A DNA stretch of 64,000 bases from Burkholderiales bacterium (GTDB lineage Bacteria; Pseudomonadota; Gammaproteobacteria; Burkholderiales; Burkholderiaceae_C). Both the position numbers and the translations under genes were made by a program. Where the stretch lies: positions 124,001-188,000 of the forward strand of contig JACRAY010000018.1 in NCBI GenBank assembly GCA_016213325.1, in the 5' to 3' direction. The notes beneath the pieces were generated by a model. That model saw only the letters and a list, made by a program, of their open reading frames with translations, ran no database searches and was not told where the DNA came from. This document shows, in pieces, positions 1 through 64,000 of this stretch (within the stretch, counting starts at the first letter, position 1; each line of letters starts with the position of its first letter).

Positions 1-216
1 ACCTGCCTTGGACGTGCCGAACTCCTTGATGTCGGCACCGCCCGAAAAGGCCTTTCCGGCCCCGGTGATGACGACCGCCTTCACCGCGGGGTCGCTGCCG
101 GCCTGCTCGAGCCCTTGCGTGATACCCACGCGGGTTGCGTAGCCCAGCCCATTGACGGGCGGGTTGTTCATCGTGATCACCGCCACGTCGCCGTGGACCT
201 TGTATTCAGCCGTCAT
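1..216 (-). CDS. Enoyl-CoA hydratase/isomerase-family protein, N-terminal part (cut by window edge)
   Basis: The first 72 codons of a minus-strand gene whose 3' part lies outside the window. The protein begins MTAEYKVHGDVAVITMNNPP and contains the crotonase-fold oxyanion-hole segment (ITGAGKAFSGGADIKEF, about residues 50-66), which identifies the enoyl-CoA hydratase/isomerase superfamily. The opening 'NNPPVNGLGYATRVGI' resembles the crotonase half of FadB/FadJ-type bifunctional 3-hydroxyacyl-CoA dehydrogenases, so a long bifunctional beta-oxidation protein is likely, but only the N-terminus can be seen. It lies downstream of livF in the same direction, separated by a 234-bp gap that contains a large hairpin. 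Its position next to a liv transporter and an acyl-CoA ligase fits acyl-CoA catabolism. The family is certain; the specific enzyme is inferred. Confidence 0.8.
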   Translation of the reverse strand, partial: MTAEYKVHGDVAVITMNNPPVNGLGYATRVGITQGLEQAGSDPAVKAVVITGAGKAFSGGADIKEFGTSKAG

Positions 217-326
217 GCGGGTTCCTTCCGGGGGGGAAAAGTACGGTCGTTCGATTTTGCGATTCTAGGGGGGCGATGCTGCGGTGCAACCTCAGCTTGT
301 CACTGGGGGGACAAATACGGACAGCC

Positions 327-430
327 GAACGCAGAAGACGCAGAAACTACGCAGAAGACGCGAAAGGAATACCAATTGATCTTTTCCATTCTTCTGCGTC
401 TTCTGCGCAACTTCTGCGGTTTCTGCGTTC
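327..430. repeat. Large imperfect inverted repeat (CGCAGAAG-rich hairpin)
   Basis: The gap between livF and the enoyl-CoA hydratase gene holds two purine/pyrimidine-skewed arms. The left arm runs from 327 to about 361 and is built of GCAGAAGACGCAGAA-type units. The right arm, about 396-430, reads as its reverse complement with roughly 30 of 35 positions matching. About 34 AT-richer bases separate the arms. Transcribed from livF it would form a long stem. It could be a dispersed intergenic repeat, a small non-autonomous element or an mRNA-processing or termination structure. It has no coding capacity and no typical T-tract directly after the stem. Confidence 0.7.
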
Positions 431-450
431 AAAGCCTTGCCGACGCAGTC

Positions 451-1145
451 TCAAACTTCCAGCCACTCCTTGCGAATATAGGCGTCTGCCTTCAGCTTGT
501 CAGGCGTGCCGTGGAAGACGATGCTGCCATGGCCCATCACCAGGGCCACGTCGGAGATGGACATGGCGATCGTGAGCTTCTGCTCGATGAGCAGGACCGA
601 AACACCGCGCTCCTTCAGCTTCTTCAGGTAGTCCGCCACCAGCTCGACGATCTTGGGCGCCAGGCCTTCGGTCGGCTCGTCGATGATGATGAGGTCGGGG
701 TCGCCCATCAGCGTTCGGCACAGCGTCAGCATCTGCTGCTCGCCGCCCGACAGCACGCCGGCTTCGGTGTGCTGGCGCTCCTTCAGCCGCGGGAACATGG
801 CGTACATGTCGTCGAAGCTCCAGCGCGCCCCCACGCCCTTGCCCTTTTGCCCCAGCATCAGGTTCTGGTGTACCGTGAGCTTGGGGAAGATGTCGCGGTT
901 TTCCGGCACGTAGCCGATGCCCATGTGCGCAATCTCGAACGGCTTGCGCCCGATGATGGGCTTGCCCTGCCACTCGACCGTGCCGGTGCAGTCCACCATG
1001 CCCATGACGGCCTTCGCCGTGGTGGAGCGGCCCGAGCCGTTACGGCCGAGCAGCGCCACGATCTGCCCCTCACCCACCTCGAACTGGACGCCGTGCAGGA
1101 CGTGGCTCTTGCCATAGAACGCATGCAGGTTGTCGACCTTGAGCA

Positions 1146-1146
<1 letters not shown>
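451..1146 (-). CDS. livF: Branched-chain amino acid-type ABC transporter, ATPase LivF
   Basis: Second ATP-binding subunit (231 aa) of a hydrophobic-amino-acid-transporter (HAAT) family importer, acting at the cytoplasmic face of the inner membrane. The signature LSGGEQQ (residues 132-138) and the Walker B DLIIIDEPTEGL (from 151) are canonical, and 'LLIEQKL' stands where LivF proteins usually have their EQ switch. The Walker A reads GRNGSGRST (34-42): the invariant lysine is replaced by Arg40. The start ATG shares one base with the livG stop (TGATG), so translation is probably coupled. Length is normal for LivF. I am confident of the family. The solute may not be an amino acid, because an acyl-CoA ligase lies just upstream of the transporter genes. 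Confidence 0.93.
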
Positions 1147-1912
<766 letters not shown>

Positions 1913-1916
<4 letters not shown>

Positions 1917-3202
1917 AGGGTCTCCCTCCGCTTCATTTCCTTCTCGATGTACTCCTGGATCTCGCCCCACTGGTGGCGGAACTGCCGCCGCACCAGCTCG
2001 AACAGGGCCACCCCGGTAAGCAGCACGAACAGGGCCCCGAACCAGCTGTTGACGCTGCCCGAGTCGATGGTCGCGCCCAGGAACTGCATCTTCGGGCCGA
2101 GCGCCTCGTTCAACTGCTGGTGGTACACCATCTCGATCATCGCGGCCGCGCCGAAGAAGGCGACCAGCCCGGTGCCCAGCAGCGCCAGGTAGCTCACCCA
2201 CAGCTCCTTCAGCCGCCCGAATGCCGCCACGCGAATGTTCATCATGATCAGGCTGGCGATGCCGCCGGGCGCGTACATCACCATCACCAGGAAGATGAGG
2301 CCCAGGTACAGCAGCCAGGCCTTGGTGAACTCCGACAGCAGCACCAGCGCCAGCACCATCAGCACGCCGCCGATGATGGGGCCGAAGAAGAACGTAGCGC
2401 CGCCGAGGAAGGTGAAGAGCAGGTAGGCGCCCGACTTGCCGCCGCTCACCACCTCGGACGTGACGATCTCGAAGTTGAGCGCGGCGAGCCCGCCCGAGAT
2501 GCCCGCGAAGAAGGCCGAGATCATGAAGGCGAGGTAGCGCACGCGCTGCGTGTCGTAGCCGACGAACTCGACCCGCTCGGGGTTGTCGCGCACGGCGTTG
2601 AGGATGCGGCCCAGCGGCGTGCGCGTGAAGGCGAACATCAGCCCGGTGCAAACGAAGGTGTAGATCGCGATCAGGTAGTACAGCTGGATCTGCGGCCCGA
2701 AGGTGATGCCGAACGGCTTGGTCCCGGTCACGCGGTTGCCGTTGATGCCGCCCTCGCCGCCGAAGAACTCGGGGAACATCAGCGACGACGCCCACACCAG
2801 CTCGCCGATGCCCAGCGTGATCATGGCGAAAGGCGTGCCGGCTTTCTTGGTGGTGACGAAGCCGAACAGCGCAGCGAACAGGACGGCGAAGAGCCCGCCC
2901 ACGATCGGGACCAGGCTGACCGGGACCGGTATGGCTCCCTTGGTCACCAGGTTCAGCGTGTGGATCGCCAGGAACGACCCCATGCCCGAATACACCGCGT
3001 GGCCGAAGCTGAGCATGCCGCCCTGCCCCAGCAGCATGTTGTACGACAGGCAGACGATGATCGCGATGCCCATCTGGCTCAGCAGGGTGTGGCCCAGCCC
3101 GCTGGTGAAGACCAGCGGCGACACCGCCAGCACCAGCGCGAACAGGCCCCAGATGATCCAGCGGCCGACGTTGTAGGGCTTGAACTCGTAATACGCGCTC
3201 AT
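1913..3202 (-). CDS. livM: Branched-chain amino acid-type ABC transporter, permease LivM
   Basis: Inner-membrane permease (429 aa) of the HAAT importer. It has the family pattern of many hydrophobic helices and the conserved 'LSYNMLLGQGGMLSFGHAVY' block near residues 53-72, followed by the permease core ending near residue 330. About 90 further residues add another membrane segment and a charged tail (EYIEKEMKRRE). Typical LivM proteins are around 320-430 aa, so this is at the long end. The start ATG lies one base after the livH stop (TGACATG). It should pair with LivH to form the channel, with LivG and LivF as motors. Confidence 0.92.
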
Positions 3203-3203
3203 G

Positions 3204-4151
3204 TCAGCCCTCCCGCGTGCCGAGCAGGCCCTTGGGCCGGAAGATCAGGATCAGCACCAGCAGCAGGTACGGCATGATCGCCGCCACCTGCGAGATCTTC
3301 ACCTTGAGCACCGCCCAGCCGAAAGTCGAAGGCCCGACGTCGGCGCCGAAGAAGCGCACCAGGTCGGCCAGCGCACCGTCGCTGCCCACCGCAAAAGCAT
3401 CGAGCACGCCGATCAGGACCGAGGCCACGAAGGCGCCGGGCAGCGACCCCATGCCGCCCACCACCACCACCACGAAGATGATGGGCCCCAGCGTGATGGC
3501 CATGGCCGGTTCGGTCACGAACTGCGCGCCGCCTACCACGCCGGCCAGCCCGGCCAGCGCCGCGCCGCCGCCGAACACGCCGGTGAAGATGCGCGGCACG
3601 TTGTGGCCGAGCGCTTCCACCGTCTCGGGGTGCGTCAGCGCCGCCTGGATCACCAGCCCGATGCGCGTGCGCGTGATCAGCAGGTACAGCATGCCGAGCA
3701 TCGCGAGCGCCACGCCCATCATGAAGGTGCGATAGGCCGGGAACTGCGTGCCGAACACGTGAAAGGCGGCAAAGTCCAGCCATTCGGGCTTGCGGTAGTC
3801 CACCGCGAGCCGCCCCCAGATGATCTGCACGACCTCGATCAGCAGGTAGCTCAGGCCGAACGTGATCAGCAGTTCGGGCACGTGGCCGAAGGGGCGCACG
3901 CGGCGCAGGCAGGTGCGCTCGAACAGCGCACCGAGCGCGCCTACCAGCAGGGGGGCCAGGATGAGCGCGGGCACGAAGCCCACCCACCGGCTGATCGTGA
4001 AGCCGAGGTAAGCACCCAGCATGTAGAAGCTGGCGTGCGCGAAATTCAGCACGCCCATCATGCTGAAGATCAGGGTGAGGCCAGAGCTCAGCATGAACAG
4101 CAACAGCCCATAGCTGAAGCCGTTCAGGAGCGAGATGGTGAAGAATTCCAT
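3204..4151 (-). CDS. livH: Branched-chain amino acid-type ABC transporter, permease LivH
   Basis: Inner-membrane permease (315 aa) of the same importer. The N-terminus 'MEFFTISLLNGFSYGLLLFM' and the following 'SGLTLIFSMMGVLNFAHASF' are the hallmark LivH segment. It ends with the usual 'FRPKGLLG' motif near the C-terminus. The start has no strong Shine-Dalgarno sequence. It lies 69 bp after the livK stop, and an intrinsic-terminator-like hairpin sits in that gap, so expression probably depends on read-through from livK. Confidence 0.92.
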   Translation of the reverse strand: MEFFTISLLNGFSYGLLLFMLSSGLTLIFSMMGVLNFAHASFYMLGAYLGFTISRWVGFVPALILAPLLVGALGALFERTCLRRVRPFGHVPELLITFGLSYLLIEVVQIIWGRLAVDYRKPEWLDFAAFHVFGTQFPAYRTFMMGVALAMLGMLYLLITRTRIGLVIQAALTHPETVEALGHNVPRIFTGVFGGGAALAGLAGVVGGAQFVTEPAMAITLGPIIFVVVVVGGMGSLPGAFVASVLIGVLDAFAVGSDGALADLVRFFGADVGPSTFGWAVLKVKISQVAAIMPYLLLVLILIFRPKGLLGTREG

Positions 4152-4173
4152 GGATTGTCAGGGGGGCGGAAAA

Positions 4174-4194
4174 ATGGGGCAGCGAGTGCCCCAT
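4174..4194 (-). terminator. Intrinsic terminator/attenuator between livK and livH
   Basis: On the minus-strand transcript an 8-bp perfect stem (ATGGGGCA / TGCCCCAT) with a 5-nt loop (CTCGC) is followed directly by TTTT. It begins 26 nt after the livK stop codon. This is the classic arrangement for stopping most transcripts after the binding-protein gene while letting a fraction continue into the membrane genes. The hairpin and T-run are visible; its strength is inferred. Confidence 0.75.
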
Positions 4195-4220
4195 CTTGCG
4201 AAACGTCGGAAGCCGGTGCC

Positions 4221-5486
4221 TCAGGGCTTCTTCATCTGGCAGGAAGTCGGCGTGGACGACACGTACGGCTCGAGCGTCTTGACGCCGGCGAAATTGAAGC
4301 CCGTGTTCTCCTCGCTGTTGTAAGTACCGGGCGCCGCCTTGGTCCACTTGGCGATGTACAGGTGCTGCTGCAGCTGGTGGTCGGACTTGCGGATCGTGAT
4401 TTCGCCACCGACACCGGCCTTCACCGACAGGCCCTCGAGCGCCGCGGCCACCTTCACGGGGTCGGCACTCCGGGCATTGGCCATGGCCTGTGTCAGCAGT
4501 GACACGCCGTACAGGGTCTGCGGCACGTAGAAGTCTTCGTTGAACTTCTTCTTGTACTCGGCGCGGATCGCGCCGTATTCGCCGCCATGGTTGGAGTGGG
4601 CGATGCCGACCTGGCTCACGTCGATGCCCTTGCTCTGGGCCAGCGCCGTGGGCGTGCCGCTGACGCTGGCGTAGTACGCGTAGATCGGCAGCGTCATGCC
4701 GGCATCGTTGAAGGCCTTGACCAGCAGCGTGAAGTCCGTGCCCCAGTTGCCGGTGACGATGGCGTCGGCTCCGCTCGCCTTGATCTTGGCGACGTACGGG
4801 GCGAAGTCCTTGACCTGCCCGAGCGGGTGCAGTTCGTCGCCGACGATCTGCATGTCGGGCCGCTTGCGCTTGATCCCGTCCTTGAAATAGCTCGCGACCT
4901 GCTGGCCGTGTGCGTAGTTCTGGTTGATCAGGTAGATTTTCTTGATCTTCGCCTCGTCCTTCATGAAGGAGGTCAGCGCCTCCATCTTCATGGAGGTATC
5001 CGCATCCAGCCGGAAGTGCCAATAGCTGCACTTCTCGTTGGTGAGCGTCGGGTCGACCGCGGCGTAGTTGATGAACACGACCTCCTTGCCGGGATTGCGT
5101 TCGTTGTGCTTGTTGACGGCGTCGATCAGCGGGCCGGCGACGTGCGATCCATTGCCCTGGGTGATGAAGCGGATGCCCTGGTCGGTGGCGGCCTTGAATA
5201 CGTTCAGGCTGTCCTGCGGGCTCGACTTGTTGTCGAAGCCCACGAACTCCAGCTTCACGCCGGCCGGGTTCTTGTCGCCCGCATAGCGATCCGCGATGAA
5301 CTGCCACTGCTTCAGGATGCTCTGGCCGACATTGCCGAACGGCCCCGACAGCGGGTCGATGAAAGCCACCTTGACGGTCTGGCCGGCGAGCGGCTTGGCC
5401 CCGGCGGCAGGCTTGGCCTGCGACCAGGCGGCGCCGGCAACGGCGAACATGGAAGCGACGGCGACGCACTTCAACGCAAACTTCAT
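4221..5486 (-). CDS. livK: Branched-chain amino acid-type ABC transporter, periplasmic substrate-binding protein
   Basis: Periplasmic solute-binding protein (421 aa) of the LivK/Peripla_BP_6 type. It has a signal peptide (MKFALKCVAVASMFAVAGAA, cleavage near WSQA), then 'VKVAFIDPLSGPFGNVGQ', the typical first lobe of this family. I chose ATG 5486 over the in-frame ATG at 5492 because the AAGGAG Shine-Dalgarno sequence is six bases from the former and abuts the latter. Length is in the normal range. First gene of livKHMGF; the ligand is unknown. The neighbouring CoA ligase suggests a fatty, aromatic or branched organic acid as an alternative to an amino acid. Confidence 0.9.
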   Translation of the reverse strand: MKFALKCVAVASMFAVAGAAWSQAKPAAGAKPLAGQTVKVAFIDPLSGPFGNVGQSILKQWQFIADRYAGDKNPAGVKLEFVGFDNKSSPQDSLNVFKAATDQGIRFITQGNGSHVAGPLIDAVNKHNERNPGKEVVFINYAAVDPTLTNEKCSYWHFRLDADTSMKMEALTSFMKDEAKIKKIYLINQNYAHGQQVASYFKDGIKRKRPDMQIVGDELHPLGQVKDFAPYVAKIKASGADAIVTGNWGTDFTLLVKAFNDAGMTLPIYAYYASVSGTPTALAQSKGIDVSQVGIAHSNHGGEYGAIRAEYKKKFNEDFYVPQTLYGVSLLTQAMANARSADPVKVAAALEGLSVKAGVGGEITIRKSDHQLQQHLYIAKWTKAAPGTYNSEENTGFNFAGVKTLEPYVSSTPTSCQMKKP

Positions 5487-5599
5487 GGACATCTCCTTGT
5501 TGGGCGGAATCCGCGCAGGGTAATGCGTTTGTGCACTGCAACGCTCAGGGATTGCCCCTAAGTCAGCAGCGCACTATCGCGCAAGTGACACACCGGGGC
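5487..5599 (-). promoter_or_regulatory. livK upstream region with Shine-Dalgarno and dyad
   Basis: A 113-bp gap separates the acyl-CoA ligase stop from livK. It holds AAGGAG six bases before the livK ATG. It also holds an imperfect dyad at 5544-5562 (CTCAGGG ... CCCCTAAG, seven outer pairs with one mismatch), which could be an operator or the loop of a weak hairpin. No convincing -35/-10 pair was found, so whether livK has its own promoter or is read from the ligase gene is open. Confidence 0.4.
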
Positions 5600-7228
5600 T
5601 CAGGTGCCAGGCAGCTTGTAGTCCTTGAGTTGCTCCCGCAGGCGGGTTTTCAGCATCTTGCCGGTGGCCCCCAGCGGGATGGCATCGACGAACACCACGT
5701 CGTCGGGGACCTGCCACTTGGCCGTCTTGCCTTCGTAGAACTTCAGCAGTTCGTCGCGGGTGACTTCGGCGCCGGGCCGCTTGACCACCGCGATGACCGG
5801 CCGCTCGTCCCACTTGGGGTGGCGCATGCCGATGCAGGCGGCCATCTGGACGGCCGGGTGCGCCATGGCGATGTTCTCGACGTCGATCGAGCTGATCCAT
5901 TCGCCGCCGGACTTGATCACGTCCTTGCTGCGGTCGGTGATCTGCATGTAGCCGTCGGCGTCGATGGTGGCGACGTCGCCGGTCGGGAACCAGCCGTTGA
6001 CCAGCGGGTCGCCGCCCTCGCCCTTGAAGTACTCGCGCACCACCCACGGCCCGCGCACGTACAGGTCGCCGAAGGCCTTGCCGTCCCAGGGCAGCTCCTT
6101 GCCGTCGTCGCCCACGATCTTCATGTCCACGCCATAGATCGCCCGGCCCTGCTTCAGCCGGATCTTCATCTTCTCGTCGGCGGGCAGGTTCAGGTGGCGA
6201 TTCTTCAGCGTGCACAGGGTGCCCAGCGGGCTCATCTCGGTCATGCCCCAGGCGTGCAGCACCTCGACGCCATAGTCGTCGTTGAAGGCGTTGATCATCG
6301 CGGGCGGGCAGGCCGAGCCGCCGATCACGGTGCGCTTGAGGGTCGAGAACCGCAGGTTGTTCGGCTTCATGTGGCCCAGCAGCATCTGCCAGACGGTGGG
6401 CACGCCGGCGGCGTAGGTGACCTTTTCTTCCTCCAGCAACTCGTAGACCGACTTGCCGTCCATCGCGGGGCCGGGAAACACCAGCTTGCAGCCGGTCAGT
6501 GCGGCCGAGTAAGGGATGCCCCAGGCATTGACGTGGAACATCGGCACGACCGGCAGGACCGAGTCGCGCGCCGACAGGCACATCACGTCGGGCAGCGCCG
6601 CCGCATAGGCATGCAGGATGGTGGAGCGGTGGCTGTACAGCGCCGCCTTCGGGTTTCCGGTGGTGCCGCTGGTGTAGCACATGCTCGACGCCGAGTTCTC
6701 GTCGAAGCTCGGCCAGTCATAGGTGGTCGGGTGTGCGCCCATCCACGCCTCATAGCTCAGGAGGTTGGGGATGCCACTGTCGGCTGGCAGCTTGCCCGGT
6801 TCGCACAGGGCCACGTACGCCTTGATGCCGGGGCAGCGCGCGTGGATGGCCTGCACCAGCGGCAGGAAGGTCATGTCGAAGCACAAAACCTGGTCTTCCG
6901 CGTGGTTGGCGATCCAGGCGATCTGGTCGGGGTGCAGGCGCGGGTTGATCGTGTGCAGCACGCGGCCGGAACCGCTGACGCCGAAGTACAGCTCCAGGTG
7001 GCGGTAACCGTTCCAGGCCAGCGTGGCCACGCGGTCCGAGAACATCAGGTTCATGCCGTCCAGCGCACGGGCGACCTGCCGCGCTCGGGCGGCCACGTCC
7101 TTCCAGGTGTAGCGGTGGATGTCGCCTTCCACCCGCCGCGAGACGATCTGGCCTTCGCCGTGGTGGTGTTCGGCGTGGTCGACCAGGGAAGAAATCAAGA
7201 GCGGCTGGCTCTGCATCAGTCCGAGCAT
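5600..7228 (-). CDS. AMP-forming acyl-CoA ligase (fatty-acid--CoA ligase family)
   Basis: Activates a carboxylic acid to its CoA thioester by way of an acyl-adenylate (542 aa). ANL-superfamily motifs occur in order: the P-loop-like '[18 protein letters not shown]', '[10 protein letters not shown]', the hinge region '[20 protein letters not shown]', and the C-terminal lysine in '[10 protein letters not shown]'. The sequence style is closest to medium/long-chain enzymes of the AlkK type, but substrate length cannot be read from sequence. The start is ATG 7228, with GAGGAG seven bases upstream; the frame stays open further but lacks family similarity. Same strand as livKHMGF, which begins 113 bp downstream, and divergent from a Crp/Fnr regulator, its likely controller. 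Confidence 0.9.
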
Positions 7229-7353
7229 GGGTACTCCTCGTTGCTTATCGATGCCCGGATCGTACGCAGCCCGGCGCCGCTGCGCCAGTTCCGTCGCCTG
7301 GTTGACACTTCGGCCCATCATCGACAATCGGCCATCTGCAGCCAGGAGACGAC
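7229..7353. promoter_or_regulatory. Divergent promoter region, acyl-CoA ligase / Crp-Fnr regulator
   Basis: This 125-bp spacer separates the divergent starts. On the plus strand TTGACA (7302-7307) and GACAAT (7323-7328) form a plausible sigma-70 pair with a short 15-bp spacer, and AGGAGA precedes the regulator ATG. On the minus strand GAGGAG precedes the ligase ATG. A Crp/Fnr operator would be expected here; I did not find a clear FNR/CRP-type dyad. Confidence 0.45.
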
Positions 7354-8079
7354 ATGCCGGACCCTGCCACCGGTTTCCCCGGGGCTTCCATGCTGGTGCG
7401 CGATGCCTCGCGGCCCGGCGAGCAGTTCCTGCGCCTGCAGCCGTGGTTCGGCGCGCTGGGCGCCGACCTGCAGCACCGGATCGTGGAGGGCATCTCGACC
7501 GTCCAGGCCGCCAAGGGCGAGGTGCTGCTGCACGCCGGCGCCGAGGTGCTGGGCTGGTACGCCGTGCTCACGGGCCTGGTCAAGCTGCAGAGCGCCAGCG
7601 CCGACGGCCGCCGCCAGGGCTTCCTGGGCATTCCTGCCGGCGAATGGTTCGGCGAGGGGTCGGTGCTGAAGCCCAAGGCCGAGCTGCGCCGCTACGACGT
7701 CATTGCGCTACGGGACTCGGAACTGCTCTGCCTGCCGCGCACCCTGTTCCACGAGCTGCGCGCGACCAGCCTGCCGTTCTGCCACATGCTGATCGACCAC
7801 CTGAACATGCGGCTGGGGCAAGGCATGGCCATCATCGAAACCATGCGGCTGCGCTCGCCCGAGCAGCGCGTGGCCATGTACCTCGGCCGCGCCCTGTGGC
7901 GCGGCTCGCGCAGCATGGCGCTGTCGCAGGAAGAGCTGGGCATCCTGGCCGCCCTGTCGAGGCAGACCGTCAACCGCGTGCTCAAGGATTTCGAGCGGCG
8001 CAAGCTGGTGTCGCTGGAGTTCGGCCGGGTGCACATCCTCGACGAGGCAGGGTTGAAGGCGGTCGCCTTCGGCCAGTGA
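7354..8079 (+). CDS. Crp/Fnr-family transcriptional regulator
   Basis: A 241-aa regulator with an N-terminal cyclic-nucleotide-binding beta-roll (about residues 25-140, including '[14 protein letters not shown]' and '[14 protein letters not shown]') and a C-terminal winged helix (about 165-230, '[24 protein letters not shown]'). It has no N-terminal cysteine cluster of the FNR iron-sulfur type, and the phosphate-binding cassette is degenerate, so the effector is uncertain. AGGAGA precedes the ATG. Divergent from the acyl-CoA ligase and probably its regulator. The family is clear; targets are inferred from position. Confidence 0.88.
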
Positions 8080-8104
8080 TGCCGGAAGGGCGGACAATCA
8101 CCCG

Positions 8105-9595
8105 ATGACCGACACCGCCGTCGCCGAGGCCCCCGGGCTCGGCCTGCAACTGCCCTGGCAGCATTCCTTTGCCGGCCTGGGGCCGGCCTTCTACACGGAG
8201 CTCGAGCCTGCGCCGCTGCCGGCCCCCCACCTCGTTTCCTGCAACGCCCGGTTGGCGGCCGAGCTGGGCCTGGACCCTGAGTGGGTCGCCTCGCAAGAGG
8301 GTGTGGCTGCCTTCACCGGCAACCGGCTGCTGCCGGGCAGCCGGCCGCTGGCCAGCGTGTACAGCGGCCACCAGTTCGGTGTGTGGGCGGGCCAGCTCGG
8401 CGATGGGCGCGCCATCCTGCTGGGCGAGCTGCCCAGCGCCGGCGGCCCGCAGGAACTCCAGCTGAAGGGCTCGGGCCTCACGCCCTACTCGCGCATGGGC
8501 GACGGGCGGGCGGTGCTGCGCTCCAGCATCCGCGAATACCTCTGCTCGGAAGCGATGCACGGCCTGGGCATCCCGACGACGCGCGCCTTGTGCGTGGCCG
8601 GGTCCGACCAGCCGGTGCGCCGCGAAGAGATCGAGACGGCGGCCGTGGTGACGCGGGTTGCGCCCAGCTTCATCCGCTTCGGCCACTTCGAGCACTTCTT
8701 CGCGAGCGGCCAGCAGGCCGAATTGCGGAAACTGGCCGACTACGTGATCGACCGTTTCTACCCGCAGTGCCGCACGACGCCACGCTTCAACGGCAATGCG
8801 TACGCGGCGCTGCTGGAACAGGTGAGCGAGCGGACGGCAGCACTCGTCGCCCAGTGGCAGGCGGTGGGGTTCTGCCACGGTGTCATGAACACCGACAACA
8901 TGAGCATCCTGGGCCTCACTATCGACTACGGCCCGTTCCAGTTCCTCGACGCCTTCGACCCCGGCCACATCTGCAACCACAGCGACGACCGCGGCCGCTA
9001 CGCCTACAACCGCCAGCCCAACGTGGCCTATTGGAACCTGTTCTGCCTGGGGCAGGCGCTGCTGCCGCTCATCGATGACCAGGAGCTGGCGCTGGCGGCG
9101 CTGGAGTCGTACAAGGCGGCTTTCCCGCGCGAGCTGGAGGCCCGCATGCTGGCCAAGCTGGGCCTCACCGGTGCGGACGCCGGCGACCGGGAGGTGATCG
9201 AGGGCATCCTGCAGCTGCTGGCGAAAGACAAGGTGGACTACACGATCTTCTGGCGCCGCCTCGCGCGCCACGTGGCGGGCGAGCCGGCGGAAACAGTGCG
9301 TGACATGTTCCTCGACCGGCAAGGTTTCGACGCCTGGCTGCGACTGTACGATGCGCGCCTGCCTGCGGACCGGGGCGGCGCGGGCCGCGCCATGCTGCGG
9401 GCCAACCCCCAGTTCGTGCTGCGCAACTGGCTGGCCGAGTCGGCCATCCGGCAAGCGAAACTGGGGGATTTTTCCGGGGTCGATGAGCTGCTCGCGCTGC
9501 TGCAGGCCCCCTATGACGACCATCCGGGGCACGAGGCGCTGGGCGGCTTCCCGCCCGACTGGGCTTCGCAGATCGAAATCAGCTGCTCATCATGA
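8105..9595 (+). CDS. selO: Protein adenylyltransferase SelO (YdiU/UPF0061)
   Basis: Pseudokinase-fold enzyme (496 aa) that transfers AMP from ATP to protein hydroxyl groups. In characterised members it acts on redox proteins and links to oxidative stress. Recognisable blocks include '[18 protein letters not shown]', '[20 protein letters not shown]' and '[20 protein letters not shown]'. The C-terminus ends SCSS, matching bacterial SelO where Cys replaces the animal selenocysteine. The ATG has no Shine-Dalgarno sequence; a GACAAT hexamer ends six bases before it, suggesting a leaderless or very short leader. It overlaps msrB by four bases (ATGA). Confidence 0.93.
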
Positions 9596-10002
9596 CCTTT
9601 CCCATCGAAAAACCCGACGCCGAATGGCGCAACCTGCTGAAGGAAAAGGGCGCCGAGCCCAACGCCTTCGAAATCACGCGTCGTGCCGCGACCGAACGGC
9701 CCTACAGCGGCAAGTACGAGGCTTTCCGGGCCGACGGCACGTACCATTGCGTGTGCTGCGGCGCCAAGCTGTTCGACTCGGCCACCAAGTTCGACGCGGG
9801 CTGCGGCTGGCCCAGCTTCGACAAGGCCGTGCCGGGCGCCATCAAGGAAATCCGCGACTTCAGCCACGGCATGATCCGCACCGAGACGGTGTGCGCGCAG
9901 TGCGGCGCCCACCTGGGCCACGTCTTCGACGACGGCCCGAGCGACACGGGCCTGAGGTACTGCATGAACTCGGCGTCCCTGGAATTCCAGGACAAGAAAT
10001 AG
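9592..10002 (+). CDS. msrB: Peptide-methionine (R)-S-oxide reductase MsrB
   Basis: Reduces methionine-R-sulfoxide in proteins (136 aa, full length). Zinc ligands are the pairs Cys53/Cys56 and Cys101/Cys104, and the catalytic cysteine is Cys124 in 'RYCMNSASL'. The motifs 'GCGWPSF' and 'GHVFDDGP' are intact. The start overlaps the selO stop (ATGA), so the two are probably co-translated, pairing two oxidative-stress protein-modification enzymes. No signal peptide, hence cytoplasmic. Confidence 0.95.
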
Positions 10003-10563
10003 ATGAAACTGCTGATCGACTTCTTTCCCATCATCCTGTTCTTCGCCGCTTTCAAGGTGTGGGACATCTATGTCGCCACCGGGGTGGCGATAGCCGCCAC
10101 CATCATCCAGATCGTGTGGCTGCGCATGCACCAGGGCAAGGTGGAGCCCATGCAGTGGCTGAGCCTGGGCGTCATCGTCGTCTTCGGCGGCGCGACCATC
10201 CTGGCGCACGACGAAACCTTCATCAAGTGGAAGCCGACCGTCCTGTACTGGCTGATGGGCGGCACCCTGCTGGTGGGGCAGGTGCTGTTCCGCAAGAACC
10301 TGCTGAAGTCGCTGATGGCGTCCCAGATGCAGCTGCCCGAGCCGGCCTGGCGCGCCATGAACTGGAGCTGGATCGTGTTCTTCGGCTTCATGGGCATCCT
10401 GAACATCTGGGTGGCTTCCAACTACGACACCGACACCTGGGTCAACTTCAAGCTGTTCGGCGGCCTGGGCCTGATGATCGCCTTCGTGGTGGCGCAGGCG
10501 GCCTTCCTTTCGCGCTACATGAAAGCCGAGGACGTGCAGGTCGACGTCCCGCCGGAGGCCTGA
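10003..10563 (+). CDS. yciB: Inner-membrane septation protein YciB (IspZ/IspA)
   Basis: A 186-aa polytopic membrane protein beginning MKLLIDFFPIILFFAAFK, the characteristic start of the YciB/intracellular septation protein A family, with five or so hydrophobic helices and 'INWSWI'-like and 'NFKLFGG' family blocks (here NWSWIVFFGFMGILN, VNFKLFGGLG). Family members affect cell-envelope synthesis and septation. The start codon follows the msrB stop with no gap (TAGATG), placing it in the selO-msrB-yciB-bolA transcript. Confidence 0.93.
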   Translation: MKLLIDFFPIILFFAAFKVWDIYVATGVAIAATIIQIVWLRMHQGKVEPMQWLSLGVIVVFGGATILAHDETFIKWKPTVLYWLMGGTLLVGQVLFRKNLLKSLMASQMQLPEPAWRAMNWSWIVFFGFMGILNIWVASNYDTDTWVNFKLFGGLGLMIAFVVAQAAFLSRYMKAEDVQVDVPPEA

Positions 10564-10839
10564 ATGGCGACCGGCATCACCGCGCAGGCGCTCGACGAGC
10601 GGCTTCGGGAACTCCTGGCGCCGACGCGGCTCGAAGTGATCGACGAAAGCTATCAGCACGCAGGGCATGCGGGCGCCGACGGCACCGGCTTCGGCACCCA
10701 TTTTCGCGTGCGGATAGCGTCCCCGCTGTTCGAGGGAAAGCCCGCTGTGGCGCGCCATCGGCTTGTGTATGATGCGCTGCACGATTTCATCGACCGCGGG
10801 CTCCACGCCCTGGCGATCGAAACGCTCCCCGACACCTGA
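10564..10839 (+). CDS. BolA family protein
   Basis: A 91-aa BolA-like protein, the usual size. It has the class II KH-like fold signature: an N-terminal helix 'LDERLRELLAPTRLEVIDES', the central 'GTHFRVRIASPLFEGK', and a C-terminal helix with conserved histidine in 'VARHRLVYDALHDFI'. BolA proteins work with monothiol glutaredoxins in iron-sulfur cluster handling and affect cell shape and stress responses. The gene starts directly after the yciB stop (TGAATGG). I cannot assign a BolA versus IbaG subtype with confidence. Confidence 0.88.
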   Translation: MATGITAQALDERLRELLAPTRLEVIDESYQHAGHAGADGTGFGTHFRVRIASPLFEGKPAVARHRLVYDALHDFIDRGLHALAIETLPDT

Positions 10840-10855
10840 GACCCAGCCAAACCCC

Positions 10856-11635
10856 ATGAAGAAAGCCATCCTCGCTGCCGCGGCAGCGGCCACCCTCGGC
10901 CTTGCGCTGCCCGCTTTCGCGCAGAACATCGCCATCGTCAACGGCAAGCCGGTGCCCAAGGCCCGCATGGACCAGCTGGCCAACCAGCTCGCGCGTGCCG
11001 GCCGGCCGGTGTCGACCGACATGCAGAACCAGCTGAGGGACGAGATCATCGCTCGCGAGGTCTTCATGCAGGAAGCGCAGAAGCGCGGCCTGGACGCCAC
11101 CGAAGACTACAAGGCTCAGATGGAGCTGGCCCGCCAGACCATCCTGATCCGCGAGCTGTTCGCCGACTACCAGAAGGCCAACCCGGTCACCGACGCCGAG
11201 GTGAAGGGCGAGTACGACAAGTTCGTCGCTGCCAACGGCGGCAAGGAATACCGTGCCCGCCATATCCTGGTGGAGAAGGAAGACGACGCGAAGAAGATCA
11301 TCGCCGACGTCAAGAAGGGCGCGAAGTTCGACGAGATCGCCAAGAAGCAGTCGAAGGACCCGGGCTCGGGCGCCAACGGCGGTGACCTGGACTGGGCCGG
11401 CGCGAGCAGCTACGTGCCCGAGTTCTCGCAGGCCATGGTCAAGCTCGCCAAGGGCCAGATGACCGACGCGCCGGTGAAGAGCCAGTTCGGCTGGCACGTG
11501 ATCCGCGTGGACGACGTACGCGACGCCAAGCTGCCCCCGCTGGAGCAGGTTCGCCCGCAGATCGCCCAGCAGCTGCAGCAGCAGAAGCTGGCGAAGTTCC
11601 AGGAAGAGCTTCGCAGCAAGGCGAAGGTGGAGTAA
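10856..11635 (+). CDS. Periplasmic peptidyl-prolyl cis-trans isomerase, parvulin (PpiC/SurA-like)
   Basis: A 259-aa exported chaperone/foldase. A signal peptide (MKKAILAAAAAATLGLALPAFAQ) precedes a SurA-N-like helical region with 'GKPVPKARMDQL', then one parvulin domain (about residues 130-225, 'RARHILVEKEDDAKKII', 'GGDLDWAG', 'FGWHVIRVDD'), and a short basic coiled tail. I chose ATG 10856 because the signal peptide starts there; the frame is open further upstream only as overlap with the bolA-like gene. Last gene of the selO-to-parvulin run. Likely helps outer-membrane protein folding. Confidence 0.92.
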   Translation: MKKAILAAAAAATLGLALPAFAQNIAIVNGKPVPKARMDQLANQLARAGRPVSTDMQNQLRDEIIAREVFMQEAQKRGLDATEDYKAQMELARQTILIRELFADYQKANPVTDAEVKGEYDKFVAANGGKEYRARHILVEKEDDAKKIIADVKKGAKFDEIAKKQSKDPGSGANGGDLDWAGASSYVPEFSQAMVKLAKGQMTDAPVKSQFGWHVIRVDDVRDAKLPPLEQVRPQIAQQLQQQKLAKFQEELRSKAKVE

Positions 11636-11692
11636 GCCCTGCGCTTGGGCGGGCTGCGGCGTTGCCGCGAGGTGCCCCGAATCTGAAAACAG

Positions 11693-12433
11693 CTACTTGA
11701 GCGCCGCAACAGCCATCAAAACCCCGATCATCACCGGCTGGTGCACCATGTACCAGCTCAGGCTCCAGCGCCCCAGCCACGACAGCGGCGCCGTCCAGCG
11801 CGGCATCCGGGCCTGGACCCAGTGGGGACGATTCGCCAGCAGCCACTGGCCGGCTGCGATGCCCCACCACATCACCCCCAGCCACGGCAGCACGGGTACG
11901 TAGTCTTCGGTGACCGGCGCCCGGCTGATGATGCCGATCCAGTTGAGGCTTTTCGAGTCGAGGAACGCGAGCGCGCCATTGGACTGCCCATGCAGCCACG
12001 GCCCCAGCATGAAGAGACCAACGGCAAGGGCTCCGGCCGGCCAGAGCCAACGGCCCCAGCCCGCCGTAAGGCGCACCACCACCAGCATCACCGCGATGCC
12101 GTGCAGCACGCCGAAGTAGATGAAGCTGCGCGGGAACATCAGGGCCGATGCCGCCGTGACCAGCAGCGCACAGGCCGCCACCTGCGCCCAGCGCTTCCAG
12201 AAGCGCCGCCACGACTGGCCCTGCGACCAGGCCACGGCCTGCCCCAGCCCGGCGCAGAACACGAACAGGCTCACGATCATCGTGCGCTGCCCGGTCCAGA
12301 ACGGGTCGCGGTAGAAGTCCTGCCGGATCCAGCCGAAGTGGTTGAGGTCGAAAGCGAAGTGAAAGGCGGTCATCCACACGATTGCCGCACCGCGCAACGC
12401 GTCGATGGAACTAAACCGGCCGGCCTGGATCAT
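11693..12433 (-). CDS. DUF1624 (heparan-alpha-glucosaminide N-acetyltransferase-like) membrane protein
   Basis: A 246-aa polytopic membrane protein. The N-terminal 'SIDALRGAAIVWMTAFHFAFD' is the DUF1624/acyltransferase-like signature (R-G-x-A-I-x-x-M and the histidine on the first helix), followed by six or seven hydrophobic helices and a C-terminal 'SWYMVHQPVMIGVL'. Members are predicted acyltransferases of unknown substrate. I chose ATG 12433, which starts right before the conserved domain; upstream codons lack similarity. Convergent with the parvulin gene, with 57 bp between stops. Confidence 0.8.
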   Translation of the reverse strand: MIQAGRFSSIDALRGAAIVWMTAFHFAFDLNHFGWIRQDFYRDPFWTGQRTMIVSLFVFCAGLGQAVAWSQGQSWRRFWKRWAQVAACALLVTAASALMFPRSFIYFGVLHGIAVMLVVVRLTAGWGRWLWPAGALAVGLFMLGPWLHGQSNGALAFLDSKSLNWIGIISRAPVTEDYVPVLPWLGVMWWGIAAGQWLLANRPHWVQARMPRWTAPLSWLGRWSLSWYMVHQPVMIGVLMAVAALK

Positions 12434-12495
12434 GCCCGGCAGTTTAGGGTTTCCCCGTTCCCCTGCGCGCGGCGCCGAAGCTTCAATGCGGTGGC

Positions 12496-12804
12496 ATGCC
12501 AACAAGAAGGAGACCCCGCCATGCTGAACACATGGGCGATACCGGCGCTTTCGGCGACATGAAGCTGATCGGCGAGATGTACAAGCCCGACGTGGTGCTC
12601 ATCCCCATCGGCAACCACTTCGTGATGAGCCCCGAGGCGGCGGCCATGGTGGTGCGCGACATGATCAAGCCGCGCTACCCGATACCGATCCACTTCGGCA
12701 CGATCCCGCAGCTGCGCGGCACGCCGGCCGAGTGCCGCGCCGCCCTGGGCTCCAGCGCCGGCATGCTGCTGCAGCTCGACCCCGGCCAGAAGGCCGACTC
12801 CTGA
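12496..12804 (+). pseudogene. Remnant of a UPF0173-type metallo-hydrolase (C-terminal third only)
   Basis: From about 12529 the frame encodes the C-terminal part of a metallo-beta-lactamase-fold hydrolase: 'GDTGAFGDMKLIGEMYKPD', 'LIPIGNHFVMSPEAAA' and 'PIHFGTIPQLRGTPAE'. Intact members are about 225 aa and carry an N-terminal HxHxDH metal site, which is absent. Just upstream, AAGGAG (12507-12512) stands eight bases before ATG 12521, but that ATG is in a different frame and stops after 13 codons. This looks like an internal deletion that kept the original ribosome site and lost the middle of the gene. The stop overlaps the next start (TGATG). Pseudogene status is inferred. Confidence 0.75.
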
Positions 12805-13589
12805 TGCGCGCGGCGCTGGCGGCGTTGGCCTTCGTGCTGGCCGGCTGCGCCTCGGCGCCGCCGTCCGGCGTCGTGGGCGAACTCGCACCCACCGGCAAGC
12901 TGCGCGCAGTCATCAACTACGGCAATCCCGTGCTGGCCACGCGCGGTCCCGACGGCCAGCCGAAGGGCGTGTCGGTCGACCTCGCCCGCGAGCTGGCGAA
13001 ACGCCTGGGCGTGCCGGTGGACCTCACCACGGTTGATGCGGCGCGTGTGTCCAGCGAGATGCTGCGCGACAAGCGCGTCGACCTGGGCTTCGTCGCCATC
13101 GACCCGGCGCGCAGCGCCGACTTCGACCAGACGTCGCCGTACGTGCTGATCGAAGGTGCCTATATGGTGCGTGCGGCGTCTCCGCTGCAGCGCAACGAAG
13201 ACGTCGACCGTGCCGGCACGCGCATCTCGGTGGGCCGGGGCAGCGCCTACGACCTGTACCTGACGCGCGTGGTCAAGGCGGCCACGCTGGTGCGCAGCCC
13301 CACGTCGGGCGGCGTGGTGAACCAGATGCTCGAGCAGAACCTGGATGTCGCCGCCGGCGTGAAGCAGCAGCTGGAAGCCGACGCCAAACGCGTGGGCGGC
13401 CTGCGCATGCTGCCCGGCCGCTTCATGGTGATCGAGCAGGCCATGGGGGTGCCGAAAGGCCGCACCCGAGGCTACGCCTGGCTCAACGGTTTCATCGAAG
13501 AGATGAAGGCTTCGGGCTTCGTGGCCGAAGCCCTCAAGCGGCACGGCATAGAAGGAGCAGCGGTGGCGCCGCCAGGGGCAGCCCGGTAA
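12804..13589 (+). CDS. Extracellular solute-binding lipoprotein, family 3
   Basis: A 261-aa periplasmic binding protein with a lipoprotein signal (LAGC, Cys near residue 15), so probably membrane-anchored. The fold is that of amino-acid ABC transporter binding proteins (SBP_bac_3): 'GKLRAVINYGNPVLAT', 'GVSVDLARELAKRLGVPVDL', 'VDLGFVAIDPARSADFDQTSPYV', and 'GRGSAYDLYLTR'. No permease or ATPase gene is adjacent, so it is an orphan binding protein or a sensor-type protein. The start overlaps the stop of the hydrolase remnant. Confidence 0.85.
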   Translation: MRAALAALAFVLAGCASAPPSGVVGELAPTGKLRAVINYGNPVLATRGPDGQPKGVSVDLARELAKRLGVPVDLTTVDAARVSSEMLRDKRVDLGFVAIDPARSADFDQTSPYVLIEGAYMVRAASPLQRNEDVDRAGTRISVGRGSAYDLYLTRVVKAATLVRSPTSGGVVNQMLEQNLDVAAGVKQQLEADAKRVGGLRMLPGRFMVIEQAMGVPKGRTRGYAWLNGFIEEMKASGFVAEALKRHGIEGAAVAPPGAAR

Positions 13590-13604
13590 GATTCCGGGTT
13601 CCCC

Positions 13605-15581
13605 ATGTCCCTGCTTGACCACCAGCTCGAACTGCTGGCGCCTGCGCGCGACGCCGGCATCGGCATCGAGGCCATCAACCATGGCGCCGACGCCGTCTAC
13701 ATCGGCGGGCCCGACTACGGCGCGCGCGTTTCGGCGGCCAACAGCGTGCAGGACATCGAGCGGCTCGCAAGCCATGCGCACCGCTTCGGCGCGCGCATCT
13801 TCGTCACGCACAACACGATCCTGCGCGACGACGAGCTCGAAGGCGCGCGCCGCATGGCCTGGGACGTCTACCACGCCGGCGCCGACGTGCTGATCGTGCA
13901 GGACATGGCGCTGGTGGAGATGGACGACATGCCGCCGATCCAATTGCATGCGTCCACGCAGACCGACATCCGCACGGTGGAGAAGGCGAAATTCCTGCAG
14001 GACGCGGGTTTCTCGCAGCTGGTGCTGGCGCGCGAGCTCACGCTGGAACAGATCCGCGAGATCCACGACGCGCTGGATGCGGACCGCTGCAAGGTCGAAT
14101 TCTTCATCCACGGCGCGCTGTGCGTGGCGTACAGCGGCCAGTGCTACCTGTCGCACGCGCACACCGGCCGCAGCGCCAACCGCGGCGACTGCTCGCAGCC
14201 CTGCCGCCTGCCCTACAACGTGGTGGACGACAAGGGCCGCTTCGTCGCGCATGGGCAGCACGTGCTGTCGATGAAGGACAACAACCAGGGCGCCAACCTC
14301 GCCGCGCTGGTCGACGCCGGCGTGCGCAGCTTCAAGATCGAAGGCCGCTACAAGGACATGGGCTACGTGAAGAACATCACCGCCCACTACCGCCGGCTGT
14401 TCGACGAATTGATCGAGGCGCGCGAGGGCTCCGACTGGCCTCTCGCGCGCGCGTCCAGCGGCCGAACCACTTTCACCTTCACGCCCGACCCCAACCAGAA
14501 CTTCAACCGCGAGTTCACCGACTACTTCGTCAACGGCCGCAAGGACGACATCGGCGCTTTCGACTCGCCCAAGAACCCGGGGCAGCCGATCGGTTTCGTC
14601 ACCAGGGTCGGCGCCGACTGGATCGAGCTGGCGCTGGACAAGCCGGCGACGCTGCTGCACAACGGCGACGGGCTGTGCTACTTCGACCTGCAGAAGGAAC
14701 TGGTCGGCGTGGCGATCAACCGGGCCGAGCCGCTCGCCACGCTGGGCCAGTGGCGCGTCTTCCCCAAGGACCCCATCGCGGGCATGAAGGACCTGCGCAA
14801 GGGCACCGCCGTCAACCGCAACCGCGACATGGACTGGGTGCGCATGCTGGAGAAAAAGTCCAGCGACCGCCGCATCGGCGTATGGGCCGCATTGTCGGAG
14901 ACGCCCGAGGGCTTCCGACTGCAACTGACCGACGAAGACGGCTTCGTCGGCGCGGCGCAGGCGGCGCACCGCAAGGAGCTGGCACGTTCCGAGGCGGGCT
15001 TGAAGGAACACCTCGGCCGCTTCGGCAACACGATCTTCGAGCCGCTCGACATCGCCATCCAGCTCACGCAGCCGTGGTTCGTGCCGCCTTCGCTCATCAA
15101 CCACCTGCGCCGCGACGCCGTGGCTGCACTCGAGGATGCGCGCGCCAAGGGCTACGTCCGGCCGCAGCGCGCCAAGCCGGTCGAGCCGCCCGTGCCCTTT
15201 CCCGAAGACACCCTCAGCTACCTGGGCAACGTCTACAACCAGAAGGCCCACGACTTCTATGCGAAGCACGGCGTCAAGGTGATCGAGGCGGCCTACGAGA
15301 GCCACGAGGAAGAAGGCGAAGTGAGCCTGATGATCACCAAGCATTGCGTGCGGTGGTCGATGAGCCTGTGCCCCAGGCAGGCCAAGGGCGTGGTGGGCGT
15401 CAAGGGCACCATCAAGGCGGAACCGCTGCAACTGGTCAACGGCAGCGAGAAGCTCACGCTGCGCTTCGCCTGCAAGCCTTGCGAGATGCACGTGGTGGGT
15501 CGGATGAAGAAGGCGGTGATGCAGCAGCGGACCAGTGAACTGGCCGAGCACCCCCTGCAGTTCTACCGGACCCGGCCCTGA
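13605..15581 (+). CDS. rlhA: Peptidase U32-family RNA hydroxylase, RlhA-like
   Basis: A 658-aa protein of the U32 'collagenase-like' family. It begins 'LELLAPARDAGIGIEAINHGADAVYIGGP' and contains the U32 signature 'EFFIHGALCVAYSGQCYLSH' (about residues 164-183) and 'NRGDCSQPCRLPY' with conserved cysteines. More cysteines lie near the C-terminus (CVRWSMSLC, CKPCEM). The length matches RlhA (about 650 aa; 5-hydroxylation of 23S rRNA C2501) better than TrhP (about 450 aa; tRNA U34 hydroxylation). The family has been called a peptidase historically. It converges on and overlaps the histidine kinase gene by 19 bp. Confidence 0.85.
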   Translation: MSLLDHQLELLAPARDAGIGIEAINHGADAVYIGGPDYGARVSAANSVQDIERLASHAHRFGARIFVTHNTILRDDELEGARRMAWDVYHAGADVLIVQDMALVEMDDMPPIQLHASTQTDIRTVEKAKFLQDAGFSQLVLARELTLEQIREIHDALDADRCKVEFFIHGALCVAYSGQCYLSHAHTGRSANRGDCSQPCRLPYNVVDDKGRFVAHGQHVLSMKDNNQGANLAALVDAGVRSFKIEGRYKDMGYVKNITAHYRRLFDELIEAREGSDWPLARASSGRTTFTFTPDPNQNFNREFTDYFVNGRKDDIGAFDSPKNPGQPIGFVTRVGADWIELALDKPATLLHNGDGLCYFDLQKELVGVAINRAEPLATLGQWRVFPKDPIAGMKDLRKGTAVNRNRDMDWVRMLEKKSSDRRIGVWAALSETPEGFRLQLTDEDGFVGAAQAAHRKELARSEAGLKEHLGRFGNTIFEPLDIAIQLTQPWFVPPSLINHLRRDAVAALEDARAKGYVRPQRAKPVEPPVPFPEDTLSYLGNVYNQKAHDFYAKHGVKVIEAAYESHEEEGEVSLMITKHCVRWSMSLCPRQAKGVVGVKGTIKAEPLQLVNGSEKLTLRFACKPCEMHVVGRMKKAVMQQRTSELAEHPLQFYRTRP

Positions 15582-16927
15582 GCTTCAGGCGGCGCAGGCA
15601 GGCAGAGTTCGACCGCGAGCCCGCCCAGCTCCTGGCTGCGGTGCGCCGTCATTCGTGCCAGGTGCGCCTGCGCGATGCGGCGGGCGATGGACCAGCCGAG
15701 ACCGCTGCCGCCGCCGTCTTCCCGGCGGAAGCGCCAGAAGCGTTCGCCCAGGCGGGCGAGCTGGTCCTGCGCAATCCCAGGGCCCGAGTCTTCCACGGCC
15801 ACCACGACCTGGTCTCCGCTGCGCCGCACGCGGACCCGGACGCGGGCGCCCTCGGGCGAGTATCTCAGCGCGTTGTCGACCAGGTTGCGCAGCAGGACGC
15901 CCAGCAGCATCTCGTCGCCCTCCACCACGCACCCGGGTTCGGCGTCCAGCTCCAGCGACTGGCCGCGCGCGAGTGCCGCGGGGGCCAGTTCGGCGAGCAA
16001 GCCCTGCGTTACCGCGCCCATGTCGACGTTTGATCGGCCACCGGACTCGCCGGCTTCCAGCCGCGCCAGCGTCAGCAACTGCTCCACGACCCGCGTGGCC
16101 CGGTCGCAGCCTTGCAGTGCCGCCAGCAAGGCATGCCTGCGCTGGCCGGGGTCGGCCTCATGCAGGGCCACCTGGGCCTGTGCGCGGATGGCCGCCAGGG
16201 GCGTGCGCAGTTCGTGCGCCGCATCCGCCGTGAAGCGCCGTTCGGCATCCAGCAGCACGGCGATCCGGTCGAACAGGCCGTCCAGCGAGGCGAGCAGCGG
16301 TTGCATTTCGGCCGGCGCGCCATCGATGCCGACAGGCTGCAGGTCGTCGGCACGCCGGGCCGACAGCACGCGCCCCAGCCGGCGCAGGGGCTCGATGCCG
16401 CTGCGGATGGCCCACCACGTAGCGGCGGCCAGCAGGGGCAGCGCCAGCAGCAGCGGCCACAACATCGACTGGAGGACGGCTGCCAGGATAGCCGCGCGGG
16501 AGTCGCGGCGCTCACCGACATGCACCACCACGTCGCTCTCGGCGCCGCGCGCCGTGAACACGCGCCAGTCCGCACCGTCGATGCGCAGGTCCTCGAACCC
16601 GGATGCGGCCGGCAGGCGCCCCATCGGCTGCTGCGGTGCATTGGTGGAGCGCATCGCCAGCCGGCCTTCGTGGAACACCTGGAACGCCACCTTGGGCGCA
16701 TAGCGGTGCAAGGGGGGCGCGTCGAGGCCATGGCCCTCGTCCATGTCGCGCGACTGCTGCACCACCAGCAACGCGGCCGCCTGGGCGAGGTGCCCGTCCA
16801 GCAATTCATCGAGCTCATGGCGGGCGTCGAGCCACACCGTCACGGCCGCTGCCGACCATACGGTCACCATCGCGGCCACCACCAGCGCGACCAGGCGCGC
16901 CTGCAACGAGGGCTTCCCGGTCAACAT
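15563..16927 (-). CDS. Sensor histidine kinase, QseC/TctE-like
   Basis: A 454-aa membrane kinase. TM1 (about 10-30) and TM2 (about 150-175) flank a periplasmic domain, followed by HAMP, HisKA with the phospho-histidine in 'AAHELRTPLAAIRAQ' (near residue 239), and HATPase with 'NLVDNALRYSPEG' and 'GSGLGWSIARRIAQAH'. Paired with the response regulator upstream, whose last codons overlap its start by 7 bp. The pair lies downstream of three cytochrome genes on the same strand and probably senses a condition relevant to them. QseC homology is by architecture and neighbourhood only. Confidence 0.88.
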   Translation of the reverse strand: MLTGKPSLQARLVALVVAAMVTVWSAAAVTVWLDARHELDELLDGHLAQAAALLVVQQSRDMDEGHGLDAPPLHRYAPKVAFQVFHEGRLAMRSTNAPQQPMGRLPAASGFEDLRIDGADWRVFTARGAESDVVVHVGERRDSRAAILAAVLQSMLWPLLLALPLLAAATWWAIRSGIEPLRRLGRVLSARRADDLQPVGIDGAPAEMQPLLASLDGLFDRIAVLLDAERRFTADAAHELRTPLAAIRAQAQVALHEADPGQRRHALLAALQGCDRATRVVEQLLTLARLEAGESGGRSNVDMGAVTQGLLAELAPAALARGQSLELDAEPGCVVEGDEMLLGVLLRNLVDNALRYSPEGARVRVRVRRSGDQVVVAVEDSGPGIAQDQLARLGERFWRFRREDGGGSGLGWSIARRIAQAHLARMTAHRSQELGGLAVELCLPAPPEAQGRVR

Positions 16928-17592
16928 GCGGCCTTGTCCGGCGCGACGGTGTAGCCGACGCCGCGGACGGTATGGATCAGCGATGGCCCCAGCTTGCGTC
17001 GCAGGTGGTGGATGTGGACTTCGACGGCATTGCTTTCCACCTCCCTGCCCCAGCTGTACAGCCGCCGCTCCAGGTCCTCGCGCGACAGCACCCGGCCGGC
17101 GTTGAGCATCAGTTCCTGGAGGAGGTCGAACTCGCGGGACTGCAGGGGCACGGGCGCGCCGGCCTTGCTGACCACGCGGGCCGCCGGGTGGAGGGCGACG
17201 TCCCGCGCCCGCAGGACCTCTTGCGGGCGTCCGTGCGAGCGCCGCACCAGCGCGCGCAGCCGGGCCGCCAGTTCATCCAGGTCGACCGGCTTCACCACAT
17301 AGTCGTCGGCCCCCGCGTCGAGGCCGCGCACCCTGTCGGGTATCGCATCGCGGGCCGTGAGCACGAGCACCGGCAGCACGACGCCCATGCCCCGGGCCGC
17401 ATGCAGCACATTCAGCCCATCCTTCATCGGCAGCCCCAGGTCGAGAACGGCGGCTTCGTACGGCTCTGCCCGCAGTTCCCGCTCGGCCGCGTCACCGGTA
17501 CGCACCCAGTCGACCTGGAATCCGCGCTGGCGCAGGCCGGCGCGCAGGCCATCCCCCAGCAACGGGTCGTCTTCGGCAAGCAGGATGCGCAC
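16921..17592 (-). CDS. OmpR-family response regulator, QseB-like
   Basis: A 223-aa regulator with a receiver domain (phospho-acceptor Asp51 in 'AAVLDLGLPMKDG', Lys near 101 in 'YVVKPVD') and a winged-helix DNA-binding domain (about 125-218, 'LQSREFDLLQELMLNAGRVL', 'VEVHIHHLRRKLG', 'TVRGVGYTV'). The start is GTG 17592. It lies 12 bp after the cytochrome b stop and overlaps the partner kinase. A direct-repeat box upstream of the first operon gene fits autoregulation by this OmpR/QseB/PmrA-type protein. Confidence 0.9.
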   Translation of the reverse strand: MRILLAEDDPLLGDGLRAGLRQRGFQVDWVRTGDAAERELRAEPYEAAVLDLGLPMKDGLNVLHAARGMGVVLPVLVLTARDAIPDRVRGLDAGADDYVVKPVDLDELAARLRALVRRSHGRPQEVLRARDVALHPAARVVSKAGAPVPLQSREFDLLQELMLNAGRVLSREDLERRLYSWGREVESNAVEVHIHHLRRKLGPSLIHTVRGVGYTVAPDKAAC

Positions 17593-17604
17593 AGTCGGCT
17601 TCGT

Positions 17605-18303
17605 TCAGTCGTCGTCGTCAGCTTGCCGCTGCGAACCGGCCGACACAGCGGAGCCGGCCGCACCGGGCGCCTGCTCCCACTGCACCCACCAGAAGGCCGC
17701 CACCGCGGCCAGCATGAGTGCCGCGATGCCGTGCCAGGGCCGGCGTGCAGCCTCGTCGGCGCGGCCGGCCTTGCGGCCGGTGAACATGGCCCGCACCAGG
17801 TTTTCGCGGTGCAGCCAGCTGCTCAGGGCTACGGCCACCACGTGCACGGCCACCAGGCCCAGCATGAGGCTGGCCAGCGCCTCGTGGACATCCTCCAGCC
17901 ACTCGCCACCGGTTTCGGCGTACACGGCCCAGCCCGTGCCGGTGACGACGAGCGTGAGGACGAGCAGCGCGACGATGGCCAGCGCGCCGGCGGGGTTGTG
18001 GCCCGTGTGGTGCTCAGGGCTGCCACGCACGAGGCCGGTGAGGTAACGCCAGACGGCGCGCGGCCCCCGCACGAATGAGCTGAATCGCGCGTGGCGCGTC
18101 CCGAAGACGCCCCATGCGATGCGGAAGGTCACCAGGGCGGCCATGGTGTAGCCCAGCGTCACGTGGACCAGCCGCCAGCGTTCGCTCTCGGCCGTGAGCC
18201 AGGCCCCGGCAAAACACAGCACCATGAGCCAGTGGAACACGCGCACTGGTGCATCCCACACCAGGATGCCACGTTCAGCGGGGGATGCGGACGGCGTGCT
18301 CAT
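17605..18303 (-). CDS. Membrane cytochrome b (b561/Ni-Fe hydrogenase b-type)
   Basis: A 232-aa di-haem b-type membrane protein of the cytochrome_B561/hydrogenase-b superfamily. Four main helices carry histidines at 'VRVFHWLMV', 'LVHVTLGY', and 'VHEALASLMLGLVAVHVV', with an extra C-terminal helix (ALMLAAVAAFWWV). It ends in an Asp-rich tail. It is predicted to pass quinol electrons to the dihaem cytochrome c encoded immediately upstream, whose gene end overlaps this start by 29 bp. The SHP-DHC-cytochrome b trio is a known conserved set. Confidence 0.85.
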   Translation of the reverse strand: MSTPSASPAERGILVWDAPVRVFHWLMVLCFAGAWLTAESERWRLVHVTLGYTMAALVTFRIAWGVFGTRHARFSSFVRGPRAVWRYLTGLVRGSPEHHTGHNPAGALAIVALLVLTLVVTGTGWAVYAETGGEWLEDVHEALASLMLGLVAVHVVAVALSSWLHRENLVRAMFTGRKAGRADEAARRPWHGIAALMLAAVAAFWWVQWEQAPGAAGSAVSAGSQRQADDDD

Positions 18304-18751
18304 CGAAGTCTCCCTTGTCGGCTTGCTGGTGGCAGGCGGCGCAGTTGGACGCGCTGCCGACTGCAGGGCGCGTCCAGACCGAGGCCGCGACCTTGCGATG
18401 CTCGCGCACGAACCACTCGGCGCGAGTGATCCTGTCTGCTGGCGGTGCGGTCCTCACCCTGCGGCCGTCGCCCGCGTTGGCGGCGAGCCACGCTCCGAGT
18501 TCCCGCACGGCCTGCGGTTCGAGCGATGCGTCAGTGCCATAGTGATGCTGCAGGCCGTGCATGACGCGCGTCCATGCCGCAGCAGGCAGCAGCGCGGGCG
18601 GATAGGCGACATGGCAGGACGCGCATTCCTGCTGGTAACGGGGATTCGCCGGCGCGCGCGCGACAGGGCTGTCCGCTCGTGCCACAGCGGCCGCACCGGC
18701 GGCGAACAGGGCCGCGAGCGTCCAGGCAGCAGCGCGGAAAGTTGGGGACAT
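18275..18751 (-). CDS. Dihaem cytochrome c (DHC-type)
   Basis: A 158-aa exported cytochrome with two haem-attachment motifs, CASCH (43-47) and CAACH (137-141), after a signal peptide (to about residue 26). This matches the DHC family, the electron donor of the sphaeroides haem protein. I chose ATG 18751, which has GGAGAG four bases upstream; two earlier in-frame ATGs lack this. The gene lies between the SHP-like gene and cytochrome b on one transcript. Confidence 0.87.
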   Translation of the reverse strand: MSPTFRAAAWTLAALFAAGAAAVARADSPVARAPANPRYQQECASCHVAYPPALLPAAAWTRVMHGLQHHYGTDASLEPQAVRELGAWLAANAGDGRRVRTAPPADRITRAEWFVREHRKVAASVWTRPAVGSASNCAACHQQADKGDFDEHAVRIPR

Positions 18752-18787
18752 CGTTCTCTCCATCTCGAGTTTCGTGAAGCGGGACAC

Positions 18788-19195
18788 TCAGGGTTTGAGC
18801 GCCGTCAACCATGCGAGCAGGTCTGCCTTCTCCGCAGCCGTGCAGTCCCGCCCGGCCACGTCGTTGCAGTTGCGGCGGAACCACTTCTCGACCTTGGCGG
18901 GGTCGGTGAAGCGCTGGGCGTTGAAAGCAGGTGCGAGCGGGGAGAGCGGCTTGCCGGTTGCGGCGTGCCGGCCCGGCTGGACGGGCAACGCGCCGTGGCA
19001 TGTGGCGCAGCTCCACTCGCGCCCGTGGCGGCCGGTGAAGAACTGCTCGCCACGCGGCGCACTGGCCCCGCCGCCGGCGCGCGCGGCGTACTCGGCCGCC
19101 AGCTCCTGCGGCGTAGCTGCGAGGGAGGCCTGCGCGGACAGCAGCGCGGCAGCGGCAAGGCAGGCGACGAAGGTCGAACTTCTGGAAGGGATCAT
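18788..19195 (-). CDS. SHP-like mono-haem cytochrome c (DUF1924)
   Basis: A 135-aa exported cytochrome: signal peptide to about residue 27, haem motif CATCH (63-67), then 'VEKWFRRNCNDVAGRDCTAAEK' (split here as VEKWFRRNC and NDVAGRDC, residues 102-118). This tail closely resembles the Rhodobacter sphaeroides haem protein (SHP), in which an asparagine in the equivalent 'RNCN' segment is the sixth haem ligand and is displaced when oxygen or nitric oxide binds. The start has AAGGAG seven bases upstream. First gene of the SHP-DHC-cytochrome b-qseBC operon. Confidence 0.85.
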   Translation of the reverse strand: MIPSRSSTFVACLAAAALLSAQASLAATPQELAAEYAARAGGGASAPRGEQFFTGRHGREWSCATCHGALPVQPGRHAATGKPLSPLAPAFNAQRFTDPAKVEKWFRRNCNDVAGRDCTAAEKADLLAWLTALKP

Positions 19196-19232
19196 GTGGC
19201 AACTCCTTGGGTTGCCATGATCCGGTCGGGCG

Positions 19233-19249
19233 CTTAGGGTTTTCTTAAC
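19233..19249 (+). promoter_or_regulatory. Candidate QseB/PmrA-type tandem box upstream of the SHP operon
   Basis: The plus strand reads CTTAGG-N5-CTTAAC, two CTTA-type hexamers repeated at 11-bp spacing. This is the layout of PmrA/QseB boxes (CTTAA-type direct repeats). It lies 38-54 bp upstream of the SHP start, overlapping the stop codon of the DUF2189 gene, and the operon ends in a QseBC-like pair. Seen: the repeat. Inferred: that the operon's own regulator binds it. Confidence 0.5.
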
Positions 19250-19922
19250 TCACCGGGCCATAGCACCCGCGGTACGCATGCCAGCTCGCATGCCCGAGCC
19301 ACGGCCCCACCACCAGCAGGCCAGCCGCCCACGGCAGCATGATCGCTGCCATCAGCAGCAACACGATGAGCGCTCCCCACAGCAGCATCGTGCCGGGGGA
19401 CGACGTCACGGCCCGGATGCTGGAAATGCCCGCAGTGATCGCGTCGGTGTCGCGGTCCAGGATCATGGGGATGGAGACCACGCAGGTCGAGTACACCAGC
19501 GCAGCGAACACGCCCCCCACCGCGGTGTAGACCGCCACGAACTCCCAGTTGCGCGGGTTGAACACCGCGTCCATCACGCTGTACGTGCTGGGCATGCCGG
19601 TGTTGAAGAACATGGCGAAGACCACCAGCGAAGCGCGGCCCCACAGCAGTTCGAGCAGCAGCACCACCAGCACCAGCAGGCCCATGCTGCCCAGGTGCTT
19701 GTCCCAGCAGGTCAGCGATGCGGTGAAGTCCTGCGGCTCGCCGGCCTCGGTGCGGCGGCTCGATTCGTACAGGCCCATCGCCAGGAAGGGGCCGACCAGG
19801 AAGCAGCCGGAGACGAAGGACAGCGTGTATTCCGGCTTGTTGCGGAACACGGCGCCGAGGATGAAAGCCATGGCCCAGAAGCAGGCGCCGTAGAAGAGCG
19901 ATAGCACCGGGGCGGCCCGCAT
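19245..19922 (-). CDS. DUF2189 integral membrane protein (start uncertain)
   Basis: A 225-aa polytopic membrane protein (from ATG 19922) with six or so helices: 'VLSLFYGACFWAMAFILGAV', 'SFVSGCFLVGPFLAMGLYESSRR', and 'SMPMILDRDTDAITAG'-like (here SIPMILDRDTDAI) blocks identify DUF2189. Function unknown. Codons upstream of ATG 19922 still read family-like residues (RTPDLSDPFRWLARGARD) back to an in-frame stop at 19989-19991. No ATG, GTG or TTG occurs there, only ATC at 19977-19979. Either a near-cognate start is used or the true start codon has been lost. The ATG itself has no Shine-Dalgarno sequence. Sits between purL and the SHP operon. Confidence 0.8.
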   Translation of the reverse strand: MRAAPVLSLFYGACFWAMAFILGAVFRNKPEYTLSFVSGCFLVGPFLAMGLYESSRRTEAGEPQDFTASLTCWDKHLGSMGLLVLVVLLLELLWGRASLVVFAMFFNTGMPSTYSVMDAVFNPRNWEFVAVYTAVGGVFAALVYSTCVVSIPMILDRDTDAITAGISSIRAVTSSPGTMLLWGALIVLLLMAAIMLPWAAGLLVVGPWLGHASWHAYRGCYGPVS

Positions 19923-19983
19923 GTCCCGGGCGCCGCGTGCGAGCCAGCGGAAAGGGTCGGAGAGGTCCGGCGTCCGGATGGCC

Positions 19984-22900
19984 CTACCCTATCCACTTCC
20001 TCGCGTTGCGCCACAGCCTGAACCACGGGCTCAATTCGCCCTTGTCGCCGGACGTCCACGACATCTGCACGTTGCGGAAGACGCGCTCGGGGTGCGGCAT
20101 CAGCGCGGTGAAGCGGCCGTCGGGCGTGGTCACGGCGGTGAGTCCGCTGGGGCTGCCGTTCGGGTTGGCCGGGTAGGTTTCGGTCGGCTTCCCGTGGTTG
20201 TCGACGAAGCGCATCGCGCCGATCACGCGCGCCTTGTCGCCACGGTAGGCGAAGTTGGCGTAGCCCTCGCCGTGGGCCACTGCAATGGGCAGGCGGCTGC
20301 CCGCCATGCCGGCGAAGAACAGGCTGGGTGAGTCGAGCACCTCCACCATCGAGAGGCGCGCCTCGAAACGTTCGCTGCGGTTGGTGGAGAAGCGCGGCCA
20401 CGCGTCGGCGCCCGGAATGATGTCGGCCAGCTCCGCAAACATCTGGCAGCCGTTGCACACGCCCAGCCCGAAGGTGTCGGCGCGCGCGAAGAACGACTGG
20501 AACTGCTGCGACAGCACCGGGTTGAAGGTGATGCTGCGGGCCCAGCCGATGCCTGCGCCCAGCGTGTCGCCATAGCTGAAGCCGCCGCAGGCGACGATGC
20601 CTTTGAAGTCGGCCAGGCTGGCGCGGCCCGACTGCAGGTCGGTCATGTGCACGTCGAAGGCGTCGAAGCCCGCTTCGGTGAAGCAGTAGGCCATCTCGAC
20701 GTGCGAATTGACGCCCTGCTCGCGCAGGATGGCGACGCGCGGGCGCGCGAGGTTGAGGTACGGCGCGGCAACGTCCTCTTTCGGGTCGAAGCTTAGCTGC
20801 ACCTGCAGGCCCGGGTCCGACGGGTCGCCCGCTGCGGCGTGTTCAGTGTCGGCGCCCGCCGGGTTGTCGCGCAGCTGGCAGATCTTCCAGCTCACGCTGT
20901 CCCACACCTGCTGCAGGTCGGCGAGCTTGACCGTGAACACCGCCTTGGTGTCGCGCCAGACCTGAATTTCGCCGGCGGTGTTGGTCTTGCCGACGACATG
21001 GGTGTAGCGCGACAGGCCGTGCTCTCGCAGCACCTGGATCGCCGCATCGCGATCGGCCCGCGGCACCTGCAGCACCACGCCCAGCTCCTCGCTGAACAAG
21101 GCCTTCAGCGTCAGTTCTTCGCGGCGCGCGCTGACCTGCGACGCCCAGTTCTTGGCATCGCCGAACTCGGCGCGGCTGTCGGTGATGCCGTCGCCTTCGG
21201 TGACCAGCAGGTCGACGTTGAGCGACACGCCCACATGCCCCGCGAAGGCCATCTCGCAGGCCGCGGCGAACAGGCCGCCGTCGCTGCGGTCGTGGTACGC
21301 GAGGATGCGGCCCTGCGAGCGCAGCGCATTGACCGCGTTGACCAGGTTGACGAGGTCCTGCGGGTCGTCGAGGTCGGGCACATCGCCGCCCGGCTGGTCC
21401 AGCACCTGCGCCAGGATGCTGCCGCCCATGCGGTGGCGGCCCTTGCCCAGGTCGACGAGCAGCAGCGCCGTGTCCCCCGCGGCTTCGAGCTGCGGCGTGA
21501 GCGTGCCGCGCACGTCCTGCAGCGAGGCGAAGGCACTGACGACCAGGCTGACCGGCGAAGTGACCTTGCCTTCGGGCCACTGCGTGCGCATCGACAGGCT
21601 GTCCTTGCCGACGGGAATGGAGACGCCCAGCCTGGGGCACAGCTCCATGCCGACGGCCCGCACCGTTTCGTACAGCGCCGCGTCTTCGCCGGGTTCGCCG
21701 CACGCCGCCATCCAGTTGGCCGACAGCTTCACGCGCGGCAGTTCGATGGGCGCGGCCAGCAGGTTGGTGATGGCCTCGGCCACCGCCATGCGCCCCGACG
21801 CAGGCGCATCGATGGCGGCCAGCGGCGCGCGTTCGCCCATGCTCATGGCCTCACCCGCGAAGCCCTTGTAGTCGGCCAGCGTCGCGGCGCAGTCGGCCAC
21901 CGGCACCTGCCACGGGCCGACCATCTGGTCGCGATGCGACAGCCCGCCCACGGTGCGGTCGCCGATGGTGACGAGGAAACGCTTGGAAGCCACCGTCGGG
22001 TGTGCCAGCACCTGGATGGCGGCGTCCTGCAGGGCGACGCCGGTCAGCTCGATCGGCGGCGACATGCGTTGCACCGACTTCACGTCGCGGTGCATGCGGG
22101 GCGGCTTGCCCAGCAGCACTTCCATGGGCATGTCGACAGCAGCGAGCGGGGGCTCGGCGGCCAGCACCAGCTGCCTCTCTTGCGTCGCCACCCCGACCAC
22201 CGCAAACGGGCAGCGCTCGCGTTCGCAGAAAGCCCGGAACTTCGCCAGCGACTCGGGCGCGATCGCCATCACGTAGCGTTCCTGGCTTTCGTTGCACCAG
22301 ATTTCCTTGGGCGCCAGTCCCGACTCTTCCAGCGGCACCTGCCGCAGGTCGAAGCGTGCGCCGCGTCCCGCGTCGTTGGTCAGCTCCGGGAATGCGTTCG
22401 AAAGCCCGCCCGCGCCCACGTCGTGGATCGCGAGGATAGGGTTGTCCTCACCCGCCGCCCAGCAATGGTTGATGACTTCCTGCGCGCGCCGCTCGATCTC
22501 GGGGTTGCCGCGCTGCACCGAGTCGAAGTCCAGGTCTGCCGTGTTGGTGCCGGTCGCCATGGAGCTGGCCGCGCCACCGCCCATGCCGATTCGCATGCCC
22601 GGCCCGCCCAGCTGCACCAGCAGCGTGCCCGGCGGAAACAGGATCTTCTTCGTCTGGCGCGCGTCGATGTTGCCGACGCCGCCCGCGATCATGATCGGCT
22701 TGTGGTAGCCGCGGGCCACGCCGTCCACCTGCTGCTCGTACTCGCGGAAGTAGCCCAGCAGGTTGGGACGCCCGAACTCGTTGTTGAAGGCGGCGCCGCC
22801 CAGCGGCCCTTCGACCATGATCTGCAGCGGGCTGGCGATGTGTTCGGGCTTGCCGAACTGCCCGCCCCACAGCTTCGACACGGTGAAGCCGGTCAGGCCC

Positions 22901-23910
22901 GCCTTGGGCCGCGCACCGCGGCCGGTAGCGCCTTCGTCGCGGATCTCGCCGCCGGCACCGGTGGAAGCGCCGGGGAAAGGTGAGATCGCGGTGGGGTGGT
23001 TGTGCGTCTCCACCTTCATCAGCACGTGATGCAGGGCTTGCCCCTTGGCGTAGCGGCCGTCCGCGGCGGGCAGGAAGCGCTCGACCTCGTAGCCTTCCAT
23101 CACCGACGCATTGTCCGAATAGGCAACCACCGTGTGCTGCGGGCTCAGCTGGTGGGTGTTGCGGATCATGCCGAACAGGCTCTTGTCCTGCGGCACGCCG
23201 TCGATGGTGAAGCTGGCGTTGAAGATCTTGTGGCGGCAGTGCTCGCTGTTCGCCTGCGCGAACATCATCAGCTCCACGTCGGTCGGGTTGCGCCCGAGCT
23301 TGCGGAAGTTCTCCGCCAGGTAGTCGATCTCGTCGTCGGCCAGCGCCAGCCCGAACCGGCTGTTGGCGCCTTCCAGCGCGGAGCGGCCGCCGCCCAGCAC
23401 GTCGACATGCTCCATCGGCGCGGCTTGCAGCTCGGTGAACAGGCGCTGCGCTTCGGAGCGGTCGAACACCACCGTTTCGGTCATCCGGTCGTGCAGTGCG
23501 GCACCGAGTTCGCGCATGGCGGCGTCGCCCAGGGTGGGCTTGCCCAGCCAACCCGACTTGAGCTTCAGGCGGTATTCGACCACGCGCTCGATGCGGCGCA
23601 AGGCCAGCCCGCAGTTGTGCGCGATGTCGGTGGCCTTGGAGGCCCAGGGCGAAACGGTGCCGAGCCGCGGCGTCACCACCAGCAGCGGCCCGTCGGACGG
23701 GCCCGCATAGGGGTCGCCGTAGGTCAGCAGCGCCGCCAGGCGTTCTTTCTCCGAAGCCGACGGTGCATGGTCCGCCCCCACAAGGTGCACGTAGCGCGCG
23801 CTGATGCCTTGGACGCCGTCGGCGACGGCCTGCAGGCGGGGGAGAAGTTGCTGGGCTCGGAACTCGCTGAGGGCATTGCCGCCCTCGAATTCGGTGATGT
23901 GCAGGGCCAC
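19984..23910 (-). CDS. purL: Phosphoribosylformylglycinamidine synthase PurL
   Basis: The large single-chain enzyme (1308 aa) of the fourth step of purine synthesis, converting FGAR, glutamine and ATP to FGAM. It has the N-terminal PurS-like domain, two AIRS-like synthase halves ('[18 protein letters not shown]', 'VGKDSLSM'), and a C-terminal class I glutamine amidotransferase with the nucleophile cysteine in 'GVCNGCQMF' (near residue 1150) and 'PHPERVFR'. The start is GTG 23910; a TAGAAT hexamer ends six bases before it. Divergent from map with only 34 bp between. Confidence 0.96.
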
Positions 23911-23944
23911 GCCCGGATTCTACCTTTGCCGGATAATCCGCCCC
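23911..23944. promoter_or_regulatory. 34-bp divergent spacer between purL and map with two -10-like hexamers
   Basis: On the minus strand TAGAAT (23922-23917) ends six bases before the purL GTG. On the plus strand GATAAT (23932-23937) ends seven bases before the map ATG and lies inside an 11-bp dyad CGGATAATCCG (23930-23940). Neither start has a Shine-Dalgarno sequence. If these are -10 elements, transcription would begin at or next to each start codon, so both mRNAs may be leaderless. No good -35 elements were seen. Confidence 0.5.
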
Positions 23945-24748
23945 ATGAGCATTACGTACAAGGATGTGGACGGCATCCAGGGGATGCGCATCGCCGGCCG
24001 GCTGGCCGCCGAGGTGCTGGACTACCTCACGCCGCTGATCAAGCCGGGCATCACCACCCGCGAGATCGACCGGCTGGCCGCCGACTACATGAAGAAGCAG
24101 GGTACGACCTCGGCGACGCTGGGCTACCAGCCGCCCGGCTACCCGCCCTACCCGGCATCGCTGTGCACCTCGGTCAACAACGTGGTGTGCCACGGCATCC
24201 CCAACGACAAGCCGCTGAAGAAGGGCGACATCGTCAACGTCGACGTCACGGTCATCAAGGACGGCTGGTACGGCGACACGAGCCGCATGTTCATGGTGGG
24301 CGAAGTGTCCATCGCGGCCAGGCGGCTGGTGAACATCACCTATGAAGCCATGTGGCACGGCATCACGCAGGTGAAGCCGGGCGTGCGCCTGGGCGACATC
24401 GGCTGGTCGATCCAGAAGTTTGCCGAGGCGGCGGGCTTTTCGGTGGTGCGCGAGTTCTGCGGCCACGGCATCGGCCGCAACTTCCACGAAGAGCCGCAGG
24501 TGTTGCACTACGGCAAGCCGGGCACGCTGGAAGAACTGAAGCCCGGCATGACCTTCACCATCGAGCCCATGATCAACGCGGGCCGCCGCGACGTGAAGGA
24601 ATTCGGCAACGACGGCTGGACCATCGTCACCAAGGACCATTCGCTGTCGGCGCAATGGGAACACACGGTGCTGGTCACCGAAACCGCTTACGAAGTGATG
24701 ACGCTGTCGGCCGGCAGCCCGCCGCCGCCGCCCTTCGCCAGTCAATGA
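23945..24748 (+). CDS. map: Type I methionine aminopeptidase
   Basis: Removes the N-terminal methionine from nascent proteins (267 aa). Characteristic blocks include '[14 protein letters not shown]', '[17 protein letters not shown]' with the two metal-binding aspartates, '[20 protein letters not shown]', '[13 protein letters not shown]', and 'WEHTVLVTE'. ATG 23945 gives the standard type I N-terminus; the frame is open upstream only across purL. The stop overlaps the glnD start (ATGA), a linkage also seen in other proteobacteria. Confidence 0.96.
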
Positions 24749-27351
24749 ACGAAGTCGCGGTGGCTCCCGTGCAGGCGCTGCGCGACGAGTACCGCTCGCG
24801 CAAGGACAGGCTGCTCGCGACCCTCCGCGCAACGGGAAGCTCCACCCGCGGCATCCACCGCCTGCTGCAGCAGCTGGCCGAACTGGCCGACGGCGTGCTG
24901 TGCGAGCTGTGGGACCGTGCCGCACTGCCCGCCACCTTCGCCCTGGTCGCCGTCGGCGGCTACGGCCGCGGCGAGCTGTTCCCGCACTCCGACATCGACG
25001 TGCTGGTCCTCATGCCCGACGGCGTGGCCGTCGACCACGACGCAGGGCTGAAGCGCCGCGTCGAGGCTTTCATCGGCGGTTGCTGGGACTCGGGGCTGGA
25101 GATCGGCTCCAGCGTGCGCACCGCCAGCGAATGCGTCGCGCTGGCGCAGGGCGACGTGACGGTACAGACCTCGCTGATCGAGTCACGGCTGCTGGCGGGC
25201 GAGCGCAAGCTGTTCGCCGATTTCCAGAAGCGCTTCCAGCCCACCATCGACCCGCAGGCCTTCTTCACGGCCAAGACGCTGGAGATGCGCCAGCGGCACA
25301 ACAAGTTCGAGAACACGCCTTATTCGCTGGAGCCCAACTGCAAGGAGTCGCCCGGCGGCCTGCGCGACCTGCAGGTGATCCTGTGGGTGGCCAAGGCGGC
25401 GGGGCTGGGCAAGAGCTGGGACGACCTGGCGCGCAAGGGACTGGCGACCCCGCTGGAAGCACGCCAGCTCAAGCGCAACGAGGCGGTGCTCAGCCTGATC
25501 CGCGCGCGGCTGCACGTCATCGCCAACCGGCGCGAGGACCGGCTGGTGTTCGACCTGCAGACGGCGGTGGCCGAGTCGTTCGGGTTCACCAACACGGCCC
25601 GGCCCAATGGCCGCGTGGTCAGCCGTGCCAGCGAGGCGCTGATGAAGCGCTTCTACTGGGCCGCCAAGGCGGTGACCCAGCTCAACCAGATCCTGCTGCT
25701 CAACATCGAGGAGCGCCTGCGCCCGACCACGCACGCGCCGCGGCCGATCAACGAGCGCTTCAACGAGAAGGCCGGCATGATCGACGTGGCCAGCGACGAC
25801 CTGTACCTGAAGCAGCCGCAGGCGATCCTGGAAACCTTCCTGGTGTACCAGACCACGGTGGGCATCAAGGGCCTGTCGGCCCGCACGCTGCGCGCGATAT
25901 ACAACGCGCGGGCCGTGATGGACTCGAAGTTCCGCCGGGACTCCGCCAACCACGCCACCTTCCGCGCGATCCTGATGCAGCACCAGGGCATCACGCATGC
26001 CATGCGCCTGATGAACCAGACGTCGGTGCTCGGGCGCTACCTGTGGGTGTTCCGCCGCATCGTGGGCCAGATGCAGCACGACCTGTTCCACGTGTACACG
26101 GTGGACCAGCACATCCTGATGGTGCTGCGCAACGTGCGGCGCTTCTTCATCGCGGAACACGCGCACGAGTACCCGTTCTGCTCGCAGCTCGCCGCCGGCT
26201 GGGACAAGCCGTACATCCTGTACACCGCCGCCCTGTTCCACGACATCGCCAAGGGCCGCGGCGGCGACCATTCGGACCTGGGCGCGCGCGAGGTGCGCCA
26301 GTTCTGCCGCACTCACGACATCGAGCCCGAAGACTGCGAGTTGATCGAATTCCTGGTGCGCGAGCACCTGATCATGAGCCACACCGCGCAGAAGGCCGAC
26401 CTGGGCGACCCCGAGGTGATCAAGGCGTTCGCCCAGCGCGTGCGCAACGAGCGCTACCTGACCGCGCTGTACCTGCTGACGGTGGCCGACATCCGCGGCA
26501 CCAGCCCCAAGGTCTGGAACGCGTGGAAGGGCAAGCTGCTGGAAGACCTGTACCGCTACACGCTGCGCGTGCTGGGCGGGCGCGCGCCGGACCCGGACGC
26601 CGAGGTCGAAGCGCGCAAGCGCGAGGCGCTGGTGCAGCTGCAGCTGTTCGCGCTGCCGTTCCAGGCGCACAAGAAGCTGTGGGACAAGCTGGACGTGGGC
26701 TACTTCATGCGCCATGAGGCCGGCGACATCGCCTGGCACACGCGCCACATCTCGCGCTATGCGGGCACCGGCATGACGATCGTGCGCGCGCGGCTGTCGC
26801 CGGTGGGCGAAGGCCTGCAGGTGGTGGTGTACACGCCCGACCAGGAAGACCTGTTCGCGCGCATCTGCGGCTACTTCGACCAGGCCGGCTTCAGCATCCT
26901 GGACGCCAAGATCCACACCACCACCGACGGCTACGCGCTCGACACCTTCCAGGTGGTGACGAGCATGATGCCCGACCACTACCGCGAGCTGATCACGATG
27001 GTGGAGCAAGGACTCGGCGCCACGCTGCAGGCTGCCGGGCCGCTGCCGCCGCCCAGCCGTGGGCGCATTTCGCGGCGCGTGAAGAGCTTTCCCATCGCAC
27101 CGCGCATCGAACTCATCCCCGACGAGAAGGCGCAGCGCTGGGTGCTGTCGATCTCGGCCAGCGACCGCATCGGCCTGCTCTATTCGGTGGCGCGCGTGCT
27201 GGCGCGGCACAAGGTCAACCTGCAGCTCGCCAAGGTCACCACGCTGGGCGAACGGGTGGAGGACACCTTCCTGATCGACGGCGCCGAGCTGCAGCAGAAC
27301 AGGAAGCAGATCCAGATCGAGACGGAGCTGCTGGAGGCCCTGGAGGCCTGA
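24745..27351 (+). CDS. glnD: PII uridylyltransferase/uridylyl-removing enzyme GlnD
   Basis: Bifunctional nitrogen sensor (868 aa) that uridylylates PII proteins under nitrogen limitation and de-uridylylates them when glutamine is plentiful. The nucleotidyltransferase motif '[17 protein letters not shown]' is at 71-87, the HD hydrolase motif '[17 protein letters not shown]' near 497-513, and two ACT domains are at the C-terminus (about 690-740 and 795-855) for glutamine sensing. Start overlaps map (ATGA); the frame is open much further upstream but only as a shadow of map. Full length. Confidence 0.96.
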
Positions 27352-27375
27352 AGGCCTTGCCCCCAGGAATCCCGC

Positions 27376-29877
27376 TTACCGGGAATTGAAATGCGCGCTC
27401 AGGCGCATCCACTCCTGCTCGAACGCGGGTATGCCGGCCAGGACCGCCTCCCGGTCACCGGCGCGGCCGGCGTTGTCGATCTTCTCGCACGCGGCAGCGA
27501 GCCCCACTGCACCGACCATCTTGCTCGCACCCCGAATCCGGTGGGCGAAGTGGGTGACCTGGGGGATGTCGCCGGCGGCCACCGCCTGCCTGAGCCTGGC
27601 CGCATCTTCGTCGCACGTGCCCTGGAAGGATTTGAGAATCTCGTCCACCATCGCCGCGTCACCACCCCAGCTCGCGGCGATGAGCGCCCGATCGAAGGGC
27701 TCGCCGGAGGACGTGGCGTCTGCGCTCGGACCTGAGGCGGGGTGCGGCGCCATGGCGGCTTCGGGAAGGGGCAGCCACCGCCCCAGTTTTTCCAGCAGTT
27801 GCGACAACTCGACCGGCTTGACCAGGTAGTCGTCCATGCCGGCGGCGAGGCAGGTCTCGGCTTCCCCCTGCAGCGCGTTGGCTGTACAGGCAATGATCGG
27901 AATGCGCGGAAGGCCGCCGGCGGACTCGAGCCCGCGGATGCTTCGGGCCAGCTCGTAACCATCCATCCGGGGCATGTGGCAATCGGTGAGAACCAGGCCG
28001 AAGCGGCCCGAATTCCACTTCTCCAGCGCCTCCGCACCGTCTTCCGCGCTGTCCGCGGCGTAGCCCAGCGTTCGCACCTGGCGCACCAGCAGCCTGCGGT
28101 TGATCGGATGGTCATCCACCAGCAGGATCAGCGTCCCCTCCGCCTGCGCCTCGGCGTTGCTGGGCGGGATTCGGAAGACCATGGCGGGACCGGGCCGGTC
28201 GCGTGTGGTCTCGGCCCCCGGGGCGGACGGCCTGGTGGGCTCGGCGACCGGCAGCGACAAGTTGAGCGTCATGGTCGTGCCCTGGCCCGGCGCGCTCGCC
28301 ATCTCCACGGAGCCGCCCATCATCTGCGCCAGCTGGCGGCAAATGGCCAGCCCGAGGCCGGCACCGCCGGCGCGCTGAGTCGGGTCCGTCCCGGCCTGGC
28401 TGAACGGCTGGAACAGCCGCTGCTGGTCCTCCTGCGAAATGCCGATGCCGGTGTCTGCCACCGAAAATCGCAGGCTTTCCCGTCCCGCGGCCCGCTCCAC
28501 GCATTGCACCCTGATCTCGATCCACCCGGCGGAAGTGAACTTGATGGCGTTGCTGACGAAATTGTTGAGAATCTGGCGCAGCCGCACCGGATCGACCATG
28601 AGTGCCGCACTGATGCCGGGGTCCACGATGCGCCTGACGACCAGGCCCTTGCTGCTGGCATTGCCGGAGTAGATGTTCTGCACGTCCTCGATCACCTGCT
28701 TGATCGACACACTCTCCGGCCGGACCTCCAGCTTGCCGGCCTCGATTTTCGAGAAGTCGAGGATGTCGTCGATGATGCGCAGCAGCGACTTGCTGGATTC
28801 CTGCACGAGCTCGAGCGTTTCGCGCTGCTCGACATCGAGCTCGCCCAGGCCCAGAAGCTCGAGCATCCCGAGCATGCCGTTCATGGGTGTGCGGATCTCG
28901 TGGCTCATGGTGGCCAGGAAAGTGCTCTTGGCGCGGTTGGCGGCCTCGACCTCGGTGCTGCGCCGCACCAGCGCCTCATTCAGGCCCTGGATGTCCCGCT
29001 CCTTGTTCTTCAACTCCGTCACGTCTTCCGCTATGCCCAGCAGGTACTGCGGCCGGCCGGACTCGCCGAGGATCGGAATCTTCTTCACCTTCAGGATGCG
29101 CTCTCCCTTGCTGCGCGTGCTGATGCGCGCCTCTGCAACGTCCAGCGGCTCGCCCCGGGACAGCGATTCGCGATCCTTGGAGACCAGGAAATCAGCCTCG
29201 CGCGCGGAAAATAGTTCATGGGTAGCCCGGCCCAGCAATTCGGCCTGGGAAAGGCCCAGCAGTTCCTCGACGGCCCGGTTGACCCGCACGATCCGCAGAT
29301 CGTGAGCATCCTTCACGACGACCAGGTGGGGGATGTTCTCGATCACCGAATCCAGAAAGCGGTTGGTTGTCTCGAGCTCGGCGGTGCGCTGGCGCACGCG
29401 CGCCTCCAGGTCGGCGGCCAGGGCACGAAGATCTTCTTCCGCGCGCTGCAGCGCCGCCCGCTCTTCCTTTTCAACGAGCGCCCGGCGCACCGCGGTGCCC
29501 AGCCGCTGCAGCCGCTGCTTCAGGACGTAGTCGGTGGCGCCGGCTTTCACGCAGTCCACGGCCTCTTCCTCGCTCAGTCCGCCGGAAATCATGATCACTG
29601 GCAGTTCCGGCCGCTTCGCACGCACCTGGCTCAACGCCGCCATGCCGCCGTAGCCCGGCACCTTGTAATCGCACAGCACCAGGTCGAGGTCCTGCCGCTC
29701 CAGGGCGGACTCGAACACCTGCCGGCCGTTGACCCACTCGATGCCGCAGGGCAGGCCGTCGGCTTGCAGCCGCAGCCGGATCAGTTCCGCGTCGCGCGGA
29801 TCGTCTTCCAGGTGCAGCAGGCGGATCAGTCCGCTCTTCGCGCCCTGCGGCGCGGGGGATTCGCCCGCCTCATTCAT
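27376..29877 (-). CDS. Hybrid sensor histidine kinase (REC-PAS-HisKA-HATPase-REC-HPt)
   Basis: An 833-aa soluble hybrid kinase, last gene of the chemosensory operon. Domain order: N-terminal receiver (about 18-130, 'LVLCDYKVPGYGG'), coiled coil, PAS (about 175-290), HisKA with 'ATMSHEIRTPMNGMLG' (His near 327), HATPase ('FVSNAIKFTSAG', 'GAGLGLAICRQLAQMM'), second receiver (about 587-705, 'LVLTDCHMPRMDGYEL'), and HPt with 'HFAHRIRGASKMVG' (His near 776). No membrane segment. It carries a complete internal phosphorelay plus an input receiver that an upstream kinase or CheA could phosphorylate. Start overlaps the preceding kinase stop (ATGA). Confidence 0.9.
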   Translation of the reverse strand: MNEAGESPAPQGAKSGLIRLLHLEDDPRDAELIRLRLQADGLPCGIEWVNGRQVFESALERQDLDLVLCDYKVPGYGGMAALSQVRAKRPELPVIMISGGLSEEEAVDCVKAGATDYVLKQRLQRLGTAVRRALVEKEERAALQRAEEDLRALAADLEARVRQRTAELETTNRFLDSVIENIPHLVVVKDAHDLRIVRVNRAVEELLGLSQAELLGRATHELFSAREADFLVSKDRESLSRGEPLDVAEARISTRSKGERILKVKKIPILGESGRPQYLLGIAEDVTELKNKERDIQGLNEALVRRSTEVEAANRAKSTFLATMSHEIRTPMNGMLGMLELLGLGELDVEQRETLELVQESSKSLLRIIDDILDFSKIEAGKLEVRPESVSIKQVIEDVQNIYSGNASSKGLVVRRIVDPGISAALMVDPVRLRQILNNFVSNAIKFTSAGWIEIRVQCVERAAGRESLRFSVADTGIGISQEDQQRLFQPFSQAGTDPTQRAGGAGLGLAICRQLAQMMGGSVEMASAPGQGTTMTLNLSLPVAEPTRPSAPGAETTRDRPGPAMVFRIPPSNAEAQAEGTLILLVDDHPINRRLLVRQVRTLGYAADSAEDGAEALEKWNSGRFGLVLTDCHMPRMDGYELARSIRGLESAGGLPRIPIIACTANALQGEAETCLAAGMDDYLVKPVELSQLLEKLGRWLPLPEAAMAPHPASGPSADATSSGEPFDRALIAASWGGDAAMVDEILKSFQGTCDEDAARLRQAVAAGDIPQVTHFAHRIRGASKMVGAVGLAAACEKIDNAGRAGDREAVLAGIPAFEQEWMRLSAHFNSR

Positions 29878-32279
29878 GGTGCGCCTCGCGCCGCCTGCGC
29901 AGATTCATGACTTGCTCCTTGCTCTTCAGTCTTCAGTGGGGCCGAGGCTTTGAGGGTGAAGTAGAACGTGGCGCCTTCGCCGAGCCTGCCCTCGGCCCAC
30001 GTCCGCCCACCGTGCCGCGCGATGATGCGGCGCACATGGGCCAGCCCGATCCCCTTGCCTTCGAACTCATCGGCGCGGTGCAAGCGCTGGAACACGCCGA
30101 ACAGCTTGTCCGCGTACTGCATGTCGAAGCCCACGCCGTTGTCGCGCACGAACAAGATGAGGCGGCCGCTCTCCTCACCCGCGCAGCCGACCTCGATGCT
30201 CGCCGCCTCGCGAGGCCGCGTGAACTTCACGGCATTGCCGAGCAGGTGGGAGATCACCTGGCGCAGCATGGCGGCGTCGCCGCCCACCCGGGGCAGCGGC
30301 GCCACCTCCCACGCGATGTCGCGGTCCTGCGGGTCCGGTTCCAGGCGGGCAATCGTCTCCCGAACCAGCGCTTCCAGGTCGACTTCGGACTCGTGCAGCC
30401 CGTCCCTGCTCATGCGCAGGAACACGAGCAGCTCCTCGATGGAATCGTCCATCTCCGCGCCCGCGCCGGCGATCACACGCAGGTAGCGCCTGGCCTCAGG
30501 CGAGAGCGTGCTGCCCGCATCCGCGCCCAGCAGCTCGGCATAGCCCTGCACGTGCCGCAGCGGCGCGCGCAGGTCATGCGAGACCGAGAAGAAGAACGAC
30601 TCGACGTCGCGCTGCGAAGCCAGCAGTTCGGCGGTGCGCTGGTCGACCAGCTCTTCCAGATGGCTGCGGTGCCGCTCCAGTTCCGAGCGATTGCGCAGGG
30701 CATGAATGCCGAAGCCCATGTCGGCCGCCAGCTCGCCCAGCAACCGCACCTCATGCTCGTCGAAGCGGTCGGCCTGCACCGTATAGATGACCAGCACCCC
30801 CACCCTGTCGCTGTTGCCTTGAATGGGCAGGGCGATCGCGGCCGCTTCGCCCATGCGCGCGGCGCATTCGCGCTGGGCGCCGGCATCGCCAAGGAGGCCT
30901 TGCGCCTGCGCCGGCTCGCCATCGCGCATGGCCCTTCCAACGGGGCCGCGGCCGCCCGGCGAGTCGGGCCAGGTGAAATCGAGGGTTGCAAGATCACCGT
31001 CGTCGCCGCCCGCCTGCGCCATGGGCCGGATCCGTCCGGCCGTGTCCTGCTCGACATACCCCAGCCAGCACCGGCTGTACCCGCCAAACTCGACCACGAC
31101 GCGGCACAGCTGCCGCAGCAAGGCCCGCTCGTCCGGCGACTGCGTCACTGCCTTGTTGGTCTGGAACAGCAAGCCCGAGGCGCGGTTGGAGCGGCGCAGC
31201 ACTTCGGCACCGTCAACCACGCTCCGGTGTACGGTCTGCGTCAGCTCGAAGGACTTGTCCAGGGCCGACATCAGCATGCCGATCTCGCCGCGGGGGTAGG
31301 GTCGCCCGATGCGAGTGCCGAAGTCGCCCCCGCTGAAATGCGTGACTGCCGCAACGATGCGTGTGGCCTGCCTTCGAACGGCGAACTCCACCAGCAGCCA
31401 GGCGCCGGTAAATGCCAGCAGCGACACAAGGGCCAGGATCGACAGTGCGTGCCTGAAGTCCCGCTCGACCACCGCGAGCAACTCCTCCGTAGCCCCACCG
31501 ACCAGCACATGCATGCCGCCTTGCCCGAACTCGGGCAGGTGGTGGGCGGCCCAGATCCGCGATAGACCGCCGCCGTCCCGGAATTCCTGTGGCTCGGCAC
31601 CTCGTTGCCCGCTTGCGAAGCGAAACAGCTGAGAGTCCGCCATCGAGCTGCCGCGCAGTGCCTCGCCGCCTGGATGCCAGTAGAGCACCGTTCCCTTGTT
31701 GTCCACCAACGCCATCAGTGCCGAACTCCGCCGCAGGGCCTTCGCAAGAGCAGACATGAACTTCTCGAGGTCGAGGGACGCGAGCAGGACGAAATCCGGC
31801 TGGGTGCCTTCGGTGCGGGCGGCGATCTGCAACACGGCGCGTCCGGTCAGCCGGCCGAAGACGGGCTCGATGGCGATCGGCGAGTCCCCGCGGAGCGCGT
31901 CCTGGAAGTAACGGCGATCCGTGAGGTTCAATGTGCGGCCGCTCCCCAGGGAGTCGCAAAACAGGCTGCCGTCCGGCAGGATGGTGAGCACGCCGGTGTA
32001 CTGCGGGTGGTCCTTGAGCACCGCGCCCAGGAAGCCGGAGCATGCCGCGCGGTCGCTCGTGGCAAGTTCGCGCGCCCGGGAGAGGCCGTAATGAAGCTGT
32101 GCCGTGGCGCGGACCGCATCGCGCAGCGCCTGAGCGACATGCTCAGCCTCGGCGGCCAGATCGCGCTTCGCGGCGGCGACTTCGGCATCGCGACGGGCGA
32201 GAAACTGGAATCCGCTCACCAGCGCCGGGATCAGTGTCGCGAACAGGATGAGCAGCAGCAACCGCGTGCGTATGGTCAC
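29874..32279 (-). CDS. Membrane sensor histidine kinase (Cache-type sensor, HAMP, GAF, phytochrome-like kinase core)
   Basis: An 801-aa kinase. TM1 at about 7-26, a periplasmic Cache-like sensor region ('NLTDRRYFQDALRGD'), TM2 near 287-310, HAMP, a GAF domain (about 400-555, ending 'FDEHEVRLLGELAADMGFGI'), HisKA 'FFFSVSHDLRAPLRHVQGY' (His near 568), and HATPase with 'LLGNAVKFTRPRE' and 'FDMQYADKLFGVFQRLHR'. I chose GTG 32279, which starts the charged/TM1 segment; the longer frame upstream is shadow of the preceding kinase. Its kinase core is strongly similar to that of the adjacent REC-kinase, also at DNA level, so the two are probably paralogues. Confidence 0.85.
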   Translation of the reverse strand: MTIRTRLLLLILFATLIPALVSGFQFLARRDAEVAAAKRDLAAEAEHVAQALRDAVRATAQLHYGLSRARELATSDRAACSGFLGAVLKDHPQYTGVLTILPDGSLFCDSLGSGRTLNLTDRRYFQDALRGDSPIAIEPVFGRLTGRAVLQIAARTEGTQPDFVLLASLDLEKFMSALAKALRRSSALMALVDNKGTVLYWHPGGEALRGSSMADSQLFRFASGQRGAEPQEFRDGGGLSRIWAAHHLPEFGQGGMHVLVGGATEELLAVVERDFRHALSILALVSLLAFTGAWLLVEFAVRRQATRIVAAVTHFSGGDFGTRIGRPYPRGEIGMLMSALDKSFELTQTVHRSVVDGAEVLRRSNRASGLLFQTNKAVTQSPDERALLRQLCRVVVEFGGYSRCWLGYVEQDTAGRIRPMAQAGGDDGDLATLDFTWPDSPGGRGPVGRAMRDGEPAQAQGLLGDAGAQRECAARMGEAAAIALPIQGNSDRVGVLVIYTVQADRFDEHEVRLLGELAADMGFGIHALRNRSELERHRSHLEELVDQRTAELLASQRDVESFFFSVSHDLRAPLRHVQGYAELLGADAGSTLSPEARRYLRVIAGAGAEMDDSIEELLVFLRMSRDGLHESEVDLEALVRETIARLEPDPQDRDIAWEVAPLPRVGGDAAMLRQVISHLLGNAVKFTRPREAASIEVGCAGEESGRLILFVRDNGVGFDMQYADKLFGVFQRLHRADEFEGKGIGLAHVRRIIARHGGRTWAEGRLGEGATFYFTLKASAPLKTEEQGASHESAQAARGAP

Positions 32280-32316
32280 AGGCTGGCCCTGCCGCCAGGG
32301 CGCGGCCAGTCCGCCG

Positions 32317-33591
32317 TCATTCCGCCTCTCCCGCCACCGGCCGGCCCAGCGTGAAATGGAACGTCGCGCCCTCCCCCGGCCTGCCTTCGGCCCAGACCCG
32401 CCCGCCGTGCCGCTCGACGATGCGCCGCACACTGGCCAGCCCGATGCCCGTGCCCTCGAACTCGTCGGCGCGGTGCAGGCGCTGGAAAACGCCGAACAGC
32501 CTGTCCGCATACTGCATGTCGAAGCCAACGCCGTTGTCGCGCACGGACACGACGACCCGCCCGTCTTCCTCGCCGGCGCTGCTGATCTCGATTCGAGCCG
32601 GGTCGCGCGGCCGCGTGTACTTCACAGCATTGCCCAGCAGGTTGGCAAACACCTGCCGCAGCATCGAGGCATCGCCAAGTACCGGCGGCAAGGGCGCGAT
32701 CTGCCAGACGATGGTGCGGCCTTCGTTCGCCCGGTCCAGCGTCTGGACAACCTCCCGGGCCAATGCTTCGGGATCGACAATCGATTCGCGCAGCTCGGCC
32801 CGTCCCATGCGGGAGAACTCCAGCAGGTCGTCGATCAGCTGGTCCATCTGCACGCTGGCGTCGGTGATGATTCCCAGATACCTGCGCGCTTCCGGCGAGA
32901 GCGTGCTGGCGCTGTCCCTGGCCAGCATCTGGCTGTAGCCGTTGATGCTGCGCAGCGGCGCGCGCAGGTCGTGCGACACCGAGTAGGAAAACGACTCCAG
33001 TTCCCGGTTGGCGCCTTCCAGCCGGGCATTGAGCGACTGGAGCTCTTCCTTGCTGTGCTGCAACTCCTTGTTGCGCTGGATGGCGGCGTCGTAGGTGGAC
33101 AGCAGCAGGTTGAGGATCTGCAGGCGGCCGGCGGTGATGTAGTGCCTCTTGCTGTTGAAGTACAGCTCCACCCCCAGCCCCCCGTCCTGCGGCTGGTGAA
33201 ACTCGCGATTGGCGAGCACGTAGCGCACGCGCCCGATCAGATAGCGCTCTTCGTAGGGTTTCAGGACGAAGTTGTCGGCCCCGCACTCCAGCCCGCGGAT
33301 CACGTCCTGCGGGTCGGACATCGTGGTGACGAGGATGATCGGCGTGTCGCACAGGCGGGCATCGTCCTTGATCCGCCGCACGAGTTCATAGCCGTCCATT
33401 TCCGGCATGACCACGTCGCTGACGATCAGAGCAGGCGCGAAGGCCGGCGCCATTTCCAGCGCCTGCCGGCCGTTGCCGGCCACCGCCACGGTATAACCCT
33501 GGCGCTCCAGGATATGCCGCAGCCGCTGGGCCTGCGTGGGGCTGTCTTCGGCGATCAGGATCTTCAGGGGTGAATCGGTCGATACGCTCAT
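32317..33591 (-). CDS. Receiver-histidine kinase (REC-HisKA-HATPase), phytochrome-like core
   Basis: A 424-aa soluble protein: receiver domain (about 9-125, phospho-acceptor in 'ALIVSDVVMPEMDGYEL'), a coiled-coil linker, HisKA 'FSYSVSHDLRAPLRSINGY' (His near 208), and HATPase with 'LLGNAVKYTRPRD' and 'VFQRLHRADEFEGTGIGLA'. An input receiver fused to a kinase makes it a candidate target of the upstream CheA and the place where the chemosensory signal enters a kinase cascade. It starts two bases after the cheB stop, in the slot where Wsp operons carry the diguanylate cyclase WspR. Confidence 0.88.
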   Translation of the reverse strand: MSVSTDSPLKILIAEDSPTQAQRLRHILERQGYTVAVAGNGRQALEMAPAFAPALIVSDVVMPEMDGYELVRRIKDDARLCDTPIILVTTMSDPQDVIRGLECGADNFVLKPYEERYLIGRVRYVLANREFHQPQDGGLGVELYFNSKRHYITAGRLQILNLLLSTYDAAIQRNKELQHSKEELQSLNARLEGANRELESFSYSVSHDLRAPLRSINGYSQMLARDSASTLSPEARRYLGIITDASVQMDQLIDDLLEFSRMGRAELRESIVDPEALAREVVQTLDRANEGRTIVWQIAPLPPVLGDASMLRQVFANLLGNAVKYTRPRDPARIEISSAGEEDGRVVVSVRDNGVGFDMQYADRLFGVFQRLHRADEFEGTGIGLASVRRIVERHGGRVWAEGRPGEGATFHFTLGRPVAGEAE

Positions 33592-33593
33592 GA

Positions 33594-34658
33594 TCAGTTC
33601 CTCTCTGTACCGTTCCTGCGCTGCACGAGCGCAACCAGCGTCTGGGCGATCCGTTCGGCCGGCAGCACATACATGGCTGCGCCCAGCGCGATCGCGACAC
33701 CCGGCATGCCGTGCACCACGGAGCTTTCCCGGTCCTGCGCGATGGTGATGGCGCCCTTGTCCTTCAGCGCCTTCAGTTCCTCGGCGCCGTCCCGGCCCAT
33801 GCCGGTCAGCAGCACGCCCAGCGCGTCGGGTCCATAGACCTGCGCCAGCGAGCGAAACAGGTACGACACGGCCGGCCGCAGGTGGTTCTCGGGCTCCTCC
33901 CGGGTCAGCACGATGACGCCGCCAGCGCCGACGCCCATGTGGAAGTCATCGGGCGCCAGGTAGACATGCCCGGCCAGCGGAAGGGCGCCATGGGACGCGA
34001 CATGGACGTGCAGGGGCGTGGTCTGGTTCAGCCACTCGGCCATTCCGCCGACGAAGCCCTCCGCGATGTGCTGCACGATCAGGATCGGCAGGGGGTAGTC
34101 CTTCGGCAGGCCGGACAGAATGGTCTGCAGCACCGGCGGCCCGCCGGTCGACGCGCCGATCCCCACCATCCTGATCGGCCGGGTTGCCAGGACGGCGGCC
34201 GCGGGTGCAGCCACCGGGTCGGCCGGACGGGCCGTGCGCCGCACCACCTTCACCTCGGACATCAGCTTCACGGTCTCCAGCAGATGCGCGGCCGCCGCCT
34301 CGAAATTCGGGTGCTGCGGCCCTGCGGGCTTTTCGATGCAGGCGATGGCGCCGGCCTCCATCGCGCGGAACATGATGGCGGTGTCCCCGACATTGGTGTT
34401 GGCGCTGCAGATGACGATGGGAACGGCCTGGGACTCCATGATGCGGCGCGTCGCCTCGAAACCGTCGAGGCGCGGCATGTGGATGTCCATCAGCACGACA
34501 TCGGGTTTGTTCCTGACGACGAAGTCGAACGCCGCCTGGCCGTCCGCGACGGCGCCGACCACGCGGATGCGCGGATCCGACTCCAGCAGATGCACCAGGA
34601 ACATCCGCGTCACCGCCGAGTCCTCGGCCACCAATATCCTGATCCTGGTGTCGGTCAT
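33594..34658 (-). CDS. cheB: Chemotaxis-type methylesterase/deamidase CheB
   Basis: A 354-aa protein with receiver domain (Asp58 in 'VVLMDIHMPRLDG') and a methylesterase domain with the catalytic triad Ser170 ('GIGASTGGPP'), His197 ('IVQHIAEG') and Asp290 ('TGMGRDGAE'). It removes methyl groups from the operon's chemoreceptor after phosphorylation by CheA. Corresponds by position to WspF in Wsp systems. Followed within 2 bp by the receiver-kinase gene. Confidence 0.93.
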   Translation of the reverse strand: MTDTRIRILVAEDSAVTRMFLVHLLESDPRIRVVGAVADGQAAFDFVVRNKPDVVLMDIHMPRLDGFEATRRIMESQAVPIVICSANTNVGDTAIMFRAMEAGAIACIEKPAGPQHPNFEAAAAHLLETVKLMSEVKVVRRTARPADPVAAPAAAVLATRPIRMVGIGASTGGPPVLQTILSGLPKDYPLPILIVQHIAEGFVGGMAEWLNQTTPLHVHVASHGALPLAGHVYLAPDDFHMGVGAGGVIVLTREEPENHLRPAVSYLFRSLAQVYGPDALGVLLTGMGRDGAEELKALKDKGAITIAQDRESSVVHGMPGVAIALGAAMYVLPAERIAQTLVALVQRRNGTERN

Positions 34659-34673
34659 GAGAAACTCACCCGT

Positions 34674-36932
34674 TCAAACCAGTCTTCTCACGGCCTCGAG
34701 CAGGTTGCTCTGGTCGAAGCTGCTCTTGACGACATAGGCGTTGGCTCCTGCATCGATGCCGCGTTCGCGGTCCTCGCGCGTCTCCAGCGCCGACACCAGC
34801 ACCACCGGAAGCTCCGCCAGTTTCCCGTCTGCGCGGATCTTCGCCGTCAGGTCAAAACCGTTCAGTCGCGGCATTTCCACATCCGACACCAGCAGCTCGA
34901 AGCGCTCGGCGCGCAGCATCGTGTAAGCCTCCATCCCGTCCACTGCGACCTTCACGCGGTAGCCCGCCGACTCCAGGATGCCCTTGAGCAGCATGCGCGA
35001 GGTGATCGAATCCTCGGCCACGAGGATGGCCGCCGCCCGCGCCGCCGCCGGCGCGGCCTCGCCGGCCCTGCGCACGGAGGCGCCGCCGGCCCGCTGGCGC
35101 GCCGACTTGAGCAGGTCGGCCACGTTCAGGATGGGCACCACCTGCCCGGAGCCCAGCACGGTGGCGGCGGCCACGTTGCGCACCCGCGTCAGGGGCTTGA
35201 CCAGCGGCTTGACCAGGATCTCCTGCTCGTCCAGGACCGCGTCCAGGGCGAATGCGACACTTTGTCCGTTGGTGCCCAGGATGATCACCGGCCAGCCCGC
35301 GGGGGGGACGTCGCCGGGCTCGGCCGGCGGCAGCTCGAGCACGTTCGCCAGCCCCACCAGGGCCACCGCGCGCCCGTCGAACGCAATGGTGTCGCGGCCT
35401 TCGACCGTCCGGATGTCGTCGGGCCGGACGCGGGCCACGCGCTCGACCTGGGTGGTCGGCAGCACGAACAGCCGCCCACCCGCCTCGACCAGGACGCCGC
35501 GGAACGTGGCGCGTGTCGCGGGCAGTTCGATGCGGAACCGGGTCCCCATGCCTATCTGGCTTTCGACCGACACGCTGCCACCCAGCTTGCCGGCTTGCTC
35601 CTGCACGATGGCCAGGCCCAGGCCGCGGCCCGACAGCCGCGTGATGGTCGGGCTGGTCGACAGTTCGGAGCGGAATATCAGCGCGTAGGCCTGCGGGTCA
35701 TCGAGGCGTGCCGCCTCGTCCGCCGACACCAGTCCCTGCCGGATCGCCGCCGCCTTGACCCGGGCGGTGTCGATGCCGGCGCCGTCGTCCGACACCGTCA
35801 AGCGGATCTTGTTGCCGCTGACCTGGGCCACTTCGAGCCGGATCGTCGCCCGCGCCGGCTTGCCGCGCCGCGCGCGTTCCTCCGCGGTTTCGATGCCATG
35901 GTCGACGCTGTTGCGCAGCAGGTGAATGAGCGGGTCCTTCACTTCCTCCAGGATGCGCTTGTCGATCTCGATGTGCTCGCCGGCGATCTGCAGGTCGGCC
36001 TCCTTGCCGCGGTCCCGGCACAGGTCGCGTACCAGCCTCGGAAACGACGCCGAGATCGTGTCGAAAGGCTGCAGCAACAGGCTCTTGGTGTCGTCGAGAA
36101 GGTCGTCCACCAGCTTGCCGACGGCGTAGCGGTCCTGCCGCGCCGCCCTTGACAGCACCGCGAGCCTGCCTTCGACCGACTTGAGCTGCTCCTGGTTCCA
36201 GTCGAGGAAGTCCAGCATGCGGGCCCACGGCAGGCCGCGCGGGTCGGCGCCGCCCGGCGCTGGCCGGTCGACCTGCTGGCGCAGCATCCGGGCCTGCGCT
36301 TCGACCGCCGCCCATTCGCCGCGCCAGGCCTCGAAGTGCTGCGCGAGTTCGCCCAGGTCGCCCACCCGCTGGTCGAAGCTCAGCTTCACCGCAAGCATTT
36401 CCTCCGCCTGCATCAGCCGCGCATCCAGCCGGGCGACACTGATGCGCACGCTGGCGCCGGAGAGCAGGCTTGTCTCCTGCGCGGCGGTAGCCGTCGGCGC
36501 CGGCTCCACCGCCGCGGGCTCGGCAACGCCCGCGTGCCGGGCCGGCGGATCGAACATCGAATACGCCGCGGGGGCGGCCGCGCGTGCGCCGCTCCTGGGC
36601 GCCGTCATGGCGGCCGTGATGGCGTCGACCGTGCGGTGCAGCGTGTCCAGCGCCGAGGAAGACGGGGCTGCTTCCTGCCGCTTCCAGGCGGCCAAGGCAT
36701 CTTCCATCGACTGGCACAGGGACTCGATCTCGGCGAAGTCCACTGCTCGTGCAGCACCCTTGAGGCTGTGCGCGGCACGAAACGTCGTCTCGACGATCTG
36801 CTGCCGCGCCCCCGGCGCAGGCCCCTTCTCCAGCTCCAGCAAGCCCGACGCGATCGTCCGCAGGTGTTCCGCGGCCTCGACCTCGAAGGTCGCCCGCAGC
36901 TGTTCGAGAAAGTCGTCGTCCTTCGTGGCCAT
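34674..36932 (-). CDS. cheA: Hybrid chemotaxis kinase CheA with C-terminal receiver
   Basis: A 752-aa kinase: HPt domain with His55 in 'AAHSLKGAAR', a low-complexity Ala/Pro linker, a dimerisation region (about 210-330), HATPase with 'LLHLLRNSVDHGIETAEERARRG' (split as LLRNSVDHGIE) and 'SGRGLGLAIVQ', CheW-like domain (about 475-610), and a C-terminal receiver (about 632-752, 'LLVSDVEMPRLNG'). There is no recognisable P2 domain. This CheA-REC layout is that of WspE/FrzE-type kinases rather than flagellar CheA. No flagellar genes are nearby. Confidence 0.92.
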   Translation of the reverse strand: MATKDDDFLEQLRATFEVEAAEHLRTIASGLLELEKGPAPGARQQIVETTFRAAHSLKGAARAVDFAEIESLCQSMEDALAAWKRQEAAPSSSALDTLHRTVDAITAAMTAPRSGARAAAPAAYSMFDPPARHAGVAEPAAVEPAPTATAAQETSLLSGASVRISVARLDARLMQAEEMLAVKLSFDQRVGDLGELAQHFEAWRGEWAAVEAQARMLRQQVDRPAPGGADPRGLPWARMLDFLDWNQEQLKSVEGRLAVLSRAARQDRYAVGKLVDDLLDDTKSLLLQPFDTISASFPRLVRDLCRDRGKEADLQIAGEHIEIDKRILEEVKDPLIHLLRNSVDHGIETAEERARRGKPARATIRLEVAQVSGNKIRLTVSDDGAGIDTARVKAAAIRQGLVSADEAARLDDPQAYALIFRSELSTSPTITRLSGRGLGLAIVQEQAGKLGGSVSVESQIGMGTRFRIELPATRATFRGVLVEAGGRLFVLPTTQVERVARVRPDDIRTVEGRDTIAFDGRAVALVGLANVLELPPAEPGDVPPAGWPVIILGTNGQSVAFALDAVLDEQEILVKPLVKPLTRVRNVAAATVLGSGQVVPILNVADLLKSARQRAGGASVRRAGEAAPAAARAAAILVAEDSITSRMLLKGILESAGYRVKVAVDGMEAYTMLRAERFELLVSDVEMPRLNGFDLTAKIRADGKLAELPVVLVSALETREDRERGIDAGANAYVVKSSFDQSNLLEAVRRLV

Positions 36933-36940
36933 GGCGTTGC

Positions 36941-38668
36941 CTATGCCTTGTAGCGCTCGACCATCTGCTTGAGCCGCTGGCCGAGCTCGCTCAGGTTGCG
37001 CGCGGCCGTCTCCAGCTGCTTGGCGCCCGCCACGTTCTGCGCGCTGGCCTGCCGGATGCTCTCCATCGCCCCGGCCACCTGGTCCACCCCCACCAGCTGC
37101 TGCTGGCTGGAGGCGGCGATCTGCGTGGCCGCCTGCGCCGCCTCCGTCACGCTGCCGGCCAGCGCCTGGATCGCCTCGCCCGCCGCTCCGGTCTGCCGCG
37201 TGCCTGCCTCCACCGCCTTGCTGCCCTGCTCGGTGGCCATCACCGCCGTGGTCGTCGCCTTCTGGATGTCCCCCAGGATGGTGCGCACCTGGTTGGTCGC
37301 CTGGCGCGACTGCTCGGCCAGGCTCTTGACCTCCTGCGCCACCACGCCGAACCCCCGGCCCTGCTCGCCCGCCTTGGCCGCCTCGATGGCGGCGTTGACC
37401 GCCAGCAGGTTCGACTGCGTCGCCAGGTCCTCCACCGTCGCGATGATCTGCCCGATCGCCTGGCTCTGCTCGGACAGCCGCACCATGCTGGCGGCGATCG
37501 CCTCCATCTGCTGGCGGATGCGCTCCATGCCGGCGCTCGCGTCCTCGGTGGCCTTGCGCCCGCTTTGCGAGCTATGCGCCGCCTTTTGCGCGCTGTCGGC
37601 CACCAGCCGCGCCTTCTGGCTGGCCACCTGCGCGGTCTGGCGCACCTCCTCCACCGTGGTGGTGGTCTCGCTCACGGCCGCAGCCGACTCGCTGGCGCTG
37701 GCGGCCAGCTGCGCGGTCGAGGTCACGATCTCGCTGGCCGCCGCGCCCAGCACATTGGCACCCTCCACCAGCTCGCGAATCTGGCCCCGAAGGTTCTCCG
37801 ACATGCGTGCGAAGGCGTTGCCCAGGGCATCGTCGGGCGATTGGGGCTGGTAAGTGGAGCGCAGGTCGCCGGCGGCGATCTGCCCGGCGGCGCCCGCCAC
37901 CGCGCGCAGCGACTGGGTCATCCGGTCGAACGTCCGCGCCAGCACCCCCACTTCGTCGCTGCGCGCATCCGTCGGCACATGGACGTTCAGGTCGCCGACG
38001 GTGATCCGCTCGGCTACGGCTGTCAGCCTGCGCAGCGGCCGCGAAAGATCGCGCGTGAGGAGGAACCCGGCCAGCGCGGCGAGTGCCAGCGCCGCGAGGG
38101 TTCCCAGCACGATCGTCCATTGGGCGTTCCGGGCATCGGCCTGGGCCGCCTCGGCCCGTTTCCCGAGCAGGTCCTGCTCTTCGATTTCCATCTGGTTGAT
38201 GAGCTTGCGGATCTCAGTCGTGAGCGCCCCGCCCCTGCCGGCCTTGATGAGCTGGACGCCCGCTTCCGGGCCCTTGGCCCGGACGGCTTCGATCGCTTCC
38301 CTGGAAAAGTCGATCCGGCTGCCGACCAGCGGTGCGAGCGCGTCGAGTCGCCGCTGCTGGCTCGGGTTGTCAGCAGTCAGTTGCCGAAGCTCCTGGCTCA
38401 CCTTGTCGGTTCTTTCGATCGCCGCCCGGTAGGGCTCGAGTTCCTTGTCCTGCCCGGTGATGGCATAGCCCCGAACGCCGTTTTGCATCTCCAGCGCCAG
38501 CGACTCGATCTCGGCCAGCCGCCTGAGCACTTCGTAGGTGTGCTGGCGCAGTTCCGACGCCTCGACCAGCCGCGTGGTGCCGCGATACGCAACCGCCCCG
38601 ACAATGGCGAAGATGGCCAAAGCCACGCCGAAGCCTGCGGCGATCTTGGTACCCACATTCCATTTCAT
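36941..38668 (-). CDS. Methyl-accepting chemotaxis protein with CHASE3-like sensor
   Basis: A 575-aa chemoreceptor: TM1 (about 8-29), periplasmic four-helix CHASE3-like domain (about 35-180, '[20 protein letters not shown]'), TM2 (about 188-207), HAMP, and a signalling domain with the hairpin tip near '[35 protein letters not shown]' (split as [19 protein letters not shown]). No C-terminal NWETF-type CheR-docking pentapeptide. GGGGAGG lies about eight bases before the ATG. Lies between cheW and cheA on one transcript, playing the part of WspA. Confidence 0.92.
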
Positions 38669-38699
38669 TGTCCAATCCTCCCCTGGGTTTCATTCGAGT

Positions 38700-39248
38700 T
38701 CAGCCCTCGACTTCTTCGTCAACGACAATCTTCGGGTCGGCCATGATGCGATCCAGGTCCAGCACCACCAGGCGCTGGGCTGTCACGCCTTTGAGGTAGT
38801 CGGCCCGGACCCCGCTGAAGGTCGACAGCGAAGACGCCAGGCTGTCCTGCGCAACGACACGCACGCCCTCGATCGTGTCCGCCAGCAAGCCCAGCTCCAG
38901 GTCGCCGCAGCGAACGAGGATGACGCGGTGCAGGTCCGTGAGGCCCTGGTCCGGCAGGTCGAAGAATTTCTTGATGTCGATCACCGCCGCGATGCGGCCG
39001 CGAACGTTGACGATCCCCGGCATGAACGGCGGGGTGCACGGCAGGGGCGTCAGGCTCCTGAGCGGATAGACCTCGCGCACGTGGCGCGTCTCGACCGCAT
39101 AGCTCTCCCGCGCGAGGCGGAACTCGAGCAGCTCCAGCGTCGATGTCCCGGCATCCGTGTGCTGGGCCGGCCGCGCGAGCGCCCGCGCCCGGGCGCGCAG
39201 GATCCGCCAGGCGTCGGGCTCCGCTGGCGACACTGTGGGTCCATTCAT
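38700..39248 (-). CDS. cheW: CheW-like coupling protein (first of two)
   Basis: A 182-aa CheW-domain protein (domain about 40-175: 'LLEFRLARESYAVETRHVREVY', 'GIVNVRGRIAAVIDIKKFF', 'DTIEGVRVVAQDSL') with about 35 extra N-terminal residues. ATG 39248 overlaps the cheR stop (ATGA) and has GGAG upstream; the longer frame is a shadow of cheR. Couples the receptor to CheA. Corresponds to WspD by position after the TPR-containing CheR. Confidence 0.9.
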   Translation of the reverse strand: MNGPTVSPAEPDAWRILRARARALARPAQHTDAGTSTLELLEFRLARESYAVETRHVREVYPLRSLTPLPCTPPFMPGIVNVRGRIAAVIDIKKFFDLPDQGLTDLHRVILVRCGDLELGLLADTIEGVRVVAQDSLASSLSTFSGVRADYLKGVTAQRLVVLDLDRIMADPKIVVDEEVEG

Positions 39249-40705
39249 GGCGAAGTCTCCTCGGTGGACATCGACGTGATGGTTTCGATGAGCCGTCTGG
39301 CCGTGAGCCCGTCCGATTCCGGCAGCGATTCGTCCGGCGGGTGGCGGCCGAGCAGAAGCAGCGCGTTGGCGAAATGCCGGCCCGCCTCCACGGCGTTCCC
39401 GCGGCTGCGCGCGAGGCCCCCGAGGGCGAAATGGGCCAGCACGAAGTCGGGTTCGATGTATAGCGCCCGCTGCAGGGACAAGCGGGCGGACTCGGGCTCC
39501 CCGCGCTCCAGCAGGACGATCGCGCGCAGGTAATGGCCCGCGGGGTCCAGCTTGTCGGCGCCGACCCATCGCTCGCACCACGCCAAGCCCTCGTCGAGCC
39601 GGCCGAGGTTGGCGAGCGACCGCGCCAGCAGGGAAAACGCGCGCGGTAGGGAGCCAGTCCCGGCGATGAACGGCGCCAGCTGGTCTACGGCCTCGGCATA
39701 GCGGCCGGCCTGGTAGAGCCTTTCCGCAGTGGCGATGGATGGGCGCGATGGTTGCGCGGGCGGCAGCGCAGGTTGCGCCGGGTATTCCGGCGGCGCGTCA
39801 TATCCGGGTTTTTCGACCGGCGGCAGCATCCAGTTCGGCTCGCCCACGGCCGAAGCCGCGCACTTGCGATAGAGGATCGCCCCGGGGAAATTCACCGTGG
39901 CGAACTCCGGGAACATGGCCTGCGACGCCTCGCTGGGACTAGCCACCAGCCAGCCGCCTTCGACCAGCGCGTGATGAAGTTTGCCGATTGCCGTGCGCGC
40001 CTGCGGCGGGGTGAAGTACATCAACACGTTGCGGCAGAAGATGATGTCCATCGCGTTGGTGCCGCCCGCCAGCGACGGGTAGGCGTCCTGCGCCAGGTTC
40101 AGGTGCGAAAAGCTCACCATCCGCTTGATCCGGCGGGCGATCGCGTAGCGGCCGTCCGCGGTGCGCTCGAAATAGCGTTCCTTGAGCCCGGCCGGCGCAT
40201 CGCGAAACGACCACTCGCCGTACACGCCGGCCGCGGCCTTGTTCAGGAAGCGCGGATTGATATCGGTCGCGGTGATCGTCACCTGCCAGTCGCGCAGGTC
40301 GGGCAGCGCCTCGTGCACGAGGATCGCCAGCGAATAGGGCTCTTCGCCGCTGCAGCAGCCCGCGCTCCAGATCCGCAGCCGCTGCTGGCGGCCCCGGCGC
40401 GAGCGGATCAGCTCGGGCAGGATGGGGCCGGCCAGCGCCTGCAGCACCTGCGGATCGCGAAAGAAATAGGTTTCACCGATGGTGAGATGGGTGGCCAGCA
40501 CCTGCAGCTGCGACTCGCTCGGCGGGGCCGCCAGCAGCCAGTCGGCGCAGGCCGCGGCATCGGCAAGGCCGAACTCCCGAGCCGCGCCGGCCAGGCCGCG
40601 CTGCAGGTCGTCGCGGCGCTCGCGCGGGAAGTGCAGTCCCATCCTCCGGGCAACGAACTCGCTCAACGGCGGCCATTGCGATTCCGGGATGGGGCGGGCT
40701 GTCAT
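39245..40705 (-). CDS. cheR: CheR methyltransferase with C-terminal TPR domain
   Basis: A 486-aa protein. The N-terminal CheR all-alpha domain and SAM-dependent methyltransferase domain (about 1-270) show 'IGETYFFRDP', 'SAGCCSGEEPYSLAI', 'TATDINPRFLNKAAAG' and 'IIFCRNVLMYF'. A Pro-rich linker follows, then TPR repeats (about 330-440, 'AERLYQAGRYAEAVDQL', 'SARLSLQRALYIEPDF'). CheR-TPR fusions are typical of WspC and other non-flagellar chemosensory systems. Start and stop both overlap flanking cheW genes as ATGA. The upstream open frame to 41119 is a shadow. Confidence 0.92.
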   Translation of the reverse strand: MTARPIPESQWPPLSEFVARRMGLHFPRERRDDLQRGLAGAAREFGLADAAACADWLLAAPPSESQLQVLATHLTIGETYFFRDPQVLQALAGPILPELIRSRRGRQQRLRIWSAGCCSGEEPYSLAILVHEALPDLRDWQVTITATDINPRFLNKAAAGVYGEWSFRDAPAGLKERYFERTADGRYAIARRIKRMVSFSHLNLAQDAYPSLAGGTNAMDIIFCRNVLMYFTPPQARTAIGKLHHALVEGGWLVASPSEASQAMFPEFATVNFPGAILYRKCAASAVGEPNWMLPPVEKPGYDAPPEYPAQPALPPAQPSRPSIATAERLYQAGRYAEAVDQLAPFIAGTGSLPRAFSLLARSLANLGRLDEGLAWCERWVGADKLDPAGHYLRAIVLLERGEPESARLSLQRALYIEPDFVLAHFALGGLARSRGNAVEAGRHFANALLLLGRHPPDESLPESDGLTARRLIETITSMSTEETSP

Positions 40706-41163
40706 GCGGCCGGGTCCATCGACTTGTCCAGGGCATGTGTCTCGTCGAGGGAAAGGAACCTTTCGAGGTCGTGCACCAGCACCAGGCCATCGTCGAGCGG
40801 GGCCAGGCCCTGGAACTGCTCCAGGCCAGGAACGATGCACTGCGGATCGATGACCGTGGACGCATCGCATTCGATGACACCCTGAGCCTCGTCGATCGGC
40901 AGCGCCACCGTGCGCCGGCCCATGCGCGCGATCAGCAGCTGGTCGGACGGAGCGATCTCGCGCCGACGCAATCCCAGCCGCTGCCTGAGGCACAGCACGG
41001 GCACCACGCAGCCGGCCACATCGATCACTCCCACCACGACAGGGGGCGCGCCCGGCAGCGGTGTCACTTCCACGGCGCGGACGACGCGCTCGACGCAGCC
41101 CAATGGAAGGGCAAAGCATTGCCCTTCCAGGCGAAAGACGATCAATTGGGCGGGGGCACTCAT
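40702..41163 (-). CDS. cheW: CheW-like coupling protein (second, operon-leading)
   Basis: A CheW-domain protein (153 aa from ATG 41163): 'QLIVFRLEGQCFALPLGCVERVVRAVEV', 'GVIDVAGCVVPVLCLRQRLGL' and 'DEAQGVIECDAS' (longest blocks shortened: QLIVFRLEGQCFALPL, CVERVVRAVEV). I chose ATG 41163 because it begins directly before the conserved domain; the frame is open to 41337 without family similarity and the Shine-Dalgarno is weak (GGCGGGA). Probable first gene of the nine-gene operon, the WspB equivalent. Overlaps cheR by ATGA. Confidence 0.87.
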   Translation of the reverse strand: MSAPAQLIVFRLEGQCFALPLGCVERVVRAVEVTPLPGAPPVVVGVIDVAGCVVPVLCLRQRLGLRRREIAPSDQLLIARMGRRTVALPIDEAQGVIECDASTVIDPQCIVPGLEQFQGLAPLDDGLVLVHDLERFLSLDETHALDKSMDPAA

Positions 41164-41529
41164 TCCCGCCCGCGCGCTGGGGGGTGCGACGAGGAAACCG
41201 TCGTTCGCAACGACGGGCGGACGAGCGTGATCAACGCCGATGAACTCATTCTTGTTCCCTGTGTGAGCGGACCATGGAGCCCGCAACCGTCGCAGGCTTG
41301 CAGTGCGCGCCACGCGGCCCATTTCGACTGCGTTCACCGCCGATTGTGATCGCAGCCCACGATTCTGTGTGCCTTCGCCGCCGAATTCACTCCACTGAAA
41401 GTGGGACTTTTCAGTTTCCCCGGAGTTTGTCTGATTTGGCGCGGCTCGAAGAAAGTTGGAAGAAAGTATCCATTTATCGACGCGCTCACCCCAGATCGAA
41501 CTGTCGAGCTGGCCTTCGAATCGGGCCTG
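41164..41529. promoter_or_regulatory. Intergenic region upstream of the chemosensory operon, with dyad
   Basis: A 366-bp stretch between def and the leading cheW gene with no convincing gene, and lower GC than its surroundings from about 41385 to 41480. It holds a near-perfect dyad at 41394-41415 (ACTGAAAGT ... ACTTTTCAGT, one bulged base). This is the likely promoter/operator area of the chemosensory operon. I found no clear sigma-28, sigma-54 or sigma-70 promoter. It also contains whatever terminator def has; none was obvious. Confidence 0.45.
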
Positions 41530-42081
41530 TCAACGCTCGTCGTCTGCTTCCTGCCCCGCGTCGAGCCCCGGGAACATCACCTCGGTGAATCCGAACCTGC
41601 TGAAGTCGCGCATGCGCATCGGGTACAGCTTGCCGGCGAGATGATCGCACTCATGTTGCACCACGCGGGCATGGAAACCGTCCACCGTGCGCTCGATCGG
41701 GTCGCCGTAGGGGTCGAAGCCGGTGTAGCGGATGCGCGACCAGCGGGGCACTACGCCGCGCAGGCCCGGGACGGACAGGCAGCCTTCCCAGTCCTCTTCT
41801 TCCTCCTCACCGACCGGCGCTATGACGGGGTTCAGCAGCACCGTGCGCGGCACCGGCGGCGCGCCGGGGTAGCGCGGGTTGGGCGCATCGGTGCCGAAGA
41901 TCACCACCTGGAGGTCCACCGCGATCTGCGGCGCGGCAAGCCCGGCCCCGTTTGCCGCGCGCATCGTGTCGAACATATCCGATACGATCAGGTGGATCTC
42001 GTCGGTGTCGAACTGCGTGACGGGGCGGGCCGCCCGCAGCAGGCGCGGGTCGCCCATCTTGAGGATTTCGCGAACAGTCAT
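41530..42081 (-). CDS. def: Peptide deformylase
   Basis: Removes the formyl group from nascent proteins (183 aa). Motif 1 'GAGLAAPQ' (45-52), motif 2 'EGCLS' (Cys101 as metal ligand) and motif 3 'QHECDH' (His143, Glu144, His147) are all intact. An acidic loop (GEEEEED, 91-97) precedes motif 2. It is not adjacent to fmt, unlike many def genes, so it may be a second deformylase of the genome. Encoded between the chemosensory operon and two receiver genes on the same strand. Confidence 0.94.
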
Positions 42082-42133
42082 TCCGCCAGCCTATCCGCCC
42101 GCGGGCGCTGTGCCGCTGCAGCCCCGGACCCCG

Positions 42134-42532
42134 TCATCGCGGCCTCGCGAGATACGCAGCCACGACTTCCGCGATGTTGCGGGTCGAGACGGGCTTGACC
42201 AGGGCGCCAAGCAGCTGGAAACCGCCGGCCCGCGCGATCTCGACCGCCGCATGCAGGTTCGATTCGAACGCGCTCATGAAAACCAGCGCGACGCCGTCCC
42301 GGACTGCGCGCAGGTCCGCCAGCAGTTCGATGCCATCCATCTCGGGCATAGCCACGTCGCAGATGACGATGTCCGCCGTCACGGCCGGGTCGCGCAGCAG
42401 CCGCAGTGCCTGGCGGCCGTCCCCTGCGGTGTGCACGGTTTGCGCACCCATGCCGACCAGCAACTGGCGCAGCATGTCACGCTGGAAGGGATGGTCCTCG
42501 ATGACCAGGAAAGTGATCTCTCGCAGCGACAT
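42134..42532 (-). CDS. Stand-alone response-regulator receiver protein
   Basis: A 132-aa single receiver domain with phospho-acceptor Asp59 ('IVICDVAMPEMDG') and the conserved lysine in 'GALVKPVS'. No output domain. It is similar along its whole length to the receiver of the neighbouring receiver-EAL protein ('FLVIEDHPFQRDML' versus 'FLVVEDHDFQRHAV'), suggesting a duplication. It could act as a CheY-like output or phosphate sink for the kinases encoded beyond def. Transcribed in the same direction as both. Confidence 0.87.
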   Translation of the reverse strand: MSLREITFLVIEDHPFQRDMLRQLLVGMGAQTVHTAGDGRQALRLLRDPAVTADIVICDVAMPEMDGIELLADLRAVRDGVALVFMSAFESNLHAAVEIARAGGFQLLGALVKPVSTRNIAEVVAAYLARPR

Positions 42533-42679
42533 TGCAGCTCAGGCCCTGCCTCGCGAATGGGTTTGGCTGGGGCGGGGTGGTTCAAGGGCGGCTCATCTTA
42601 CAACCCAAGCGCAGGCGTTGTGTGAGGTCCAGTTGTGGATCTTCGGGCCACGGCGCCCGGTCGACCGATTCCTTGCACG

Positions 42680-43885
42680 CTACCGGGACCTTCGGAGCTC
42701 CCAGGCCGCGGCCCAATCGATGAATGCATGCAACGGCATGGGCGGCGCGATGTAGTCACCCTGCGCCGCATCGCAACCCCACTGGCGCACGAACTCCCAG
42801 TCTTCGCGGGTCTTCACACCGTCTGCGACAGCCACCAGGCCCATGTCCCGGGCCAGCTCCAGGCCGGTTGCCAGTCCGGCGCGCGCGGCGCCGTCCCGCC
42901 AGGCGCCGGTGACCAGGGTACGGTGGATCACGAGTTCGGTGAAGGCGATGCGCTCGAGCAGGTCCTTCGACATCCTGCCGGTGCCGAAGTCGGCGATCGC
43001 CAGGCCGAAACCCGCCATGCGCAGCCGCACCAGGCTTTCGAGCGCCTCGCCCAGGTCGGTCTCCACCGACGGCTCCGCGATGCCCAGCACCATGTGCTGC
43101 GGCGCCAGGCCTTGATTGGCGGCGGTCTGCTGGATTCGGCCGGCGAGGTGGATGTCGGTCATCGAGGCGAGAGCCAGATGGACCGCCACGCTCACTTGCA
43201 ACCCGTGCTGGCGCAGCGCTGCGCACTGCGCAGCCGCCCTGCGCAGCATGAGCCATACCAAGTCGTCGCTCAATCCCTGTGCGTGCAGCGCGGGCATGTA
43301 GACGGCCGGCGCCAGGACGCCGCGGGTCGGGTGCCGCCAGAGCATCGATGCCTGGGCAGCAACCAGTGCGCCGGTGCGCAAGTCGACGCGTGGCGCGAGA
43401 CAGGTCTCGAAAGCCTCGCGTTGCCATGCTTCGGCGATCTCGCCGTGGCTGAACTCCGGCTCCTGCACGACGGGTGCGGCAGAGCGGCTGCGGCGCGCGT
43501 CGTACAGTTCGATCATCGGCGCCAGCTTGGCCGCAGTCGCGGGCTTGCTGATGGCGCCCAGCAGGTCGACGCGATAAGCCTGGGCCATGTTCGCGACCGA
43601 GGCCAGCAAGGGTGCGTCGAGCGCGCTGAAGAGGATTAGCGCGAGGTTGCGGTCGGTCGCGCTCAGGTGGCGGATGAATTCAACACCGTCCATGCCCGGC
43701 ATCGACAGGTCGCTGATCACGACGTCCACCGGGCGGTCCGGGTCGCGGATCACCCGCAACGCGGAAGACCCATCGTGCGCCTCGTATACCGCCGCAGCGC
43801 CCAGGCCGTTCAGCAGCCCCACGACGGCGTGCCTCTGGAAGTCATGGTCTTCGACCACCAGGAACCTGAGCTTGTCGAATGCCAT
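42680..43885 (-). CDS. Receiver protein with degenerate EAL domain (RocR-like)
   Basis: A 401-aa protein: receiver (residues 6-125, Asp59, Lys114) and EAL-fold domain (about 150-395). The EAL signature is replaced by Gln-Ala-Ser (178-180 in 'VAAQASMLWRHP'), the usual DDFGTG is 'ADFGTG', the KID-type segment is 'LVIHRTLV', and the glutamate of the 'EGVET' loop is lysine ('DGVKT'). Metal and substrate ligands of c-di-GMP phosphodiesterases are therefore missing, so it is predicted to be catalytically dead and perhaps a c-di-GMP-binding or protein-binding module. The start at ATG 43885 is preferred; MRRDAKDG-containing ATG 43921 is possible. Frame beyond that is shadow. Confidence 0.87.
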   Translation of the reverse strand: MAFDKLRFLVVEDHDFQRHAVVGLLNGLGAAAVYEAHDGSSALRVIRDPDRPVDVVISDLSMPGMDGVEFIRHLSATDRNLALILFSALDAPLLASVANMAQAYRVDLLGAISKPATAAKLAPMIELYDARRSRSAAPVVQEPEFSHGEIAEAWQREAFETCLAPRVDLRTGALVAAQASMLWRHPTRGVLAPAVYMPALHAQGLSDDLVWLMLRRAAAQCAALRQHGLQVSVAVHLALASMTDIHLAGRIQQTAANQGLAPQHMVLGIAEPSVETDLGEALESLVRLRMAGFGLAIADFGTGRMSKDLLERIAFTELVIHRTLVTGAWRDGAARAGLATGLELARDMGLVAVADGVKTREDWEFVRQWGCDAAQGDYIAPPMPLHAFIDWAAAWELRRSR

Positions 43886-43945
43886 TTTTTCAGCCAGTCC
43901 GTCCTTCGCGTCACGACGCATCAAGGCGCCAGCATAGCGGGCAAA

Positions 43946-44332
43946 ATGCGAACAATGCTGAAAGCCGGAATCCGCTGGGCCTACTTCCTGCTGGCGCTGC
44001 TGTCGCTGGCGCTCGGGATCATCGGCGCGTTCCTGCCGATCCTGCCCACCGTGCCCTTCATCCTGCTGGCGGCATGGTTCGCGGCCAAGAGTTCCCCGCG
44101 GCTGCTGGCCTGGCTGGAAGGCCACCCGAAGTACGGGCACCACATCCACGACTGGCGCATGGGCGGCGTGGTGAGCCGCAAGGCCAAGTGGGCGGCGACC
44201 ACCATGATGTCGCTGAGCGCCGTGATCATCTTTTTCACGGTCGCCAAGGTGTGGGCGCAGGTGTTCTCCATCGGCACGATGGTGCTGGTGGGCGCATGGC
44301 TGTGGCGCCGGCCCGAGCGCTTCGGCCCCTGA
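43946..44332 (+). CDS. DUF454 (YbaN-like) small membrane protein
   Basis: A 128-aa inner-membrane protein of the YbaN/DUF454 family. Two N-terminal helices with 'LSLALGIIGAFLPILPTVPF', then 'LLAAWFAAKSSPRLLAWLEGH', and two C-terminal helices ending in 'WLWRRPERF'. Function unknown. Divergent from the receiver-EAL gene across 60 bp; the stop is 5 bp from the stop of the convergent DUF305 gene. Starts at ATG 43946 or the in-frame ATG 43955. Confidence 0.87.
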   Translation: MRTMLKAGIRWAYFLLALLSLALGIIGAFLPILPTVPFILLAAWFAAKSSPRLLAWLEGHPKYGHHIHDWRMGGVVSRKAKWAATTMMSLSAVIIFFTVAKVWAQVFSIGTMVLVGAWLWRRPERFGP

Positions 44333-44337
44333 AGGCG

Positions 44338-44820
44338 CTAGGAGTTTCGCCTGCCGGCGTCCAGCCGCGCCCGGATCGCATTCATCTGCTCGATCTCCTG
44401 GCGCTGCGAAGTGGCGATCCGCTCGCAGAGCCTGGCCAGCTCGGCGTCCTGGATGGGGGCTTCGCGGCACATCAGGACCGCGCCCGAGTGATGCGGGATC
44501 ATGGACGCGATGAATTGCCCGTCGCCGATCCCGCCCTGCTGGCGCGTCGCCGCCAGCGCGCCGGCAAACACCAGCGTAAGCGCGGCATACAGTGCCACAT
44601 TCAGCGGCTTGCTCGCATACATCCCGCGCATGGTGGCCAGCATGGTGATGCCCATCGGCGCGACCATCGCCAGCGCCATGTAGAGCGTGTTCAGGTTGTG
44701 GCGGAAGTCGGCCCAGCCGTCGATCATCGAGAACATCACGATGTACATGACGGCCAGGCTCAGGGCCATGTTCAGCGCGAATATCCCGTAGGGGTGCCGG
44801 CTTGCGAGGTTGTGCTTCAT
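44338..44820 (-). CDS. DUF305 membrane-associated protein
   Basis: A 160-aa protein. Three hydrophobic helices in the N-terminal half (about 12-32, 47-63, 75-92) are followed by a DUF305 (ferritin-like helical) domain with the hallmark 'FIASMIPHHSGAVLMCREA' and 'LARLCERIATSQRQEIEQM'. The conserved His-His and acidic/Met residues suggest metal binding; members are often near copper or stress genes. Monocistronic by position, between DUF454 (convergent) and the aldehyde dehydrogenase (same strand, 43 bp away). Confidence 0.87.
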   Translation of the reverse strand: MKHNLASRHPYGIFALNMALSLAVMYIVMFSMIDGWADFRHNLNTLYMALAMVAPMGITMLATMRGMYASKPLNVALYAALTLVFAGALAATRQQGGIGDGQFIASMIPHHSGAVLMCREAPIQDAELARLCERIATSQRQEIEQMNAIRARLDAGRRNS

Positions 44821-44863
44821 CGTCGCTGTCCTTGCGTGAATGATCCCACCGAAGGCCGCCTTC

Positions 44864-46228
44864 TCACGCGACGAAGACGGCCTTGATGTTCACGAACTCG
44901 CGGATGCCGAATCCGGAGAGTTCGCGGCCATACCCGCTGTCCTTGACGCCCCCGAAGGGCAGGCGCGGGTCGGAGCGCACCGCCTCGTTGACGAACACGC
45001 AGCCGGCTTCGATGCGCGCGGCGATACGCTCGCCGCGGCCGGCATCGCCCGTGATGACGCAGCCGCCCAGGCCGAACACCGAATCGTTGGCCAGCGCGAT
45101 CGCTTCGTCCTCGTCTCGGGCGGCCACGATTGCAGCAACCGGGCCGAACAGCTCTTCGTCGAAGGCCGGCATGCCCTTGCGCACGCCGGCCAGGACGGTC
45201 GGCGGGTAAAAGGCGCCAGGCCCCGGCGCCGGCTGGCCCCCCAGCAGGCAGCGTGCGCCCTGCTGCAAGCTGCGCTGTACCTGGTCATGCAACGTGTCGC
45301 GCAGGTCGTGGCGCGCGAGCGGGCCGACCTGCGTCGACTCGTCCATGGGGTCGCCTTGCCGCACCGCGCGCATCTCCTGAACAAATTGGCGTTCGAAGGC
45401 GTCGCGCACCGCGTCGACCACGATGAAGCGCTTGCCCGCGATGCAGCTCTGCCCGCCGTTGACCAGGCGCGCCTTGGTGCAGATCGCCGCCGCCACCGCG
45501 GGATCGGCATCTTCCAGCACCAGGTAGGCATCGCTGCCGCCGAGCTCCAGCACCGTCTTCTTCAGCATCGCGCCGGCCTTGGCGGCGACTGCGCGGCCCG
45601 CTGGCCCGCTGCCGGTCAACGTGACGGCGCGCACGCGGGGATGCGCGATCACGGCGTTCACCTGCCGGTTGCCGACCAGCAGCGTGCGCAGCAGGTTGCC
45701 CGGCGCGCCGGCTTCGCGCACGATGCGCTCGATGGCGAGCGCGCAGCCCGGCACATTGGACGCGTGCTTCAGCACGGCGGCATTGCCCGCCATGAAGGCC
45801 GGCGCTGCAAACCGGAAGAGTTGCCAGAACGGAAAATTCCAGGGCATCACGGCCAGCACGACGCCCAGGGGCTCGAAGGCGACGAAGCTGTGCCGCGCCT
45901 CGGTCTGCACGTCCTCTCGCGCCAGCATCCGCGCCGCGTGCTCCGCGAAGTAGTCGCAGCAGGCGGCGCACTTGTTCGACTCGGCGATGCCGTCGGTGAC
46001 CGGCTTGCCCATTTCCAGAGCCATCAGTCGTGCCCACTCGCCGGAGCGCTCGCGCAGGATGCGGCCCATGCGGCGCACGCACTGCGCTCGCTCTTCGAAG
46101 GAAGTGTCGCGCCAGTCGAGGAATGCCTCATGCACGTCTTCGACGATGTCCCGCACTTCTTCGGGCGTCATCTCGCGATGCGATTCCAGCTGCTGCCCGG
46201 TGGCCGGGTTGACGGCGGCGATAGCCAT
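44864..46228 (-). CDS. NAD(P)-dependent aldehyde dehydrogenase (succinate-semialdehyde dehydrogenase-like)
   Basis: A 454-aa aldehyde dehydrogenase. 'MPWNFPFWQLFRFAAPA' (cofactor/substrate entry), 'LTGSGPAGRAVAAKAG', general-base glutamate in 'VLELGGSDAYLVL', catalytic cysteine in 'NGGQSCIAGKRF' (near residue 260), and C-terminal 'PFGGVKDSGYGRELSGFGIREF'. The style matches bacterial succinate-semialdehyde dehydrogenases of the shorter, about 455-aa class, which act on a range of aldehydes. Begins 8 bp after the stop of a 27-codon gene and may be co-transcribed with it. Confidence 0.88.
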   Translation of the reverse strand: MAIAAVNPATGQQLESHREMTPEEVRDIVEDVHEAFLDWRDTSFEERAQCVRRMGRILRERSGEWARLMALEMGKPVTDGIAESNKCAACCDYFAEHAARMLAREDVQTEARHSFVAFEPLGVVLAVMPWNFPFWQLFRFAAPAFMAGNAAVLKHASNVPGCALAIERIVREAGAPGNLLRTLLVGNRQVNAVIAHPRVRAVTLTGSGPAGRAVAAKAGAMLKKTVLELGGSDAYLVLEDADPAVAAAICTKARLVNGGQSCIAGKRFIVVDAVRDAFERQFVQEMRAVRQGDPMDESTQVGPLARHDLRDTLHDQVQRSLQQGARCLLGGQPAPGPGAFYPPTVLAGVRKGMPAFDEELFGPVAAIVAARDEDEAIALANDSVFGLGGCVITGDAGRGERIAARIEAGCVFVNEAVRSDPRLPFGGVKDSGYGRELSGFGIREFVNIKAVFVA

Positions 46229-46236
46229 TGGGAGTC

Positions 46237-46320
46237 TCAGCCGCGCTCGGCCTGCGTGCTCGGCGCCTTGCCTTCGCGCTGGTCGCGCCGGGCCCGCTCT
46301 ATCGTCTTTTTCTCAGGCAT
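46237..46320 (-). CDS. 27-aa mini-protein, N-terminal DUF6496-like
   Basis: A short frame reading MPEKKTIERARRDQREGKAP then STQAERG and a stop. A perfect GGAGG lies five bases before the ATG, the best ribosome site in this neighbourhood. The sequence matches my recollection of the N-terminus of DUF6496 proteins (MPE.KT.ERA...EGKSPSTQAG..), which are about 65-70 aa and continue with a second conserved block that is missing here. So it is either a truncated copy or a genuine mini-protein. It ends 8 bp before the aldehyde dehydrogenase start and could act as a translated leader. Low complexity, highly charged, probably cytoplasmic. Confidence 0.55.
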   Translation of the reverse strand: MPEKKTIERARRDQREGKAPSTQAERG

Positions 46321-46389
46321 GGAAACCTCCAGGTGACTCGCCGCATCCTTGTGAGACCCGCGCCGCCAGATGCAAGTTCGCTCGAGCAT

Positions 46390-48561
46390 TCAGGCCACCA
46401 CACTGACGCGCACGCCCGCATCCTTGCGCAGCACTTCCACCCCCACGCTGCGCTCGTGCCGCTGCAGCAACAGGTCGCAGCTGGCGCCGGGCGAGCCCAG
46501 CTGTTCGATGCGCAACCAGTCGATGAATGCCGGCAGGCGCGGCGTGCGCAGCTTCAGCTCGCGGCTGGCTGCGCACCAGTCGAGGCCCAGGCACGCCTGC
46601 AGCAATGCGAAAGGCGCTGCCGCGGCCCACGCCTGCGGCGCGCACGCCACCGGATACAGCGTGGGGCCGCCACTGCCGCGGCGCTTGAAGCCGCAGAACA
46701 GTTCGGGCAGCCGGTGCAGGTCGAAATGCAGGCTTGCCTCGAACAGCGCGCCCATCAGGCGCATCGCGTCCTCGGTGCGGCCGTAGCGGGCCATGCCGGC
46801 CGCCGCCAGCGCGTTGTCGTGCGGCCAGATCGAACCGTTGTGGTACGACATGGGGTTGTAGCGCGGCTCGCCTTCGGCGATGGTGCGCACGCCCCAGCCG
46901 CTGAAGAAGGCCGGACCCATCAGGCTGTCGACGATGCGCTGCGCGTGCTCGGGCGCGGCAATGCCGCTCCACAGGCAGTGGCCCACGTTGGACGACAGCA
47001 CCTGGCACTGCCGCTTGTCGCCGTCGAGCGCCAGCGCATAGGCGCCCAGCGGCTCGCACCAGAACCGCTCCTGGAAGCGCGCCTTGAGCGAGCGCGCTTC
47101 GGTCGCCAGCCGGTGCGCCAGCGCCCCGTCGCCTAGCGCCTGCGCCACCTCGGCCAGCATCTGCTTGCCCTGGTAGACGTAGCCCTGCACCTCGCACAGG
47201 GCAATCGGCGCGTCGGCCAGCACCCCGTCGGCGTGGAACACCGAGTCCTGCGAGTCCTTCCATCCCTGCTGTGTAAGGCCGTCCCGGCTCTTGCGCACGT
47301 ACTCGACGAAGCCGTCGCCGTCGACGTCGCCGCAGCTGTCTATCCACTGCAGCGCCGCCAGCAGGTTGGGCCAGATGCGCCGGAGGAAGGCCTCGTCCGC
47401 GGTGCGCCGCCAGTAGGCGGCGGCCAGCACCAGGAACAGCGGCGTGGCATCGACCGTCCCGTAGTAGCGCCCGAACGGGATTTCGCGCGTGCGCGCCATC
47501 TCGCTGGCGCGCGCCTCGTGCAGGATCTTGCCGGGCTCGGCGTCGCGCGCCGGGTCGGTTTCGGTGGACTGGGTGGCCGCCAGGTGGGCCAGCACGCCGC
47601 GCGCCAGCGACGGGTCGACCCAGATGTACTCCATGGCCGTGAGGATCCCGTCGCGGCCGAAGGTGGTGGAGTACCAGGGCACGCCGGCGAAGGGATAGGG
47701 CCCGGTCGGCAGCTCGGTCGTCAGCATGGCCAGGTCGGACACCGAGCGCTCGAGCCACAGGTTGACCAGCGGGTTGGACGTATCGACACGGCAACGCGTG
47801 CGGTCCTGCTGCCGGCGCCCGGTGCGGCTCGCGTGCAGCGCCGCTGCGTACGAGCGCACCTCGGGCAGTGGCTCGCCTTCGCACTCGCAGGCAACCGTGC
47901 AATACAGGTGCAGTTCCGACCCGGCGTCCAGCAGCAGTTCGAAGAGGGCCCGGTTGGCGTCGATACGGTGCGGCCGGGGGTCGAAGCGCACCCGCGTACG
48001 CCGCCGCAGGCCGTCCAGCCCCTGGTAGGGCAGCACCAGCTCGTCGGGCGTCACCTCGGGCGGCAGGCGGCTGCCGTGGCGCTCGCGCTGCATCCCGCGG
48101 ATTTCGAACAGGTCCACGAAGTCGGCCTCGAAGGTGATTTCGACCCGCACGGTGGCGCTGTCCTGGCCGTGGTGGTTGATGCGCAGGTGCTCGTAGCAGG
48201 CACCGTCCCACAGCAACTTCGCGCGGAAGATGTGGAGCGTGCCCTTCGGCAGCACCAGCCGGTCGCCCACGGTCACGTCGGGATTCATCAGGTCGATGGC
48301 CAGCAGGCTGCCGGCCTCCTCCGCGAACGAGCCCAGGAAGAGCGGCCGGGCGCCGTCAATGGTGAGCTCCTGGTGGGACAGGTAGCGCGTGTCGTTGTGG
48401 TACAGCCCTTCCTGCCCGGGCGCCAGCGCCGCGATGTCGCCGAAGCGGTCGAACATGGCGAAGGTTTCGTCGTGCTTCAGGACCTGCGGCTGCTCTTCGG
48501 GATGGGCAAAGGTGGCCAGCACGTACCACTTGTCGTCAACCTGGATCTTCTTCCTGGCCAT
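46390..48561 (-). CDS. Glycogen-debranching-type amylo-alpha-1,6-glucosidase
   Basis: A glycoside hydrolase of about 723 aa with an N-terminal glycogen-debranching domain ('DETFAMFDRFGDIAAL', 'EGLYHNDTRYLSH') and a C-terminal (alpha/alpha)6 barrel ('FAGVPWYSTTFGRDGILTAM', 'DATPLFLVLAAAYWRRT', 'YNPMSYHNGSIWPHDNALAA'), as in GDE/GH133-type and related enzymes. The start is uncertain: ATG 48561 lies 10 bp after the glycosyltransferase stop and just before the conserved 'KKIQVDDKWYVLATF', while GTG 48603 would overlap that gene by 32 bp; neither has a Shine-Dalgarno. Probably works with the GT4 upstream in alpha-glucan or glucosyl-solute metabolism. Confidence 0.85.
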   Translation of the reverse strand: MARKKIQVDDKWYVLATFAHPEEQPQVLKHDETFAMFDRFGDIAALAPGQEGLYHNDTRYLSHQELTIDGARPLFLGSFAEEAGSLLAIDLMNPDVTVGDRLVLPKGTLHIFRAKLLWDGACYEHLRINHHGQDSATVRVEITFEADFVDLFEIRGMQRERHGSRLPPEVTPDELVLPYQGLDGLRRRTRVRFDPRPHRIDANRALFELLLDAGSELHLYCTVACECEGEPLPEVRSYAAALHASRTGRRQQDRTRCRVDTSNPLVNLWLERSVSDLAMLTTELPTGPYPFAGVPWYSTTFGRDGILTAMEYIWVDPSLARGVLAHLAATQSTETDPARDAEPGKILHEARASEMARTREIPFGRYYGTVDATPLFLVLAAAYWRRTADEAFLRRIWPNLLAALQWIDSCGDVDGDGFVEYVRKSRDGLTQQGWKDSQDSVFHADGVLADAPIALCEVQGYVYQGKQMLAEVAQALGDGALAHRLATEARSLKARFQERFWCEPLGAYALALDGDKRQCQVLSSNVGHCLWSGIAAPEHAQRIVDSLMGPAFFSGWGVRTIAEGEPRYNPMSYHNGSIWPHDNALAAAGMARYGRTEDAMRLMGALFEASLHFDLHRLPELFCGFKRRGSGGPTLYPVACAPQAWAAAAPFALLQACLGLDWCAASRELKLRTPRLPAFIDWLRIEQLGSPGASCDLLLQRHERSVGVEVLRKDAGVRVSVVA

Positions 48562-48571
48562 GGCGGGCGTT

Positions 48572-49609
48572 TCAGGCAGCGACACGTTGGCAGGTGAGTT
48601 CACGGTACAGGGCCAGGTACTGCCCTGCCATCCGCTGCGCCGAGAAGCGGCGCTCGAAGCACTGGCGGCAGCCCCGCCGGTCGATCCGGTCGACCTGCCG
48701 GGCGGCAGCGATCGCCTGCTGCTGGTCGCGCACGATGAACCCGGTGACGCCTTCGTCGATCACCTCGGGGACGGCGCCATGGGCGTAGGAAATCACGGGC
48801 GTGCCGCAGGCCATGGCTTCGATCGCCACCAGGCCGAAGGGCTCGGGCCAGTCGATCGGGGCCAGCAGCGCCTTGGCGTTGCCCACGAAGTCGTCTTTGG
48901 CCGCGTCGTCGATTTCACCGATGAACGTGACCAGCGGGTGGTCGAGCAAAGGCTCGATCGCCTGCCGGTAGTACTGGCGGTCGGCGGCATCCACCTTGGC
49001 CGCGATGCGCAGCGGCGTGTTGCACGCGATCGCGATCTCGATCGCGCGGTCGCAGCGTTTCTCGGGAGAAATGCGGCCGACGAACGCGAAGTAATCCTGC
49101 GCGCGAGGATGGAACGTGTACAGGTCCAGCGGCAACCCGTGGTGAACCGTAGCCAGCCAGTTGGCCCACGGCAGCGGCGCACGCTGGCTGTCCGAAATGG
49201 ACACCAGGGGATGGCTGTGGAAGCGCCGGTACAGCGGCTTCAGGTCGGGCAGGTCGAGCCGCCCGTGCAGCGTGGTCAGGCTGGGCGCCTCCCACTGCGT
49301 AGCCACCGGCAGGTGCACCGTGTCGATGTGGAAGTGGATCACGTCGAACGAGTGGCACAGCTCGCGCACGTGATCCACCATCAGCGTGTGCCAGATCACG
49401 GGGTCGGGACGCGCCGGGTCCAGGCGCAACGCGCGGTCCGCCACGGGAACCAGCCGCGCCGAGGTGCGCGAATCGCCGCTGGCGAACAAGGTCACTTCGT
49501 GGCCCATCCGGACCAGCGTTTCGGTGAGGTAGTGGACGACCCGCTCGGTGCCGCCATAGGCGCGCGGCGGCACGCTCTCGATCAGCGGCGAAACCTGGGC
49601 AATTCTCAT
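48572..49609 (-). CDS. Family 4 glycosyltransferase
   Basis: A 345-aa GT-B fold glycosyltransferase. The N-terminal 'MRIAQVSPLIESVPPRAYGGTERVV' (split: RIAQVSPLIE, AYGGTERVV) is typical of GT4 enzymes of the Burkholderiales/plant-associated group; the C-terminal half has 'FVGRISPEKRCDRAIEIA' and the donor-binding E-x7-E block 'PEPFGLVAIEAMACGTPVI'. Start ATG 49609 has AGGAAG directly upstream; an earlier in-frame ATG (49636) lacks family similarity. Encoded just upstream of the debranching enzyme, so they probably act on the same glucan or glucoside. Confidence 0.87.
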   Translation of the reverse strand: MRIAQVSPLIESVPPRAYGGTERVVHYLTETLVRMGHEVTLFASGDSRTSARLVPVADRALRLDPARPDPVIWHTLMVDHVRELCHSFDVIHFHIDTVHLPVATQWEAPSLTTLHGRLDLPDLKPLYRRFHSHPLVSISDSQRAPLPWANWLATVHHGLPLDLYTFHPRAQDYFAFVGRISPEKRCDRAIEIAIACNTPLRIAAKVDAADRQYYRQAIEPLLDHPLVTFIGEIDDAAKDDFVGNAKALLAPIDWPEPFGLVAIEAMACGTPVISYAHGAVPEVIDEGVTGFIVRDQQQAIAAARQVDRIDRRGCRQCFERRFSAQRMAGQYLALYRELTCQRVAA

Positions 49610-49705
49610 CTTCCTGAAAAACGCGCAAAACTCCAATGCTCCGCGCGGATCCCGGTGCCTGGGTGTAGGAAGAATGCTCTTCCCGCTTTGGCGCGGCGGC
49701 CGCGC

Positions 49706-52926
<3,221 letters not shown>

Positions 52927-52969
52927 GGTTTATGTAAAAATGAAGTTGAACTTCATTTTTACATAAACC
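52927..52969. promoter_or_regulatory. Perfect 43-bp AT-rich palindrome abutting the DUF4143 gene start
   Basis: Two 21-bp arms (52927-52947 and 52949-52969) are exact reverse complements around a single base (G52948). It is about 75% A+T in a GC-rich region. The inner end touches the GTG start of the DUF4143 gene and the outer end is two bases from the zipA stop codon; a further 10-bp palindrome TTCAGCTGAA follows at 52971-52980. On the minus strand TACATA ends four bases before the GTG and could be a -10 element, making the mRNA leaderless. Candidate operator, cruciform or nuclease target. Confidence 0.85.
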
Positions 52970-52971
52970 AT

Positions 52972-53985
52972 TCAGCTGAACAACCGGCGCGCTTGCGGCG
53001 ACCCGGCGGACAGGTCGTGCGCGTCCAGCGTGTCGTACAGCTTCTCCAGGTCGGCACCGATCACGTCCAGCGCATCGGCGCGGATCACCTCGCCGTTGTC
53101 GTCGGTGATGAGCCCGTCCATCGACGCGGCCAGCGCGATGGCCGACTCGCGCATGCGCACGAACGGCTGCTCGCTGCGCGGCACCTGCGCAACGTCGAGG
53201 CTCAGGGTGACCTCGCGCACCGCCGTGTGCGCCGGATCGTCGGACATGGCGGCTTGCGTATCGAAGGCCAGCCCCAGCACGGCCGCAGCACCTGCCGCAG
53301 GGGCCGGCAGCACCATGCGCCCGGGGATGGCGCCCGCGACGAAGCCCAGCTTGCCCGCATGCTGCTGCAGGTAGCCCGGGCTCCAGGCGGCATTGCGGGC
53401 GCGCAGCGTGAAGCCCAGCTGGGCATCGTGGTCCACGGCGAACTGGTCGAGCTCGCGGGCACGCGCGACGGTATCCAGCATCTCGGGCAGTTCCGGCGAG
53501 CCGTTCACCGCATCGGCGAAAGCCTGCACCTTCACCACGAACTCGGAAAACTCGATCTCGTTCAGCGCACCCGCGCGGTTGGCCAGCTGCACGCCGGCCT
53601 GGAAGGCGCCGTAGCGCTGCCCGGCCCGCGGCGTTTCCCACTGGCCCGAAGCCTCGTTCAGGCCTTCGATGGCAAACGGCTTGCTGCCGGCGCGCCGCGT
53701 GGTCGGCATGGCCGCGATGGCCGCGTCGCCCGACACCGGGCCTTCCAGCGCGATCGGCGCAATGGCGTCGATCAGCGCATCCAGCGCGGGCTTGCGCTCG
53801 GGCGGCGGCGGTTGCGTCATGGGCGCATCGAATGCGGGCTCCACCGGCAGCCCGGGGGCGCCGTCGGGCAATGCCACTTCGGGCATGCGCGGCGCCAGGC
53901 GGCGGTTGTTCCACGCGTTCCATGCCACCAGCGCGGCGAGCACCAGCCCGCCCAGGATCGCCAGGCCCACCGTGAACGAACTCAT
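52972..53985 (-). CDS. zipA: Cell division protein ZipA-like
   Basis: A 337-aa protein with an N-terminal membrane anchor (about 5-23, 'FTVGLAILGGLVLAALVAW'), a short basic segment, a Pro-rich linker, and a C-terminal ZipA FtsZ-binding-type domain (about 195-320). ZipA tethers FtsZ to the inner membrane. Sequence conservation is modest; the assignment rests on architecture and on the smc-zipA-ligA order known for Burkholderiales. Overlaps the smc stop as ATGA. Stop codon lies two bases from the palindrome. Confidence 0.82.
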   Translation of the reverse strand: MSSFTVGLAILGGLVLAALVAWNAWNNRRLAPRMPEVALPDGAPGLPVEPAFDAPMTQPPPPERKPALDALIDAIAPIALEGPVSGDAAIAAMPTTRRAGSKPFAIEGLNEASGQWETPRAGQRYGAFQAGVQLANRAGALNEIEFSEFVVKVQAFADAVNGSPELPEMLDTVARARELDQFAVDHDAQLGFTLRARNAAWSPGYLQQHAGKLGFVAGAIPGRMVLPAPAAGAAAVLGLAFDTQAAMSDDPAHTAVREVTLSLDVAQVPRSEQPFVRMRESAIALAASMDGLITDDNGEVIRADALDVIGADLEKLYDTLDAHDLSAGSPQARRLFS

Positions 53986-56900
53986 GCAGCTTCGGCCAGC
54001 GATACGGCGGACTCCATGTCCACCGCCACGATGCGCGACACGCCCTGCTCCTGCATGGTCACGCCGATCAGCTGCTCGGCCATCTCCATCGCGATCTTGT
54101 TGTGGCTGATGAACAGGAACTGCGTTTCCTTGCTCATGGCCGTCACCAGCTTCGAGTAGCGCTCGGTGTTGGCGTCGTCCAGCGGCGCGTCCACCTCGTC
54201 CAGCAGGCAGAACGGCGCCGGGTTGAGCTGGAAGATGGCGAACACCAGCGCGATGGCCGTCAGGGCCTTCTCGCCACCCGACAGCAGGTGGATGGTCTGG
54301 TTCTTCTTGCCGGGCGGCTGGGCCATCACCTGTACGCCGGAGTCGAGGATCTCCTCGCCCGTCATCACCAGCCGGGCATTGCCGCCGCCGAACAGCTCGG
54401 GGAACATGCGGCCGAAGTGCTCGTTGACGGTCTGGAAGGTGTTGCCCAGCAGGTCGCGCGTCTCGGCGTCGATCTTTCGGATAGCGTCGGCCAGCGTGGC
54501 TATGGCCTCGTTCAGGTCGGCCGACTGCGCGTCGAGGAAGTGCTTGCGCTCGCGCGAAGTGGTCAGTTCTTCCAGCGCCGCCAGGTTCACGGCGCCCAGC
54601 GCGATGATCTCGCGATGCAGGCGGTCGATCTCGCCCTGCAGGCCCGACAGGCGCACGTTGCCTTCCGTCACCGACCGGCCGACGGCCTCGACGTCGGCCT
54701 GCGCATCGGCCAGCAGTTGCGAGTACTGCTCCAGCCCCAGGCGCGCAGCCTGCTCCTTCAGCTGCAGGTCGACGATGCGCTGGCGCAGCGGGTCGAGCTC
54801 GCGTTCCAGCGACTGCCGGCGCTCGTCGCTCGCGCGCAGCTTGGCGGTCAGGTCGTCGTACTCGCTGCGCCTGGCGCCCAGCGCCTGCTCGCGCTCCAGC
54901 TTCAGCGCCAGGGCGGACTGCAGCCCGGCTTGCGCGGCCGCATCGGTCAGGCGTGCGAGTTCGTCGCGCGCGCGTTCGTCTTCAGCGGCCAGTGAGGCAG
55001 CCTGCTGGCCGGCCGTCTCGATGGCGCGCTGCAGCTCGCCCTTGCGGGCGTCCAGCGAGCGCTGCGCAAACTGCGCCTCCTGCGCCTGCCGCTCCAGGCT
55101 GCGATGCTGTTCGCGCGCTTCGGCCAGCTTGCGTTCGGCTTCGATCACGCGCTCGTCCAGCTGCGCATGGCGCTCCTGGCTGTCGGCCAGCTGCATGTCG
55201 AGTTCCTCGAAGCGCGCCTCGGCCGCCACGCGGCGCTCCTGCAGGTCTTCGAGCAGCGCGTCCACTTCGGCCATGTCGCCCGCAATCTGCTCGCTGCGCT
55301 GGCGGGTCTGCTCGGCCAGCTGCGTGAGCCGCACGGTTTCCACCTGCAGTTCATGCGCGCGGCCTTGTGTCTCGGCCGCATCGCGCCGCGCCGCGACGAG
55401 CCGCTGCGATGCGTCGGTATAGGCGGCCTCCGCGCGCACCAGCGCCGTGCGGGCTTCCTCGGCGATCAGCGACTGCGCGCGCAACTGCTTCTCGAGGTTC
55501 TCGATCTCCTGCTGGCGCGCCAGCAGGCCCGCCTGCTCCGAGTCCTGCGCGTAGAAGCTCACGCTGTGCGCCGTGACCGCATGGCCGCTCTTCACGAAGA
55601 TGGCCTCGCCGGCCTTCAGCTTGTCACGGGCGGCCAGGGCCTCCTCGAAACTGCCGGCCGTGTAGCAGCCATGCAGCCAGTCGGCCAGCAGGGCCTTCTG
55701 GCCCGCGTCGTTCAGGCGCAGCAGGTCGGCCAGCGGCGGCAAGGCGCCCGGGGCCTCGGGCGCCGACGCCTGCGGCGGGCTGTAGAACGCCAGCTTGGCG
55801 GGCGGCGCATCGGATGCGAAAGAACGCACCATCTCCAGCCGCGAGACCTCCAGCGAGGTCATGCGCTCGCGCAGCGCCGCTTCGAGCGCGCTCTCCCACC
55901 CCTGTTCGATGTGGATGCGGCTCCACAGCCCCTGCAGGCCGTCAAGCCCGTGCCTGGCCAGCCACGGCTGCAGCTTGCCGTCGGTGCGCACCTTCTCCTG
56001 CAGCGCCTTCAAGGCTTCCATGCGTGCGGACAGGTCGGCCTGCCGGGCGCTCTCGTCGTTCACTGCCTGCTGCCTGGCACGCCGATCTTCGTCGAGCTGA
56101 GGCACCATGTCCTGCAGTTCGTGGAAGCGTGCGTCGGCGGTTTCGGCCGCTTCGCTGGCCGCGGCCAGTTGCGACTGCAGGTTGGCCAGGCGCACTTCGT
56201 CGGGCGCGGCCAGCGCGTTGCGGTCGGCCACCAGCTTGTCGCGCCGCTGGTTCTGCTGCCGCGACTGTTCCTCGATGCTGCGCTGCTCGGCGGCCAGCAC
56301 CTGGATCTGCTGCTGCACCTGCGTGACGCTGCCGCGCTGGGCAGTGGCTTTCGCCTGCGCCTCGCGCACGGCATCTTCCAGCCCGGGCAGCTGCTGGTCG
56401 TGGTCTTCCACCTGCGCCGCCAGCACCGCGGCCCTTTCCTCGGCTTCGACGGCCGAAGCGGCCAGCGTTTCGGTCTCCGCCAGCGCCTCGTCCTTGCGCG
56501 CGGCCCAGCCCGCCAGCTGCTCCTTTAGCTGCGCGAGGCGCTGCTCGACGCGCAGCCGCCCGTCGACCACGTAACGGATTTCGGCTTCCAGCCGCGCCAC
56601 CTCGGCACCCGCTTCGTACAGCAGGCCCTGCGACTGGTTCACCTGGTCGCCGGCGGCGTAATGGGCCTGGCGGATGGTCTCGAGTTCGCTTTCCACGCGG
56701 CGCAGGTCGGCCACGCGGGCTTCGAGGTCGTTGCCCGCCTTGTCGGCGTCGGCCTTCAGCTTCACCTGGTCGGCTTCGCTCTCGGCGCGCTTCAGGTACC
56801 ACAGCTGGTGCTGCTTCAGGGTCACGTCGGCCTGCAGCGCGTTGTAGTGCTGCGCCACCTCGGCCTGCTTCTCCAGCTTGTCGAGGTTGGCGTTCAGCTC

Positions 56901-57497
56901 GCGCAGGATGTCTTCCACGCGCGTGAGGTTCTCGCGCGTGTCGTGCAGCCGGTTTTCGGTCTCGCGGCGGCGCTCCTTGTACTTGGACACGCCCGCGGCT
57001 TCTTCCAGGAACAGGCGCAGCTCTTCCGGCTTGGACTCGATGATCCGGCTGATCGTGCCCTGGCCGATGATGGCGTAGGCGCGCGGGCCGAGGCCGGTGC
57101 CGAGGAACACGTCCTGCACGTCGCGCCGGCGCACCGGCTGGTTGTTGATGTAGTAGCTGGAAGTGCCGTCGCGCGTGAGCACGCGCTTGACCGCAATCTC
57201 GGTGAACTGGCTCCACTGGCCGCCCGCGCGGTGGTCGGCGTTGTCGAACACGAGTTCGACCGACGAGCGCGACGACGGCTTGCGGGTGGTGGTGCCGTTG
57301 AAGATCACGTCCTGCATCGACTCGCCGCGCAGCTCGCTGGCGCGCGACTCGCCCAGCACCCAGCGCACCGCGTCCATGATGTTGGACTTGCCGCAACCGT
57401 TGGGCCCGACCACGCCCACGAGCTGGCCGGGCAGCATGAAATTGGTGGGTTCGGCGAAGGACTTGAAGCCTGACAGCTTGATCGAAGTAAGACGCAC
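53982..57497 (-). CDS. smc: Chromosome segregation protein SMC
   Basis: A condensin ATPase (1171 aa) that organises and segregates the chromosome. N-terminal Walker A 'GPNGCGKSN' (31-39), long coiled-coil arms (about 165-500 and 660-1000) around a hinge, and the C-terminal signature 'LLSGGEKALTAIALVFAI' (near 1070) and Walker B 'PFCLLDEVDAPLDDANTERY'. I chose GTG 57497, which begins the conserved 'RLTSIKLSGFKSFAEPT'; the frame is open to 57599 without similarity. First gene of smc-zipA-(DUF4143)-ligA. Confidence 0.95.
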   Translation of the reverse strand: MRLTSIKLSGFKSFAEPTNFMLPGQLVGVVGPNGCGKSNIMDAVRWVLGESRASELRGESMQDVIFNGTTTRKPSSRSSVELVFDNADHRAGGQWSQFTEIAVKRVLTRDGTSSYYINNQPVRRRDVQDVFLGTGLGPRAYAIIGQGTISRIIESKPEELRLFLEEAAGVSKYKERRRETENRLHDTRENLTRVEDILRELNANLDKLEKQAEVAQHYNALQADVTLKQHQLWYLKRAESEADQVKLKADADKAGNDLEARVADLRRVESELETIRQAHYAAGDQVNQSQGLLYEAGAEVARLEAEIRYVVDGRLRVEQRLAQLKEQLAGWAARKDEALAETETLAASAVEAEERAAVLAAQVEDHDQQLPGLEDAVREAQAKATAQRGSVTQVQQQIQVLAAEQRSIEEQSRQQNQRRDKLVADRNALAAPDEVRLANLQSQLAAASEAAETADARFHELQDMVPQLDEDRRARQQAVNDESARQADLSARMEALKALQEKVRTDGKLQPWLARHGLDGLQGLWSRIHIEQGWESALEAALRERMTSLEVSRLEMVRSFASDAPPAKLAFYSPPQASAPEAPGALPPLADLLRLNDAGQKALLADWLHGCYTAGSFEEALAARDKLKAGEAIFVKSGHAVTAHSVSFYAQDSEQAGLLARQQEIENLEKQLRAQSLIAEEARTALVRAEAAYTDASQRLVAARRDAAETQGRAHELQVETVRLTQLAEQTRQRSEQIAGDMAEVDALLEDLQERRVAAEARFEELDMQLADSQERHAQLDERVIEAERKLAEAREQHRSLERQAQEAQFAQRSLDARKGELQRAIETAGQQAASLAAEDERARDELARLTDAAAQAGLQSALALKLEREQALGARRSEYDDLTAKLRASDERRQSLERELDPLRQRIVDLQLKEQAARLGLEQYSQLLADAQADVEAVGRSVTEGNVRLSGLQGEIDRLHREIIALGAVNLAALEELTTSRERKHFLDAQSADLNEAIATLADAIRKIDAETRDLLGNTFQTVNEHFGRMFPELFGGGNARLVMTGEEILDSGVQVMAQPPGKKNQTIHLLSGGEKALTAIALVFAIFQLNPAPFCLLDEVDAPLDDANTERYSKLVTAMSKETQFLFISHNKIAMEMAEQLIGVTMQEQGVSRIVAVDMESAVSLAEAA

Positions 57498-57537
57498 GCG
57501 AGGAATGCCTGGGTTCGGTTGCCGATGGCGCCTGATG

Positions 57538-58542
57538 TTAACCGAGCCGGGTGGGGCGGCTGGCTGGGAAGGGCTGGGGTTGCACCCCAGCCAACCCAAG
57601 CCGCCGATCCATCAGCCGAAACCACAACGGAGGCACCGCCGCCAGCAGGATGCACCCCGCATACCCCGTGGGCAACTGCGGGCCGTCCAGCGGCTCGAGT
57701 TCGGGGTAGCGCTTGCCCGCATGCATGTGGTGGTCCGAATGCCGCTGCAGGTTGGCCAGCAGGCTGTTGCTGAGCAGGTGGTCGGCGTTCCAGGCGTGCT
57801 GCACGCCGAAAGGCTCGCCGGGGCGCCGCTGCAGCCCATAGTGCTCGATGTAGTTCACGGCCTCCAGCAGCCAGATGGCGAATGCGGACTGCGCCAGCCA
57901 GAACACCAGCGCCTTGTGCCAGCCCATGCCCGCCAGCAGGGCGAGAAACAGCAGGTTCAGCGCGGTACAGGTGGCCAGGGGCCCGCGCCGCAGGCGGGCT
58001 TGCCACGCGCCGAGGAAATTGCCGGCCACCGTCCGCGGCAGGAAACGCCACAGGCTTTCGCCCGGGCGCGCGCTCGCCGGGTCGTCCCAGGTGGCTGCGC
58101 GCTGGTGGTGGCCCACGTAGTGTTCCACCATGAACTGCGGGTAGTTCACGCAGGTCATCAGCACCCACGCCAGCGCCCGGTCGCCCCGGCGCGCGCCATG
58201 GCCGAGCTCATGCGCATAGGTGATGCCCTGCGCGCCGGTGACGAAGCCCACGGCGAATGCCAGCCCGAAGACCACGCCCCAGCCGCCGCGCTGGGCCGCC
58301 ACCAGACCGGCGGCGAGCAGGGCCAGCTGGATGGGCACGTAGGCGCGCAACAGCCACGACAGGGCAGGCTGCGGTCCGGCCGGCGCCGGCGACCGTTGCA
58401 GGGCCGGCACGAGCGCCTCGGACACCGCGATGGCGGCCCAGATGAGGGCCGCCCCCAACGCGGCGTGGCCGGGGTTCTGCGTCACGTTGAACGCTGCCAG
58501 CAAGGCCAGCACGCAGCCGGACGCGAATCGCCAATCACCCAT
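57538..58542 (-). CDS. AlkB-type membrane di-iron hydroxylase (alkane monooxygenase family)
   Basis: A 334-aa polytopic membrane enzyme with all four histidine/family motifs of AlkB/XylM hydroxylases: 'HELGHGARR' (near 110), '[20 protein letters not shown]' (near 140), '[10 protein letters not shown]' (near 234) and 'LQRHSDHH' (near 266). It would insert one oxygen of O2 into a hydrocarbon chain, needing rubredoxin as electron donor; no rubredoxin gene is near. AlkB proteins are usually about 370-410 aa, so this is short. I chose ATG 58542; the open frame to 59787 is a shadow of dapC. Divergent from dapC, and its stop is 41 bp upstream of the smc start. Confidence 0.85.
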
Positions 58543-58581
58543 GCCCCGGATTCTCGACGCGCGCCCGCGATAATCGCAAGC

Positions 58582-59781
58582 ATGAATCCCCTGCTGGACC
58601 GCCTGCAGCCCTACCCGTTCGAGCGGCTGCGGCAACTGTTCGTGGGCATCACGCCCAACCCCGCCCTGCGCCCGATCAGCTTGGGCATCGGCGAGCCCAA
58701 GCACCCGACGCCGCAGTTCATCAAGGACGCGCTCACGGGCTCGCTGGCCGGCCTGGCGCAATACCCGCCGACGGCGGGCGATGCGCACCTGCGCGACGCA
58801 TTCCGCCGCTGGCTGCAGACGCGCTACGGGCTGATGGGCGTGGATGCCAACACGCAGATGCTGCCGGTCAACGGCTCGCGCGAGGCCCTGTTCGCCTTCG
58901 CCCAGACCGTCATCGACCCGACGGCGAAGCCCATCGTGGTCATGCCCAACCCGTTCTACCAGATCTACGAAGGCGCGGCGCTGCTGGCGGGCGCCCAGCC
59001 GTACTACGCGCCCAGCGACCCGAAGCGCAATTTCGCGGTGGACTGGGACAGCGTGCCGCTGGAAGTCTGGGCCCGCACGCAGCTGCTGTACGTGTGCTCG
59101 CCCGGCAACCCGACCGGCGCCGTGATGCCGCTGGACGAATGGCAGAAGCTCTTCGCCCTGTCGGACAGGCACGGCTTCGTGATCGCGTCCGACGAGTGCT
59201 ACAGCGAAATCTACTTCCGCGACGAGCCACCCCTGTCCGGCCTGCAGGCGGCCCGCAAGCTGGGGCGCGACACCTTCCCGCGCCTCATGGCCTTCACCAG
59301 CCTGTCCAAGCGCAGCAACGTGCCCGGCCTGCGCAGCGGCTTCGTGGCGGGCGATTCGGCCCTCATCAAGAAATTCCTGCTCTATCGCACCTACCACGGC
59401 AGCGCGATGAGCCCGGTGGTGCAGGCGGCCAGCATCGCGGCCTGGGGGGACGAGAAGCACGTGGTGGAAAACCGCAACCTCTACCGGCAGAAGTTCGCAC
59501 AAGTGACGCCGTTGCTGGCGCAGGTGCTGGACGTCCAGTTGCCCGACGCGGGCTTCTACCTGTGGGCCGGCGTTCCCGGCAGCGACACCGAATTCGCGCG
59601 GGAATTGCTGGCTCAATACAATGTGACCGTGCTGCCGGGCAGTTACCTCGCCCGCGAGGCCGGTGGCGCCAACCCCGGCGCAGGCCGCATCCGCATGGCG
59701 CTGGTGGCCGATACCGCCGAATGCCTGGAAGCCGCGCAACGCATCGTCCAGTTCACCCAATCGCTTCGCCAGAAACCATGA
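58582..59781 (+). CDS. dapC: Succinyldiaminopimelate transaminase DapC
   Basis: PLP-dependent aminotransferase (399 aa, class I/II) of lysine/diaminopimelate synthesis. '[16 protein letters not shown]', '[15 protein letters not shown]', '[16 protein letters not shown]', '[16 protein letters not shown]', '[10 protein letters not shown]', and the PLP lysine in '[16 protein letters not shown]' (Lys243). The assignment to DapC is supported by dapD starting in its stop codon (ATGA) and dapE nearby. The ATG lacks a Shine-Dalgarno; GATAAT within the dyad GCGATAATCGC (58567-58577) ends seven bases upstream. Confidence 0.93.
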
Positions 59782-60602
59782 CCGCACAGCTTGAGAGCCT
59801 TATCGACACCGCGTGGGAAGACCGCGCCAACCTTTCCCTGAAGACCGCGTCGGCGGAACTGAAGGAGGCCGTCGAGCACGTGATCGCCGAGCTGAACAAT
59901 GGCCACCTGCGCGTGGCCACCCGCCAGTCGGTGGGCAAGTGGACGGTGCACCAGTGGATCAAGAAGGCGGTGCTGCTGTCGTTCCGCCTGAAGGACAACG
60001 AGGTGATTCGCGCCGGCGACCTCGGCTTCTACGACAAGGTACCCACCAAGTTCGCGCACCTGACGCCCGAGCAAATGGCGGCCACCGGCGTGCGGGTGGT
60101 GCCGCCGGCCGTGGCGCGCCGCGGCAGCTTCGTGGCGCCCGGCGCCATCCTGATGCCCAGCTACGTGAACATCGGCGCCTACGTCGGCGAGGGCACCATG
60201 GTCGACACCTGGGCTACCGTGGGCTCGTGCGCGCAGATCGGCAGGAACGTGCACCTGTCGGGCGGCGTGGGCATCGGCGGCGTGCTGGAGCCGGTGCAGG
60301 CCGGCCCGACCATCATCGAGGACAACTGCTTCGTCGGCGCCCGCTCCGAAGTGGTGGAAGGGGTGGTCGTCGAGGAGAACTCCGTGATCTCCATGGGCGT
60401 CTTCATCGGCCAGAGCACCAAGATCTACGACCGCGAATCGGGCGAAATCCACTATGGCCGCGTCCCCGCGGGCTCGGTGGTGGTGGCGGGCTCGCTGCCG
60501 GCCAAGGACGGCAGCCACAGCCTGTATTGCGCGGTGATCGTCAAGAAGGTCACGGCGGCCACCCGTGCGAAGACTAGCCTGAACGACCTGCTCCGTGATT
60601 GA
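59778..60602 (+). CDS. dapD: Tetrahydrodipicolinate N-succinyltransferase DapD
   Basis: A 274-aa left-handed beta-helix (hexapeptide) acyltransferase that succinylates tetrahydrodipicolinate in the lysine pathway. '[20 protein letters not shown]', '[20 protein letters not shown]', '[18 protein letters not shown]' and '[17 protein letters not shown]' are diagnostic. Start ATG 59778 overlaps the dapC stop; upstream frame is a shadow of dapC. Confidence 0.96.
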
Positions 60603-60636
60603 ATGACGGCTTGAGAGTACCTGGAGGGCTGTACCA

Positions 60637-61785
60637 ATGTCGACGATGGAGAAGATCCTGCGGCTGATGTCCGAGAAGAAGGCATCGGACGTCTACCTGT
60701 CGGCGCATGCGCCGGCCTACATCAAGATCAACGGGCAGTGCCTGCCGATCAACAACCAGCTGCTGCCGCCCGAAGCCACGCGCTCGCTGCTGGCCGAAGT
60801 GCTGCCCGAACGCCGCATGCAGGAACTGGACGAAACCGGCGAGCTGAACATGGCGCACCAGGTCGAGGGGGCCGGCAACTTCCGCTTTTCCGCCATGCGC
60901 CAGCGCGGCACCATCGCCGCGGTCATCCGGTACATCGCCACCGACATCCCGCCGCTCGGATCGCTGCAGGTACCCATGATCCTGGGCGAGCTCATCATGG
61001 AAAAGCGGGGGCTGATGCTGATGGTGGGTTCCACCGGTGCCGGCAAGAGCACCACGCTCGCTGCCATGATGGACTACCGCAACGAGCGCTCGCCCGGCCA
61101 CATCCTCACCATCGAGGACCCGGTCGAGTTCCTGTTCAAGAACAAGAAGTCCGTGGTCAACCAGCGCGAGGTAGGCTCCGACACCGCCTCGCTGCATACC
61201 GCCCTGAAGAACGCGCTGCGCCAGGCACCCGACGTGATCCTGATCGGCGAAATCCGTGACCGCGAGACCATGTCGGCCGCCATCGCGTATGCGCAGTCGG
61301 GCCACCTATGCCTGGCCACCATGCACGCCAACAACAGCTACCAGGCGCTCAACCGCATCCTGTCCTTCTACCCGGTCGAAGTACGCCCCACGATGCTGGG
61401 CGACCTGGCAGCCGCGCTCAAGGCGGTCGTGTCGCAGCGCCTGCTGCGCACGGTGCACGGCGGCCGCGCCCCGGCGGTGGAAGTGATGCTCAACACCAAG
61501 CTGATCTCCGAGCTGATCGAGAAGGGCGACTTCTCGGGCGTGAAGGAAGCGATGGAAAAGGCCATGGCCGAAGGCTCGCAGACCTTCGAGATGGACATCG
61601 CCCGCCTGATCGTGGAAGGCGTGGTCGACAAGAAAGAGGGCCTCGCCTACGCCGACTCGCCGACCAACCTGCAATGGCGGCTGCAGAACGACTTTGCCGC
61701 CAAGGACAAGGACGCGGAAGACGATGGCGACGAGGCCGACGACACGCCGTCCTTCACCGAAATCACCCTGGACGTGAAGCATTGA
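60637..61785 (+). CDS. pilU: Type IV pilus retraction ATPase, PilT/PilU family (PilU-like)
   Basis: A 382-aa hexameric GSPII_E ATPase for twitching motility. Walker A '[11 protein letters not shown]' (near 130), the Asp box '[12 protein letters not shown]', Walker B '[13 protein letters not shown]' and the His box '[11 protein letters not shown]'. The C-terminal acidic tail ([11 protein letters not shown]) and the '[12 protein letters not shown]' segment resemble PilU rather than PilT. GGAGG precedes the ATG. It is embedded between dapD and dapE, with no pilT or other pilus gene in the window. Its stop overlaps the dapE start. Confidence 0.9.
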
Positions 61786-62933
61786 GCCGGGCCCTCCACC
61801 TCGCCGAACAACTCATCTCCCGCCGCTCGATCACGCCGGAGGACGCGCAGTGCCAGCAGGTGCTGGCCGCACGCCTGGCCCCGCTCGGCTTTGCCTGCGA
61901 GCACATCGCCAGCGGCCCGGACACCTTCCGCGTGCACAACCTCTGGGCCAAGCGGCCCGGGCGTTCGGGGCGGCTGCTGGTGTTCGCCGGCCATACCGAC
62001 GTGGTGCCCACCGGCCCGCTGGAGCAGTGGACCAGCGACCCCTTCACGCCGTCGCATCGCAACGGCAACCTGTACGGCCGCGGCGCGGCCGACATGAAGA
62101 CGTCGATCGCGGCGTTCACCGTCGCGGTCGAGGAGTTCCTGGCGGCCTGCCCCGACCCGGCCCTGTCGATCGCGCTGCTGGTCACCAGCGACGAGGAAGG
62201 CCCGTCGGTGGACGGCACGGTGGTGGTGTGCCGCGAGCTCGAAAAGCGCGGCGAAAGGCTCGACTGGTGCATCGTCGGCGAGCCCACCTCGGTGGAGCAG
62301 CTCGGCGACATGATCAAGAACGGGCGGCGCGGCAGCCTCTCGGGCAAGCTCACGGTCAGGGGCATCCAGGCCCACATCGCCTACCCGCAGCTCGGGCGCA
62401 ACCCCATCCACCAGGCCATGCCGGCGCTGGCCGAACTGGCCGCGACCGATTGGGACCGCGGCAATGAATTCTTCCCGCCCACCAGCTGGCAGGTGAGCAA
62501 CATCCACGGCGGCACCGGCGCGGGCAACATCATCCCCAACTCGGTGGTGGTCGACTTCAACTTCCGCTTCGCCAGCGTGAGCACGGCCCACGACCTGAAG
62601 CGCCGCGTGCACGAGGTGCTGGACCGCCACCGGCTCGAGTACGAACTCGCCTGGACGCTGGGCGGCCAGCCCTTCCTCACCACCCCCGGCGAGCTGGTGG
62701 GGGCCGTGCAGGCCGCGATCCGCGCGCAGACCGGCCTGGAAACGGAGCTTTCCACCACCGGCGGCACCAGCGACGGCCGCTTCATCTCGGCCATCTGCCC
62801 GCAGGTGATCGAGTTCGGACCGGTCAACGCCAGCATCCACAAGATCGACGAACACGTGCGCGTGGCCGACATCGAGCCCCTGAAGGACATCTACCGCCGC
62901 ACCCTCGAGAACCTGGAAGCGCAATGCAGCTGA
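61782..62933 (+). CDS. dapE: Succinyl-diaminopimelate desuccinylase DapE
   Basis: Zinc peptidase-family enzyme (383 aa) that removes succinate from N-succinyl-LL-diaminopimelate. Metal-site motifs '[14 protein letters not shown]' (His near 71), '[13 protein letters not shown]', 'VTSDEEGPS', and '[12 protein letters not shown]'. I chose TTG 61782, overlapping the pilU stop as TTGA; it starts directly before '[20 protein letters not shown]', the normal DapE N-terminus, and no ATG or GTG is available in frame. Overlaps prmB by 10 bp. Confidence 0.92.
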
Positions 62934-63787
62934 TCGAACTGGTCGAGGCCGTGGCGCAGCGCCTGGAGCAATCGGGCGTGGCTTTCGGCCATGGCACCAG
63001 CAATGCCTTCGACGAGGCCGCGTGGCTGGTGCTGTGGCGCCTGGGCCTGCCCGTGGACAACCTCGACGCGGTGGCGGTGCGCAGCGTGGGCAGCACCGAG
63101 CGCGCGATGGTGGATGCGCTGGTGAACAAGCGCATCGCCACGCGCAAGCCGTTCGCCTACCTCACCAACGAGGCCTGGCTGCAGGGCGTGCCGTTCTACG
63201 TGGACGAAAGGGCCATCGTCCCGCGCAGCTACATCGCGGAGCTCATTTCCGACGGCAGCATCGACCCGTGGCTGAGCGAGCACACCCGCAAGGTGCTGGA
63301 CCTGTGCACCGGCAACGGCAGCCTGGCCGTGCTGGCGGCCATGGCCTGGCCTGACGTGGACGTGGACGCCGCCGACGTTTCGGCCGATGCGCTGGCCGTG
63401 GCGCGCATCAACGTCGACAGGCACAAGCTGGGCGGCCGCATCCGCCTGATGGAGTCCGACGCACTCTCGGCGTTGCGGGGGCCGTACGACCTGATCCTGT
63501 GCAACCCCCCTTACGTCAACGACAACAGCATGGCGCAGTTGCCCGACGAGTACCTCGCCGAACCGCGGATCGCGCTGGCCGGCGGCGAGGACGGCATGGG
63601 TTTCATCCGCCGCATGCTGGACGGCGCCGCCTCGCGGATGAGCCCAGCGGGCGTGCTGGTGCTGGAAATCGGCAACGAGCGTGAGCATTTCGAGGCGGCC
63701 TTCCCGCGGCTGGAGGTCACCTGGCTGGAGACCAGCGCGGGGGACGACCAGGTGCTGCTGGCCACGCGCGAGGCACTGGCAGGCTAG
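62924..63787 (+). CDS. prmB: Ribosomal protein L3 N5-glutamine methyltransferase PrmB
   Basis: A 287-aa SAM-dependent methyltransferase. SAM-binding '[16 protein letters not shown]' and the catalytic '[14 protein letters not shown]' (near residue 193), the PrmB-type continuation that separates it from PrmC (release-factor methylase). '[26 protein letters not shown]' (shortened: [18 protein letters not shown]) is also typical. Modifies ribosomal protein L3 during ribosome assembly. Starts within the last codons of dapE, so likely part of the same transcript. Confidence 0.92.
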
Positions 63788-63804
63788 TCTGCGAAAATCG
63801 CGTC

Positions 63805-64000
63805 ATGCAACGCGATATCTCCACCCGGATCCTGCACGCCGACCGCCTGGGCGGCATCGAGCACGGTGCCACCCACAAGCCCCTGCACGTCGCCACCGGC
63901 TACGGCTACGAGAAAGCCGCCGACCTCGTCGCCGTGTTCCAGGGCGAGCGCAGTGGTTACGTCTATGGCCGCCAGGGCAACCCGACCACCGCCGCACTGG
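63805..64000 (+). CDS. metZ: Cys/Met-metabolism PLP enzyme, N-terminal part (O-succinylhomoserine sulfhydrylase-like; cut by window edge)
   Basis: The first 65 codons of a gene running out of the window. 'STRILHADRLGGIEHGATH', 'KPLHVATGYGYEKAADLV' and 'GYVYGRQGNPTTAAL' match the N-terminus of the Cys/Met metabolism PLP-dependent family, close to O-acetyl/O-succinylhomoserine sulfhydrylases. The exact enzyme cannot be decided from this fragment. The ATG has no Shine-Dalgarno; GAAAAT within the dyad GCGAAAATCGC (63791-63801) ends six bases upstream. Confidence 0.75.
   Translation, partial: MQRDISTRILHADRLGGIEHGATHKPLHVATGYGYEKAADLVAVFQGERSGYVYGRQGNPTTAAL

Follow-up and report, generated by a model that had tools for sequence, protein, structure and literature searches.

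The window, a stretch of 64,000 nt, carries a perfect palindrome at positions 52,927-52,969 directly upstream of a gene for an AAA_14/DUF4143 protein, and comparison of homologous sequences identified such symmetry as a conserved, DNA-level feature of much of the AAA_14/DUF4143 family. The reading that we somewhat favor is that the palindrome is the left end, and perhaps also the operator, of a one-gene mobile unit that consists of the palindrome and the AAA_14/DUF4143 open reading frame (ORF), that lies between zipA and ligA, and whose own protein would recognize and process the palindrome. As this layout recurs with changing letters in many related genes, what is commonly listed as a supposed virus-defense gene may be a compact mobile unit linked to a palindrome of its own.

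The two arms (52,927-52,947 and 52,949-52,969) are 21 nt long each, 100% complementary and separated by 1 nt according to both sequence reading and a repeat finder, which agrees with the exact 43-bp palindrome with one central base described in a first-pass annotation of this DNA. On the minus strand the palindrome, to which no strand is assigned, runs directly into the GTG start codon (52,926-52,924) of the AAA_14/DUF4143 gene, and the stop codon of the zipA-position gene (52,972-52,974) is located two bases from it, at the coordinates implied by that annotation. By our own arithmetic (0.28-0.30^21 x 64,000), a perfect palindrome of 21 pairs is expected by chance in 64 kb with a probability of about 1e-7 to 1e-6, in line with the improbability claimed earlier. 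Searching the whole 5.4-Mb genome with 19 nt of the arm and up to 3 mismatches recovered the two arms themselves as the sole matches. The exact palindrome pattern matched one of 299 genomes of the bacterial family, namely the source genome, and a related palindrome pattern matched 2 of 14 genomes, with one match each. The palindrome is therefore not scattered through the source genome away from such genes, an outcome that the first-pass annotation had named as contrary to its proposal, and its uniqueness there rules out a REP-like palindrome repeated through the genome. No match to a sigma-70-type promoter was found in positions 52,700-53,200.

The AAA_14/DUF4143 gene (51,754-52,926, minus strand) encodes 390 aa, with an AAA+ ATPase followed by DUF4143, as assigned from Pfam (AAA_14, E 9.5e-28; DUF4143, E 5.2e-48), PADLOC, conserved residues and a structure model (mean pLDDT 94.7, pTM 0.93). 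The PADLOC PDC-S01 profile matched residues 2-376 of the protein (E 8.6e-104), which places both by profile in the same protein family, for which COG1373 is presumably a further label; NCBIfam and PHROGs profiles gave nothing useful for the window protein. At the right end of the unit, the TGA stop of the gene overlaps the ATG of ligA as ATGA (51,754-51,757). The ligA gene itself (49,706-51,757, minus strand), encoding NAD-dependent DNA ligase, was recognized by Pfam DNA_ligase_aden (E 3.5e-85) and synteny. To the left of the unit, the gene at 52,972-53,985 (minus strand) matched ZipA_C with an E value of 0.0025 and 18.1 bits, compared to a Pfam cut-off of 23 bits, and its putative name zipA rests on this sub-cut-off score and on its syntenic position beside ligA.

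Residues G25, R27, G30 and K31 (Walker A), D74 and E75 (Walker B), E285, D317 and E333 were invariant in 55 sequences, and K335 of the E333-x-K335 motif was kept in at least 90% of them, so the intact ATPase motifs and E/D/E-x-K nuclease residues noted earlier in the window protein are conserved across these sequences. Based on the model, the conserved residues and general knowledge, we read DUF4143 as a predicted winged-helix part plus a predicted PD-(D/E)XK nuclease part; S01 is described as an ATPase fused to a PD-(D/E)XK domain in the accessible part of a published report (PMC12988326). The nearest solved folds for the ATPase part were the PABY2304 Walker ATPase of Pyrococcus (PDB 2qen), STAND ATPases, RuvB and Cdc6/Orc1, and 2qen compared to the window protein with 17% identity, an rmsd of 6.5 and TM-scores of 0.45-0.49. 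No solved relatives were recovered by single-sequence search, and the profile and fold matches were distant ATPases plus weak nuclease matches such as Cas4, Can2 and Card1. RuvB and Cdc6 have an AAA+ core followed by a winged helix, an arrangement resembling that predicted for the window protein, but to our knowledge they have no nuclease domain. The source genome also carries a decayed family copy (G000 C34, L006:1475-2310) from which most of the N-terminal part is gone, with a 35-bp palindrome still located before the remnant.

Homologues were drawn from 80 genome-contig loci (the best 80 of 268), genomes of the bacterial family (of 299, 63 gave a match at E 1e-40, and 30 loci were used), plasmids and further regions. 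From 146 loci, 142 homologues were scored after L006, L038, L048 and L114 had been dropped, with the duplicates L175 and L181 removed earlier. L173 was kept although it is identical to L113, as were closely related pairs (for example L021/L022 and L150/L154), so that the 142 loci are not fully independent. Palindromes scoring at least 9 at positions -80 to +10 were found in 75/142 homologues, compared to 88/5312 other windows of the same loci and 10/1420 shuffles. Around the best center before the start codon, at least 13 of 18 symmetric pairs were observed in 92/142 homologues and in 37/2459 control windows; 90 of these 92 strong palindromes had a single unpaired central base, and 50/142 homologues remained below 13 symmetric pairs. 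A second set comprised 40 regions from 11 multi-copy genomes, chosen before their upstream DNA was viewed, with 4 of them shared with the first set. Of the 36 new regions, 13 reached 13 or more symmetric pairs out of 18, compared to 7/468 control windows. Palindrome enrichment upstream of DUF4143 homologues, the test set by the first-pass annotation, was thus strong in both sets.

Not every relative has the palindrome: none with a score of at least 9 was seen near the start of L157 and L162, both from alphaproteobacterial plasmids, and L058, with an ORF 93.8% identical to that of L079 at an unrelated site, lacked the palindrome of L079. The Moraxella bovis plasmid copy has 21-bp arms around 3 bases, located 5 bases before the annotated start. 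Two tandem palindromes were seen upstream of the gene in L068, and family members were also seen on the small Wolbachia plasmid pWALBA2 (L156) and at the very end of a CRISPR array on a Thermus plasmid (L155).

The letters of the palindrome vary between subfamilies, and the register from the center is common, with an outer arm of about TG(C/A)AAAT and a center of AAGTT-N-AACTT. When the center was fixed by the outer pairs and the remaining pairs were tested, 75.9% were paired compared to 34.5% (sd 1.7) with shuffled partners (n=70), and all four pair types occurred among them. With the center fixed by the inner pairs, the corresponding values for the outer pairs were 61.2% and 35.3% (sd 1.4; n=92). 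Between the two copies of 15 related pairs, all with strong palindromes, 178 cells were unchanged and 18 differed on both sides yet still paired, whereas 52 were paired in a single copy and 22 were unpaired in both. The palindrome center of the orthologous pair L007/L196 differs on both arms.

The edges of the shared DNA were compared in 34 pairs of related copies having an ORF identity of at least 70% and flanks without detectable similarity. Pairs were picked starting with the best, so that no locus entered more than one, and a further 26 candidates were left out whose flanks were homologous or not long enough. In the 12 pairs with a palindrome in both copies, identity upstream of the palindrome was 0.15-0.33, rising to 0.37-0.42 over the 10 nt next to its outer edge and to 0.60-0.85 within it, and over all 34 pairs ungapped identity dropped from 0.50 before the stop codon to 0.31 after it. 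A palindrome edge was called in 31 pairs and not in the other 3. Of the 31, 20 had local alignments starting no more than 10 nt from the edge, 8 had alignments starting 31-97 nt inside it and 3 had alignments extending 19-32 nt beyond it. At the other end, alignments ended within 64 nt of the stop codon in 31/34 pairs and stopped at least 4 nt short of it in both copies in 24/34. Among 9 pairs of at least 80% identity, 5 ended before the stop with unrelated tails and 4 at or beyond it; in L027/L029, for example, the alignment ends 10 and 43 nt before the stop. Because tails may also diverge fast, these endings suggest rather than demonstrate a host-supplied stop. A tenth close pair, Azotobacter L163/L284 (90% identical), has a 41-bp palindrome in common with one difference, and its alignment continues, patchily, for about 98 nt beyond the palindrome on the upstream side and for 7-8 nt after the stop. 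Defined ends were present overall, though not sharp in every pair, and these alignments showed that the DNA which copies at unrelated sites have in common mostly runs from the palindrome to the stop-codon region.

The search for the site found in the window covered 39 other congeneric genomes, all of which have ligA. From the zipA-position gene to ligA the gap was -7 to 86 bp in 29/29 other loci read, compared to 1,214 bp in the window. A paralogue in the source genome (L007) lies between nnrU and a DUF296 gene, with its palindrome starting on the nnrU stop and its TGA overlapping the next ATGA. Of 11 other loci, 6 were empty, 1 contained an orthologous unit (L190/L196) and 4 did not have nnrU there. 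The L107 copy is located between acyltransferase-type and GNAT-type genes (types that we assigned from the translations), at a distance of 24 bp from the former, and its site was empty in 2 of 5 congeners and uninformative in 3. Since L007 and L107 had been picked for the empty-site test after the TGA/ATG overlap was already seen, the overlap at all three sites is a selected fact; in 13/142 loci, an uncontrolled count, the stop overlaps an ATG, GTG or TTG that is followed by 60 or more open codons.

Filled and empty states were also found in Thermus thermophilus, where a unit occupies the pxpA-CRISPR junction of SNM6-6, SG0.5JP17-16 and JL-18, while that of HB8, AA2-20 and HC11 is empty. A second T. 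thermophilus plasmid site (L151, L211, L213) holds a full copy in HB27 and internally deleted copies in HB8 and HB5018, which retain both ends, with the palindrome plus about 60 nt and the final codons left. The Thermus palindromes are short, and the unit there has some extra DNA on the left. Altogether, comparison of these loci showed that the unit occupies gene junctions that are uninterrupted in relatives. An origin of the palindrome from the target site was ruled out because the inspected empty junctions (zipA-ligA, nnrU-DUF296, acyltransferase-GNAT and Thermus) contain no palindrome.

The defined ends and empty sites in relatives that characterize mobile units in general are therefore found here, and the terminal inverted repeats at both ends of classical insertion sequences are not. 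A second arm copy near the stop (at least 13 of 18 matches) was detected in 2/86 loci and 5/1043 control windows and is absent as a rule; a palindrome lies 9 nt after the stop in L062, and a near-copy of a second upstream palindrome lies 14 nt after the stop in L081. At the three junctions read for a target-site repeat, only ATG could repeat in the window and nothing was evident at the L007 and L107 sites. Judged by search scores, near-identical copies within one genome were noticed neither in 299 genomes nor, among the matches listed, in 46 genomes. One genome had at least 18 matches at E 1e-30 among the matches listed, and two copies on Runella sp. SP2 plasmids were 86.7% identical. Family relatives were present in 10/50,697 phage records, all of them unannotated faecal contigs.

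Under the favored reading, the palindrome and the AAA_14/DUF4143 ORF would have arrived together between zipA and ligA by horizontal movement. The protein of the unit probably uses its predicted winged-helix part to recognize the palindrome, which would serve as a symmetric DNA site. As an operator, the palindrome would allow the protein to repress its own gene, and as a unit end it would be processed, that is cleaved, by the ATPase and PD-(D/E)XK nuclease during a movement that the unit itself may drive. Regulation and mobility could use one site, as in some transposons, which bind ends that contain their promoter. Whether the unit drives its own movement is the principal doubt about this reading. 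The unit edges and empty sites support the self-mobilizing unit proposed in the first-pass annotation, whereas we only infer its self-driven movement; the self-regulation proposed with it is plausible. Against a mobile unit stand the lack of a second palindromic end, of a clear target duplication and of noticed near-identical intragenomic copies, the 50/142 homologues without strong symmetry, L058 without its palindrome, the edges that fall inside (8/31) or outside (3/31) the palindrome boundary, and the overrun in L163/L284. In old insertions, flank decay alone could leave the operator and ORF as the common part.

The main rival, to which we give appreciable weight while judging it short of probable, is an autoregulated defense or accessory gene, in which the palindrome serves only as an extended dyad operator, located close to where transcription starts and recognized by the winged-helix part, and which spread by ordinary horizontal transfer and host recombination with flanks trimmed by deletion. 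The location just before the start codon, the common register and the usual lack of a copy at the other end agree with this explanation, as do the search scores, by which near-identical copies within one genome went unnoticed in the 299 genomes and, among the matches listed, in the 46. Position and predicted winged helix would fit an autorepressor with a dyad operator, and the family is the PADLOC candidate PDC-S01, a common defense candidate according to the accessible part of PMC12988326. However, even between copies of 86-97% identity located at unrelated sites the shared DNA has tight limits, with exceptions among such pairs, and the unit fits closely into gene junctions at three sites (zipA-ligA, L007 and L107). 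Additionally, most operators are shorter than 21-bp perfect arms. An RNA-level hairpin in the mRNA leader, exerting translation or termination control, would likewise account for the position just before the start codon and for the strong fold, computed as single-stranded DNA with 10 flanking bases per side (-21.2 kcal/mol, z -10.4), but we consider it improbable. Among mismatches in 90 palindromes, G.T (35), a wobble pair in sense RNA, was no commoner than A.C (39), therefore neither RNA strand is favored, and no terminator-like site was found around the palindrome. From these patterns, the palindrome is best read as a DNA site rather than an RNA structure. Nothing was found in favor of a chance palindrome or an assembly artefact unrelated to the gene, which we regard as highly improbable given the uniqueness of the palindrome in its genome and the enrichment before homologues from many separate assemblies.

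The accessible part of PMC12988326 reports 29,494 bacterial and 9,986 archaeal PDC-S01 systems, ranks PDC-S01 as the fourth most common defense across prokaryotes and describes experimental validation as pending for most PDCs; no word starting with "palindrom" occurs in that part of the text. PDC-S01 is listed as a single-gene phage-defense candidate, to which the case in the window adds a conserved palindrome and unit edges. No mention of either was found in our search of openly accessible papers on DUF4143, COG1373 and PDC-S01. The conserved palindrome and the bounded units raise the question of whether the PDC-S01 family has been counted as defense because it is mobile.

Like the unit in the window, IS200/IS605 and REP/RAYT elements link one small gene to palindromic DNA. 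These elements use HUH nucleases, with a hairpin at each end in IS200/IS605 and scattered palindromes in REP, whereas the window protein has no HUH match in Pfam, one palindromic end is the rule and the palindrome is unique in its genome. IS91/Helitron rolling-circle elements resemble the unit in lacking terminal inverted repeats, in having a palindrome close to one end and in showing no clear target duplication; unlike them, the window protein has AAA+ and PD-(D/E)XK parts instead of an HUH relaxase or helicase domain. If the unit does move itself, it would do so by a mechanism different from those of the mobile elements in this comparison. More tentatively, and in our view rather doubtfully, PDC-S01 would be a new class of mobile element with one gene, one palindromic end, no terminal repeats, a right end that falls at or within the coding sequence and often leaves the stop to be provided by the target, an AAA+/PD-(D/E)XK protein that moves the element by acting on its own palindrome as a cruciform or hairpin, and a liking for gene junctions. 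The widespread palindrome with co-varying letters and the bounded units offer a directly testable DNA substrate.

Elsewhere in the window, the repeat finder detected a repeated and inverted CGCAGAAGACGCAGAA-type motif at positions 327-430, which resembles an intergenic repeat. Runs of CGCAGAGGCGCAGAG, similar to the CGCAGAAGACGCAGAA-type motif, were seen downstream of the gene in L104.
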